A stretch of 64,000 nt of DNA from Volvariella volvacea V23 (lineage: Eukaryota; Basidiomycota; Agaricomycetes; Agaricales; Pluteaceae). Below, piece by piece: positions 1-64,000 of the stretch (the stretch's first letter is position 1; each line of letters starts with the position of its first letter). The position numbers and the translations under genes were made by a program. The stretch is taken from the NCBI GenBank assembly GCA_000349905.1, contig KB722736.1, positions 1,543,139 through 1,607,138 of the forward strand, given 5' to 3'. Below the pieces are notes generated by a model. That model did not search any database, was not told where the DNA came from, and saw only the letters and a program-made list of their open reading frames with translations.

Positions 1-672
1 CAAGTAACGATGGCTGACTTTATTGTCCATCACGTGTGTCACCGGCCAATTAAACAAGTTGCGCCATTTCACAAATTAGGGGTCATTGAACTAAACCTTC
101 CGTTGAATGGGATTCGTACACCGATACGGATAAGCTGGAAGAAGCTTGCAGGATGGCGCTTAAATGTACCCTGTGCCCCAGGCTAATTTCGGTGGCACTG
201 TCCTGAGTGCTGCACAGGTATGTGACCCGCCATGGGCAAAGAAGGGCTGTCTGGTGTTCAACACCACGTCAAATGCTGGGAAATGCCGAAAATAGGGCAC
301 GGCGGAGGTGTAGGCGTAGTGGAAATAAGGTTTCGGAGTCTGAAGGGATGAATGCCTCGTTCAACGCTCCGGGGCTGCGGTCGACAAATGAAGTGGACGT
401 AGGAGGCTGATAGCGGGGGTAGCAGAGGATAGAGTGGGTGAGCAGGCGTATTCGGGCGGTTGGTCGGGCGGGAGGAGGGGTGACTGGGATGTTTGCAATA
501 GATGGCGTCGTGATTGGATTGTTTGGTTCTGTGCCTTCCGTGATTTGCCCCGCTTCCTGGATTTTCGACAGTCTCGGCACTCCAGCGCCGTTAGCATCTC
601 TTGTCCTAAACTTCCATCATCCCAGAAACAATCGCTCCCTTGCCAACTCTTACTCCTTTCTCCCCAGATGCA
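1..672. other. upstream region, no gene seen
   Basis: I see no convincing coding exon here. Short open frames overlap on both strands and lack a recognisable domain. The right part, up to the start codon at 673, should contain the promoter and 5' leader of the FYR-domain gene; it is C/T-rich close to that start. Confidence 0.4.
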
Positions 673-3600
673 ATGAACCCCCCTCCGTTGGATAACGACG
701 TGCCTATGGGCCCACCGCCACTTCCTGCCCCTGTGGCCTCGTCATCGTCGCATAAATCGAGGGATTCTCAAGATCTGTCCGTCAAGTACAAAAAGCTCAA
801 GCGCAAATTTTTTGAGCTCGAGGAGGTTAGTGTCCAATTCCAGTTTGTTGCGATTCCCGCCCGTCTCCTCCCTACTTCCTCGATCCCTTTAATTTCTCCT
901 CGGTTGGTGTGAGAGCATAAGACGTTAACGCGTGTTAGAAACATAAGGAAACGAGCACGGAATTGCAGCGATCAGGAGAACGAAACGTCAAGATGCGCGA
1001 GGAACGAAAGTATGTCCTTGTTTGCCAAACGCCTTGCCTGGCCTATCACAGGCTGATTCCAAACTCTTCCGCCGTGTTCCAACCCTCCACAGCATTTTGT
1101 TGGATCGCATCATCGAGCTTGAATCTCAGACTCATGCCGCTAGCTCAGGCTCTCCTCCTCCTTCGGGCCCTGGTCCTCAAATAGCTCAACCGAGCTCCAG
1201 TGCTTTACCGCGCACATTGTTGGATGCTCGTGCTCGTACGTCGTTTATCGCAAACCTCCGCCAAGCTATTGCCGAGGATGATGCAGATGACGACGTTGAT
1301 CCAATCCTCACCTCGCGACACGTCGGTCCTCAAGCGCGAAAACGGGAGGAGGAGGAGGCGAGGAGGAGACAGGAGGAGGAAGCGCGAGAATTGAAGAGAG
1401 CTAGCAAAAAGGCACGGACTTCTGTGAAGGGGAAGGAACGGAGTAACTCTTCTCATTCAACACAGCCCCCTTCTTCTCCCCAGGCCAGCTCTAGCCATCG
1501 GGTTAGCACACCTCCCCTGCTCGTGTCAAGCGCGGGTACAAAGAAGCGTGCTAAGCGAGCTGCCCCTCATTCTCCACACTCTGAACATATTCCATCCCCA
1601 GACTTACAGCCCTCCGCATCGTCGAGGACTGCACATCAACCATCCCCACCGCCACCGGTGTTGAGTCATTCCCCTGAACGGGCCCATTCAATTCCGCCAC
1701 CAGAATATCCAGATCAGTCACGTGAACACCGATCTGCCGCGCCTGAATCGTCCTCTGTTGATCATCAACCAGAAACATCTCCCATGAGCCCGCTCCCATC
1801 TCACATTCCTGAGCACCATCATGATGATTCACGACCCAAATCGGCATCTGCGTCTCCTTCCAGAAAGCGTAGCGCAAATAAGCGCGATTTCGATAGCATG
1901 ACACGCGAGGATGAGGAAGAAACATCGCCAGTTAAAAACGACGGAAAAAACGATGGGGAACTGGAACGCTTACACCAAGAACATGGTCTATCTGTCGGAA
2001 GTGATGGAGATGGAATGGATACTATCCCTACTGCTCAACAAAATGCTGCGGAACCACCTACCCCACCACGCCGAGAGAAAGCTCGAACTCGCAGAACCAC
2101 TCGATCTTCAGCTGCTGCCCATTCTTTAAACGGCAATGCTATGGACATTGATCGCGCATCCTCGCCGCATCCACCTATCAGGAGATCTGGTCGCACCACG
2201 AGAGCGTCCGCTGCAGCAGCGGCAACAGCCGTACCAGCCTTGGGCGCGACTAATGAGTCGGCACCTGAGCCCCCAGTTACGACATCGTCAACTTCGAAAA
2301 AAGACCATTCGCAGCCTGCAACCAGCGCTGCAACGTCACAACCCGTCAAAGCGCTTAGCCCACCTGCAGAGTCGACATCTACGCCGTCACCAATCCCCCA
2401 AATGCAAGAAGAGGAGGACACTCAAATGGAGGACGTGACAATTCAATCAAGGTCCCCGCTACCCCAACAACAAGACCTTATTCCGGCCCTGGACCCTGCC
2501 CCACCTTCCCCTATCCTTCCTTCTCCGTCGTTAGCACCAACTTCGGCTCCGGCTGCATCAGATGATAAGACGGTTGCTCCTTCACCACCGCCCACTGTTG
2601 ATCCGGCGCCCCAACCTCCCCCCACCGATGTTTCTGACTTGCCTTCGAATCCTCCGCCGCCATCGGGTGAAGAAGCTATAGCGCCAAATGTTGTCGAAAT
2701 TGAAGATAATGACAAGGAGGATATCGCTAAGGAATTCGGGAAAGAGCATTCTCCTCTAATTGAGAGTATCCTGAGGCTTGCGGAAGCTGCAATTGCTGCC
2801 CAAAATGCAGCAGCCGGGAAGGCGAACGGCGAGACCAACTCATTAACGGACCCCAACCTAGATTCTGCGCTCATGGGTCAGGATGGTCAACCGCCTACCA
2901 ATCGCACCTCCGCATCTCCAGCACCAGCAACAGCTGGGAACACCCCTCCCGTTCCTACGTCCGACTCCTCCGGCAAAGCCTCCACATCTACACCTCCCCC
3001 GTCAACGACCAATACCTCGGCTTCACAAAAGAGCTTCAATCCCTATTCTGCATACTACGGACCTGCGTCTACAAACGCTTCGGGTCATCCACCCCCATAT
3101 CCATCCTATAATCCTTATTACTACCTTGCTGCACCGTTACATCCACCATACGGGCCTCCACATGGGTACGCTCCACCACCACCGCACCCTCATCCTCCTG
3201 CAGCGGCAGGAGCGTCACCACCACCAGCACTGGGACAGCCACCGGGACAATCGCCGCTTCAACCGTCCATGCAGCGCACAGCGCCAACGACCACCGATGT
3301 ACAACGAGCAGCCAAACCGAAACGGCTCAAAGCACATACTGTTACGAGCAAAAGCTTCAGTATCCCTATGGTCCCGAGGGATAAGAGGGGTAAACCGATG
3401 CTACCATTGAATGTGGGGATTATGACGGTTATCAATTTGGGAACTGTTTGTATGAGGGAACATTTCCATACGGAGAGGTATATCTTCCCGGTTGGGTACG
3501 AAGTAACTCGGTTGGTTTGCTTGCCCTTCTCATCACTCTTCATTTGACGGTTGAGCGTTGTGTCTTTAGGCGATATCTCTCAACGCTTGACCCGAACACG

Positions 3601-4657
3601 GAAGTGGTGTATCATTGCACGATTCTCGACGGCGGAGATGGACCAAAGTTCCAAATCATACCTGCAGATTGCCCTAACCGACCGGTGATAGCTGGAACGG
3701 CTACGGGCGCATGGTCTAGTATCGTGAAACAGGCCAACGCGATTAGGAATCGACAGCACTCGAATTCCGTCTCGGGACCTGATTTCTTTGGGTTGGGACA
3801 GAATACGATTAAGCACCTCATTCAGGAGCTGCCGAACGCGGACAAGCTGAGGGATTATGTGTGGCAAAACTTTGTGGAGGGAGGGTGAGTATGGTTTCTC
3901 GTGTTAGTCTTCGTCAGGTGCTGACATGCTATGTTTTTGCAGTCCCCTGGGTGGAAGACATGCCGCGGTTATACCGGCCTTACCTGAAGAATATGATGCA
4001 GTGTCGCCGCTAGGATCTTATTATATTGATAAAGCAAAACGGGAAGCAGCAATATCACCAGGTCCTTCTAAAGGACTGTCTTACTATCCTCCTCACGTCA
4101 CGGCACAAGCCCAAAAGCAACAAGCTCCTTCCACGGACCAACCATCAGGAGCACAGTCGGAACACGCCCAACTACCATCTGGCCACCATGTTCAGCAGTC
4201 TCAAGCATCTACAGGGACACTGAATATTCAAGAGTATCAACCACCTAATGGTGAGTACCGTTGGGACGCATGGGTGAATTTGTAACCCTATTATCGAATG
4301 ACAGCCGCCGGATCGTCATCGCCACCCATGTCCTCGACTCGTACCACCCGGCAAAGCACACGACCACCGAATACCCATCCGCAGGCGCCAATGCATCCTG
4401 GTCAACCCCATCCTCCGATACCAGGTCCTATGCATATGGCGCACCTTGGTCATCATATCCCTGGACATCCACTTCCTCCACATTATTATCCACTCCCCCC
4501 ATATCATCCACCACCGGGCATGTCTTTATCGCCGCAGGGGGTTCCTACCATTGCGGGAATTATGAACGCATATTCCCACCATTCACCTAATGGTGCTCCA
4601 CCTCCGGCTGCTTCTGCTGCTGGTTCTCCGCCTAGCCAGGCGTCGCATAATCCATGA
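673..4657 (+). CDS. FYRN/FYRC-domain nuclear protein
   Basis: Predicted 1205-residue protein from six exons: 673-825, 939-1009, 1093-3510, 3570-3884, 3943-4250 and 4305-4657. The N-terminus has a short charged coiled-coil segment (SVKYKKLKRKFFELEE, then NVKMREERNILLDRIIELE). A very long Ser/Pro/Ala-rich disordered region follows, with basic patches such as KKRAKRA and RRTTRSSAAA. From about residue 830 to 985 there is an FY-rich module: KPMLPLNVG, HTERYIFPVGYEVTRRYLS, then GATGAWSSIV-like and DFFGLGQNTIKHLIQELP. FYRN/FYRC modules occur in chromatin proteins such as MLL-type methyltransferases and TBRG1, so a nuclear chromatin role is inferred; no catalytic domain is visible. A Pro/His-rich tail ends the protein. 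Splice phases agree at all five introns. The second exon boundary (1009/1093) was chosen because it restores the coiled-coil frame. Confidence 0.85.
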
Positions 4658-5999
4658 CGACTGGCACATGTTCGTCATTGCTGTCATATTGTATCTCTCT
4701 TCCCGGTTGCCTGCCTTCCACGATCCCTCAAGTTCCATCCATTTTCTTCCTGCGACATCGCGTTTAAACATACTTGTACGCATATAGGTTCCCCCTTTCA
4801 AGTTGTACTTCTTGGATTCAAGCCATCTATATTGACACTCCTTCCTTCCATTGCTCAATCGACACAAACACAAGATTCGGTTCGCCGCATCATTTATGCT
4901 ATCCACTCACCCTACTTGGATTATTGCACTTGCTATTCTTTCGATGGTTGTGCCTCCCTGCTCCTTCGCTTTCTCCATCACCTTCGCCTTTCTTGTGCAT
5001 TATACATCATTACCCTACTTTTGCTTCTTTATTCCTTTCTACCTGTGCAAGACCCTCACTTTTGCCCCTCGTCGACGTCAACTATCCACCCTTATCCCAC
5101 ACTGTTCAATCATCCTGTCTGCCATCAATATTCATTGTACCATATCCTTCATGTTCATCTTCATTTTTGGGGTTTGCGATTTTATGTCTTTTTGGGGGAC
5201 GTTACACGAACGACTTGATATCACTTCTTCATCGCCGAATGCTACAATAACCATTCTCGCCCTGCTAATTGCCGTCCAATCTATGCCAGATCTATACCAC
5301 CTCCACTTGGGTTGGGTTGCCATCCTGTTTTCAAGTACCATTTCTCGTCCTTGCCGGGCGGGCCCTCGAGCAAGTTTCCCTAGAAGCTCTTTCCCACTTC
5401 TTGGTCGGAACTTGTGCTCCACATCCCCACGCGTCCTAACCCTCCCTTACCGCTCTGACCACCGGATGATGCCCTGCCTTCTCTCCATTTCGTTATGGGG
5501 AGAGGGGCTTGGTTGACATGGTAGGTGGTTTCTTCTGGGGTTGTGGTTTAGATGCATCGTGGTTGGATGTGCTCATGAAAAGGGGAGGGCCAAAGAAAGA
5601 ATTGTCGCGTGTGGTGTGCAGAAACGATTTCTTTTTATGTGAACGCGACGCCTCATGTGGGGACTCCACCTGTTGCGAGGAACGTGCCAGGATTTCAAAG
5701 GGGTAGTATGTGAGGCACACATCCTTTTATTTTTCTCATACCTGTCTTTTTTGGTTTTTATTCGCTTACATGTGTGTTATGCGGCGTGAGGTTGTGGATA
5801 CGGGATTCGTGTTGATTTGATTTGCTGCCCTAGAGTGCGCGAATTGACTGGTCCTAAGTAATTTGAGGTCAGATTATTGATGTTTATTCCTGCGCATGAC
5901 TTCGTAACAAATTTAAGGTAACCCAACCATCGTTCGGGGGTGTAACTTGGCATTCATGTCCTTCTAACCCAGTAGCAGCCCTCGTACATTTCTACCTAT
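4658..5999. other. intergenic, strongly pyrimidine-rich on +
   Basis: About 4670-5520 is C/T-rich on the + strand, so several overlapping + frames stay open by composition alone. I read it as 3' untranslated and intergenic DNA of the FYR gene. From 5700 to 5999 I see only the 3' flank of BTB-1. Confidence 0.5.
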
Positions 6000-7312
6000 T
6001 TATTCATCTTTTTCCACACCTAAAAAGTAATCCGCCAAATTTGTCTCGGTCTGCAGCCTCTCAAGCTCCCTCTTTGCCATCGAGATCCCTGCATTTCGAC
6101 ACGTGGAACACATGTAACTGGTCTCATTTCTGCATTCTGTTCGTCCCTCTAATGCCTGTATCATCTGCTTCACACCCGCTAAATGGTCTACGCTGTTCCC
6201 AGTGATGGACGGAAATGGAAGAGCATTCCGGCACGCCGTTCCCCAACGTTCGATGCAACGACTGCCATAAAAACCGGAAGAGCACCTCGGTGAGAACGAC
6301 GCCTCTGGTCTTCCATGAGCAATATAGTCGATAGTTTTGATCCCTAACAGTGATAATGACCATGCACCAGCGTACAATCTATTCTTCTGGTCTGCTGTGA
6401 GCGGCAACTTGGAAACCAGATCGTAAACATTGAGGGAGTTAGACGGCGATTTCAGCAGTTGTTCTGATATTGCATTTAGCTGTGCGTAGTACAACGACCC
6501 TTGAAACTTGCGTAGTTTAAGGCGTTCTGCCACATTCAAGGCGTAGGCGATGTCGAATTGACCATTTTGAATTCTGCCTAACCACTTTCCTATAATGTGT
6601 TCTTCAAGCTTAAGACTAGACAGGAGAGACACCTCCAGTATTTTAATAACAAAATCGATTGGACATTCATCCAGAAACTTGCAAGTAGAGTGAGGATTAA
6701 GATGAGCGGTTAGCACCTCGAGGGTCCATCGTTCAATTGACTCGAATTGATACTTTCTAGATATTCGGGCAAGTGAAACGAGTCTCGGGATGTCAACTCT
6801 CTTAACATCGTTCTGTGAGATAATTTCGGATGGGCTAAACTAGAATTAGGAACGTTATCGTCTTCAAAAAAGCATGGGCCCTGCGAAGGCATAAGCTCAC
6901 AGTGCGTATACAACCCAACATAAGGCACGGAACTCTTCCGGATCGTCTTGCAGGACAATTGGGGTTTCATCTGTCGATCCTTGTGGCGTTGAACGGTCAG
7001 CCGGGGGAGGAAGACTAAACATTGTATGGAATGTTGAAGAATTCTCTCGCATCAATTGATACCGGTGAATCTATGAGTATGCAGAGAATCGATGAGGAAT
7101 AGCAACCTTGTTTGCATCGTTCGCATCCCTACCTTAAATAACACTTCGCCTACCAGCAAGACGCAATCACCTACTGGGATGTAGTAATCTCTGTCGAAAA
7201 TAAATTGCTGCGTCGGCGGTATGCTCAACGGACCATGGTCTGCAGCACATGGAGTTTCAGTTGCGGGTTGAGCCTGGTTATCCGTCTACTGGTCGAATGG
7301 AGCGTTAGACAT
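6000..7312 (-). pseudogene. BTB-1: BTB/POZ protein with early in-frame stop
   Basis: First member of the BTB array. Exons run 7312-7133, 7070-6901 and 6834-6000. Exon 1 carries RDYYIPVGDCVLLVGEVLFK, exon 2 the rest of the BTB fold (IHRYQLMREN to EEFRALCWVVYAL), and exon 3 the long helical C-terminal region (ISRKYQFESIERWTL, ALNVAERLKLRKFQGSLYYAQ, CSTCRNAG, NLADYFLG). All intron phases match the other members. The only ATG that opens the frame is at 7312, but codon 9 is TAG (7286-7288), probably from CAG. No in-frame ATG lies between that stop and the BTB domain. The gene is therefore a very young pseudogene, or its start lies in an exon I did not find. BTB proteins of this type usually mediate protein-protein contacts; the partner is unknown. 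Confidence 0.7.
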
Positions 7313-7914
7313 TAGTTGTGTTCAACATGCTTGCTATGAATACGACATGCATCACGTGACCAAGCATTACGTCCGCCTAAAAAATGGATTTTCGCGTCTA
7401 TAATAAGCACATCACAAGAATCGAAGCTATCCTTATCTTGAAAACACCTCAGGCACAAGCAAAACCGAATCGCAATCCTTTTCATAATAAGTCTCATCCA
7501 CGGCGCCGGTTTGCGCTGACGAAGCATTCCCTACATTTTCGCAATCGTCGCTACTTCCCTATATCTGATTTTTTATATGCACATGGATGAGCAAAACGTA
7601 GAGGAGAACGTGAGGCCGTATTGAAGAAAGCGGGACAGAAGTTGACAGTAAAGAGGATTGCTACAACCGAGACGGCGCTATTGACACTGGTAGACCGAGA
7701 ACTATTGCCAGTGGGCCTACTCCTGGGGAACGAAAGCCTCGCGAGGGGCAAAAAAAATTTTTTATAAAAATACAATAGACCAAGACCCATAAAAGAATAC
7801 GGTTCAGAACAGAGTGCAAACGAGGGTGTGCACATACATATCATAATTGTGTGCTCAATAACGTGCATACAAAACATATGACACAACCTAAGGTACATCC
7901 AACGATACCCGACT
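7313..7914. other. intergenic between BTB-1 and eL8
   Basis: Holds the presumed promoter of BTB-1 (reading left) and the 3' untranslated region of eL8, whose stop codon is at 7915. An A/T block (about 7748-7775) lies about 150 bases past that stop. I see no additional gene. Confidence 0.4.
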
Positions 7915-9152
7915 TTACAGCTTGCCGAGAGAGGCAGCTTGAGCATTTTGACCAGCAGCCTTAGCACGCTTGCGGAGCATTTGGGTGGACTTGTTGCCAC
8001 GGATGCCTCCACCCCATTGGCGACGTTGCTCCTCATACTTGTCAGAGCTGAAAGGGGGAGTAAATGATATATAAATATGTCGTTGGTAGCAAGTACTTAC
8101 AAGTTGGCCTTGGCGGCGGAGATGAGGGTTGCAAGTTCACGTTGGTCTTCGCTCTTAACCTCTTGGAGGGCGAGGACAGCAGCCGTCTTCTTGTGCACGA
8201 CGGTACCGAGACGAGCCTTGCCCTTAACAATAACGTAGGGGACACCCATCTTGCGGCAGAGAGTGGGGAGGAAGACGACGAGCTCGATGGGATCAACATC
8301 GTGGGCAATGACAACGAGAGCAGCCTTCTTTGCCTCAATGAGGGCTACAATATGGTTCAAGCCATACTTGACGAACAAGGGCTTCTTGGAGTCCTGTATT
8401 GCTGGTTAGCAAACCATGAAAGCTAGCGCAGCTATGAAGCAGGCTCACAGTCTTGTCCTTTCCTTCAGCAGCGGCAGCAGCAAGAGCCTGGAGACGAGTC
8501 TTCTTCTCCTGCTTAGTCTCAGGGCGGTACTTGTTCAATAACTTGAATAATTGGGTGGCGGTGTTCTTATCCAAGGTGTGAGAGAATTGGGCAATTGCAG
8601 GGGGAACCTTGAGACGCTTGTGGAGGATGACCTTCTGGCGTTGGAGACGGATGTACTCGGGCCACTTCACGAAGCGGGTGAGGTCGGTTTTGGGGCGGAT
8701 ATCCTGGCCTATTAAGTAGAAAGAGTCGTAAACAATTCTATATGCGGCCATAGTTCAATCCTAAGACGTACCAATGCCAAAGTTTTTGGGGTGGGCCTCG
8801 AAGAGAGGATTCTTCTTGACCTTGCTGGCCTTGCTAGCGAAGGGCGCAGCTGCGGGCTTCCTGCCGGATCCAGGCTTGGCTTTGGGAGGCTGGTCATTGA
8901 GACGATGCGTCAGCATAAGTTGATCCAGTGATCATAACAGCTGATGCCTCGGAGCTCTAGCACTGCGTCGTACAACTCCACAAGGAGGATATACACAGCA
9001 GTCCAGCAAAGAACGCCTTCATTGCCATCCAGGATGGCTCAGAGCGTATAAGAGATACAAAATCTCAATGCAGGGTGCGAATAGGTCGAAGTCCTAGATG
9101 TCACTTGATAAGGAAAATTGTGAGAACGTCATCCAGAAGTTGGACTCACCAT
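7915..9152 (-). CDS. RPL8: 60S ribosomal protein eL8 (L7a/L8)
   Basis: Predicted 268-residue large-subunit ribosomal protein of the L7Ae family. Exons are 9152-9150, 8889-8772, 8708-8449, 8393-8101 and 8047-7915. The first exon contributes only the ATG, immediately followed by a GTGAGT donor. The next begins [20 protein letters not shown], as in fungal eL8. Diagnostic stretches are [82 protein letters not shown] and a basic C-terminus with [13 protein letters not shown]. The protein binds 25S rRNA early in 60S assembly. All splice phases are consistent and the length matches the family. Its promoter must lie in the roughly 230 bases before the ELP6 stop at 9383. Confidence 0.95.
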
Positions 9153-9382
9153 CCACCCCAATCCCTTCAACCTATGGGACAACGGACCTCGCACGCCAGA
9201 GCTCCTTGGTCGATTGATACGATGCTCACCATTTTGCGATAGTCTTGAGGTCTTGAGGATTACCGTAGGAGTAGGGTCTTGTTGCTGCAACGCTTCGTCG
9301 AGTAGGATGGATGCGGCTAATTTTTATTCAAACTCAGAACGGCAGATGCCGCTTGTACAGTTGGTCCTATCTAGCGCGTTTC

Positions 9383-10423
9383 CTATAGTACAGCTCCTCC
9401 AGTTCCTCTCTCGAAAAATACAACACCAGTGTCGGTCAATCTATAATGTAACGCCGAACTCCTCGGTATCAGCTTAATATGACGAGGTACTACAGTGGCA
9501 GGACCTGCGTGCACTGCAACCTATAAAAAATCATTCAATCTATCACTTGAAGGCACTAGATGAGTGAATAGATGGATGCACCTCACCGCTGACAGCACCG
9601 CTCCGCCCACTTGAAAGCGATCTTACTTCCAGATGGTAATCACACAATTGCAGCAGATTGTGGAAAAGGGGATCGTCAGGGATTTCGGACACAATGTGAT
9701 GCCGAACGATCAAGGTTGCGTTCAGCTAGAAGGAAAGGTGCGCAGTAATTGGTATGAGAATGAAGATTAGAGCAGCACAGTAGGTGGAGGAACGAACACT
9801 TGGAGAGAGGGTACAAACCTTCAAACAACGCGCATTAAGAGCACGTAAAAACTTCCATACATCGTTTGGTGTAATACCCATCCACTCCAATACCGATACA
9901 TCGTCCAAGATGACAAGGAGGGGTCTATCAGTATCTAGTTTTGTTTCGCCCTGTTCGTCATTCGTGGTTGCAGCAAGTTGCACCAGGTGGGCGATGAACG
10001 CATCGTAGAGTGGTTTAAGTAGCATTTCATTTGGAGGGGTGGAGATGGAGGACGGAAAGTGGATAGGTGGCGGTAGCTGGATAATGTTCAACACATCGAA
10101 AAGCGTTATGTTTCCGGAATCAACTTGATTCTGCCAATTCACATTCTAATCAACAGAGTGTTAGCTTTTCCCAAGTTTAAATTGAACACCAGCTCTTAAA
10201 TTGAAGTACAATACAATCCCAGGCGAGGCAGTCGACTTACCGACCTAGTAGCAATAGCCTTCCATCTCTGTACATCACCTGAGACATTGAAGATAAAAAC
10301 TCGTCCTTTTGTATCCTTCACATGTGACAGTAAGGCTCTATGCAATAAAAAATCACCAGGAGAGGCAAGTTCGTCTGTAACAAAGAGAAATGTGCCCTCA
10401 GGGAGATCAAAAGGAGACAACAT
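9383..10423 (-). CDS. ELP6: Elongator complex subunit Elp6
   Basis: Predicted 263-residue protein from four exons: 10423-10241, 10145-9819, 9725-9582 and 9520-9383. Recognisable Elp6 features are LPEGTFLFVTDELASPGDFL, HRALLSHVKDTKGRVFIFNV, SGDVQRWKAIATRSNVNW, then RPLLVILDDVSVLEWMGI, LRALNARCLKLNATLIVRHH, and LSSGRSGAVSGEVAVHAGPA near the end. Elp6 has a RecA-like fold without a usable Walker A motif and forms the Elp4/5/6 hexamer. That ring helps Elongator modify wobble uridines of tRNAs. The start was set at the first ATG of the conserved frame. All phases agree. Its 3' end is about 230 bases from the eL8 start, in the same orientation. Confidence 0.92.
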
Positions 10424-10879
10424 GGCGGGGACTGATTGCAAGGTATGATCGGGACCTTTCTTGGATCAATTAAACACAAATAGACATCAGTGCACCTCTG
10501 TCCTTGCCCCCCACTCCAAGCGCGCGTATATATCCAACACAAAAAGGCTCTAGCAGCCAGAGCTAATCTCGAAGACAAGATGTCTCAATGGATCTTCCGA
10601 CATCAGGCTCTCTGTCCCACCATCCCCCTAGGGTTCTCAGCCCATATACGGGACCCTGTTTATACCTCACTAGCCGCTATTAATGCAGAATGTACCCTCA
10701 GTGCCACAGTCAGGGCGGTCCTATACAGGCATAGTGATGACAAAGTTCAGGTGGATGCATGCTACACGAGTTCAGTCACAGTTAGTCACTCACGATCAGC
10801 CCTCTATAGCTTTGGGCATTATTTGGTATTCAACTAACGAGAGCTCTTGATAAGTCTCAAGGGCTATCTTCGTGCAAAG
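10424..10879. other. divergent promoter region, ELP6 / BTB-2
   Basis: This 456-base stretch separates the divergent starts of ELP6 and BTB-2 and should hold both promoters. An open + frame across it has no recognisable domain, and I do not support it as a gene. Confidence 0.4.
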
Positions 10880-12142
10880 ATGGAGGAGCAAAGCCATCTT
10901 GAAGCGCACGGTAGCTCCGCCGACGAAAAGCCACTGAATGCTCCGCCAGTGCATCCTCAAGTCGTAGATGAGACCTATTTTCATGAATACGATGGCGATT
11001 GCGTGTTCCTTGTTGGCGGAGTGTTCTTCAAGGTAAGGACTCTACATTTACACCGCGATTATTATTATACCCAGCGCTCACTATGGCTATGCAGGTTCAC
11101 CGTCATCGATTGACGCGAGATTCCTCAATATTCAAGACAATGTTTAACCTCCCTCTCCCAGTTGACGGACCAAAACAAGGAACAATGGAAAATCCAATCA
11201 TCCTACAGGATGATCCAGAGGAATTCCGTGCCTTATGTTGGATCTTATATGCGCTGTGAGTTGAGGATCATGATGCACTCAATAGCCTCTATAATAGTCT
11301 TCATTTCTCTCTTCAGCCCCCTCGAAATTTGTTCTCAATGCGACGTCAAACAAGCCAACATCACAAGACTCGTTTCACTCGCTCGAATATGCAGGAAATA
11401 TCAATTTGGGAGCATCGAGCAGTGGACGCTGGGTCTTCTCACAACCCATATCAACCCTCAATCGCCCTGCCAGTTCCTAGACGACTGCCCAGCAGGTATG
11501 CTTACCAAAATGCTCGAACTCTCTGCTCTTTCCGATCTCAAGAAGCTTGAAGAATGGATTATAGAAAAATGGCTAGAGCGTATCCGAAAGGGCCAACTTG
11601 ATATCCCCCATGCATTGACGGTCGCAGAACGTCTTAATCTGCGCAACTTTCAAGGGTCACTGTACTATGCCCAACTCCTTGCGCTATCTGGACCTGCACT
11701 GCAGACTTCATCGATCATCGATATCCGCAGCAAAGCCTCCAAACTGTTACTCACTCCAGACCAACAAAACAAGTTATACGCAGGGGCATGGTTATTATCC
11801 TTATCGTGGATCAAGATCAACGACGCTATCTGTCGTGTTAAGCCACGGGAGCTCTTCCGAACGGTTTGTGGCCGGCCCAACAAAAATGAATGCCCCGATC
11901 GTTGGGACGTCGCGTGCCGAAAGAGCCTAGCGCTGCCGTTTATCGATGAGGCTCATGGGGACCACTTGGAGGGAGTAAGACAGATGCTAAAGGCGATAGA
12001 GGAAAAGGCAGACAATATGGCCGATCTCAATCCTTTGTGCGCCAAATGCCGGCAAGAGGGGATAAAAATGGTCAAAGCAGAGCTCGAGAAATTCCAGTTG
12101 GAGATGAGTTTGGCAGAGTATTTTTTGGGCGTTTATCAGTAA
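10880..12142 (+). CDS. BTB-2: BTB/POZ domain protein
   Basis: Apparently intact, 379 residues, exons 10880-11032, 11095-11255 and 11317-12142. The BTB fold spans about residues 30-105: ETYFHEYDGDCVFLVGGVFF, KVHRHRLTRDSSIFKTMFNL, PIILQDDPEEFRALCWILYA. Intron 1 (phase 0) falls right after the LFK/FFK of the first BTB strand; intron 2 (phase 2) falls inside the Leu codon ending the BTB core. The C-terminal 270 residues are helical and family-specific, with ICRKYQFGSIEQWTLGLL, HALTVAERLNLRNFQGSLYY, a CAKC pair and a terminal EYFLG. In fungi such BTB proteins probably mediate dimerisation or scaffold interactions. I see no Kelch, MATH or zinc-finger partner domain, so the function is unknown. It begins a run of four + strand copies. 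Confidence 0.85.
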
Positions 12143-12526
12143 CAAGGCAGCAAATATATGATTAATAATTGAATGACATAAGAGATAGAGGTGAATTCTA
12201 TTTCGTTACGAGAAGTTGTCCGTGAGCTTGGCAATGTGCTACACTTTATCTAGCTATTCGAGTCAAATCTCGATAGATCGTTCCAGAAAGCTAAAGACTG
12301 TTGATGGAGAGGAATTCATACGCAAGCAGGTATGTGTTGTAATGCCGTAACGGCGAAGTCCAAGATGAACCCGTCACGTTGTCGTGTTTCCACCCTTTTG
12401 GGTGTATGCGCGAAGCCTACATAATTTGATTACTGCCCGTTCAGGATTAGCTTTCTTCAGCATTGAGGCTCAGCTGGCGAGCATCTCCCGCGCGGACCTT
12501 TCTTGTTTCTGTTGCACTGGACGCGG
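12143..12526. other. intergenic between BTB-2 and BTB-3
   Basis: Contains the 3' flank of BTB-2 and the presumed promoter and leader of BTB-3. I see no gene or RNA structure. Confidence 0.4.
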
Positions 12527-13740
12527 ATGGAGAACCAGGCTCACCTCACAGTCGCAGGATCCAGTGACGGGAAATCGCCTGTCATCGATGAAACCTACTA
12601 TTACGAGCATGGTGACTGCGTATTCCTTGTGGGTGGAGTGCTTTTTAAGGTGATTGGGTATCTACCAACTCAACCTTCATTCCTATTATACGTGCCCACA
12701 GAGCTCATAACTTTACAGATTCATCGCTATCAATTGATGCGGGAGCCCTCGATGTTCACAACGATGTTCGGTCTTCCTTCTCCTGATGACAGCTCAAGAC
12801 AGGGTACCTCAAACCAGAACCCAATCATCTTACAAGACGATGCAGAGGAGTTTCGTGCTTTGTGCTGGGCCTTGTATGCACTGTAGGTTCCTTCTTTCAT
12901 TTCGTCTCATACTTTGTAACAGATCAATCTCTCAGTCCTCCTGAGGTTGGGTCTCAATATGACATAAGAAAAGCCAACATTCCTAGACTTATATCGCTTG
13001 CCCAGATATCCAGAAAATATCAACTTGAAGGTATCGAGCGATGGTGTCTTGACCTCCTTACTACTCACATCAACCCTCAAACACCTCTCGAGCTTTTGGA
13101 TAACTGCACGGCCGAAGCTCTTTCCAAATTACTAGAACTCTCTATCCTTACCGATCTCAAAGGGCTGGAAGAGTCGATCAAGGGGAAATGGCTAAACCGA
13201 ATTAGAGAAGGCCAACTCGATATCTCACATGCATTGACAGTCGCAGAGCGTCTTAACCTACGCGAATTCCAAGGGTTACTGTACTATGCACAACTAGTTG
13301 CGATATCAGGGCCTTTATTGCCACCAACCGCTGGTTTCCTTGATATTCAGAGCAAAATTACCCCGTTATCGCTCTCGTCAGATCAGAAAATCAAGTTATG
13401 CATGGGCGCGTGGTCATTGACACTTATGTGGGCCAGGGCTCTCGACTCCATTTACCAGATCAAGCCAGAGTATCGACATAACGCTAATTGCCTCATGAGT
13501 TGGGCACTTATTTGTCCGAGATTACTGAACCGACCAGTTGTTGGTGGAACTGGTGGGGACTGCGCAGGAATTTTGAGGAGGATGGCAAAGGCAATAGAAA
13601 CACAAGATACCTATACAACTGAACTCGTCCAGCAGTGTTCTCCGTGCCGAACACTAGCGTTGAATACCGTGAAGGGAGAGCTGGAGAAGCTGGAGAACGG
13701 AATGAATTTGGCGGATTGCTTTTTGGGCGCGCAGAGATGA
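12527..13740 (+). CDS. BTB-3: BTB/POZ domain protein
   Basis: Apparently intact, 363 residues, exons 12527-12649, 12719-12882 and 12936-13740, with the array's standard splice phases. Key residues are ETYYYEHGDCVFLVGGVLFK, IHRYQLMREPSMFTTMFGL, NPIILQDDAEEFRALCWALY, then ISRKYQLEGIERWCLDLL and HALTVAERLNLREFQGLLYY. The C-terminus keeps a CSPC pair and DCFLG. It is closest to BTB-2, -4 and -5 (shared EHGDC start and TAERLNLR block). The ATG was chosen because it opens the same short N-terminal segment as in BTB-2 and BTB-4. Function inferred only as a BTB-mediated interaction protein. Confidence 0.85.
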
Positions 13741-14429
13741 TTAGGTTCATGCATGTTAGACTAAATTTGGAGGACTGATCGAATGGTCGGTAAGAGTTTT
13801 ATTCCATCATTTCCTTATATCCCGTCATTGTATCCAGCTCACATTAGTCCATTTTCTAGTTGAATCGCGAATCCGTCCCTCATTTCGATTCTCTCGTTGA
13901 ATTCCAGATTAATGGCTATATTGATAACCATTCTTCTGAGTTGCTAGAGATGTACTTCATTCGTAGTTTGTCACTCAAACGCCGTGTTTTTAGTCTGATT
14001 GCACCGCTTTGCCGGCACTCCCAAAATCTCTCTTGAGGGCGTCAGTGCTTCGCACCTGATTAAATCCTATAGGCTCTACAGGTTGTACGTTTTCCCAATC
14101 GAATGTTGGGATACACTAATAATATTCCACTCACTCACCTCCTTGTCTTTTTAAGCACGTATCAAACACGAAAGTAGCTTCAATTCAGCCTACCTACAAA
14201 TGGAGAATGCGGTAAAAAAATAGCGCCCAATCGCGAAGCCCACACTATGCCGTCAAAATGTTATATCGATGGTCAGATACTCTATTGGGTAAGTACACGA
14301 GGCATACATGAGCTTGGCCACGGCTGATCATGAGCTTCACAGCTTTCAGTACGTATTTGCCAGTGTGCTCTACTGACGAACGCTTCGAACTGAATTCAAT
14401 CTGCCCCGAACTCTAGCCATATAGCACAG
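13741..14429. other. intergenic between BTB-3 and BTB-4
   Basis: The last roughly 380 bases (from about 14050) belong to the first unit of the 2.5-kb tandem duplication and contain the BTB-4 upstream region, near-identical to the BTB-5 upstream region. No gene is visible. Confidence 0.45.
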
Positions 14430-15634
14430 ATGGAGGGTCAAACTCATCACGAAGACGACGAACATTGGCCCGCCGTCGATGAGACATACTATTATGAGCA
14501 TGGTGATTGCATGTTCCTTGTGGGCGAAGTGCTATTTAAGGTAAATATACGCCACATTATCTCTGACCATGCGTGCTCAGAGCTCATCGTAGTTCTATAG
14601 GTTCATCGTTATCAACTAATACGAGAATCTTCCACGTTCACCACGATGTTCGACCTCCCCGTTCCCACTGGCAGGTCAAAGCAAGGGTCTACTGCTGAAG
14701 ATCCGATTGTCTTACAAGACGATGTGGAGGAGTTCCGTGCTCTATGCTGGGCCTTGTATGCACTGTAAGTCTATGGTCACACATTATATCCTACTTCGTA
14801 TATAACATCCGGCATTTACTATCTAGTCCCGCCGATATCTGCTCTCAATGTGACGCCAATCTAGTGGACGTCCCTAGACTCATTTCACTTGCTCGCATAG
14901 GCAGAAAATATCAGTTTGAGAGCCTCGAGCAATGGTCGCTCAACCTCCTTACCACTCACATTACATCGCGGTCACCCTGTGTGTCCCTGGATACCTGCCC
15001 AACCGATCCCCTTATCAAAGTTCTGGAACTGGCCGTTCTTTCTGATCGCAAACAACTCGAAGAACTGACCGCCGAAAAGTTGCTTATCCGCACTCGAAAA
15101 GGCCAACTCGATATTTCACATACATTGATGGCTGCGGAACGCCTGAATCTGCGCAGCCTCCAAGGATCCTTGTACTATGCACAATTGGTCGCAATATCAG
15201 AGCCCTTGGTGCTACCATCAATCGATTCAATCGATATTCAGAGCAAGGTCGCCTCGTTGTCTCTCACACCAGATCAGAAAATCAAGTTATGCGCGGGCAT
15301 GTGGTCGCTAACGCTGTTCTGGAATAAACTCATCAACACCATCTTGTATGAACAGCCACAAGCGATCTTTTATGCCGAGCACTGGGCTTGCGGCCTCTGT
15401 TGGGCACTTGCTGGCCGAACGGCATTAACCCGACCACTCGCTACTGAGCTCAATAAGGATCACCTTGAAAGGACGAGGCAGATGGTGAACGCATTGACGG
15501 AGCAGACAGGGGCTCATCTCAAAAATGTGTGTACTGCGTGCAAAACAGAAGGCTCCAACATGGCGAAGGAAGAATTGGCAAAGGCGGAAAAAGGCAGAAA
15601 TCTAGCGGATTATTTCTTGGGTGCGCGGGGGTGA
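14430..15634 (+). CDS. BTB-4: BTB/POZ domain protein
   Basis: Apparently intact, 360 residues, exons 14430-14540, 14601-14764 and 14827-15634. Motifs: ETYYYEHGDCMFLVGEVLFK, VHRYQLIRESSTFTTMFDL, EDPIVLQDDVEEFRALCWAL, IGRKYQFESLEQWSLNLL, AERLNLRSLQGSLYYAQ, CTACKTEG and a terminal DYFLGARG. It is a close copy of BTB-5 and lies in unit 1 of segmental duplication A. In BTB-5 an additional ATG occurs nine bases upstream; here that codon is ATA, so the homologous downstream ATG is taken as the start in both. Role beyond protein-protein contact unknown. Confidence 0.85.
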
Positions 15635-16885
15635 TTAGGTCTGTGGCCTTGTAAGTAAAACATCAACCTGACGCGGATCATAGTAATTACGGTACCAGCA
15701 GCATGTGGTAAAGTTATAGAGGGTAGCATGATCAAAGGCTCCGCCTTAACCGGCTATAATCGAAATAAATATGGATATGTAGCTGAGGTATCAACAGCCC
15801 ATCTCAATGGTAGTACTAGTACCGAAAATAGAAAATAGCAAAGAATGCGTAACGTCTAATGTTAGATATCGACACACCCCCTTCTGACTCGAAGTTGATG
15901 AGGTGGTGTTGAGTGAAATTCCAGAACTCCAAGTGCAACGCGCGTTGTGGGGTCAATCAAAAGAAATCTAGTGTGGCAGGGGACGGAGGGGGGAGGGAAG
16001 TTGTATGTATGGGTGTGTAAGGTATAAACAAAATACACATCGTCGTAATCGTGTACCCGTTAAATCAAGTCCATGATGATGATAAGAACCAATGAAAGCG
16101 TGGAAATAAAGGGGGAGTATGAGCGAACAGATAATTGTGAAACTGAGGGACGGAATGTAATACAAGTAGCGGGGGTTCATCATGGAACAGAGTCTGTGTT
16201 GGTGTCAACTTGAAGGGTGATGGACGTAAACAGGCGAGCAAGGTGAGGGAATACACGAGAAGGGATTGGCTATAGCAAGCTGAGGAATAGTGCCGGTAGT
16301 GCGATCGACAACAATAAGCTCATTATGAGGTTATTCCTCGAGCCTATCAACCATCGCTTACTAAAACGTATTCCATTATTCCGAATTCAAAGCAACACAC
16401 AGAAGAAACAAGACCCACCCAATCGCACCGCTCTTCTCCGATCTCTCCGTGATACTGACCATCAGACTTGCCACTAGTCCATCAACAGCATTTTGCACCT
16501 GGTTGAATTCTAAAGGTTCTACAGGTTGCGCATTCTACCAATCAAATGTCGGGATGCATTAATATTAATATTCCCGAGCTCCACTCACTCACCTCCCTGT
16601 GTTTTTAAGCACGTATCAAACACGAAAGTAGCTTCAATTCAGACCTACAAATGGAGAATGTGTTAAAAAATAGCGCCCAATCGCGCAGTCCATTTATGCC
16701 GTCAAGCTGGTATACCGATGGTCAAATACTCTATTGGGTAAGTACACGAGGCATACATGAGCTTGGCCACAGCTAGTCACCTGAGCCTCATAGCTTTTAG
16801 TACGTATTCACGCTCAGTTGTGCTCTACTAACGAGCGCTTCGAACTGAATTTAATCCGCCCCGAACTCTATCCCATATGGCACAG
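15635..16885. other. intergenic between BTB-4 and BTB-5
   Basis: Mostly duplicated non-coding DNA. 15650-16416 matches the region 18270-19043 that lies between BTB-5 and the secreted-protein gene. 16417-16490 is a fragment of that gene (separate entry). The right part is the duplicated upstream region of BTB-5. No intact gene. Confidence 0.6.
16417..16490 (-). pseudogene. truncated 3' end of the secreted-protein gene
   Basis: This short stretch matches the last about 70 bases of the gene whose stop codon is at 19044-19046. Downstream DNA also matches, but the homology stops abruptly inside the last exon. The position of the original stop codon has changed (TCA to CCC on +), so the stop is lost. 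It is debris carried along when the BTB unit was duplicated. Confidence 0.75.
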
Positions 16886-18099
16886 ATGGAGGATCAAACT
16901 CATCACGAAGACGACGAACGGCGACCTGTCGTCGATGAGACATACTATTATGAGCACGGTGATTGCATGTTCCTTGTGGGCGGAGTGCTATTTAAGGTAA
17001 ATATACGCCAAATCGTCTCTGACCATGCGTGCCCAGAGCTCATCGTAGTTCTATAGGTTCATCGTTATCAACTTATGCGAGAATCTTCCACGTTCACCAC
17101 GATGTACGATCTCTCTCCCGGGCCTCCCCCTACTGGCAGGCCAAGGCAAGGGTCTACCCCTGACGAACCAATTGTCTTACAAGACGACGTGAAGGAGTTC
17201 CGCGCTTTGTGCTGGGCCTTATATGCACTGTGAGTCCATAGTTACATCCTATATCCTACTTCGTATGTGATAGACCTTGTTTACTTTTCAGTCCTGTTGA
17301 GATCTTCTCTCAAAGTGACGCCAATCGAGTGGACATCCCTAGACTCATTTCACTTGCTTATATAGGCAGAAAATATCAGTTTGAGAGCCTCGAAAAATGG
17401 TCACTCGACCTCCTTACGACTCATATCACCTCCCAGTTACCTTGTCCGTCTCTGGATACCTGCCCAACTGAAGCTTCTATCAAAGCTCTGGAGATGGCCG
17501 TTCTTTCTGATCGCAGACAACTCCAAGAGCTGACCATTGAAAAATTGCTAAACCGAGCACGAAAAGGCCAACTTGACATCCCATATGCATTAACGGCCGC
17601 AGAACGCCTCAATCTGCGCGACCTCCAAGGATCACTGTACTATGCACAACTAATCGCAATGTCAAAGCCTTTGGCGCCTTCAGCAATCGATTTCACCACT
17701 ATTCAAAGCAAGATCGCGTCGTTGTCGCTCACACCCGATCAGAAAATCAAGCTGTGTATGGGCGCGTGGTCACTAACGCTGTTCTGGAGTAAAATTACCG
17801 GCACCATCTTGAATGACCAGCCACGAGAGTTCTTTTCTCGTGCGCACTGGAATTGCATTTGTTATTGGGCATCTGGTGGCCGAGCGGCACTAACCCGACC
17901 GCTTGCTACCGAGCTCGATAAGGACCACCTTGAAAGGACGAGGCAGATGGTGAACGCATCCCTGGAACTGACAGAGGCTGATTTCAAGAGTATGTGTAGT
18001 ACGTGCAGAACAAAGGGGTCCAACATGGCGAAGGAAGAACTAGCAAAGGCGGAGAAAGAGAGAAACTTAGCGGATTATTTTTTAGGTGCGCAGGGATGA
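16886..18099 (+). CDS. BTB-5: BTB/POZ domain protein
   Basis: Apparently intact, 363 residues, exons 16886-16996, 17057-17229 and 17292-18099. Motifs: ETYYYEHGDCMFLVGGVLFK, VHRYQLMRESSTFTTMYDL, EPIVLQDDVKEFRALCWALY, IGRKYQFESLEKWSLDLL, CSTCRTKG, DYFLGAQG. Relative to BTB-4 it has a three-codon insertion in the loop after TMYDL. An in-frame ATG at 16877 would add three residues. It lies in unit 2 of segmental duplication A and converges with the secreted-protein gene. Confidence 0.85.
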
Positions 18100-19043
18100 G
18101 TAGGTCCGTTAACCGAGAGGTAGATTGTCAGAGTGAAGTCGAGGACGTTTATTGTCATGGCAAAGGCGTATTTGTTGTTCATTTGGGCTCTGTCCCTCGT
18201 AAATCCGTAGCGTTATCACTGTCATACCTACATCACGATCAGATTGTACCACCTGGACTGATCCTGTACGTGGCCTTGCAAGTAAAACATCAACTTGACC
18301 CGAATCATAGTAATTGCGGTACCAACGGCATGTGGTAAAGTTGTAGGGTAGCACGATAAAAGGCTCCGCCTTCATCGGCTGTAATCCAAATAAATACGGA
18401 TATGTAGCTGAGGTATCAACAGCCCATCTCCGTGGTAGTACTAGTACCGAAAATAGAAAATAGCAAAGAATAATGCGTAACGTCTAATGTTAGATATTGA
18501 CACACCCCCTTTCAACTCAAAGTTGATGAGGTGGTGTTGAGTGAAATTCCAAAATTCCGAATGCAACGCGCGTTGTGGGGTTAATAAAAAGAAATCTAGT
18601 GGGGCAGGGGGACGGGAAGGGAGGGGTGGTTATATGTATGGGTGTGTGTAAGGTATAAACGAAATACGTCGTCGTAAATTGTGTACTCGTTAAAATCAAG
18701 TCCGCGATGATGGTAAGGATCAATGAAAGCGTGGAAGCAAAGAGGGGGGATGAGCGAGTATATAATTATGAAACTGAGGGACGGAGTGTGATACAAGTAG
18801 GGGGTCGTCATGAAACAGAGTCCGTGTTGGTGTCAACTTGAAGGGTGATGGACGTAAACAGGCGAACCAAGGTGGAAGAATACACGAGAAGGGATTGGCT
18901 ATAGCAAGCTGAGGAATAGTGTGGGTAGTGCAATCGACAACGATAAGCTCGCTATGAGGTTATTCCTCGAGCCTAGCAACCATCGCTCACTAAAACGTAT
19001 TCCATTATTCCGAAATGCAAAGGAACACCAGAAACAAACAAAC
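18100..19043. other. intergenic, BTB-5 to secreted-protein gene
   Basis: Convergent 3' flanks of BTB-5 and the minus-strand gene ending at 19044. Nearly all of it has a copy at about 15650-16416. I see no coding exon; minus-strand frames here are short and C/T-rich. Confidence 0.5.
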
Positions 19044-20493
19044 TCACCCAATCGCACCGCTCTTCTCCGGTCTCTCCGTGATACTGACCGTCAGAACTGC
19101 CACTAGTCCATCGACAACGTTCATGCCATCGACTCTGACTGTAATGTTATGATTTATCCCATCGCTTGTATTGGGGAGCAGCCCCGATACGTATTTGATG
19201 TCGTTGAAGTAAGTGTATCCACCGAACGATGTTGTGGCCGAGTAGGTTGATTCGTTTGTAAGCGAGCGTGTGGGGATTTCAGATCGCGTGATGTTGCCAA
19301 TTAGCCAGTCCCTATAGCAGAAAAAGGTGAATAAGAGGGCAAAGGGAAATATTGTGGGAGAAGGAAGCATACCGTCCGAGATTGTAGCCATTTGGTATGA
19401 TATCGTGTTGCACTATCGGGCAAGTTAGCATCCTTATCTACAGTCAGAGCGCTCATGAGGTCAACGTACGAGCTAGCGGTAACTCATACGATACAGCCAT
19501 GAAAACGGCCCCACTGTACGTAAGAGGTACAGCCATATCAGCACCCCAAACCGAAGATAGGAAAAGAGATATTACGGACCTATTACCCTCGGGTCCATCC
19601 TGTGTCCAAAACCTGAAATGGTTTCCACCCTCAATCGTCTCTCTACATGACCCGAGTTCAGGATCGCCATAGTTCCATCTCATGACTTCAGTTTGGTTTT
19701 CTGCACCCACGACATTAGGGCCACGCATGAGGTGGGATAGGAACTGAGCTATGACTCACTGTAGCCGTGGCCATCTCCTAGGTCCACTGCTTGATTGCTC
19801 CCAGCAGCTTGTCCCAAACATCCTCCAGAGAAGCCGAGGGACCTAGCATTCCAACGCATTGAGAGTTTGAGTTCACACATGAGCATGCGATAAGCAAATG
19901 CAATAGTAGCACCATGGTCAGATACAAATCAATAGAATGCTAGAGAACGCACTCACAGGAAATAATTTCTAAGACCACCGTCTAGTTCAGAATCTACTAG
20001 TACTTCGGCGTCCGAATGACCCGATACAATAGCATTGAGTGGTTCGCCTTGACCCATAGGATAGGTCACCGGTATTCTCTACATCATGCCCACCCAGTCG
20101 AATGCACAACGACCCACACCACCAGCACCAAGCCCAACACAACGTCACCATACCGACACAATACCAACAAAAGGACACAAAACGAGCAAATTAGGAAATG
20201 GAGCGACACCCAAAAAGACCCGAACACACCGTCAAAAAGCTTCCACCAGCATCCAGAGGGTTGAAGAACCCTGCTTCCGGGACAGTTCTCCTCGACTCCG
20301 AGTCCGAATCTCGGCTCCACAAGAACCCTCTTCTTGTCCAGTCATGCTCGAGTTGATGTGCACATGCGAATGAGCTCGAACTTGAACTCGGGGCGATGAG
20401 GGTTGACGGAGATAGGAGAAGCAGTATTGAGAAAATTGCTGTTGTTGTTGATGCTGACAACGGAAATGAAGAGTGCGACTTGAAGTTTGTCAT
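19044..20493 (-). CDS. uncharacterised secreted-type protein
   Basis: Predicted 313 residues from seven exons: 20493-20230, 20078-19957, 19842-19760, 19700-19580, 19513-19470, 19412-19373 and 19311-19044. The N-terminus has a hydrophobic stretch (TTAIFSILLLLSPSTLIAP) compatible with a signal sequence or anchor. The body reads GEPLNAIVSGHSDAEVLVDS, GGLRNYFLSLGFSGGCLGQ, RWNYGDPELGSCRETIEGG, NHFRFWTQDG, SGAVFMAVSYELPL, then HDIIPNGYNLGRDWLIGNI and YVSGLLPNTSDGINHNITV. From memory this layout resembles a family common in mushroom-forming fungi with no known activity; several N-x-T/S sites fit secretion. All six junctions keep phase. One junction (19580/19513) uses a GTCCGT donor that lies seven bases inside a better-looking GTAATA; the frame demands it. 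Its 3' end is duplicated as a fragment near 16417. Confidence 0.75.
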
Positions 20494-22022
20494 TGTCGGA
20501 GCAATTGCAGGAGGAAGGAGGGGAGTGTAGGCACGTTTTGCGGTGTTTGGTGAGGTGGAGGGCACGGTTGTGAAGGAAGTCTTCCTTGTATTCAATGCGG
20601 CGTATTTATGGAACAGTATCCCGTCGGGGATGGGTGTTCGTCTGCCGAAAAACGTAAGAGCGACTGGCAGAGTGCGGTGCAGTCAAGTTTGAGATTCCAA
20701 TGGAAACGCTAAGCCAGGGCGAGGTGGGGTGTCGAGAGTCGCAAATGATAGACTTGTCGGAGAATGTTCGTGTTCGTGAGGTGAGGCAAGGTCAAGTCAG
20801 GAGTGCCTGGATTTACTGGGTGGTAGTGTAGTTTGGGCGACCAGGGAGAAATGAAAAGACGATCCGAGTGAGAGTCGTTGAAGAAAGAACGTTGAAAAAA
20901 CGCAAGAGCCACGAACGTCGGGTCGAGGAGGGGGAATGATAAAGGGAGGACAAATGAATTGATGGACACGCTGCCCGTCGCGAGATATTCTTGGGACTGT
21001 TCGCGTCAGGGCCCAGAATATGCTGCAGGTGCCGAAATCTCCGGAGATCAATACACTCCAGTGGTATGTTTATGAAAATTACTCGAAACTGATAACAAGA
21101 TACCTGTCCGTCGAAATTTTAAGAGGACGAGATTCAACACGAGGCAGAGGGGAGGTGATAATTGACAGCAGAGTCTGGAGTGTCAGGTATGTCAGTGGGT
21201 GTGTGGGGGTCAAATCGAGGCTGAGGTCTTCTTCAAGTTGGAGCAATGGAATGCTGGAGAACAGAAGAAGACTTTTGGAGAATATAATAACTACAGCAAG
21301 CATAGTTCGATAATTGTATACGAACACAAAGAAGGCAGACAGGGCAGTTGTGCTGGGATACAGGGATGTTCCCAAGACCAAGCCTAAGCCGCTGATCATG
21401 ACACCCAAGCCCAAGCCCGAAAAACCACAAGAGCGAGCACAATATAAAGCCCGTTGCAACCAATCCAATGCGGTATGTAGAGACAAAGCCAATCAACCCC
21501 TACCAACTTCCTTATCAGACATGGCCAAGCATATATTAATCCAGCCTGCACTGCGTCGATGGCGGCATTCAATCCATCTGTGACCAAGTGCAACCTTGCG
21601 TGCATTGTTTTGGGGTGCTCACGTTCGACACCCACCCAAGAAATTTCCTTCAAGGGACGCGAGCAAGAACACGGAAGACGAGGAGGCAGTGCTCATTTCT
21701 CCTGGGGGGATCGTGACGAGATTCTCCGCCGTCAAGCTATCTTGGGCCTTGGCCGCCGCACGCGATCTTGGCGATTGCTCTCCTAAAACTCAACTGTGAC
21801 ATCAAGCAGGCCGACTCCCGGTATGTAACGTGGAGAATCGAGTCTTATAAGAAGAAGTAGAGAGTATTATAGCTTGAGCAGCAATGTAACTATTAGACCA
21901 GGAGCCTTATCTTAGTATTACACCCCCACACTCAAGACTGGCTTCAGCGTAACCATAATATCTGTCTTTACCTCGAGCTCTTCTCCAAGGTATAAGAATA
22001 AAGCAATAATCCTATCTACAAC
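20494..22022. other. intergenic, secreted-protein gene to BTB-6
   Basis: Contains the promoter of the secreted-protein gene (left) and the 3' flank of BTB-6 (right). From about 21660 onward it is weakly similar to 24460-24837, the 3' flank of BTB-7, as part of segmental duplication B. Several 60-140 codon frames overlap on both strands; none shows a domain. Confidence 0.45.
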
Positions 22023-23441
22023 TTAATGATCGACGGTACCCAAAAAGTGGTCAGGTATGCTAGCCTGCAGTCGAGCCTTCACATCCGTCAACTGCTTCTT
22101 CACTTGTGCTTGGCACGATGAACACAACTTCTGAAATTCAGCTCGGCACACAGGATTCTTTTCTAGCATCTCCACTATCTGATCAATGTTATCAAGGCAG
22201 TCCACTGTAAAGCTGTTTGAAGATAAGCTTTTCTGGAATATGAACTCCCAAGTCTGGGAGCTACATAATTCTTGATAGCCTCCTTCATCGTCGTCGTCAT
22301 CTATATCGTCATCATCTTCAATATATGTGGTGGCATGAACCGGAGGCGCAGTCATGGTGCCTAAAAGATTGAGCCATGAGAGCGTCAAGGAGCAGATACC
22401 GCTGGTCAACTTCATTTGCTGGTCAAGTGTCAGAGCCGATTTGGATAATTCTTCCCGAACGTTGAAGACAACAGGAACAGCAGACGTAAACTGTCTGGGA
22501 TGCAGAAGCAAAGATAGTTTCGTGGCCTGTACGTAGTAGAGAAATCCTTGGAATTGTCGTAAATCGAGGCGCTCTGCGACGTTCAAGGCGTATGCGACAT
22601 CAAACTCTCCTTTCTGAATTCGATAAAGCCATTTATCCTCAACGAAGTTCTCCAGATTTTTTATTTGTCCGAGAACAGAGCGTTCCAGGATACAGGCAAG
22701 GTCATCAGCTGAACAAGAATCTGTGAACGTGCAGGTTGATTGAGTGTTAAGATGAGTTTCAAGGACGTCGAGGGACCATTTCTCAAGGCTGGAGAAGCTA
22801 TATTTTCCGCAGATGCGAACGAGGGAAATGATCTTGGGGATATCGACACGTTTGGAATCGTATTGCGCGCCAATTTCGTGGGCACTGGACATCAGAAGTC
22901 ATGTAGGGAATTATTAACTTGGTACAATCATTGGGAAGAACCTGAAAGAGCTCACAGTGCATATAGAGCCCAGCACAACGTGCGAAATTCATCTGCATCA
23001 TCCGTCAAAGTGATAGGATCATCGTCCGAGCTTCCTCGTCTCGGACCACCACCCGGAGGTTGGGGATTATGAACCATGGTTCCAAACGTAGACGAGTCTT
23101 GGGCTAACAGAAACCGGTGAACCTGTCGAGGGGTTTGGGTGTCAACTATCAGAGACAGACAACGAGAAGAATGCCATTACCTTAAACAAGACTTGGCCTA
23201 CAAGCAGGACACAATCGCCGTCCTCCCTGTAGTAAGTTGTGTCACGAGTATAAGTAAGCTTTACGGGTGAAGGCTCGAGCGTCATGGTTGAATCTTTGGT
23301 AGGTAAATCCATAGACGTATCATGTTTTGGTGCTTGTGTGACGAATTTATCGCCGGTAACTGGTTGTATAGCAGGTGTATTGTGTGCAGTTAGCGGTGCG
23401 AGCGGTGCTGATAAAGCATTAGTGACAGGGAGAAAGGACAT
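22023..23441 (-). CDS. BTB-6: BTB/POZ domain protein
   Basis: Apparently intact, 429 residues, exons 23441-23181, 23122-22956 and 22884-22023. A longer, Thr/Pro-rich N-terminal extension of about 60 residues precedes the BTB fold (DTTYYREDGDCVLLVGQVLF, KVHRFLLAQDSSTFGTMV, DPITLTDDADEFRTLCWALY). The C-terminal part has ICGKYSFSSLEKWSLDVL, ALNVAERLDLRQFQGFLYY, LCSSCQAQ and a terminal PDHFLG. An acidic Asp/Glu run (about residues 335-345, DDDDIDDDDDEGG-like) interrupts the region that is variable in all copies. The ATG at 23441 is the first in frame. It belongs to the second subgroup (BTB-6 to -11), which has AHE/PHE after intron 2. Confidence 0.82.
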
Positions 23442-24837
23442 GATTATTTCTAAACTTGGTAGTTCCGGTTGTCGTGTGATTGGTGAGTAGGGGTATACTG
23501 GCGCTATATTAATTGTACTGGTAGTGTGGGGTAGTATTTGTGTTAGGATGCCCTTATCTAACGGCTATATACACTTACGGCTGCGAAATCTCTCTAGACG
23601 TGTTCCTCATGTCATCCTACGAACTCACAATCAACTGCGCTAGGTAAGCCCAGCTGCGCCACCTTCGCTCCCAGACGGAAGTATTCGAGAAATCAAGAGG
23701 GCAGGTATGTGGTCTAAAGCAGTTAATTTCTACGGAAACGTGTAAATGCTTTTTCTACATTACATAATGGGTGTTCCCGGAAAATGCTAAGCAAGCACGT
23801 TTGAAACTCACTACGCAAACGGGATACCCGCTGCTTCGCAAAATGGTCTTTTCAACCTGCGCAATGCTTTTCAAGGCTCAAACGGCTTGAAGGATTCGAG
23901 AGACCAAAGTCCTATATACATTGATTCCAATAAGCAACTATCTAACAATAGATCGTAGAGACTTAGCGCAGCATCCAATCCTTTGACTGCACAATCGCAG
24001 TTCCTACTTTAATTGCTCGAATGTGGTGCTGCGCTTACTAGCAGTCACAACACTCCAACATGACTCGAGAACCAAGCACCGAGCTCTCAGAAGTTACAAT
24101 GGGTACCACCGGCACAACAAGCACGGGATTGAAGATCCACATTGAAGAACGAGTTCAACGCACTTCAACCCTAATCTACAATCTCCATATCGCCATATGG
24201 CTTTGATTTGAAGTACGATTCATCAAAGTGATGAAATCGCATGAAGCCATTTTCTCCATCAGAAGGATAGCAGGGTGGACAGCAATACTGTTATAACAAT
24301 GGGAGTAAATGGATGACAGAAGATGATCACGGTCAGCAAACAGTTCGCGTCAGGGGTTCATTATTGACTCACGTGTTGACGGGGCTGAAGTGCTCTTCCT
24401 CGAAAACCTTATGCCAGAATCCAGTCCCAGATTAACCCTGTCTCCGTCTCATCACTTGCAAGAGCACAGAAGACGGCAGGCAAGCTTATTTCTCGTGGTA
24501 ATCATAACAGCTTCCTGGCCACTGCATGCAATCTTGGCGATTGTTTGTTCTCCTGAAAGTCAATATCGAGAGGGATGAATGCACCGTCTGCATTCCCGGA
24601 AGACGCATCATGAAGGAAAATACACGTCCAACCATCGCTCCCCACCCAGAAGTGAGTCACGATGACGGTGTAGCGTGAGTGCCAGGCCGGACACCCGGAC
24701 ACTGGCACCATCTGGAGTGGAGGGAATTGCCTGGAATTGCAACAGCGTTGGACGAGCATGATCTAGCATAATATTGTGCTCCGCACTTGAAATTGAGCTC
24801 AATTCCGTATCACCATTTATTACCCCTCATCCATGTC
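23442..24837. other. intergenic between BTB-6 and BTB-7
   Basis: Contains the BTB-6 upstream region, a decayed copy of the eIF3i 3' end (separate entry), and the 3' flank of BTB-7. No intact gene is visible. Confidence 0.5.
24060..24440 (-). pseudogene. decayed fragment of the eIF3i gene 3' end
   Basis: Closely matches the 3' flank, last exon, last intron and part of the penultimate exon of eIF3i at about 26800-27235. The stop codon region (CTAATCTACAATCTCC near 24171) corresponds to 26933. Small deletions and substitutions break the WD-repeat frame. The similarity ends inside the penultimate exon, so this is a truncated copy. Confidence 0.8.
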
Positions 24838-26054
24838 CTAAGCAACAACATGTCTAGCACATATCTTATACTCAATTCCACCCAAAAAGTGGTCAGGCAA
24901 GCTAGCCTCAATACAAGTCTTTGCATCTTTTAACCTGTCCTTCGCCCCTGCTTGATAATGTGCACAAGATGGCCCAAATTTATCCAATGCTTCTAACATC
25001 CGATCAATATTCCCGAGACAATCCAGTGTAAAGTCGATAGAGGATATGCTCTTCTTGACTGCGAGCTCCCATTCCTTGCAAATATCACTATGCACAGAGA
25101 TACGGACTCTGTGATGGTTGTTTGACGGAGTCATGGATTTTAGAATATTGAGCCAGGACAACGTCAAGGAGCAGATGCCGTTTGTCAGCTTTATTTGCTG
25201 GTCAAGCGTGAAAGACGATTTGGACAATTCCTCTCGAACGTTAAAAACGGTAGAGGTATTGGGAGTATACGCAGATTGAACTCGAGGAGATAGTCTTGCC
25301 ACCTGTAGATGGTAGAGCATTCCTTGAAAGTTCCGCAAATCGAGGCGCTCTGCGACATTTAGGGCATGTGCAGTATCGAGTTCCCCTTTTTTGATTCGAC
25401 AAAGCCACCTGCTCACAATGAATTCCTCCATCCTTTTAGCCTGCCCGTCAACAGAACGCTCCAGGACAAAGGCAAGGTCACCGGCTGAGCAAGAATCTGT
25501 GAACGTGCAGGTTGATTGAGGGTTCAGGTGGGTTTCAAGAATGTCGATGGTCCACTTGTTGGCGCCAGAAAACTCATACTTGTCGTAAATTCGGACGAGG
25601 GAAACGATTTTGGGGATATCGACACGTTTGGGGTCGTATTGTGCACCGATCTCGTGGGCGCTACACGTGAGAAACCATCAACTTGATATCCTTTGGAAAG
25701 GTTCCAAAAGGACTCACGGTGCATATAGGGCCCAACACAACGCACGGAACTCGACAATGTCATCCACCAAGATGATCGGGCTGCTGTCCGAGCCTCCTCG
25801 TATCAAACTACCATCCGGGAGCCGGGATTTGAGGATGTTTCTAAACCTGGACGAGTCTCGGGTTAACAGGAATCGATGGACCTGTCGAGAGGTTTGAGTG
25901 TCAAGCAAAAGGGCCCGAGAAAGAATGCCATTACCTTGAACAGCACCTGGCCTACAAGTAGAATACAGTCGCCATCCTCCCTGTAGTAATCTGGATCACG
26001 GGTACAGATGGGCCTCGTACGGGAAGGCGCCACAATGGTATCATGCTCTGGCAA
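24838..26054 (-). pseudogene. BTB-7: BTB/POZ gene lacking a visible start
   Basis: Three exons (about 26054-25935, 25881-25718, 25660-24838) with the array's standard phases encode about 368 codons without an internal stop. BTB motifs are DPDYYREDGDCILLVGQVLF, KVHRFLLTRDSSRFRNIL, PIILVDDIVEFRALCWALYA. The C-terminal region includes ALNVAERLDLRNFQGMLYH and a terminal PDHFLGG. No ATG opens the frame; upstream the same frame meets TGA, and BTB-6's N-terminal extension has no readable counterpart. The usual CxxC pair is deleted (SCAHYQAGAKD). The C-terminal tail is also extended past FLGG. I call it a 5'-damaged copy, though a start in an unrecognised upstream exon is possible. Confidence 0.6.
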
Positions 26055-26933
26055 TTGTGCAGTCGGTCCTTCAGCAACCGTTAGTAAGACGTTGCGTGCA
26101 GATGATGGTCAGAGTAATTCTGGTAGAATATTCGTACCATGAAGAGATGCATGGTTGTTCAAATATGCAGTTATCGCGTGATTGATGAGTAGAGGATATA
26201 TCGACTATACTGCTGATATGGAGTTAGAATGCCCTTGCCTCTCAACTATATATATTTACGGTTACGAAGTGTTTCTAGACGTATTCCTCATGTCATCCTA
26301 CCCACTCATAATTGACTGCGCTAGGTAGGTCCAACTGCGCTACCTTCTGCCCCAGACATCAGTGTTCAGGAAAGTCAAGAGGGCAGGTATGTGCTTTAAC
26401 GCAGCTATCTTCTGCGGAAACGCACGAATACTTTCAACATCAAAAGGTGCTCCCAAAGACACGCACGCTCGAAACTTACTACGCAAACGAGATACTCGCT
26501 GTCTTCGCGAAAGAGTCTTTTCCAGCCTGCGCGAAGCTCAGTTACGATTTGAATATTCGAGAGGCCGACATCCTACATTTGTTGATTCCAATGAGCAACT
26601 TTCGAACAATAGATTATCGCAGCACTCAAATTCTCAACTACGCAATTGGAGCTTCTACGTCACTTCCTCCGAATGCAGTGACGCGCTTACTGGCAGTCAC
26701 AACTATTGATCCCCACTAAGGTGTAAGATTCTCTTCGAAGCGATCTAGTACCTTGCCCCCTTTGTCTTTTCTTATCCTCAGTCGCACGAACATCTTTGCG
26801 ACACTCCAACGCAACTCGGGCACCAAGCACCGAATTCTCAAAAGTTACAACGGGTAATATTGGCACAACAAGCGCGGGATACACCAACAATACACCTCCA
26901 CACCGAAGAATAAATTCGACGCACTTCCCAGCT
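26055..26933. other. intergenic between BTB-7 and eIF3i
   Basis: BTB-7 upstream DNA (matching 23442 onward) and the eIF3i 3' flank. Open + frames of 115-135 codons here look spurious: their region aligns with non-coding sequence in duplication unit 1, where the frames are not kept. Confidence 0.5.
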
Positions 26934-28535
26934 CTAATCTGCAATCTCCATATCGCCATATGGCTTTGACTTGAAGTACGATTCATCAAAGTGGTGAACC
27001 CGCACGAAGCCGTCTTCTCCACCAGAAGCGTAGCAAGTTCCTGCGGGGTGGACAGCAATACTATCATGGCGATGGGATAAATAGACAAGGGAGACGATCA
27101 TGGTTAGCAAACAGTTCACGTCAGGGGTTCATTGGCTCACGTGTTGACGGGGCCGAAATGGCCTTTTACCCTTCCAACCTCCTCCTCGAAAACCTTATGC
27201 CAGAATCGAGTCTCGAATTTACCTTGTCGGAGAGAGGTGGTCGTCACGCTCATTGCTTCTTGTCCACCTCCGAGCAAGACCTACGCCGAGGTATGCTTTA
27301 GTGAGAAGCGCATATAGGCAAGATAGGAACTCACGTATGGTTTGTAGGGGTCAAGGGCTGCACTGTTGAGAGGGGTCTCGGTGGTATACGTCTTGATGAC
27401 CATCAGATTCTTAATGTCGTGTATCTAGAATTCGAACTTCAGTTATCTACTAGAAAAAATAATCACATATCTACTCACCCGTGCGGATTTGTCCTTACTG
27501 CTCGTGATGCAATAAGTCCTATCCTTGCTCAACTGCAGATCCGTCACAGTATCTCCGTGTGCTCGCTCGTTGCTCTTGATCTCCTCGCCAGACTTTGCGT
27601 CGAATAGCGCTACTTTGCCCGATTCGTGGCCTGTGATAATGATGTTGGACTGTAGTGTGAATGCGCATACGGTCGCTTTTGAGCCTATAGGGCTGAAGAT
27701 GTACAATGGCTCCTTCGACTCTGTCAAGTTTGACCACCACGTTAACGGCAAGGCGGTCACCCAGAATGAAATAACTTACGATTCCTTCCATCCCCTTCTC
27801 GGTTGATGTTAAACACCCTGATCATACACTGATGCCCCATCCTCTGCTCTGTTATACACACCACCTGCGAGTCATCTTGACTAAACGCAACTCTCTTCAC
27901 AGCCGTGGGGAACTCCCAAGTGTACAAGCACTTCCCCGTCGAAACAGACCACAGTCGAAGCGTGTTGTCGGCAGATCCAGATACCAAGAATCTCGATTCT
28001 GCTGTGGAAGCATGACGCGGACGTCCAAAAGCCGGTGAAGTTTGCAGATCAACGAGTCCGTGTCGTTATCGTGGTCGAAAGTCAAGAAGCAAGGCAAAAC
28101 CGCCAGACAAACGGCATCCGTTAAACCATCAGAGACGCAACCAGAAAGAGAACCCACAATCCACATCCACAGTCCACACAGTCCCGTTATTCCCGTCATA
28201 CGTTCCTAGCCTCTCTCCATTGTGCGAATACCAGACGTTGATAACATGATCTTTTGAGCACGAGAATAGTAGGTCGCCTTCAGCGTTGAACTTGATCTGT
28301 GTGAGAGACCGCTCGTGTCCTGCAAGTGGCAAACAATCGAAGCGTGAGTGGACGCTGGCGTTGGTTGTGGGCTATGCCTTTTTCCTTTCCCCGCCGCTTG
28401 GATGGATTGGACGAGCGAGGAAACGGTCATGGCGCGCGATAATATGACTTGCCTTGAAGCAGAATCGGCCTCTATTGTTTCCAAATCAGCTCTGTACGCC
28501 CACGACACCATGTTGAAAAGAAATGGGCCTACCAT
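26934..28535 (-). CDS. TIF34: translation initiation factor eIF3 subunit I
   Basis: WD40 beta-propeller subunit of eIF3. Exons are 28530-28509 (start uncertain), 28319-28158, 28001-27780, 27720-27479, 27424-27335, 27280-27141 and 27060-26934, about 335 residues. Clear family strings are [134 protein letters not shown] and [19 protein letters not shown]. The N-terminus should read M-R-P-I like other eIF3i proteins. RPISFQH is present in exon 1 with the right donor and phase, but the ATG (28535-28533) is separated from it by two extra bases (GT). The start is therefore unresolved. The 3' end is partly duplicated at 24060-24440. Confidence 0.88.
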
Positions 28536-28705
28536 CTTTTTGAAAATGAAGTGAAGAGGGAGGGCGGAGAGTTAGGGTCACTGTAGATTTGTGATTGCGA
28601 TTGGACTGGGCAAAGTTTTTGGGCAATGACCACGTGGTTTTGTTTGGTCACAACAGAGATGGCGCAGCCAAGTGGATGCTGATACAAGGCATTCTTTTAT
28701 CGTGC

Positions 28706-28730
28706 CATAGCGCGGTATATAATTTCTATC
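28706..28730 (+). promoter_or_regulatory. TATA-like box upstream of BTB-8
   Basis: GGTATATAATTTC lies about 45 bases before the first ATG of the BTB-8 frame (28760). The distance suits a short leader and supports that ATG as the start. Confidence 0.4.
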
Positions 28731-28759
28731 TCTTTTTCATTCCTCATTATTGGATACGG

Positions 28760-30374
28760 ATGGGAAGGAGGAAAGGTGGGCCACTCTTGCCTGCACTGGC
28801 AGCGACGCCTGTCGCACTGCCAACCCCATTAATACCTGTACGCAACGCGACTGTACAACCAGCCATACCAGTCTCTCCAACCGCTTATGGATCAATGGTA
28901 GAACTGCTGGACTCATCTACCCCCAACATACCCACTCCCTCCCTTTCCCAACCTGCACGATCAACCGCGTCAACGTCATCGCCATCCGCCCACGACATGG
29001 AGGCGCAGTCTACCACTGGCGATCCAACCACGCAGCCAGCAAATCACGAACCAGCTACAGAACCCCTTACTGACGACTTGACCGTTCCCACGCCTAACCA
29101 TACAGCGCAATCGCCCATACAATCGTTCGTGGGCTCAACACCACCTATCCCAATACCATCAACACGCACTCGTGATCCAATCTACTACAAGAGTGATGGC
29201 GATTGTGTTCTGCTTGTGAGGGATGTCTTGTTCAAGGTAACAATGCCCCTGTTGACCATTATTCTCACCATGTTAACCTACCTATGCTTAAACATCCTTA
29301 AAGGTCCATCGTTTTTTGCTGACCCAAGACGCATCTACCTTTGGGACTATGTTCAGTCTTCCCCAATCCCCGAATGGGGAGCCGGCGCAGGGAGGCTCGG
29401 ATGATAATCCAATTACTTTATTAGACGACATAACCGAGTTTCGCGCATTGTGTTGGGTACTATATGCTCTGTGAGTCAGTCACACCACCGACTAGTACCC
29501 CATCAGTAATCCTCAACGCTTTTCGATCAGCCCCCACGAAACCGGTGCGCAATACGACGTCAAACGCGTCGACATTCCAAAACTTGTCTCTCTTGCTCGA
29601 ATTTGTGAGAAGTATGAGTTCGCCGGCATCGAGAAATGGTCCCTGGATCTCCTGAACACCCACCTCAACGCTCAATCGGCTTGTAAATTCGCAGACTCTT
29701 GTCCAGCTCGTGACCTTGCCAGCATCTTGGAGCGCTCTGTTTTGGGAGGGGTCAAACGGCTGGAGGAATTTATTGCTGATAAATGGCTCGATCGAATCCG
29801 GAAGGAGGGACTCGATATTTCGTATGCGTTGAAAGTTGCGGAGCGTCTCAACGTGCGGGAATTTCAAGGATCGCTCTACTATATCCAGTTCACACGACTA
29901 TCCTCACCACTTTTGGATCCTCAGCCATCTACCCTTTTCGTCGTCTCTGATGTCTGGAGTCAACTATCAAAGTTACCCTTCACAATTAATCAACAGAGGA
30001 AGCTGACCAGTGGTGCCTGGTCCTTAACACTATCATGGCTGAGGCTTACAAGTATCATGGCCAAGGCGCCACAGCATACGCACCAGAATTTACACAGTGG
30101 ATACAACTATGGATACAACAATGGGGTACAGTGCCAGGTTCAAAATTGGGAAATGACTTTCCAGAGGAGTTTATCTTTAACTCACTCCAATGTGGACTAT
30201 CTCGACAACATCGACAAAATGGTGGAAGCATTAGACAAAGATTCGAATTGCATAAACACATTTCAGCAATTATGTGCATCGTGCCGAGAGAAAGCGAAGA
30301 AGCAGTTGACGGATGGAAAAGCTCAGTTGGAGGCGAGCATAGCTGACATTTTTTTGGGTACAGCCAAGGTGTAG
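28760..30374 (+). CDS. BTB-8: BTB/POZ protein with long N-terminus
   Basis: Apparently intact, 495 residues, exons 28760-29236, 29304-29470 and 29531-30374. It has the longest N-terminal extension of the array: about 135 residues rich in Pro, Thr, Ser and Ala, likely disordered. The BTB fold follows: DPIYYKSDGDCVLLVRDVLF, KVHRFLLTQDASTFGTMFSL, NPITLLDDITEFRALCWVLY. The C-terminal region has ICEKYEFAGIEKWSLDLLN, ALKVAERLNVREFQGSLYYI, LCASCREK and ADIFLG. An ATG at 28895 could also be used. It is divergent from eIF3i, sharing a roughly 225-base promoter region, and starts the run BTB-8 to BTB-13 on +. Confidence 0.8.
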
Positions 30375-31200
30375 ATTGCAGATAGGTAGTTAATGAAAGC
30401 GGTATACTTACGTTACCTGAAGGCTCATGTATGCATTCCCAGCGTTGATATTAGCCCGATTAGATCCTACCAGGGCACGTTGGCATAGGATTGTTACCTA
30501 ATAGCATTGGCTGAATTACCACTAGCCTGCATAGTTCGGTACACGAGGCGAGCTCAACCAACCCATTACTCCGCCACGATCGTACGATTGGCTTCTAATA
30601 TTTCAACACCCTGCTGGACACAATGCCGACGCCTGAAACGCAAAGAGCATTCAAACATCGGCGCGTATTCAGGACAGTCCTCACATTCGGGTGCTGGTAA
30701 ATGATATGTAACTCAGACAACATATATAATCTACTCTAGATCTCGAGCGAATCTGCCAAAACAGCACTAAACACCTCGCTTTTTGGCATTGATATTGGGT
30801 GATGATCAAAACTACGGTAGAGGCATTAGACAAAGGTCCTAATCACATAAAAAGATTTCGAATGTGTGAATGTACTGAGAAGAAGCAATTGATGGATGAA
30901 AAAGCCCTGTATTTTCAAGTTTTTGGGTGTGGATCGTATGGTCAGCATAAGATGATTGGGTAAACCTACTATTTGGTCTACGTTAGCGCTTTATCGTGCA
31001 TATCATCCACTACCTTCTGCACCAATTTGTGGGTACTCGGCATTCGTGACAAGCCATGTCACTGTCAGTGCTGGCATGACAACAAATCTCGTGAGTGTCC
31101 ATGAAAGTTTCAGGCACCTCATGAGGGCAGGCAAAAGTTGGCTTGCCCCACGATCAGCCTTTGGGCGCCTATTTGACAGTTTAACGTCTAACTCTACCCA
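30375..31200. other. intergenic with a BTB 3' relic
   Basis: About 30795-30945 resembles the last 150 bases of BTB-8 (GTAGAGGCATTAGACAAAG, then a region equivalent to AAGCAGTTGACGGATG). It keeps a trace of the terminal FLG codons but has lost the cysteine pair and the frame. The rest shows no gene. Confidence 0.5.
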
Positions 31201-32704
31201 ATGACGACGCCGACTCAACCTACAGGTTCAACTAGTACACAAAGTGAACCACACCAGGAGACACCAGTTGTTGCACCAACTAGTCCCCTTTCCAGCTCGC
31301 TGTTGGCATCGTCATCAACCTCCTTCTCTTTCGGTCAAAGTGAGAATCATCAGCGCACAACTTCAGCACCGTCGCTAAAGAATCTCTGCAGATAACTCAG
31401 CTACTTCACCATTTGCGCTAATTAAAACACCTACAAAGCCGTTTACCTTGGGCCAAACACGACCCACCACAGTACCCAAAGCTTTTGCACCAATTCGAAC
31501 ATACGCCCATGATCCAACTTATTACAAGAGCGATGGCGATTGCACTGTTCTTGTGGGCGGAATACTATTCAAGGTGACGGAATTTCCACGTCGACAGCGC
31601 CAACTCTAAAGTATTGTTAAAAGGTTCACCGGTTCCTATTGACTAGGGACTCATCCAAATTTCAAGCCAGTCTCCCTCAATCTCCAAATGGCGGTCCAGG
31701 TAGCTCAGACGATTATCCAATCACCGTATTTAGTGATTTAGAGGAGTTTCGCGCGTTGTGTTGGGTTCTGTACGCTCTGTGGGTCCTTCACCGCCTCGAT
31801 TGCTGCTAGTTCAATGACCCAGGCTTGAATACCCAGCCCTCACGAAACCAACTTACAGAACGACCCCAAGCACGTAGATATCCCTATGCTCACATCCATC
31901 GCTCGAATTTCCAGAAAATATGAATTCCATAACATCGAGCGATGGTCTCTCGACCTTCTCAAGCTTCACCTTCGACCCGAATCAGCTTGCACATTCGCAG
32001 ATACTTGTTCAGCCGCAAGTATTTCCAGTCTTCTGGAACTTTCAGTTATAGGGAAGCTCGATCAACTGGAGAGGTTCATTGTAGTTAAATGGCTCGATCG
32101 AATCCGGAAAGGGGAGCTTGAAATTTGGTATGCATTGGCCGTCGCGGAGCGCCTCAAATTACGGGATCTCCAAGGACAGCTTTACTATATTCAAGTAACG
32201 AAGCTATCGTCGTCCCAGAATTTGAACAATTCGAAGAGTTCTGGTACACCTGCCATTTTTGACGTCCAGAATGAATTGTCGAAATTAACGCTTCCGCCTG
32301 GACAGCAAAGGAGGTTGACCGGCGGCTTCTGGTCTCTAACGCTATACTGGCTGAAGCTCTTGGACACCATGGCTAGTGTGCCGACCCACATCACTGTGCG
32401 CATCAGTAGTCAGAGCTATCGCGATGAACCTCAGTCATGTAGCGACCGGAGTTGGGTGCTAGTGTTCCAGAAGATTTCGTCTGCAACTCGTTCCAGCGTG
32501 AACTATCTTGATAATATTGACCGGATGGTGGACGTGTTGGAGAAGGACCCGGATTGCAAAGCGGAATTTCAGAGGATGTGCTCGTCATGTCGAGAAAAGG
32601 CGAAGAAGCAGTTGGTAGATGGGAAGGCTCAATTGGAGGCGAGCATAACCGATTGTTTTTTGGGTCAGGGTGCTAGCGAGGCTACGCAAGGGAAAACCCC
32701 GTAG
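31201..32704 (+). CDS. BTB-9: BTB/POZ protein, four exons
   Basis: Apparently intact, 447 residues, exons 31201-31339, 31392-31573, 31624-31778 and 31837-32704. It has an extra intron (52 bases) in the Ser/Thr-rich N-terminal extension, which other members lack; the frame and splice signals (GTGAGA, CTGCAG) support it. BTB motifs: DPTYYKSDGDCTVLVGGILF, KVHRFLLTRDSSKFQASL, YPITVFSDLEEFRALCWVLY. C-terminal motifs: ISRKYEFHNIERWSLDLL, ALAVAERLKLRDLQGQLYYI, MCSSCREK, TDCFLGQG. It is closest to BTB-8. Confidence 0.78.
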
Positions 32705-34224
32705 ATTAGCCATCGCAATTCCCTTGCATCACCGCCCGTGTACTATTCAGAGCATGTCCAAACGAGTCGCTACAGGGTATAAAACCTGAAACCAACAATT
32801 TAGTATTCAGTCGGTGATGGATAACCAATGGTCAATTATACTGGGATGTTACTTATGGGTGTGCCTACATACTGGCAGCACTTACACGTGGCCAGTCAAT
32901 CTCAATTCATTGCCGCTATTGGTATACAAACTTCGAACGCATCTGCTCCATCACTAAATTCTCGTACTGTACCAGCCAAGGTAGGTGTTGAGGAAAAAGC
33001 AAATACTCAGATTCTATTCCCAAGCGAAGAATAGTAAGTAAGGGTGTGAGTAAAGAAGAGGCTAGCCCGTATGCTTACCTATTCCCAAGCGAAGAATCTT
33101 TAAAGCTGGGGAATAGGTGGCAAGAGCAGTATGGTATATATACTACTCGAAGATAAATAAAGATAAATAAAGAGATATAATCTCCTGGGTGAGGAGAAGT
33201 GGGGGGGTAAGAAAGAATGTAGCAAAGTGGGAGTCCTGAGCAAAGAGTGTAGCGCACAGACCAGGGGATGCGTAAGCTGGTTCGGCATGTACGCGTAAGC
33301 CCGTGTCATGCGCAGTCAATGTGGAAGGGGACGGAGTCATATGAAATCATAATTGATCTTCTGACTCGACACATGTTCATCTAGAACAAGATCGAATCAT
33401 TGGATGCAGTAGAGAACAAAGGGTATACCATAAAGAGGGAACGGAGATGAAGGAAGTGAGATGGGAGATCGCAGATGAGGGTATAGGGTACGGGTAAATG
33501 GATGTATGTAGGTAATGATGATGAGTAAAGAGGAAGATGGGGTAATGCGTATTATGTATTGAAGATATAATGAAAAGGGTGTATAGAAAAAGAAGAAAGA
33601 AAAGGAAAATGAGATAATAGAGACGCTTGGTGGGCGTCAACATGGGTGTAAACGCTGGGTGAGCGCTTGTTGGTGAAATGTAGACGCTTGGTGGGCGTCA
33701 GAGTATTGGGCGTTTATGTCGAGGGCTCTTACGAGCCCTGACAGTAGGTTGCTTGGGAAATCAATCTCAGTATGACGTAAATCGTCTGAGGTGAGTGGAT
33801 TTTTATCGAATCGATGGCATATCCTGGTACAAGACAAAGGAGCGCACCACCTTTAATGGATAACCTTTGATGACATCATTGAGCTACTCTCGTGCACATG
33901 CACGAGCCACCCCATCAATGACTCGCACCTCTTTTTAGTGAATAATGTTTTCCAACAGGTCTGAAGACCATTGTATGACCGTTTGAGGCTTGTGATTTTG
34001 ACCAATTCTGGACCTACCAAATATGGGCAACATTGGGCAGCTGAAAATGGAGTGAATGGGGTTGTCTTGACATCGTTGACGAAACTAGAAACATGGGCTT
34101 CCACGAAGATTGATCATCGACGAAACCTGAACACCTTCTCAACAGCTTTTGCGGGTATAAGATTTCCGTCCAAAAGCATTTTGGACCCCATCCCACCTTC
34201 AGACTCCTATCATTCTGCACACTG
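32705..34224. other. 1.5-kb intergenic region with short repeats
   Basis: No gene seen. It holds two copies of TATTCCCAAGCGAAGAAT (near 33015 and 33080) and two copies of AGACGCTTGGTGGGCGTCA (33620 and 33682) with a diverged third version between them. From about 33985 on, the sequence matches the upstream region of BTB-11 (36580-36785). TATAAGA at about 34156, 69 bases before the BTB-10 ATG, is conserved in that copy. Confidence 0.5.
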
Positions 34225-35448
34225 ATGAGTGACCCAAAGCCAACGAGTGCACCCAGCACATCCCCACCTACTCACGACCTAACCTACTATAAGAGTGATG
34301 GTGATTGCATCCTACTTGTGGACAATGTGCTCTTTAAGGTAGCAAAAACCACCTCATAATCGCAATCATCTAACATCTCTTGGTAGATCCATCGCTTCTT
34401 GTTAACACAAGATTCGTCCACTTTCGGGGCTATGTTTAGTCTTCCGCAGCCTTCGGATGGTCCAACTCAGGGTTCCTCCAATGATAATCCAATCATTTTA
34501 CCAGACGATTTGAAAGATTTTCGTGCATTATGCTGGGTTTTATACGCCCTGTGAGTTTGCTCATGCCATGCACCGCTCATCAAGTCAATAACCGTTGATG
34601 TAGAAATTCTCAGTCCTGAAGAAACTGGCACACAGTATGATGCCGCCAGTGTTGATATCCCCAAGCTTACTTCTCTTACCCGAATATGCAGAAAATATGA
34701 ATTTTCTAGCATCAAACGATGGTCTCTTAAACTCCTTAAAACCCACCTACGCGCTGAATCAGCTTGCCAATATCCGGCGAACTGTTCAGAAAATGATTTC
34801 GCCAACATCCTGGAACTATCCGTTCTTGGGGAGGTTAAAGAGTTAGAGGAGTTCGTCGTTGGCAAATGGGTCGATCGGATCCAGAACGTGCAGCTTGACA
34901 TCGCACATGCCTTAAACGTCGCCGAACGCCTAAATTTACGAAAATTTCAAGGATCACTCTACTACATACAGTTCGCACGACTATCTTGGCCAATCATGGA
35001 GTATGAAGCCCTCAATTATCCTGATGTCCCTGATGTCCAAAAAGAGCTAACTAAGTTGCTATTGACTCCTGACCAGCGGATTAAGCTGGCCGGTGGCTCT
35101 TGGGCACTGAATCTCTTATGGCTGGGTCTTCTAGTTAGAATGGCTTCAGACCTGACTCACCCAGCCTATGCTACGTACTATCCAGGTGGGCGCGCATACC
35201 CTGCGCCATCATGCGCCGCCCAGAACTAGGGGCTGGTGTTCAACCGCCTGCTCTTGATCTGCAACAGAGATTACCTCAATAGCATCGACAGAATGGTGAA
35301 GGCACTGGATGAGGACCAATACTGTCGAACCAAGTTCCAGAAGTTGTGTTCATCATGTCAATCGCAAGCTAGAGGAAAGTTAACAGATGCAAAGACCAAG
35401 CTGGAAGATCGCTTGGTCAATTGTTTTCTAGGGGCAGTTCAAGATTAG
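34225..35448 (+). pseudogene. BTB-10: BTB/POZ gene with one nonsense codon
   Basis: Exons 34225-34338, 34387-34550 and 34614-35448 with standard phases. The BTB fold (LTYYKSDGDCILLVDNVLFK, IHRFLLTQDSSTFGAMFSL, DLKDFRALCWVLYAL) and the helical region (ALNVAERLNLRKFQGSLYYI) are intact. Codon 298 is TAG at 35227-35229, where BTB-11 has TGG (Asn-Trp-Val). The same frame then continues for 73 codons to the normal end (LCSSCQSQ, NCFLGAVQD). Truncation would remove the cysteine pair and FLG end. It is paired with BTB-11 (same N-terminus MSD, same upstream DNA). Confidence 0.8.
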
Positions 35449-36785
35449 ATGATGGGTTATCATGTCATTAACTGCGCTGTTATATATGTTCCCAACATGT
35501 TGCACTGTCTTGTATGCGCTTCTAAATTCCAAATTTTGGGATTCACAACGTCATAATTAGTGGCTCTGTGTGTAATCAAGCTGCTATGTATCACAAATAT
35601 AACGTGTTCATGACTACATGCACCATTCAGCCACTTAGCCACTTCCTAGGGCCAAAGTCAAGGTCACACAGTCTGTCGGTGTACGTTGAACAGTGTGGTC
35701 GGTGTGACGACTACGACTTGGCACTGGCAGTACCTACGAGACCACAACACTTAACTAACGCTGAATAATTCTCCATAGCTTTAGCGTATATCCAAGAGTA
35801 TGAGCCTTTCGAGGTATGGGCGATGCTTTGGCCAGGTTCTACACTCCACGATGTATCAATGCCATGCAGGCAGTGTAATAATTCAGGGCAGAAGGATAGT
35901 GAGTAAAAATTGAGTTCCACAACGCGTTTTGTTGTATCAAGCGAGAGAAAAAGGAGTGGGTGATTCTACATGCCAAAATAAGGTTAAATTCGCGCATTAC
36001 TTTGGCTATATTATGGATCACTGGTAGGACAGATTGACTATGCCATGTGACATATTGTCACTCATATCTTACCTTGTATGCACTGTGACTCCTTAATTAT
36101 ATCCCATACAACATCGCCCCCTCCTGATGTAATACTCGCGTTGGTTAGTCTGTTTACATGCTATGCCCATTCAAGGAAATTTCCAACAAAGTGGAAATCT
36201 AGGGTCGACATATGATGACAGGTCACAGGTGGCGCAGTCAACACTGCAGTGTAGCCAGTTAATACTATTTCAATCATTCTCATTTTCAATTTGGGTTCAT
36301 TCATTGATATCAAATATTCAATACACGAGGCCACTGGAAGTAAAACAATTTGAAAGGATAAAAATGTTCCTTCTATCACCTCATCGTCCAGTCATTGCTT
36401 ATGCTGTGCACTCGCACTGGTCAATCTCAACTCCTTTCATGTAACCATCAGTACCTAGAGTTTGAACCATGACCAAATGCTCGTACCGATCACGCCAGGT
36501 TGAGAAATTGTTTTAGGGTCTTTGAGGGATTGTGCTATTGATCTAATGCAGTACAACACTAGTTGAATCCTTGCCTAGTGCTGTAGCCCACCATATATGG
36601 GCAATATTGGGCAACGAAAAATGGAGAGTGAATTGAGTCCTCCCAACGAAATTACAAAAGTGGGTATTCACGAAGATTGACCATTGACAGTTCCTGGACA
36701 GCTTTTGGACAGCTTTTACGGGTATAAGATCTCCGTCCAAAAGCATTTTGATCGCTATTCCACCCTCCTCTCGTTCTCCACACTG
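35449..36785. other. intergenic between BTB-10 and BTB-11
   Basis: The block near 36161-36250 has a counterpart downstream of BTB-11 (about 38148-38230), and 36580-36785 matches the BTB-10 promoter. A short relic of a BTB exon 2 end (CTTGTATGCACTGTGA near 36075) is visible. TATAAGA at about 36723 lies 63 bases before the BTB-11 ATG. No intact gene. Confidence 0.5.
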
Positions 36786-38032
36786 ATGAGTGACTCAGAG
36801 TCGACGAATGTACCTAGCACATCTTCACCCATGCACAACTCAACCTACTATAAGCGCGATGGTGATTGTATTCTGCTTGTGGACAATGTGCTATTCAAGG
36901 TAATGAGGTCTCCTCATAATTACAATTGATTAGAATCGTTGAAAATCTCTTGATAGATCCATCGCTTCTTGTTGACACAAGATTCATCCACGTTCGGGAC
37001 TACGTTCAGTCTTCCACAGTCCTTGGATGGTCCAACTCAGGGCTCCTACGATGATGATCCAATTACTCTACCAGACGACTTGGAAGATTTTCGTACATTA
37101 TGCTGGGTTTTATATGCTCTGTGAGTCTATTCATACCACGCATCGCTTATCGAACCTATGAATATTGACATAGAATGCATAGTCCAGATGAAATCAGCTC
37201 ACAGCACGATGTCGAGCACGTTAACATTCCCAAACTCACTTCCCTCTGCCGAATATGCAGAAAGTACGAGTTTTCCAGAATTGAGGGTTGGTCTCTCAAT
37301 CTCCTCAATACCCACCTAAACACCAGTTCGGCGTGCCAGTACGCAACTTGTTGCTCAGCGGATGACCTTGCCCGCATCCTGGAACTATCTGTTCTCGGAG
37401 AGGTTAAGCAGCTAGAGGAATTCATCACAAACAAATGGCTTGATCGGATTCGAAACACGGAACTTGACATCGCACACGCCTTAAACGTCGCAGAGCGTCT
37501 TAACTTACGGAAGTTCCAAGGGTCCCTCTACTACATACAATTCACACAGCTATCCTTGTCCGTCGGGCCTCAGGGCTCTGGCCCTCTTACCGTTCCTGGT
37601 CTTCAAAATGAACTGGCAAAGTTGTTATGGACGCCTGAACAGCAAATGAGGTTAACTAGCGGTTCCTGGTCCCTAACGTTGCTTTGGCTTAGACTCCTTG
37701 GTAAAGTGGCAGCAGTGCCAAAACACCAATCTTCTACGTATAGGGAACATACAGGATATGTATATGTCACCAAGACAACACCATGTGCTACTGAAAACTG
37801 GGTGTTGGTACTGCAACGGAGTTTGCCCTTGACAAGCCCCGATGTGGATTACCTCAAAATCATTGATCAAATGGTGAATGCGCTGAAGACAAACCAAAAT
37901 TATCGAACCGAATTCCAAAAACTGTGTTCGGACTGTCAAACTCAAGCGGAGGAGCAGTTGAGAAATGGAAAGGCTGAGTTAGAGAACAAAATACTGATTG
38001 CTTTCTGGGTACGGTTCAAAACTAGATCGTAG
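36786..38032 (+). CDS. BTB-11: BTB/POZ protein with shifted C-terminus
   Basis: 375-codon frame, exons 36786-36899, 36957-37120 and 37183-38032. Motifs: STYYKRDGDCILLVDNVLFK, IHRFLLTQDSSTFGTTFSL, DPITLPDDLEDFRTLCWVLY, ICRKYEFSRIEGWSLNLLN, ALNVAERLNLRKFQGSLYYI, LCSDCQTQ. The last 15 codons read in the wrong frame (ILIAFWVRFKTRS). A one-base shift would restore the family ending Asp-Cys-Phe-Leu-Gly and a stop at the usual place, so the distal end has suffered a small indel. The protein may still be made with an altered tail. Confidence 0.75.
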
Positions 38033-38406
38033 CACATTACCTGTGCCCTTGTGTACTTCTTCAAACCCAATCTCGTTGTACGTATGCTCTTCAATTTCAG
38101 AACATATATCATGGAATACATCGTAGGCTAGCTTGTACACGGGTTGCGCTCATTTAAGGAAATCTCCAATACAGAGGGAGTCTAAGGTCAATATATGACA
38201 ACAGGTCACGAGTAGCGCAGTCAATATGGTGCCTTTTCACTAGTTAATCCATTGATACATAATGATCTCTTGGGAAAAAGATTAATCCCCCCTGAAAGGG
38301 TTAGAAGCTTCTCCCTACCATAGTACATTCAACGGCACAACTCTCGAAGCCTTATTAACGCCCAGAGGTATTTCTCAACTTCACTGCGACAAATACACTG
38401 CACGCC
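38033..38406. other. intergenic between BTB-11 and BTB-12
   Basis: Short spacer. Its 38148-38230 segment matches DNA between BTB-10 and BTB-11, showing that the duplicated unit extended past the coding sequence. Confidence 0.45.
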
Positions 38407-39634
38407 ATGGACGAGCAAGCTGAGGACAAATCCGCATATAGCGAAGTGTCTCCAAGCAGGCTAGAGCCAACCCGAGATCCATGCTACTACAAGCACGACG
38501 GCGATTGCACTCTGCTTGTAGAGGGTGTCCTGTTCAGGGTAACGAGTGTTCAATGCGGCTACTATTCTTAATCGCATGGACTAACGAGTCTACGGCAGGT
38601 CCATCGCTGTCTACTGACCAGAGATTCATCGATGTTCGAAACAATGTTCGCGCTTCCTCAGCCAACGGCTGATGGTCTGCGACATGGGTCATCCGACGAA
38701 GATCCTGTTGTCTTGCAGGACAGCCTCACGCATTTTCGTGCCCTGTGCTGGGTCCTATACGCACTGTGAGTTCTTAATTGTGTTCCACGCGATATCACCT
38801 CTGAAAATCGTCTTGTACCGTATCCCCAGTCCCAACGAAATTGGCATGCAGCATTATGTCAAACGTGTGAACATACCAAGACTTATCTTACTCGCCACTA
38901 TCTGCAGAAAATATCAATTTTTTACTATCGAGGGATGGGCACTCGATCTTCTTAGCACCCATCTCACCCCTCGATCAACCAATAAATTCCTCGATAGTTG
39001 TTCTGCCGAATCCCTCTCTGATATCCTTGAATTATCTATTCTTGGAGACCTCGTGGCTTTACAAAATAACGTTAAACCTAAATGGATAGAGCGCGTTCAC
39101 AAAGGGCAACTCAGCGTTTCGGACGCACTGGCAGTCGCAGAGCGCCTGAACCTACGTAACTTCCAAGGGTCGCTATATTACACACAAATTTGCAGACTAG
39201 CCGCACAGTTCTCGGGCTCTCCGGAAAATAGTCAGTTCGATATTCACGACAAGATCTCCGAGCTGGGGCTCACAGCGGAGCGAGAAAGGAGATTGTGTCG
39301 TGGTTTCTGGTCGTTGACCTTGTTATGGTCAAAACTTGTTGATGCTACTAGCGTCATACCGACTCACAGCTACTACTCAGGCCGCCAATACGAGGCTTGC
39401 CATACGCGGTGGGAGTCCGCTTTCAGAAAAAGCTTGTCATTAACGCACTTCAGTACGGATTATCTGAAAAATATGGATCAAATGGCCAACGGAATCAATA
39501 ACGAGGCGGATTGTAAATAGGATTTTGATAGAATGTGCAAGGCGTGTCAAGAAAGTGGAATGACAAAAATGGAGGAAGGGAAAGCTAAGTTGGAGGGATG
39601 TTTGTCTGACCACTTTCTGGGTGTGGTTAATTAG
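38407..39634 (+). pseudogene. BTB-12: BTB/POZ gene with late nonsense codon
   Basis: Exons 38407-38538, 38599-38765 and 38830-39634. BTB motifs: DPCYYKHDGDCTLLVEGVLF, RVHRCLLTRDSSMFETMFAL, DPVVLQDSLTHFRALCWVLY. Helical region: ICRKYQFFTIEGWALDLLS, ALAVAERLNLRNFQGSLYYT. Codon 330 is TAG (39518-39520); the same frame then continues to a normal ending with MCKACQES and DHFLGVVN. The truncated product would lack the conserved cysteine pair and FLG tail but keep the whole BTB fold and most of the helical region, so some function cannot be excluded. Confidence 0.75.
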
Positions 39635-40344
39635 TACCGATGATTGGGTGTATGTAGTGTAGTAGCTGCTTGAGCATGTGTCTGACAATACTATCCTTGG
39701 CCCAGTTGTGCAAACGGTTCGGGATGTGCAAATATGATGTTTTCGCATAGAACAGCGCAACACCCAGTTAAACTCCTCCTGCAAAAATTCATAAGCACAG
39801 TCTCATATCTCAAGAATGATACCCAGTAGTTTGAATGAATGAACATGGCGCCTATCTGATCATGAATCAAATTCTTTGCAGTCTTGATTTCGGAGAAATT
39901 AAGATTCTCATCTCGTGCCTCTTTGGTCAATTTTTTTCCCACAGAAGCAGAATGGCAGCAAGTTCACATAGTACATACTCTGAAAGCTAATTCTCCGAGA
40001 GCATAGACACAGTTTGAGAGGAGTAATGTACCACTTCGTGGATTCAATGTGCAATGAGCACCTTGTAGACGTGACAAAAATCAAGTCCGCTGTCGGCGAT
40101 TAAAATCCAATGAGTGCACATGCCCCTATGGTTAACGGCGGACTTCGAAATATTTGATGTGACGAGACTAGTAGTGCCATGTGGTCACGATCATCGGCAT
40201 TTTGAATAGATGGCGATCATGCGCTGGAAAGGCTTGACCTTGTATCAACATTGTCTGACGAACCGCCCACTCTATAATTCAGGTTTGACCAGCGTTAGAC
40301 ACACTCTAAACTCCGCACGGTCAGCACAGCATAACTCGAACACT
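39635..40344. other. intergenic between BTB-12 and BTB-13
   Basis: No supported gene. The right end should correspond to the BTB-13 promoter, but no start codon remains in that gene's frame. Confidence 0.4.
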
Positions 40345-41548
40345 TTTGACGTCGTAGCCAAAATGCACCACCTCAGCACCCACCGGACGAAGTTTACTTT
40401 AAGCCTGACGGCGATTACATTCTTCTCGTTAGCGGGGTGCTATTCAAGGTGAATGAGAATGCGTTCGGTCATCGCACTGGGTTCGTGTTGTTTCAGCTAA
40501 TTCACCGCATTCTATTGACTCTTCAATGTTCGAGATGATGTTCGGTCTACCAGCTCCTATCGAAGAGGTAGTGCAAGGGACTACTACCGACAACACAATC
40601 GTCTTGCAAGACGATCCAGAGGACTTCCGTGCCCTGTGATGGGTCTTATACGCGCTGTGAGTCATCTCATCTTTGTCTAGGATATCCTCTCTATATATAT
40701 GCTCTTTTGCTCAGTCCTAACGAAGTTTGTTGGCAACTCGAACTGAATGAGGTTGACATGCCTCGACTCATTTCTTTGGCGCGAATGTGCAAGAAATACC
40801 AATTCACCTCCATCGAGAAATGAGCTCTGTCTCTCCTTCTCCACCACACCTCTTCCAAGTCCCGCAACCAATTCTTGGTCACTTGTTCGATTGACTTTTT
40901 GTCGACATCCTCGAACTTTCAGTCATTTGCGACGTCAGGCAGCTGGAGGACTGCGTCGTGGCTCAATGGTTGAATACAATCCATGGCGATCGCGCCGATG
41001 TGGCCTTTGCATTATCTACGGCCGAGCGCTTGAATATGCGTCGCTTCCAAGGGCTGTTGTATTATAAGCTTCTTATGAAGATGTTCTCGTCCCCAGTCCA
41101 GCAGGCCCGGACAGGCCCACTTGGCGTTTTCCGACCTATGGTCCCCAGCTCAATGATTAAACCCGAGCAAGAAATAAAGTTCTATACTGGCTTTTGGTCT
41201 TTAAGTAATTCGTGGACAAGATTTCTTGGTACCCTTACCAAATGCCAATGTCAAAGTCAAACCTGCCACATCATGTGGAATCAGACCCTTCACAACCTGA
41301 AAGTTTATTCACCGTTACAAGATTCTGTACTCCCAGGAACAGACTACATGGAAGGTGCCAAATACATTGCACAGGTCGTCGTCCTAGATGATAATAATAA
41401 ATCAACCCGGATGCGCCCTCAATGTCGCAGTACGAAGATAAAGATGGCGCAAGAGGCAAAGGACAAGTTAAAGGAAAGCCTCGCGGATCACTTTTTGGGT
41501 GTCAAAGTGCAGCACACCGATAGCTCTGGTCAAATAGCGGGGAATTGA
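40345..41548 (+). pseudogene. BTB-13: heavily damaged BTB/POZ copy
   Basis: Recognisable by PDEVYFKPDGDYILLVSGVL before a GTGAAT donor, NTIVLQDDPEDFRAL, LISLARMCKKYQFTSIEK, then LEDCVVAQWLN, ALSTAERLNMRRFQGLLYY and a terminal ADHFLGVK. Lesions seen: no ATG in frame, a frameshift in exon 2 just before DSSMFEMMFGL, TGA in place of TGC at 40637-40639 (ALCW), TGA in place of TGG at 40821-40823 (EKWAL), and a frameshift near 40890. The CxxC pair is replaced (CRSTK). This is a true pseudogene and the oldest-looking member of the run. Confidence 0.85.
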
Positions 41549-42196
41549 ATCAGTGTCACGGTGCTTAGTTAGCGTTGAGATAAATTTATCTCCTAATTTA
41601 CTGGAATCCCGTGCAGGGTTGCTGTATTTTTAATGCCCGTCAACTTATAAAAAGACCCAGATATCATTGGCATGGGCATGTGGCGATGCCATCTCTGCGT
41701 GAGTATCGCTAGGCGGTTTCCAGCTCAGGCCCGAGCGTGCATGCATACGCATTGCGCAGTCCTCGAGCCCCAATCGCTTAAAATCGCGACCAAAAATAAC
41801 CCCCCTAAAACCGCGATTCACTGCCTCGTTTCACTCTGGCCCTCGAAACTCGTGGGTGTGCATAACCTTGAACGACGGTGTATAAAGTTTAAGCAAAATG
41901 GAGGTTACCTTATGGGGAAGTGCTCCATTATTATCTGTACAAGCGGTGACGAACGGATGATGAAAGTAATGATGCAGGACGCATTTACATCACCCCGCGG
42001 GAGGCGATTGCTCTAGGAGTGCGACAGACCGGGTCAAAAAGGAGGGAGGTAGAATGTCTCACAGTATTAGACTGCGGACGCATCGCTTCGACTTGACTCC
42101 CAGCCTCATTAGCTTCTTAAGCCTCCCGCCTTTATATACCTTGGTGGTCTTCGAACTAAACCATCTCACCCTCCCAAACTCTCAACACCGTTTACT
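41549..42196. other. intergenic, BTB-13 to CYSTM gene
   Basis: No supported gene; a 115-codon + frame at 41672-42016 has no recognisable features. TT-TATATAC near 42131 lies about 60 bases before the CYSTM start codon and is a plausible TATA box. Confidence 0.4.
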
Positions 42197-42755
42197 ATGG
42201 ATATCCAACGCCCTCAACCGACTTACAAGCCAGCGACAACCGTGCAGCCTGGAGCTGTATCAGAGATGAGTGAGTAAACGCTCCCATCTCAGACATATTT
42301 TCGTTCTCATAGCCGTTGAATAACAGAGGTGATGAGAGCACCAGAGGGACAGTCAAAGCAAGTAGAACCGCAAGAAGGCAAGGCCGCTCGTATTCGGGGA
42401 GGCGGAGCTGCCAAGGTGAGCTCTTTCATCTTGACGATGTGGGCTATTCTCGAGGCTGATCTCAATCGTTCCGTGTCGACAGGATTGCCTCATTACTGCA
42501 CTTGCATGCTGTATATGCTTCGGTGAGTTTATCAGTCGGACGTCCTTAATAGAAAGGAATCTGACCTCGATGTCATACAGAATGTTGCGAGGTTAGCACT
42601 CCAATGCCATCCTATCTTACGTTGCACCAACAACCATATGTTATAGTCTTTGTGCGATTGTGTCGCGAGCATCATCTGTATGTCATCAAGTCCTTGCCTG
42701 TGTATTTGCAGCGCTGACAATGATTCCAGGCTGTCCTTGCGAGGTTTTGTGTTAA
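42197..42755 (+). CDS. CYSTM-family small cysteine-rich membrane protein
   Basis: Predicted 89 residues from six tiny exons: 42197-42269, 42327-42415, 42483-42522, 42581-42591, 42647-42677 and 42730-42755. The N-terminus is Pro/Gln-rich (MDIQRPQPTYKPATTVQ), then ARIRGGGAAK, and the C-terminal 35 residues are DCLITALACCICFECCES followed by LCDCVASIICCPCEVLC. The RGGG-AAK-D-C lead-in and the dense Cys pattern fit the CYSTM module (cysteine-rich transmembrane), found in short tail-anchored proteins often linked to stress tolerance. It probably sits in the plasma membrane. All five junctions keep phase, and each exon adds part of the expected Cys pattern, including an 11-base microexon coding for Cys-Cys-Glu. 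It converges with SEN15. Confidence 0.8.
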
Positions 42756-42925
42756 TATACATCAAATACGGACATCTAGTTTCGCATAGTTTAGATACTG
42801 TATGCATTTAAGTGTAGGTTAGACGGACTCACTCGTAACTTAATGGATTCCCCTTTCATGCATTCATGTTGCGGTCGAGTCATCTAAGGTTGAGGTGGTC
42901 AACTAGGTGGAATTTCGCCCAGCAT

Positions 42926-43584
42926 TTACAGTTGGGGCTTAATGATATCCTTGCTAATTTTATAATACACAATTGAAGCGTCTTCAGAGGTGATAGCTAG
43001 GAAGATTTCTTCTGTACTTGGGAGCGCGGTGAAAACATCCATTAACCTAAACCGCTCGATCAGTAGCTTCGAGGGCGGATCGCAGGTATTACACACCATT
43101 CAAAGCTAATAATCTCTGCAAGCGAGCATGGAACGACAAAGGACACGGATTCCTAACCCAGGAGGCATCACCAGCGTGTCGTAGAGGCAAACGGAATTGG
43201 CACTCACCGACCCGCCCTTCTTCCCATTGATCACAGCCCGCTTACACGCCTCGACCTCAATCAATTCGACATCCTTCCATTGTTGAGCTACATAACGCAC
43301 GTGTAAGAAGTGCGAGAAACCAGATCAGCAAATGGAGCCAACCGTATACAATGTCGTTGTACGCTTGAAACAAGCACCCGGCGGACTTTGGGTACTTGAG
43401 GAGGTAGGGTGAAAGTACTTGATACTGCGCCGAGGTTACGGTTCATGCCCCATCATGGGCAGAGTCATTGTGAGAGACGTCGACGTACCGAAGGGTGCTT
43501 GTTCATTTGGTGGCGGCGGTGGAAGAGAGCAGGACGGGCTTTGTCCGGATTTTCCCACCACTCTTCCTCCGTTACCACCATCAT
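42926..43584 (-). CDS. SEN15: tRNA-splicing endonuclease subunit Sen15
   Basis: Predicted 144 residues from five exons: 43584-43489, 43424-43343, 43287-43208, 43152-43097 and 43046-42926. Landmarks are HPSYQVLSPYLLKYPKSAG, CLFQAYNDIVYAQQWKDVEL, IEVEACKRAVINGKK, SFVVPCSLAEIISFEW and the very typical end LAITSEDASIVYYKISKDII. Sen15 is a non-catalytic subunit of the Sen2/34/54/15 complex that removes introns from nuclear tRNAs. Splice phases fit at all four introns (50-64 bases each). The ATG at 43584 overlaps the ATG of the divergent F-box pseudogene (43583), so its promoter must lie inside that pseudogene; a second ATG follows immediately. Confidence 0.88.
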
Positions 43585-45047
43585 GGATGGTCAGTCCAGG
43601 CAAGATGGGGAATTGACACCCGCCGAGATCGGTGAAGAGGTCGCCAGGTCACAGCTACGAGTTCTTCAGCTGCGTCGTAGAAATGCCCTCGCCCCGATTA
43701 TGCGCCTTCCCGCGCAGGTTCTTGTTCGAATCATCGAATTATTCAAGAGCGACTACGACCATAACTCATTTCTGTGGACTCGAATCACGCATGTCTCACA
43801 GCACCTGAGGAATATCGCCCTACAGCACCCTCTGTTTTGGAACACTATTTCTTGTCCATGCCAGCCAACCGACGTGGTCAATGAACTTGTACGACGCTCT
43901 CACCCAGCCCCCCTTGATCTGACTCTGTCGGCTGAGCCCAACCCTGCCTGGCTTATCATCAGCGTTGCATCGCGTCAAATCACTCACAGTACGGAGCTCT
44001 CTGCAAGCCGCCGCTTGGAGTCAGGATTGGAGTCAACGTTATTCGCTAGATTTTTCGCAAGCACTACTGGAGGCTTCAATTCTGCAGAACTGTAACCATC
44101 TTTACGGACATTGGGAACCAACCTTTCGCTTACAGCACCTCGCAATCATTCACGGTATCTTCAACGCAAGGCTTCTGTCGACGGACTTGACGTCTTTAGA
44201 GCTCATAAATCTTGAACCAGAGTCCTTACCGCCGATGTCTGTCTTTTATGAAATGTTCTTCTCCCTCAGGCGTTTTCGCACCTTAATTATACGCGAAACT
44301 CTTTCATCGCTAAGGAACCCTTCTGAGGTTGACACGTATCTCACCCGTAGTTCGCTTCCGTCTCTTCAATTCCTCTAGTTGGCGTAGGACTATGAAGATG
44401 CAATTGCCGGCTTTTTATCTTGCATGACAATGCTTCGACTCTCGGGCATGGATACTGCACCTTTTAGGAGAGCAACACCGTCCCCATTGCTCGGTGCAGC
44501 TCTTATCCAACTTTGGCCTACAACTCGCCTTCCCAGCATCTGTTCGCCTAGTGACTTCGTGAAGCTTCGTCTCGCTGCCAGCGCATCAATCTTTTGGTCC
44601 GATCACAAACCAACACTCATTATCCATGGTTTATCTGCCGAAGACACTTTGGATCTCTATTCTCGTATGAGCGGGCTTGGACTCTTGGTATTCAATGAAG
44701 AACCATATCCCGGGTTTTTCAATACTCCGCCGTGCTCCTGTGTTCGCACACGTAGAGTTGAAGTCGGCACAACTCTCTTATCGAATCGAGTACTGTCCTG
44801 CTCGTCTTGTCAATCCTGGGCGACATCGTTCTTCCCTGGACTACGCTGCCTCAAATTTCATGTTTGGGGTATGACCCCAGACCGGGATACCTTGGAGAGA
44901 TTCTTGGTTCATCGAAGCACTTGCGGTCAGCCCTTGGAGAAGGTCGAAATTATTTTTTCTGGATGGGGAGGGCTAGAAAGACGACAGCTATTAAATCGTT
45001 TACAGGAGATAGGCGATGTGGTTCATTGTTCCGATCGCATGAGATAG
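43583..45047 (+). pseudogene. F-box protein pseudogene
   Basis: The N-terminal part (43583 on) reads ELTPAEIGEEVARSQLRVLQ, LRRRNALAPIMRLPAQVL and VRIIELFKSDYDHNSFLWTR, then THVSQHLRNIALQHPLFWN, a typical mushroom-type F-box leader. Near 43960-43975 the frame shifts by one base: LIISV in one frame, HRVKSLTVRSS in the next. Two TAG codons follow at 44376-44378 and 44385-44387 within an otherwise continuous frame (SLQFL-stop-LA-stop-DYEDAIAG). Coding-like sequence goes on to 45047 (LGLLVFNEEPYPGF, FSGWGGLERRQLLNRL). No GT-AG intron removes these lesions. F-box proteins select substrates for SCF ubiquitin ligases; this copy should not make one. Confidence 0.75.
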
Positions 45048-45561
45048 ACCGTTCATTCCGAATTGAATCATGAATTTACCTGTTAAGCAACCTTCGTTGG
45101 TGTAATCAAATCAGTGATTCATCCCATCCCTGTTGCTACTGTCCCATGAGAATAAAGCGAGACCCAAAGTGCACGCTCAACCGCCACGTGGGGATTATCT
45201 TATCTGATAAGGGCGCATTCGCTAATTGGCTGAAGCACGTCATGTCAGGCCAAACTTTGCCAATATAATACTTAGCCCTCCGCTAATCGCTTTTCCGTTC
45301 AGTCCCATCCACGACGCTCTCCGAAGGGGCTGTGCGCTGTCCCTGTCACTCCCGACGACGACGAAGACGACCAGGGGGCAGTCTTGCTTTGTTGGACTTC
45401 AGCTCTTTGGTTTATTGGCCCTTTCTTCCTAGCTTATTTTCGTGCTGCTATCAACCTCGGGTGGGGCCCACACCGGACTTTTCCAATTTCCAACCATACG
45501 ATTAAGAAAACGGATATAGGACAGCTCTGAGGAAGACGAGAAATCAGGGTGTTGGGAGTTG
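45048..45561. other. intergenic, F-box pseudogene to ATM1
   Basis: Presumed ATM1 promoter and leader. Short open frames here have no recognisable features. Confidence 0.4.
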
Positions 45562-48534
45562 ATGGCAACACTCGCACATACCCTCAAGTTTTTGCACCCG
45601 CCCAAACTGGGCGCTGGTTCGCTTTCAAGCTCACCTTTTTCGCCTCGATCATCAATACCCAAGTTGGACAAGCTGGTGTGCACTGGGCTACGCGCATTCA
45701 GCAGCCACGCGAAGGCCACTGGGCTATCTAGGGTCGAGATTGGGAAGGGAGCGTTTGATGGTGAAAGGCGGCATATAGGAGTTTCTGCTAGGGCAGGAAA
45801 GGCTTCGAGATGTGGTTCAGCAAGTTTTGTGTCAATACGTGCTGGATCCTTGCGACACGGAACTTGGCTTGGAGCCGCTGGCATACAGGCCAACTTACTC
45901 TCTGGCACGAGAGCATACAGACATTTGGCAGGATCAAGCTCCGGGTCGGATTCTCCTTCACCAGCTAATAGGACCACCTCCACCACTTCAACAACGACCT
46001 CGAGCCCGTCCCCGTCTCCTTCGTCGCCTGCTTCAACGCCAACACCGCAAACGCAGGGGTCTTCAGGGCGGTCGTCGGAAAACGCTAAATCAGAGTCGAC
46101 ACCGAGTAATGCCGAGCAAAGGAGAACGGACTGGACCATCATTAAGAAATTGATGGAGAATGTTTGGCCGAGAGGTGACTGGAAGACGAAGGGGACTGTG
46201 TTGTTCGGTTTTGCGCTGTTAGTCTCTGGTAAGGTACGGTCATCTTTTCGTTCGTGAATTGCTGCATCTATGCGGAGGAAAAACTGAAGTGGAGTGTTGC
46301 TTGGGTTCCTGATGCCACCTGCGATTTTCGTTGTCAATAGGACGCTGATTACCTTTTTTTCTTGAAATTAGGTCTTAAACGTCCAGGTACCTCAGCTGTT
46401 CAAAGGAGTTATCGACGCACTCAACGTTGATATTACCGCGCCATCAACGGTATGGGTTGTTGTTGGTAGTCTCGTCCTTGGATGTGCGTCCTTTCCTGTT
46501 TATCTTCACCTCGGATTCAAAATAACCCATTTGTCACACACCAGATGGTGCTGCACGAATCGGAGCAACGCTATTCGGCGAACTCCTCAATGCAGTATTT
46601 GCCAACATCGGTCAACGCGCAATTCGCAAAGTGGCAAGAGAAACTTTTGAGCATCTCCTCAACCTTGATTTGAAGTTCCATCTTTCGCGTCAAACGGGTG
46701 GGTTGACGAGGGCTATTGACCGTGGTACAAAGTTAGTTTCCTGCTCTCGATTGGGATATCGTGTTCGTATCTGACAGGTTAAGGTGCATATAGAGGTATC
46801 ACGTTCTTGTTGTCTGCGCTGCTTTTCCGGATTGCGCCCACTGCTTTGGAAATCTCCATGGTGTGCGGCATCTTGGTGAGTTATTTTCACTGGCCCAGGT
46901 CGTATGTGATTGCTGAAGCGCATCCAGACGTACAAGTTCGGCTGGGACTTCGCGGCAATCACATTAGTGACTATGGCTGCATATACCTGGTTTACAGTTC
47001 GCACGACTTCCTGGAGGTGAGTCTGTATCTTCACCACCATAGTGGTTAATTAATGATTGTCTTCTCGTCCCTCAGAACCCGGTTCCGAAGGGAAGCGAAT
47101 AAAGCAGACAACAAAGCAGCCAGTACTGCAGTTGACTCATTGATCAATTTCGAAGCTGTTAAGCACTTCAATAATGAGAAGTTCGAGATCGCCCAGTATG
47201 ATAAGCACCTCGCGGAGTACGAAAAGTCTTCTGTCAAGATCACCACCTCGCTTGCGTACTTGAACTCGGGACAGAATGTTATCTTCTCGACTGCGTTGAC
47301 GGCTTGCATGTTCCTCGCTGCTCAGGGCGTTCTCAATGGTGAGTTATCACTCTTAGCTTCTCGGGTAGCATGTGTTGAAACGTGACCGTAGGGACTATGA
47401 CTGTCGGCGACCTCGTGATGGTCAACCAACTTATCTTCCAACTCTCGCTTCCTCTAAATTTCCTAGGTACAATCTACCGGGAAATGCGACAAAACCTCCT
47501 TGATATGGAGATCTTATTGAAGCTCGTTGAAGACAACCGTCCTGTTATGGTCCGTGATTGTCTTTAACTTCAGTATGATACGATGCGCTCATCACATTCC
47601 GCTGCATTTAGGATAAACCAAACGCACCACCCCTGCAATTCCGAGGCGGCTCCATCCGTTTCGAAAACGTCAACTTTGCCTACCACCCCGACCGTCCTAT
47701 CTTCAGGGACCTCTCTTTCACAGTTCCAGCAGGCAAAAAGGTGGCCATCGTTGGTCCCTCTGGTTGCGGCAAATCAACCGTCTTCCGTCTCCTATACCGT
47801 TTCTACGAACCATCGTCAGGGAAAATCTACATCGACGATCAGGAGATACATGACCTGCAGATTGACAGCATTAGGAAGGTTATTGGAGTCGTGCCACAGG
47901 ATACGCCGTTGTTCCATAAAGATATTATGCATAATATTAGATATGGGCGGTTGGACGCGACAGATGAGGAGGTTATGGAGGCGGCGAGGAAGGCGAACGT
48001 GCATGGGACGATTGAGAAGTTGCCGGAGGGGTATAAGACGCAGGTTGGGGAGAGGGGACTGATGATTAGTGGTGGAGAGAAGCAGAGGTTGGCGGTTGCG
48101 AGGGTGTTGTTGAAGGATCCTCCGATTTTGTTCTTTGATGAAGCGGTAGGTGTTAGCCTCAAACGGTATGGTGATTAATTGCTGATTCTTGTTTTTTGCT
48201 TGTTGTTTAGACTTCGGCTTTGGATGCGCATACCGAGTCTGAGTTGATGAAGAACATCGACAGTGTCTTGTTGGATAAGTCGAGAACGAGTATTTTCATT
48301 GCTCATCGACTACGGACTGTTGTTGAAGCAGGTGCGTACCCGGTTCAGTTTAGTTCTGCATCTCAGCTGACGCCTTCTTTCCCTCACATAGACTTGATTA
48401 TTGTTCTGAGAGAAGGATATGTAGTCGAACAGGGAAGCCACGAGGAATTGCTCAAGCTGGGAGGGTTGTATGCTAGCATGTGGCAGCAACAGGCTTCGCT
48501 GGAAGGATTGGCAGAAGAAAGTCAAGAGTCGTGA
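45562..48534 (+). CDS. ATM1: mitochondrial ABC transporter Atm1
   Basis: Predicted 786 residues from ten exons: 45562-46233, 46372-46483, 46545-46731, 46794-46875, 46928-47016, 47076-47338, 47392-47549, 47612-48145, 48211-48331 and 48392-48534. A Ser/Arg-rich, acid-poor N-terminus fits a mitochondrial presequence. The membrane half includes [39 protein letters not shown], and [20 protein letters not shown] with the KHFNNE segment characteristic of Atm1/ABCB7. The nucleotide-binding domain has Walker [10 protein letters not shown] (about residues 569-577), signature ISGGEKQR, Walker B ILFFDEATSALD and the switch His in FIAHRL. Atm1 exports a glutathione-linked sulfur compound needed for cytosolic iron-sulfur proteins and acts as a homodimer in the inner membrane. 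All phases agree; no lesion is seen. Confidence 0.95.
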
Positions 48535-48875
48535 AAGTGACCTCATCCCGCAGTCATGCTCTAGATCTGCTATGGTACTTTTGTTGAGTCGGTGTATGGG
48601 ACACTAGTAGACATCATTCCCACTAAGTATAGGACTAAACCACTGCTCGGGCTATTACCATAACATCTCTGGTATTTATATCACTAACTTCGTGTTCTGA
48701 TTGTAGTTGCAAATTAGATTTTTCACTCTCCATTTTGTAGCTCAAAGTCGCGTTGATTCTGAAGAGCCTTTAAGAAAAGACAAAAGAGCCGAGTAATATC
48801 TCGCCATGGCGAAAATTCAACAGGAAATACTAATATAGTATAATTCGGATTGGACGATAATAAATGCGACTTCGT
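48535..48875. other. convergent 3' flanks
   Basis: Spacer between the stop codons of ATM1 and the Gly/Tyr-rich gene. Nothing else is seen. Confidence 0.4.
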
Positions 48876-49938
48876 TTAGTACCTTTCACCAGTATCCCTA
48901 GTGCGACCGGCTGATTCGCCATACTGATGGATGTCAGAATTCTGGCCTTCGTCAGTGTCGCGTACAACGTACCTGGTGCTCATGGCCTCTCGCGACCCAC
49001 TCGGGCTTGTTCATCATTTGGCCTGCCATAGCCTCGGTTCCTCCTTAGCAAAGTCCAGATCAGCAACAAGCTAACCCATATACGACACGATACTCTACCA
49101 AGTATTCTCTCGCCCATGCCGGGTTTTGTGGTGCGATCACCTCCTGAACCATATCCAGTTCTCGCACCTGTGGTTGTAGTTGTTGTAGTCCCTGCACCGC
49201 TAGGCGTGTCATAATACCCGGAGCCAATGGTCGGCTTCAGGCTTGCACCAAGACCTTCACGTGCTAATCCCGACTTGCCTGTTCCCTGGCCTTGACCGTA
49301 GCCTTGGCCGCTGGTGCCATATTGGGTGCCATAAGATGTGGTACCACTGCCCCTCATTTCGCTGGTGCTTTGCTGGGGGTAGTCGGTGCTGGAGTAGCCG
49401 CCACCAGATTCACCGTAGCCCCCGGCTGAGGGGCGGTAGCCAGCCCCGCCGGATCCCCCGTAGCCACTGCCGTAGCCACCACCGATGCCACTGGCTCCAG
49501 TCCATCGGCCTGGAGAGCCGGGGGTGTTGGGGTCGTATTGCTGGTGGATAGAGGCGTTAGTCTATGGCTGAGCGAAGACGGAAGGATACGAAACATATTG
49601 TTCGGATCGAGTTTGGTCGTATCCCTCGCGGCCTGACTGCCAGCCAGAGTCTTGAGTCTGGCCGTAGCGCTCAGATTCCCTTTCACCATAACTAGGGGAT
49701 TAGTTGGTACGACACGTGGAGAGGTAGGAGAGTGTGGCCACCTACCGTCCAGAACCGTAGGTTCCCGAACCTAGGAATTGAGCAAATGAGCTCGTTGTCA
49801 GACTCGCAGAGCTTAGGACAGGAACTGGAGTGAGAGGGACGGCACGAATGATGGATACCTACCGCCTGTCGCACCACTGGAGCCATACCCAGTGTTAGGG
49901 TCGTAGCCTTGTCGACGATATGGATCGCTGCCTGACAT
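48876..49938 (-). pseudogene. Gly/Tyr/Gln-rich protein gene with in-frame stop
   Basis: Exons 49938-49863, 49770-49746, 49691-49099, 49022-48973 and 48923-48876, all in consistent phase. The product would be low-complexity: SGSDPYRRQGYDPNTGYG, YGERESERYGQTQDSGWQ, GGGYGSGYGGSGGAGYRP, then a Thr run (TTTTTTTGARTGYG) and the more ordered end MMNKPEWVARGHEHQYGES. Within the long exon one codon is TAG (49562-49564, FAQP-stop-TNASIHQQYDP). No plausible intron removes it: the only frame-compatible one would be 36 bases. So this is either a nonsense allele or a short N-terminal product of about 75 residues. I do not recognise the family; Tyr/Gly/Gln repeats suggest a disordered or self-associating protein. 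Confidence 0.55.
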
Positions 49939-51186
49939 GATGCTCTGTTCTTGGAGTTGGGTGTTGAATTGAAAGAGCAGGGGGCGCTCTGGGCGTCAAC
50001 CCCTGAGTATATATGAAACCAGCGGATAGCAATTTATGACGAATATGACGCGTTGTGGAGGAGAGGCGTCATATTAGATAAAGAGAAACTCGGAAGCATA
50101 TCACTGTCCTACCAAGTTGTGAAGATAGGAGGTCCAACATTCATACGTACTGGGCTTCTAGATGACATGGGCATGACTAAAAGTTGCATCCGTAGGTGTG
50201 ATTACCGGGAACGGAATAATGAAGTCGTGCTGGGTGGCTGTCTCCGCCCTGTGTGCATTTTACGCGTCACTCTACGTGTTCCTCCGCCCGCCCACCATGG
50301 TGAGGACCAGAGCCTAACACAAGGACGGAATGCGCTTCCTCTGCTACTGGCATCTAATTTCTCACCTCTTTTCGCCGCATTTCGGTCGCAGCACGTCGAC
50401 CGTCAAGACGCGCAAGAGCAGAAGCACTTGCTGGTTTGTGCTGTATGGGCTCTGAAACTTTGGGGTATAACACCAAAAGGTACCGTGGGACGCCATCGGG
50501 AAGGCCCTCATCGCGCCGCCATATGCCTGCCATAAATGGATCTGAGCAGACACATCCTTGGATCCGTTTTATGGATGCTCGAGCATCCGGACTATGATAA
50601 CAACCGCCATCCTCACGACCACGAAGCACCCGCAACTTGGACAGAGCCGTGAGGCTCTGACTCAGGTTCATCTCACAATTTTTTCCCAATGCCCATATAC
50701 GAACACAAAAAGCGATCTTTCCAAGAGAGTGCCCCACGATGATAATAACACGGCTGGTAATTGATACGTTTGCATCATCAAAGCAATGCTCTTCTCTTGC
50801 TTCGACACTGAACCGACTCTGGCTAACGTACGTTCCCATTGAAACACTTGATCTCACAAAAGCCGGAACGACATGAACCTGTTCAAAGACCCGATTCTGG
50901 CTGGTGCACAGTCTATGCCGTGCGTTTGAAACCATGATTGTAGTCATGTGGCTTTGACTATTGGTATGTCTTTTTCTCTTTTTTTCAAAGAATGTCATTG
51001 TTCATACCGTGGCATTTTTTCATTGCTGGATTATAATTAGGGCGGTATGACGCCAAGTGGGGGGTCCAACTTTTCCTCCTTCACCGCTCACCATCTCTGT
51101 GGCACTCATTCGGTCCCCCATCCGGCTTACCACTACAACTTCCCATCATATCCGGTTTTCGACATTCCTAATCCCCATACAGTTCA
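49939..51186. other. 1.25-kb intergenic region, no gene seen
   Basis: Between two divergent genes. The frames at 50053-50535 (+) and 50354-50998 (-) overlap each other and have no domain, no intron structure and odd composition. I see nothing else. Confidence 0.4.
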
Positions 51187-52839
51187 ATGGCTTGCACCAT
51201 ATCGATACCCGCGCGAATGGAGGCGTTCAGGGGCACGGAGAACGCCAAAGCGTTCACCAATATCCAGTCTAGCAGGGAAAGGACACTGTATGCCACTAAT
51301 GCCACTAGTGTGACTTATCCTTCAGGGCACAGCGCGTATTCTGACTCCAGCACTCCTCTCATTCCTCGACCACGATTTCGGCGAAGCAAGACTATCACTC
51401 AGCCATCCATTTTAAAACGCCCACCTTCCACAGCCTCCCCCAGGTTAAACACACTTGTGTGTACCACCCCAAGCGCCCTCCCGACTCCACTAGAAATTTA
51501 TAACAAGAAGGCGAAGTCAGGGAAAACGTACCCACATCGTGAACAAAAAGGAAGCTCATTAATGCCCCAGGAGGAAATCAGGCACGGTAGCGGTGACACT
51601 AGTAACCTAGTGCACAGTTCGGGCCTGAGCGAGCCCAAGTCGGCAAACTCTTCTCCCGACCAAGTGGACAGCACCTCCAACTCGCCTTCAGTCAAGATAA
51701 AGACCGCAGTGACGGATGGGTATGTGAAGGGGGTACCCTCAGACGATGAAAGTGGCTCGCGGCCGAAATCTAGCTCTTCGATGGCATCTCCGGCGACAGG
51801 TGGAGATATGAGGAACACCAGTGCGCCGCCTATGGTATCGACGTCCGTTGTCCCGCAGGAGGTGGTGATTGATTGTGGAAAGCTGTTTCTTGAATCGAGG
51901 AGCCTGCATTCGTATGGCATGGGTTGGCTGAAGTCGCATGGTATAGGTTGGCCGTGAGTTGTAAAATTTACGTGCTGTTGAGGATCGTGCAAAGTTGACC
52001 TTTTGATTTCAAGCACACGCTTCAACACGAAGCTGACCTTCAAACTCCTCATGGACATCGCGATGGTGGCACATCGCAACGAGGGCAATTACTTCAAATC
52101 GTGGACTATGCGTGTCATCCGGGAGCTGTTTATGGCGTCCAAACGACAATCCCTTGATGGCGATCATCGTACCCCACAATCACCAAGCCCATCGTCGTCA
52201 CAATTTCAGTATTCACTTCAACACCCAAGCTACATTCGCACAGCCACAATAGAAGAGTACACCTACCTCCTAGAGGTATTGATTCTTTACGACCAACAGG
52301 ATTTACGAGTCGAACTGGAAAACCGTTGGATTTCTCGACTACTCTGGAGAGAATTCTCTTCTGCTACGTCTATTATCATCAGTGAACGACTTGATCAAAC
52401 AAGACTACTTTCTTACGCTTATTACGTTCATCTCGTTGATTCCGTTGGAACCCAAATATGGAGACCACCCCAACAGGACCCTTCGTTGGATCGAAGACAG
52501 TACCAACACCTTCTCAGTGGATACCATTCGTTGCGGACCTATGGGCGGACGCTGACAGGCACGTCTTTGGAGTTGGCGAAAGGCGAAGGGTGTCCTTGTC
52601 ACGGAGTCTGTGTCGTAAACTGGAATGCGGTATACCTGGGGATGATGGTTCGTTGGATGAGGACAAGCATGAACGTTCTGGTTGGGTTAATGCAGGTCCA
52701 GGAGTTTTTGGGAAAGGATAGGAGTGACAAGAAGTTGCAGATGGTTTGGCCGGCATGTAGACAGGGTGGGTTGAGATTGTTAGCAAAGAAAAGAGAAGAA
52801 ATTGCGAGGGCACTGCATCATCACTTTGACTTGGATTAG
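51187..52839 (+). CDS. divergent relative of the BTB array, no BTB domain seen
   Basis: Two exons, 51187-51953 and 52014-52839, 530 residues, phase-consistent. The first 240 residues are Ser/Pro/Thr-rich and probably disordered. The remainder aligns in order with the C-terminal helical region of the array. LMDIAMVAHRNEGNYFKSW corresponds to LISLARIGRKYQFESLEQW. TYLLEVLILYDQQDLRVELE, NRWISRLLWREFSSATSII and SERLDQTRLLSYAYYVHL correspond to the ERSVLG...KWLDRIRKG...AERLNLRxFQGSLYYAQ block. CRQGGLRLLAKKREEIARAL corresponds to the CxxCRxxG block near the end. The FLG tail is replaced by HHFDLD. A short segment before the intron (VVIDCGKLFLESRSL) does not read as a BTB fold. It could also be an independent family with similar helices. 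Function unknown. Confidence 0.65.
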
Positions 52840-54131
52840 ACTTCGTTTTCGCCTTGTGTGTGATTGCATATTACTTACTTATTGCCTTCAGTGCCTTGCT
52901 CGTATTATGTGGCAAGATTAGAAGGCGTTTTTATGGCAGAATTTGTATTCATAGGACACTAAAAATGGACACTGTATCATTAGTTTCGAGTTAATTTATT
53001 TATGGTCAGCGGACCCTCTTGTTGGCACCATCCTTACTGACCTCCACAAACTCCATTTCCGTATGCAATGGCTTTTCGGCATCATCCGGTCATATCTCGC
53101 CGCGCGACCCGTCTTACCCACCTTCGACCATGTTATGGTCCCCGGGTTCCCTAGTATGTGGTGTCCCTAAGGCACAACTCCCAATTCGCACCACGAGATA
53201 CCCAGAATTCGACGATGTCGAAACGGCCACCAATTAGGTAGGTTGAATGAGGCTTAGCACACGGCGTAGTTCGGTCATATGGTTGTTGATATCGCTATAC
53301 TCGCTTATGTTCTCGACGCCGGCCTTATTCTTTACAAAGTCTTGGTCTTCTGGTGCACCAGTTTGGGAAAAATCACTGTTGCGCAGAATCGGACGGAAGA
53401 TGCGGTGAGTCACAATCGTTAGATCTTCAACTTGTCTTGTAAGCAATATGCCTATTACGAAGTATAAAACTTCACACTCACGCTAGGCGCATATAGCTAG
53501 GTTTATACGGCGCTATGCTATGGAAACATGGGCGCCGGCCGCAAAGCCATAAATCCCGCTCTTCGAAGAAGCGAGTCAGACTGTGGGATCGCTCAACGAC
53601 ACGATTGAGAAATATATGGAATATATTGGACACCCTATTCTGGTCAGCCCATCAGTCATGTGATTTCCTAGACTAGCGTCATTGACAGTGTGAATGGAAG
53701 ACCACCTCCCAGACCATTATAAACCCGAGGTTCTGTGGATCGATCATGATGTGGAGAAGATGAGCCACGTAGGGCTGGTAGTGAGTGCACCCTATGCTCC
53801 ACGGCTTCCAATCCAACTTTTTACCAATTAGAGTATATCCTGTGTACCAAGCCAGGTCGTGCGAAAGACCTCGGGTGACGCCCACAAATCACAATGCCTA
53901 TAAAGAGCATTGCCCGCAGTTATCAAAACGCCGGCGCAAACTTATCACACAGCTTCTAAGTGTTATGAGCTATGACCGTCCTCATGGGAGACGCCAAGGA
54001 CTATGGCTATCCAGTTCAGCATTTATATACTACTCTTCCTCTCGATGCGGTTCTGTTTGGAAGCCTGCGACTAAGGCCCCACGTAGGATACCCCCTTTAC
54101 GAAGCTTAACTGCACCACATAATTCTTTCAA
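52840..54131. other. 1.3-kb intergenic region, nothing supported
   Basis: Minus-strand frames at 53234-53446 and 53679-53885 look somewhat protein-like (Trp and Tyr present), but I could not link them by splice sites or find a start. I do not annotate a gene. Confidence 0.35.
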
Positions 54132-55970
54132 ATGCTACCGGTTCACACAAGATCTGACACAAGATCTGAACATGGAGCGCTGAACGGCAGTTCAACAGAT
54201 CAAGAACAGCAACACTCGTGCAGAAAATCCAAAACGCTTATACTTTGCTTTGACGGCACTGACAATGAATACGATTTGGAAGTGAGCGTCTAGCCTGTTT
54301 CTTTCGAGGAATAGTATGGCAATAAAGTATAAACGACAGAACACCAATATAGTCAAATTCTATGCTTTGTTAAAGAAGAATGATTTTAACGAGCAAATGG
54401 CGTATTATCAAGCAAGTGATCGAGTCCTTGTCCTGTGATTATGTCTTTTATAACCTCCTTACGGCCAGGCTGGTGTTGGGACTTGGTACAGTCCTGGAGT
54501 AGTTTCACCTGCGCTGACGTGGTTCGCCAAATGGATGGACATTGGGTTCGCATGGTTAGTGATATGTCTTATATCGTGGTAATATTCTCAGCTCACACAA
54601 CCTGGGCCATTCGATGCCATAGGTATCTTGACGCGCATGTAATCGACGGGTATAGATTTTTGATGCAGAATTATCGGGTTGGAGATCGTATCTGCCTGTT
54701 CGGTGTGTATTCAAATAAATGGTTTGGCTGTTGATATTGATGACTGATACCACTTCGTCAGGCTTCTCCCGTGGTGCTTATACTGCCCGGTAAGCTTACT
54801 CAACTCGTAATCTAAAGCATAGAAGTTCATGCGGACTCCAGCGCTCTGGCTGGATTTCTGCACAAACTAGGTCTTCTACCTCGAGACAACCAGGCGCAGA
54901 TCCCGCTTGCATACAAACTCTACCAGAATACAAGTGAAGCATCTCATGAACTGGCAAGGGGATTCAAAGAGACTTTCTGCCAAGATGTTTCAATTGATTT
55001 CCTAGGTGTCTGGTAAGCACAAACAATCCTTGTTCTTTGCGTGTATCTGTATCTGATTGGATACAAATGGTAAATAGGGATACTGTTTCAAGTGTTGGAA
55101 TGGTTGTGTCGCGGACGCTACCCTTTACCAATTCGAACAGATCAGTGAAAGTTTTCAGACATGCTCTCTCGCTCGATGAGGTTCGTGTCATGACTTACTA
55201 CTACACTTACACTCACAAACCACACCTCAGCGTCGCATAAAATTCCAGCCAAATCTATACCACCGGTCAACAAGAGGTCGAGATTTTGGCTCAGAAGAGA
55301 CTGTCTTTGAGTCCATGGGCCCTGTTCTACGCGTAAATCCCGTAAAGGAAGTCTGGTTTACTGGGTGTCACGCAGGTCAGGATGAGATATTCAATACTAG
55401 GAGTTGTAGGACTAACTGCTGATCTCTTTAGATGTCGGCGGTGGAAGTGTTCAAAATTCCGTGAAAAGCACTTTAGCAAACATCCCCCTCCGGTGGATGG
55501 TGAAAGAAATCATTGAAGCTGGAATTCCAATCCAGTTTGACGAAATGGCTCTAGAAAGGGCGGGACTTTCGTATGACGTGCTTCAGGCACAAGCCAAATC
55601 CAAGCCGTCCTCATTGAGGGCTACGGAGGAAATGATATCGCAAGCAGACGTCACGGATGCCTTGCAGCCCATTTATGACCAATTATCTCTGAACAAGTTT
55701 TGGTGGGCAATAGAGATGTTGCCCATGAAAGTTATGTGGCAGGATATCCATAACGCATGGCACACTTATTGGACGTGCGTACTTGTTTTTTTTCTTGATT
55801 CGTTATGTTCTAAGCTGTTTCCTTTTAGCGTCAATTTGGGGAGGGGAAGGCAAATCCACCTCGAACATCCGCAGTTCCATATTACGGTTAGAGAAAGAAT
55901 GGATGATCCTTCGTTGAAATATAAACCTCAAGCCAAATACACGCCTGGAACGGAGGAGTATGTATCATAG
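54132..55970 (+). CDS. DUF2235 alpha/beta hydrolase, copy A
   Basis: Predicted 439 residues from ten exons: 54132-54281, 54340-54411, 54469-54554, 54623-54702, 54762-54789, 54842-55012, 55078-55180, 55231-55375, 55432-55774 and 55829-55970. DUF2235 (T6SS Tle1-like phospholipase-type) landmarks are TLILCFDGTDNEYD at the start, the nucleophile motif GFSRGAYTAR (Ser about 132), the acid in DFLGVWDTVSSVG (Asp about 197) and GCHADVGGG with the His (about 277). So a serine hydrolase acting on a lipid or ester is inferred; the substrate is unknown and no signal peptide or membrane segment is evident. Intron 2 has a GC donor (CAA|GCAAGT) where copy B has GT. The other junctions are GT-AG and phase-consistent. 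It is tandem with copy B, with identical intron positions. Confidence 0.85.
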
Positions 55971-56476
55971 CTGTGTGTGTTTGGTGTGTACGACACCTGT
56001 AGTATTTTAAGTAGCCACTGGCACGTGGATACCGCATCGTAATTGGCTGAATAAATAGCATCGTTTCAGCCACTTGCGTTCATTAGTCTTCCCTTCACCC
56101 TCCCCAGGGTAAAGCCAGCGCCATCAAGTATCTGTTTCACCGACATGCCTCCCCAGTGAGGGCAGGCGATGATGTACCAGCCTTTCAATTCAAAGTTAGG
56201 TCATGATCACCGTGACTGGAGGACATCCAGGCACGTCCGCATTCCATGACAGACAGCACGCACTCTCGCAGTCATCAAATCTCCGGATTCAGTGTCAGGA
56301 TATGAGACACCCAGAACGGTCGTTCCCATTGACAATCGGTGCTTATATATTCTCCTTTGCCCATGGAACGTTCCTAGCAGCCAAGACCCCACATACGAGC
56401 CTGAGTGCTGGTCGAGATACGACAGCCCAGCTCAGCCGTTGAGCGCGCGAACATCCCGTGTCATTGTTCATCCAAA
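55971..56476. other. intergenic between the two DUF2235 genes
   Basis: Presumed promoter of copy B; TTATATATT near 56342 is a possible TATA box about 130 bases before its ATG. No gene seen. Confidence 0.4.
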
Positions 56477-58285
56477 ATGCTGCCGACACAGACGAATGGA
56501 CGACTGAGCAGTGCGAGTTCAGGGAGCTCGGCGGATGAAGGGGGACGAGGCAGGAATTCCAAGACACTTATTCTTTGTTTCGATGGCACTAATGACCAGT
56601 ATGGCCCTCAGGTGAGTATATTTGACCCGATTTTCTCTTTTGTGGGAAATTGGGGTGCTAATGAGATGCGGGTGATAGAATACCAATGTTATCAAGTTTT
56701 ATGGGTTCTTGAAGAAGAGTGATTTTACTGAACAGATGGCATATTATCAGGTAAGCGATTAATTACTTGGTCTCCCACACTTTTACTCAATATTCTTCGT
56801 AATTAGGCTGGTATTGGGACATGGTATAATCCTGGAGTAGTTTCGCCCGCGTTGACATGGTTGGCTAAATGGATGGACATTGCGTTCGCATGGTCAGAAA
56901 CACAACTCCACTTGGTGGTGACAGTTTGACTGACAGAGTTTCTTTCACTTGACTTTATAGGTACCTCGATGCGCATGTAATCGATGGGTACAGGTTCTTG
57001 ATGCAAAACTACCGAGCTGGGGATCGCATTTGCCTATTTGGTGAGAACCCCAGAAAATCAAGGCTTGGGATAGTCCTGCTCACTAATGAGATCGTGTTAG
57101 GTTTTTCTCGGGGTGCTTACACTGCCCGGTAAGCTCTCTAGGGTTGTCATTTGCAGGTTCTGGCGTCTCACGGGAGTTTTAGCGCGCTGGCGGGATTCCT
57201 GCACAAACTAGGTTTGCTGTCACGCGATAACCAGGAGCAGATCCCGTTTGCATACAAGATCTACAAAGCCGAAACGAAAGAATCCGATGAATTAGCGAGA
57301 GGGTTCAAGGAGACGTTTTGTCAAGAAGTTTCGATAGATTTTCTTGGGGTTTGGTATGTGTCATGGGTTCCTATCCTGCAGGTTCACGTAGCTGAAAAGG
57401 ACGGGTGGATAGGGACACAGTGTCCAGTGTAGGAGTGGTTCTGTCGCGAACCTTGCCGTACACCAATTCGAATAAGTCGGTGAAAGTGTTTAGACACGCT
57501 CTCTCGCTGGATGAGGTTTGTCTGATGTCGTGGATATCGCTGGACTCGTGCTCAGAGTGTGTCATTTATGCAGCGTCGAATCAGGTATCAGCCCAACCTG
57601 TACCATTCCTCGCTAAGCCAGTGGCATGAACGCATCGACTCAGAGGAGACCATTATCGAGTCTGCCCAAGTCGGGCCCGTTCCCGCCTCGAAAGAGGTTT
57701 GGTTTTCTGGATGTCACTCAGGTTCGCTAGGGATATATAACTTTCAATCGTATACAGCTGACGCTTTGAATTCGTGTAGATGTCGGCGGTGGAAATGTCG
57801 ATAATTCCACAGAGCACAGTTTAGCGAATATTTCCCTCCGATGGATGATAAAAGAGATTATTGAAGCCAAGATTCCGATCCAGTTTGACCCAGTTGAATT
57901 GGAGAGAGCAGGGCTCTCAGTGGGTGTGCAAGCCCAAGAAGGGGAAAGCGCATCGTACCCTGGACTTGCGGATGCTTTATCACCGCTTTATGATCAATTG
58001 GTGCGAAATAAAATTTGGTGGATATTAGAGGTGCTGCCTATGAACGTATTGTGGGAGGACTTCCAGAATAGGTGGCATAGCTATTGGACGTACGTGATTG
58101 AGCTGCTTATGGTGCATTAGTCCTGACGTTTCTTTTCTCGTAGCATCAATCTTGGGCGTGGTAGGAAGGTTCGCCTTGAACACCCACAATTCCATTACAC
58201 AGTCAGGCAGAGGATTGAGCACTATACACCCAGATATGCACCCAAAGCCAGATACACAGCTGGGACTGAGGAATATGTATCATAG
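56477..58285 (+). CDS. DUF2235 alpha/beta hydrolase, copy B
   Basis: Predicted 424 residues from ten exons: 56477-56611, 56679-56750, 56807-56892, 56961-57040, 57101-57128, 57183-57353, 57413-57515, 57574-57721, 57780-58089 and 58144-58285. Motifs match copy A: TLILCFDGTNDQYGPQNTNV, AGIGTWYNPGVVSPALTWLA, nucleophile Ser about 127 in GFSRGAYTAR, Asp about 192 in DFLGVWDTV, His about 273 in GCHSDVGGG, and the end YTAGTEEYVS. Both copies start MLP in a Ser-rich leader. The two genes clearly arose by tandem duplication and both look intact, so functional divergence is possible. The intracellular location and substrate are not visible from sequence. Confidence 0.88.
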
Positions 58286-58554
58286 TTAGTATAGGCACTG
58301 TACGAGTACAACAGTGAGGATGCTGAAATATTGAATAGCCACGTGGTGGATACTGCGTCGTAATTGGCGATCAACATCGTTCCCTCTCAGCCACCTGCTC
58401 CCGCTAATCCTTCCCTTCTCGTCCTCCTCCTCATCGCCATAGTTTGTACACATCTCGGCTGCAGAGCATTCCTAGCTTTGCACCGCAATCAATCACTGGA
58501 TCTAGACACCAGACTCTCAAGAAAAGCCCAGAACTCCTAAGGGACCCATCACCA

Positions 58555-60204
58555 ATGGCAACCGCAAATCCTCCCATACGCAAGAAACGAAACTTCAAAG
58601 CCCTCCAACTCAATGTCGTAGAACCGCCCCCACCGCCTCCAGAGCCTGAAATCAAGCCGATTCCCATTCGCCAGGCACCCACAGCGGGAGGGGGCGGTGC
58701 ACCTGGTGGTAAACGGCGTCCACCGCCAATGACGCTAAAAGCGCCCAAGATTGGGACAAGTGGAAGCACAGTGACGCAGGTGGATCCAGATGCTGTAGAT
58801 AAATCTGGTTCAACGCCTCTGTCGTCGTCGTCGATGAACTCGAAGAGGAACACAGTTCATACCGCGTTGTCCAATACTTTGGCCAGTCTTGAGGTCAAGA
58901 CGGAGGTCAAGTTTGATTTGAGAACGGAGGATCTGAAGGATTTGCAGGAGTTGGGGCAGGGAAATGGTGGAAGCGTGAAGAAGGTTGAGCATGTGCCTAC
59001 GGGAACTATTATGGCCAAGAAGGTGTGTCGGATGTCCTTTCGGCGTCCTCTTGCATGGGTTGTCCTACACCGCGCTAACCTTTTATCTTATAGATTGTAC
59101 TCATCGATGCAAAACCCTCCGTTCGAAAACAGATCGTTCGAGAGCTTCAAATCATGCATGACTGCAGTTCAAAGTACATCATATCGTTCTATGGGGCCTT
59201 CATTGCGGAACCGAACATCTGTATTTGCATGGAGTTTATGGATAAAGGGTCCTTGGATGGGATCTACAAGAAGATTGGCGCGATTGATATTGAGATTGTT
59301 GGACGAGTAGCTCTGGCCGTTTTGGAAGGGTTGACGTATCTCTATGATGTGCATCGAATTATTCATCGAGGTGTGTTGTTAGTTTAGATTCTTTTGCTCT
59401 AGTGATTTGGCTGCTCACAAAGTCGCGCCTTGGCCTATAGATATCAAGCCTTCCAATATTCTATGCAACTCGCGAGGAGACATCAAAATTTGCGACTTTG
59501 GTGTGTCAGGAGAATTGATCAATTCTATTGCCGACACGTTCGTCGGTACATCAACATACATGAGCGTAAGCTCTCCCTTTCCGCTGCCTCTCCTCCACGA
59601 CCAACGGACGCATTACGTTTACAGCCCGAGCGAATTCAAGGCGCTCAATATACAGTCAAATCCGATGTCTGGTCACTCGGAATCTCCTTGATCGAGCTCG
59701 CATTGGGCAGGTTCCCATTCGCAGAATCCGACGAGGGCGATTCCGATCTCTCAGATTTGGAGGACCTCGAAGGGACGCTATCGCCTGCCCGCCCCGGCTC
59801 GCTCAGCCTAAGCGGTCTCTCAAGCGCGAGCGGGCTACCTCCAGCACGACCCAAACCGGCGAACAAGTCGAAGAAGGATAAGAGGAAGAGTAAAGGCGTT
59901 AGCTTGCAGGGTGGAGGGATGACGATGAGTATTCTGGAGCTGCTACAGCATATTGTCAATGAACCCGCGCCGAGGCTTACGCCGGAGGGAAGGTTCCCGA
60001 AGGAGGCTGAAGATTTCGTGGATAGTTGTTTGTTGAAGGATCCTAATGCTCGACCGACGCCGAAGGATTTGCTGGTAAGCCCATAGCAGCCTTTTCAGGC
60101 TCTAGGTCGCTAACGAAGTTCCTTTCGATGTGTAGTTGCACCCCTGGGTTCAACAAGCCCGAACGTCAAATGTCGATGTTGAAGCGTGGGCAAGCACGTT
60201 CTAG
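58555..60204 (+). CDS. ste7: MAP kinase kinase, Ste7/Fuz7 type
   Basis: Predicted 462 residues from five exons: 58555-59022, 59094-59370, 59441-59565, 59625-60074 and 60136-60204. The N-terminus ([20 protein letters not shown]) resembles the docking region of pheromone-pathway MAPKKs. Kinase motifs: Gly loop GQGNGG (134-139), Lys156, RELQIMHDC (helix C), HRDIKPSN (Asp249), DFG (267-269), activation loop [19 protein letters not shown] with phosphorylation sites Ser277 and Thr281, then [20 protein letters not shown]. An acidic, basic and Ser-rich insert (about residues 320-380) precedes [13 protein letters not shown]. Ste7/Fuz7 kinases relay mating and morphogenesis signals from a MAPKKK to a Fus3/Kss1-type MAPK. 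The activation loop distinguishes it from Mkk1- and Pbs2-type kinases. Confidence 0.93.
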
Positions 60205-60554
60205 ATTGCGCTGCCACCCAGTCTCATTACTGTTTCCCTACTCCCGGAGAGTTGAATTCAAGTTAGCGCCCAGCCCCCGCTTGTGTTGTCTTACCCATCT
60301 GGTGTCTACTACAGCGCGTTCAGACTAATTCTGTGTGTATTCAGGAAGTTTAGTTGTTGCTTTTGAGCGTTGAATGCTGTATTCGTGGAAGAAATACCCG
60401 AGATAGGTCTGTTCTTGTCACTAGTAGTATAGTGTGTACAACCTAGTGGTATATCGCACCAAGTATATCGCACAAATGTATAATAGTCAAACAGTTCGTC
60501 CGCTTAAGATCGTCCTCATATGGAGCAGTTGACTGCCTGAATAAGACGTTTGAT
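60205..60554. other. convergent 3' flanks
   Basis: Spacer between the MAPKK stop and the stop of the minus-strand oxygenase. Nothing else is seen. Confidence 0.4.
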
Positions 60555-61410
60555 TTATACTTGCTCAAACATCAAATCGCTCCTCATCGTATACTTCAAA
60601 CCCTTCGTGACCTCTTCACCACTGTGAACCAACATTCTTTGTTGGAAGATGAGCACCCGGCCGAGCTTGGGAAATACATCGAGGTGGTGCTTCTTATCCG
60701 GTGTCCAGAATCGGGTGGCCCCGCCCTCTCCATCTTCGTTTAGGTAGAGATGGATGGTTACAAAGGACTTTTGCGGTGGGGCTGGCGAAGTGGGGGTACC
60801 TCCAGCGTCAGAGGAGGAAGGCAATTCGACGAGACCATCGCAATGCGGTTTGAAATAGTGTCCTGGGCCGTACTTTAAGAAGCTCAGCCGTGGATTGACG
60901 CTAGGCAGGTGATCGTCAGCGTTCGCGGTCCTTTTGGGTTGCTGCACATTCTACTCACCCAACCAATCTCCACGTCGGCCCCTGTTTCTTTCCGATCTTG
61001 CCTACGATCCCTGCCCATCTACTCCCTACAGAGTCGATCTCGTGTATTTCTTCTACGTGGGGTCTTATCTTCTCGTATATCCTTTGCGAGACTGCGTTGT
61101 CGATCTTGAGGATACGGTCGCTGTTCCGGAAGTTTGAGTGGACGGTTTGAGAGCCGTCCGCGGCGTTCATGCTTAGCCCGGCGGGTTGCCAGCCTCCTGC
61201 ATCCTGTGGCGGCAAATCTGATGAAGAGTTTGTTTGTCCATCCGAGGTAGCAGGCGACGATGAATTGGCATTAGTGGCGAACGCGATTAGGTCTAGGCAG
61301 TCTTGCTCTGAAAAGAGGTTGTCAAGGACTTTGGCGTAAAAGGTGCTGTATGACTTGGATAGTGGCGTTTGCGAAAAGTCGATCCATTCTACCTGGGTTT
61401 CTGATGCCAT
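60555..61410 (-). CDS. 2-oxoglutarate/Fe(II) oxygenase, prolyl-4-hydroxylase type
   Basis: Predicted 265 residues from two exons, 61410-60959 and 60900-60555. The catalytic half (double-stranded beta-helix) shows LSFLKYGPGHYFKPHCDG, with His170 and Asp172 as two iron ligands, FVTIHLYLNEDGEGGATRFW, and LVHSGEEVTKGLKYTMRSD, with His243 as third ligand and Lys253 as likely 2-oxoglutarate anchor. The N-terminal half (FYAKVLDNLFSEQDCLDLIA, NSDRILKIDNAVSQRIYEKI) is typical of P4Hc-like fungal oxygenases. It probably hydroxylates a protein or small molecule in the cytosol or nucleus; no signal peptide is visible. The frame is also open upstream of 61410, but that stretch has no ATG, so MASETQVEW is taken as the start. 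Confidence 0.85.
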
Positions 61411-62448
61411 GTCTTTCCCTTGGAAGCTTCGACGATGGGATACGGTATTGCGGGTGGGAGTAATGCTGTGTGGGCGACCGCTTATCTGGAGGCCGAGCGC
61501 TAGTGACGAGCGGGATGGCAATGGTCGTTATTAAAGACTATTCTTGCTGGAAAGCAGGAGAGTAGGTTGGTGAAGACAAAGTGAGTCGACCAAGGCATTT
61601 TATTTAAACCTCCTGCCGACGTATCGAGTCACCATGTCGCCTCGTGTGATGATCAACAGAGAACCTAGCGGCCGACGGCAGTTCTAGAGAAAGGATCAGT
61701 TTGATTCTAGAAAGGCCCCTGATGCGGTATCGCACCTGAAGTATAGAAGTCGATTGGCGCTAGCAAGGCGACGATGGGTGAACACAAAGCTCGCGGTGAC
61801 CAGGACGGGTATCAGGGACATATGCGGCACAGCCACGATCTCGCTTACCACCAACTCTAAACCCCACCGGACCAGCGCCCAAGCAAGCTTAATGTCAATT
61901 TTCAAGGGGCCCCGTTTCAATGAAGGCCTTCATTGAACTTCCACCCCCGCGCGATGCTGTCGTATCATTCACTCAAGAACCCCCGGAAACAACGGGAGAG
62001 CGAGCTAGAACGTGGGGTGTTGTCATGTTCGTAACTCCGAGTTGAACAGCAGGAAGGGTTGGGAGAGCGAGGCTTGAGCACCACTTGTGACTCGCCTCGT
62101 GGAGGGATGCAAGGCAACCATCAAAGCAAGTTGTCAATCCAAGTAATAGTTGGTAATCCCCCGGGTCCTAAGGAGGCGTTTGACTTGCTCATCGAGGTAT
62201 GTGGCCAGTGCAGCATGGTCCGATGTCGCGTTAATGCTGTACCCAGAACAGACCAGCCCCAGCAGGAGGATATCACAATTGGGTCGATGGGGCATACGTC
62301 ATTGGGGAAATGGGCGGTCGAGATAGCTCGTATGTTCTATGCATAATACACGAGCCACGCGGCGAATGGCCCTACTCCAGTCCGGTAACAACGCGACATA
62401 CATAGCCCCCGAATCGGTTTCCTCCACTATCGGTTTGTGGAGGTACAA
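61411..62448. other. intergenic, oxygenase to pseudokinase
   Basis: Divergent promoters of two genes. Frames at 61696-61920 (-) and 62059-62346 (+) show no family signature. Nothing else is supported. Confidence 0.4.
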
Positions 62449-63949
62449 ATGCAGAGAGATAGAAGACCCATACGACTCAACCCTAGCTCAACTGCCAGCG
62501 ACACGATGACAGACCGGCACTTGCACAGTGATGACGAAGATACCCTTGTGGACCATGACTCTTCGACGATTAGAACCACGGCAGGGCCTCCAGGATCACC
62601 GTCTAGGAGGGCTCGTTCGCGTAATTCAGTGATTCAAGCACCGTTACCATCGCCGTCCACCGCTTGTACGAGGACCAGCATTGCGAGAGTCAAAGATGAA
62701 TTCGACGTTTTAGACAAGATGAGTGGCACCCCCTTTGTAACGGTGAAGCAAGTGTGGCATAGAGCGACCTCCAAGGTGCTGGTTATCAAGGTCGGTTCGT
62801 CGTCATTCTATGCCGCAAATTTAGATATAACGAATGCAATTTCAGAGCATTGTTATCCACGATCGTGGTTCACGTTGGCCCCGGTCGCTTATTAGGGAAT
62901 TTGACGTCCTCCACCACTGCAACTCGAGGTATATCATCCCGTTTCTGGGCGCTTTTTACCAGGACTCGGAGGTCCACTTGTGTATGGAATTCATGGATGT
63001 CGGATCTTTGGAGCAAATTTATTTGACGCACGGTGCAATTGAAATCAACATTGTGGGTTCAGTGGCCATGTCAGTTTTAGAGGCACTGTCGTACATGTAC
63101 AGGACGCACGGTATAGTTCACAAAGGTATGACGCAACTTGCCTTCTCCGATGCGCTTCGGTCGACTCAACTCCGGCTAACAGATATCCGACCATCGAATA
63201 TATTCTGCAATTCTCTTGGAGAGATCAAGGTACACGCATTCGCCTTATCTCAAGAACATATACAAACAATTATGGACAACACCGTGCCAACGTCCACTTA
63301 TAATAGCGTCAGTACTTATTACCAAGTCTACCCGATCATTTTGACTGACAGATGCCCTTTTTAAGCCAGAGCAAATACAGGGAGCACATCCGACCATTAA
63401 ATCGGACGTTTGGTCCGTCGGGATATCGCTGGTCGAACTCGCGATTGGGCGCTTCCCGTACTCAGAACCCATACAATCCGAAGATCTGGTTCACCAACAA
63501 CCCAGCCCAGATTCAAGTCACGAAGAAATCCTCGATTACTATCTTATTTCTCCATCAGACATCGAACCAGACGACCTCTCAGCTCCGGGCGAGTTCCCAG
63601 AAGATCCAAGTGGTCAGCCCTTGCGGCCTGTGACACCAAGGGGCGTGATGAAAATGAGCATCCTGGAGCTCGTGCAGCATATAGTGAACGAACCACCACC
63701 CAAGCTACAATCCGATGGAGAAATAACTTTCCCGGATGAAGCTAAAGAGTTTGTAGACTGGTGCCTAATGAAAGACCCCGACTTGAGAAAATCCCCTGAC
63801 GAGCTGTTGGTACGTGGCCGTATCCCAACGTCTTATCGTCCTTGTTGATGGCGTTGCTTTTTTGGTTTCACTCCCAGATGCACGACTGGATAAGAAATAT
63901 TAAGAAGATAAATGTGGATGTCCAAGCATGGGTACAATCCCTCAGATAA
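62449..63949 (+). CDS. predicted MAPKK-like pseudokinase
   Basis: Predicted 420 residues, five exons: 62449-62790, 62846-63125, 63183-63307, 63366-63809 and 63878-63949. Intron positions and phases match the MAPKK at 58555, and exon 3 has the same 125-base length. The kinase fold is readable: YIIPFLGAFYQDSEVHLCME, FMDVGSLEQIYLTHGAIEIN, PEQIQGAHPTIKSDVWSVGI, SILELVQHIVNEPPPKLQ, MHDWIRNIKKINVDVQAW. Key residues are changed. The Gly loop is MSGTPFV (all three glycines lost), HRDIKPSN is HKDIRPSN (Asp208 kept), and DFG is AFA (226-228). The beta-3 Lys (Lys114, VLVIK) seems kept, with one inserted residue after it. No stop or frameshift is present, so it is maintained as a protein. A regulatory or scaffold role in the MAPK pathway is inferred. 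Confidence 0.85.
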
Positions 63950-64000
63950 TTATCGTAGTATCTTGCATTGCACAAAAGCCCCGTTGTCCGAGTTTCGGGT

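Follow-up and report, generated by a model that had tools for sequence, protein, structure and literature searches.

A putative MAPKK-tier pseudokinase encoded beside a Ste7-type kinase gene in Volvariella volvacea

Pseudokinases that steer MAPK cascades are already known at the MAPKKK tier, where KSR is the example. Passages of two reports describe face-to-face contacts of MEK1, centred on alpha-G, with B-Raf and with KSR1 (PMC9068654, PMC11257983), and these contacts are broken by the MEK1 substitution F311S (PMC9068654). For VRK3-type pseudokinases, part of another article indicates that scaffolding survives the loss of the ATP pocket (PMC12721161). At the MAPKK tier of fungi, the portions of the open-access PubMed Central literature covered here, including those of PMC3591445, PMC3894213, PMC3218828 and PMC12837073, contain no report of a pseudokinase. 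For fungi and within that literature, this agrees with an earlier account of the present locus, drawn from the DNA letters (hereafter the sequence-only reading), which knew of no described pseudo-MAPKK partner of Ste7/Fuz7.

Here, we describe a pseudo-MAPKK gene of V. volvacea V23, located at 62449–63949 (+) of the window, by which we mean the whole stretch of 64,000 nucleotides analysed (contig KB722736.1; assembly of 35.4 Mb in 54 contigs). We call this gene PK, and its two active-motif paralogues STE7A and STE7B; all three names were given in the present analysis. We see an even chance that PK is a lineage-specific pseudo-MAPKK which arose by an old duplication and acts as a docking partner or decoy in the Ste11–Ste7–MAPK module. 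If true, PK would be a case in which nature has uncoupled the docking of a MAPKK from its catalysis, found in a cultivated mushroom that can fruit unmated, a trait that lacks an explanation.

Gene structure and catalytic motifs

PK has five exons encoding 420 amino acids with no internal stop codon, and Pfam finds a kinase domain as its sole domain (Table 1). All four introns lie at the same positions as in STE7A, a gene located upstream that ends 2,244 bp before PK starts. The nearest sequence relatives of PK are Ste7/MEK proteins, rather than proteins with a RAF-like kinase domain as expected of a KSR, and the top 40 of the 60 PDB matches shown (1982 matched) are MEK1, MEK2 or Dsor1. Neither the frame nor the splice sites are broken. 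The best protein match is the copy of strain WC 439 (AX16_004563, P0001; nr), for which the same 420-residue model is annotated with two differences, I62V and I209V; STE7A of that strain (P0010) is identical to STE7A of the window. These data confirm the sequence-only reading in its description of an intact gene of the Ste7/Fuz7 family, sharing its exon structure with the MAPKK 2.2 kb away. The donors of introns 1 (62791–62845) and 3 (63308–63365) are GTCGGT and GTCAGT, which look unusual against the donor consensus and may splice weakly. The acceptor of intron 3 is an AAG located 14 bases past a CAG, and the frame is kept with the AAG only.

Table 1. Coordinates of PK, its motifs and the neighbouring genes in the window
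Feature	Position	Strand	Description
STE7A	58555..60204	+	Ste7/Fuz7-type MAPKK, all catalytic motifs, 462 aa
STE7A exons	58555-59022, 59094-59370, 59441-59565, 59625-60074, 60136-60204	+	
Gene with 2OG-Fe(II) oxygenase domain	60555..61410	-	Bystander between STE7A and PK; start codon by inspection
PK exon 1	62449..62790	+	N-terminal tail, degenerate Gly loop, through beta3 Lys; gene model AX16_004563
D-site (MAPK-docking) pattern match	62455..62478	+	RDRRPIRL, near PK N-terminus
Degenerate Gly loop	62722..62745	+	SGTPFVTV (STE7A: GQGNGGSV)
Probable beta3 Lys codon	62788..62790	+	Directly 5' of intron 1 as in STE7A; intron-anchored alignment
PK exon 2	62846..63125	+	alpha-C to catalytic-loop HKD
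Catalytic loop	63119..63199	+	HKDIRPSN (STE7A: HRDIKPSN), split by intron 2
PK exon 3	63183..63307	+	Catalytic loop, AFA, activation loop
AFA replacing DFG	63236..63244	+	
PK exon 4	63366..63809	+	PE of APE motif, alpha-F, kinase insert, alpha-G, alpha-H, alpha-I
alpha-G stretch	63654..63707	+	MSILELVQHIVNEPPPKL, in best-kept region
PK exon 5	63878..63949	+	C-terminal tail and stop codon

PK was compared with 182 relatives, namely 181 listed database proteins (STE7A included) and STE7B of this genome, leaving out P0001. In the MAFFT alignment, 182/182 relatives carry HRD and DFG, and 182/182 likewise carry the Lys and Asn of the catalytic loop and the Glu of alpha-C. PK has HKD instead of HRD, Arg instead of the catalytic-loop Lys and AFA instead of DFG. 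The three glycines of GxGxxG, kept in 180/182 relatives and gapped in the other two rows, are Ser, Thr and Val in PK, whose loop contains one Gly at a shifted place. At the acceptor pair of the activation loop, 180 relatives have S/T and two have S/S; PK has Thr and Asn there, and thus lacks the S/T-xxx-S/T pair of a MAPKK. Bulky residues occupy two ATP-site positions (G138F and L256F, STE7A numbering). The alpha-C Glu, HRD Asp, loop Asn, APE Glu, alpha-F Asp and alpha-I Arg are kept. MAFFT alone aligns a Ser of PK opposite the beta3 Lys of STE7A; however, the codon immediately before intron 1 encodes this Lys in STE7A and likewise a Lys in PK, so that the beta3 Lys has most likely been retained and PK would owe its extra Ser to an acceptor displaced by 3 nt. 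Pseudokinases combine a kinase fold with the absence of one or more of three residues (beta3 Lys, HRD Asp and DFG Asp); with its DFG Asp gone, PK is one as judged from its sequence. Given the broken catalytic motifs, we do not class it as a working MAPKK. The catalytic losses reported earlier (Gly-loop glycines, AFA, HKD..R) are therefore real, although not total, given the retained alpha-C Glu, HRD Asp and loop Asn and, most likely, beta3 Lys.

In the surroundings, an open frame at 57142–57432, which belongs to a gene lying 5' of STE7A, matches PF09994 (Tle1-like phospholipase catalytic domain), and the adjoining frame at 56405–56722 has no Pfam match. The next large open frame 3' of PK, past the window end (L009:3990-6215), contains a YTH1-like RRM domain; the ~2 kb between it and PK show no clear gene. 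On the plus strand, four open frames (11114–12142, 12790–13740, 14699–15634 and 38618–39520) have in common the pattern RKYQ ... LLTTHI/LLSTHL ... AERLNLR and resemble a local gene family; at E 0.01, Pfam gives no match for them.

Origin of PK and search for orthologues

The genome contains a second Ste7 paralogue with all catalytic motifs, STE7B (538 aa; contig C30, L010:2434-4306), which lies outside the window and was thus beyond the view of the earlier account. By inspection, its intron positions are those of PK and STE7A. For two loci of other kinases (L011 and L012), the analysis covered a list of their open frames. The STE7B group comprises 25 listed proteins with a support of 100 (FastTree, 183 rows), Pluteus, Amanita, Hypsizygus, Mycena and Marasmius being included, and 12 chosen members form one clade supported at 100/100 in a mixture-model tree of 45 rows. 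Since these genera belong to the Agaricales, two old lines of Ste7, STE7A and STE7B, seem to exist in that order.

Phylogenetic trees cannot place PK. Its branch measures 8.1 in the 45-row mixture-model tree, where the median is 0.22, and in the 183-row FastTree it is joined with another long branch, P0114. Support in the 45-row tree was 4/0 for a position beside V. volvacea STE7A and 16/78 for one with 22 STE7A rows, and placing PK with STE7B was not rejected (p-AU 0.475). Because tree placement lacked support, we relied on residue signatures, and these point to STE7A rather than STE7B. At 24 sites that separate the two lines, PK is A-like at 12, B-like at 0 and different from both at 12, while the V. 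volvacea STE7B matches B at 17 and A at 6; the A group used here is a FastTree clade of 56 rows with a support of 57, and A states may simply be ancestral. PK has none of the 17 states private to V. volvacea STE7A, showing the common STE7A state at 5 of these sites and another residue or a gap at 12.

Synonymous divergence between PK and STE7A is saturated: NG86 (Nei–Gojobori) returns no dS and maximum likelihood returns 12.8, for a dN of 0.40–0.42. Where the amino acid is conserved and the site fourfold degenerate, PK and STE7A share the third base at 8/54 sites, compared with 26/81 for STE7A and STE7B. The lack of private STE7A states and this saturation make the duplication look old, and it is most simply placed in the STE7A line before V. 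volvacea STE7A acquired its private changes. No ungapped repeats of at least 25 bases were found within 56000–64000, and hence no trace of a recent duplication. RIP-like mutation was considered as a source of the divergence and discarded, with CpG/TpG ratios of 0.94/1.11 in PK and 0.89/1.11 in the window. The claim that PK stands next to its active parent is an oversimplification in view of the 0/17 private states, the saturated synonymous distance and the unsupported tree position; on residue signatures, the STE7A lineage is the most likely source.

According to the sequence-only reading, a conserved clade of orthologues with AFA in place of DFG would speak for a function, and their absence from related species against it. 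No AFA-bearing orthologue outside V. volvacea was found among the best 120 of 360 matches. A search with PK residues 76–160 alone, which requires shared 5-residue words and could miss a fast-evolving orthologue, returned one protein out of 6 candidates, PK itself; a further search matched 4551 proteins, of which 120 were covered. For Pluteus cervinus, STE7A (P0055) and STE7B (P0123, partial) were found among the listed matches and a PK orthologue was not. Thus, the anticipated clade did not appear, and orthologues are formally absent from the database searched, with no other Volvariella species among the listed matches. PK appears so far to be lineage-specific, known from V. volvacea only; as a consequence, selection after the catalytic loss is not measurable on a clade.

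Selective constraint and alternative readings

To address the period since catalysis was lost, we defined 130 near-invariant core sites (at least 98% conserved among the 182 relatives), chosen because they would barely be expected to change while the protein worked as a kinase. PK keeps 78 of them and has changed 52. Retention is graded along the domain, from the ATP lobe (beta1–beta3, 5/22) through alpha-C to beta5 (9/17), alpha-D to alpha-E (12/19), the catalytic and activation loops (15/30) and P+1 to alpha-F (19/23) up to alpha-G to C-terminus (18/19), and it differs significantly across the six regions (chi-square p 2.5e-5) and between beta1–beta3 and alpha-G-to-end (Fisher p 3.6e-6). At sites strictly invariant in 79 active rows, PK keeps 60/92, including 14/14 from alpha-G to the C-terminus and 2/11 in beta1–beta3, or 3/11 if the beta3 Lys is counted (Fisher p 1.5e-4, first vs last class, with 3/11). 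This test used 80 of the 182 listed proteins, with P0001 standing for PK, so that V209 of P0001 counts as one loss absent from PK of the window. Five divergent active proteins taken as controls showed 0 to 6 losses among 92–98 strictly invariant sites. The alpha-G motif MSILEL is the same in PK and STE7A and occurs in 162/182 relatives. Exon 5 lies where MAPKKs have their DVD docking site. Over the last 17 aligned residues, PK is 35% identical to STE7A, the invariant residues being kept and the others not. Retention in the C-lobe may reflect folding as much as docking.

This distribution bears on whether PK could be functional outside the Ste11–Ste7–MAPK module, as a neofunctionalised partner of another kinase or process. 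We consider this unlikely. The long branch, the loss of 40% of the near-invariant sites and a kinase insert that lacks the basic stretch of STE7A would all be compatible with it, whereas 18/19 near-invariant residues from alpha-G to the C-terminus have the MAPKK-family state and a D-site-like motif is present at the N-terminus, as would suit a partner within the module.

Across 277 aligned core codons, PK and STE7A differ at 39% of first, 25% of second and 64% of third codon positions (0.394/0.245/0.643), a divergence which includes the STE7A branch and is unlike the equal rates of a pseudogene. Saturated synonymous sites together with an intact frame indicate that the frame was kept over a very long time. 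We simulated neutral decay of the STE7A core, taking STE7A as the ancestor, with a transition bias of 2, all sites neutral, and frameshifts and splice sites ignored. Decay to the same 60% produced a mean of 5.8 stops and left 0.5% of 1000 runs stop-free, and in a separate set of 300 runs to 51% identity there were 7.0 stops and one stop-free run (1/300). When decay was stopped at 80% or 90% identity, 4.7% and 20.2% of 1000 runs were stop-free, so intactness is less telling if decay began late. Saturation, the stops expected under neutral decay and the graded retention argue against a fresh pseudogene. The selection proposed by the sequence-only reading is likewise supported, as codon positions, decay simulation and graded retention suggest a strong mark of purifying selection, although part of the constraint may predate the catalytic loss.

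A dead gene in slow decay, which worked as a kinase for most of its life, lost this activity recently and stayed stop-free by luck, is in our judgement somewhat more improbable again. It would account for the missing orthologue (best 120 of 360 matches; residues 76–160 search), the branch of 8.1 against a median of 0.22 and the weak-looking donors of introns 1 and 3, and 20.2% of 1000 neutral runs do stay stop-free if 10% of residues have decayed. However, 52/130 changed near-invariant sites imply a long relaxed time, for which 0.5% of runs remain stop-free; moreover, the changes are unevenly spread and the WC 439 copy has the same frame.

The most doubtful alternative is that nucleotide binding persists in PK, or even an unusual catalysis that needs no metal, such as CASK reportedly has: the alpha-C Glu, HRD Asp, loop Asn and, by intron anchoring, probably the beta3 Lys are in place, but PK has lost the DFG Asp and every consensus glycine of the Gly loop, and G138F and L256F put bulky residues at the ATP site. 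The beta3 spine position of PK is Val, and part of a study on KSR1 reports that changing the equivalent Ala to Phe blocked ATP while changing it to Val did not (PMC12721161), a point in favour of binding. For the same reason, we do not claim filling of the C-spine by L256F and G138F as a substitute for ATP.

Proposed role and comparison with known systems

Some non-catalytic function of PK, inside or outside the module, is probable. As a docking partner or decoy in the Ste11–Ste7–MAPK module, PK would fold as a MEK-like kinase domain that has lost normal phosphate transfer; the predicted structure model leans on the alignment of active relatives and is no proof of folding. Its alpha-G face and C-terminal part, the surfaces that MAPKKs use for contact with a MAPKKK, would still be offered, here presumably to Ste11; the residue aligned with MEK1 F311 is a Leu in STE7A as well as in PK, where it is Leu349. 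The N-terminal D-site-like motif would engage a MAPK. RDRRPIRL fits the D-site pattern, a weak match made by pattern only: in shuffles of residues 2–80 the pattern arises within the first 20 residues in 2.0–2.7% and within the first 80 in 11–16%. The pattern is found in the first 45 residues of 127/128 listed proteins with an N-terminal basic-NF motif, and of STE7A. By holding Ste11 and a MAPK without passing the signal on, PK would be a non-catalytic partner. It might compete with STE7A for both, damping the pathway as a decoy, or keep Ste11 in place as an allosteric scaffold. We slightly favour the decoy, since PK has kept the alpha-G face but, through a T-to-N change, no longer has the second acceptor site of the activation loop.

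Judging by family alone, the pathway would be the pheromone pathway. According to sections of PMC4938666 and PMC3602538, compatible strains of V. volvacea have nearly identical pheromone receptors, mating type is no longer set by MAT-B, and the fungus can fruit without mating. A dampener or re-wirer of the pheromone–MAPK module would fit this biology; no link between PK and the trait is made here. The stronger idea of a dedicated KSR-like regulator acting one tier lower, which would occupy Ste11 and the MAPK via alpha-G, tail and D-site and could rewire pheromone–MAPK signalling towards fruiting without mating, is to us about as improbable as slow decay.

Compared with known systems, PK resembles KSR1 and KSR2 in being a pseudokinase probably tied to a MAPK cascade, RAF–MEK–ERK in the case of KSR, and an excerpt on KSR1 gives it HKD instead of HRD (PMC9068654), as found in PK. 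KSR differs in that it is RAF-like, binds MEK, has Arg for the beta3 Lys and belongs to the MAPKKK tier, whereas PK belongs to the MAPKK tier. VRK3-type pseudokinases, on the part of the literature covered, likewise combine a degraded catalytic site with a conserved fold; VRK3 is from another kinase family and is reported as a regulator of Erk signalling, not as a paralogue of a cascade kinase. STE7B, the paralogue on contig C30, agrees with PK in its intron positions, but it has all catalytic motifs and belongs to a group of 25 listed proteins, and PK shows the STE7B state at 0/24 diagnostic sites. Finally, PK and Ste7/Fuz7-type MAPKKs (MEK1-like) have in common the sequence family, the predicted fold, four intron positions and MSILEL as in STE7A, and what sets PK apart from them is the loss of the Gly loop, the HRD Arg, the catalytic Lys, DFG and one activation-loop acceptor.
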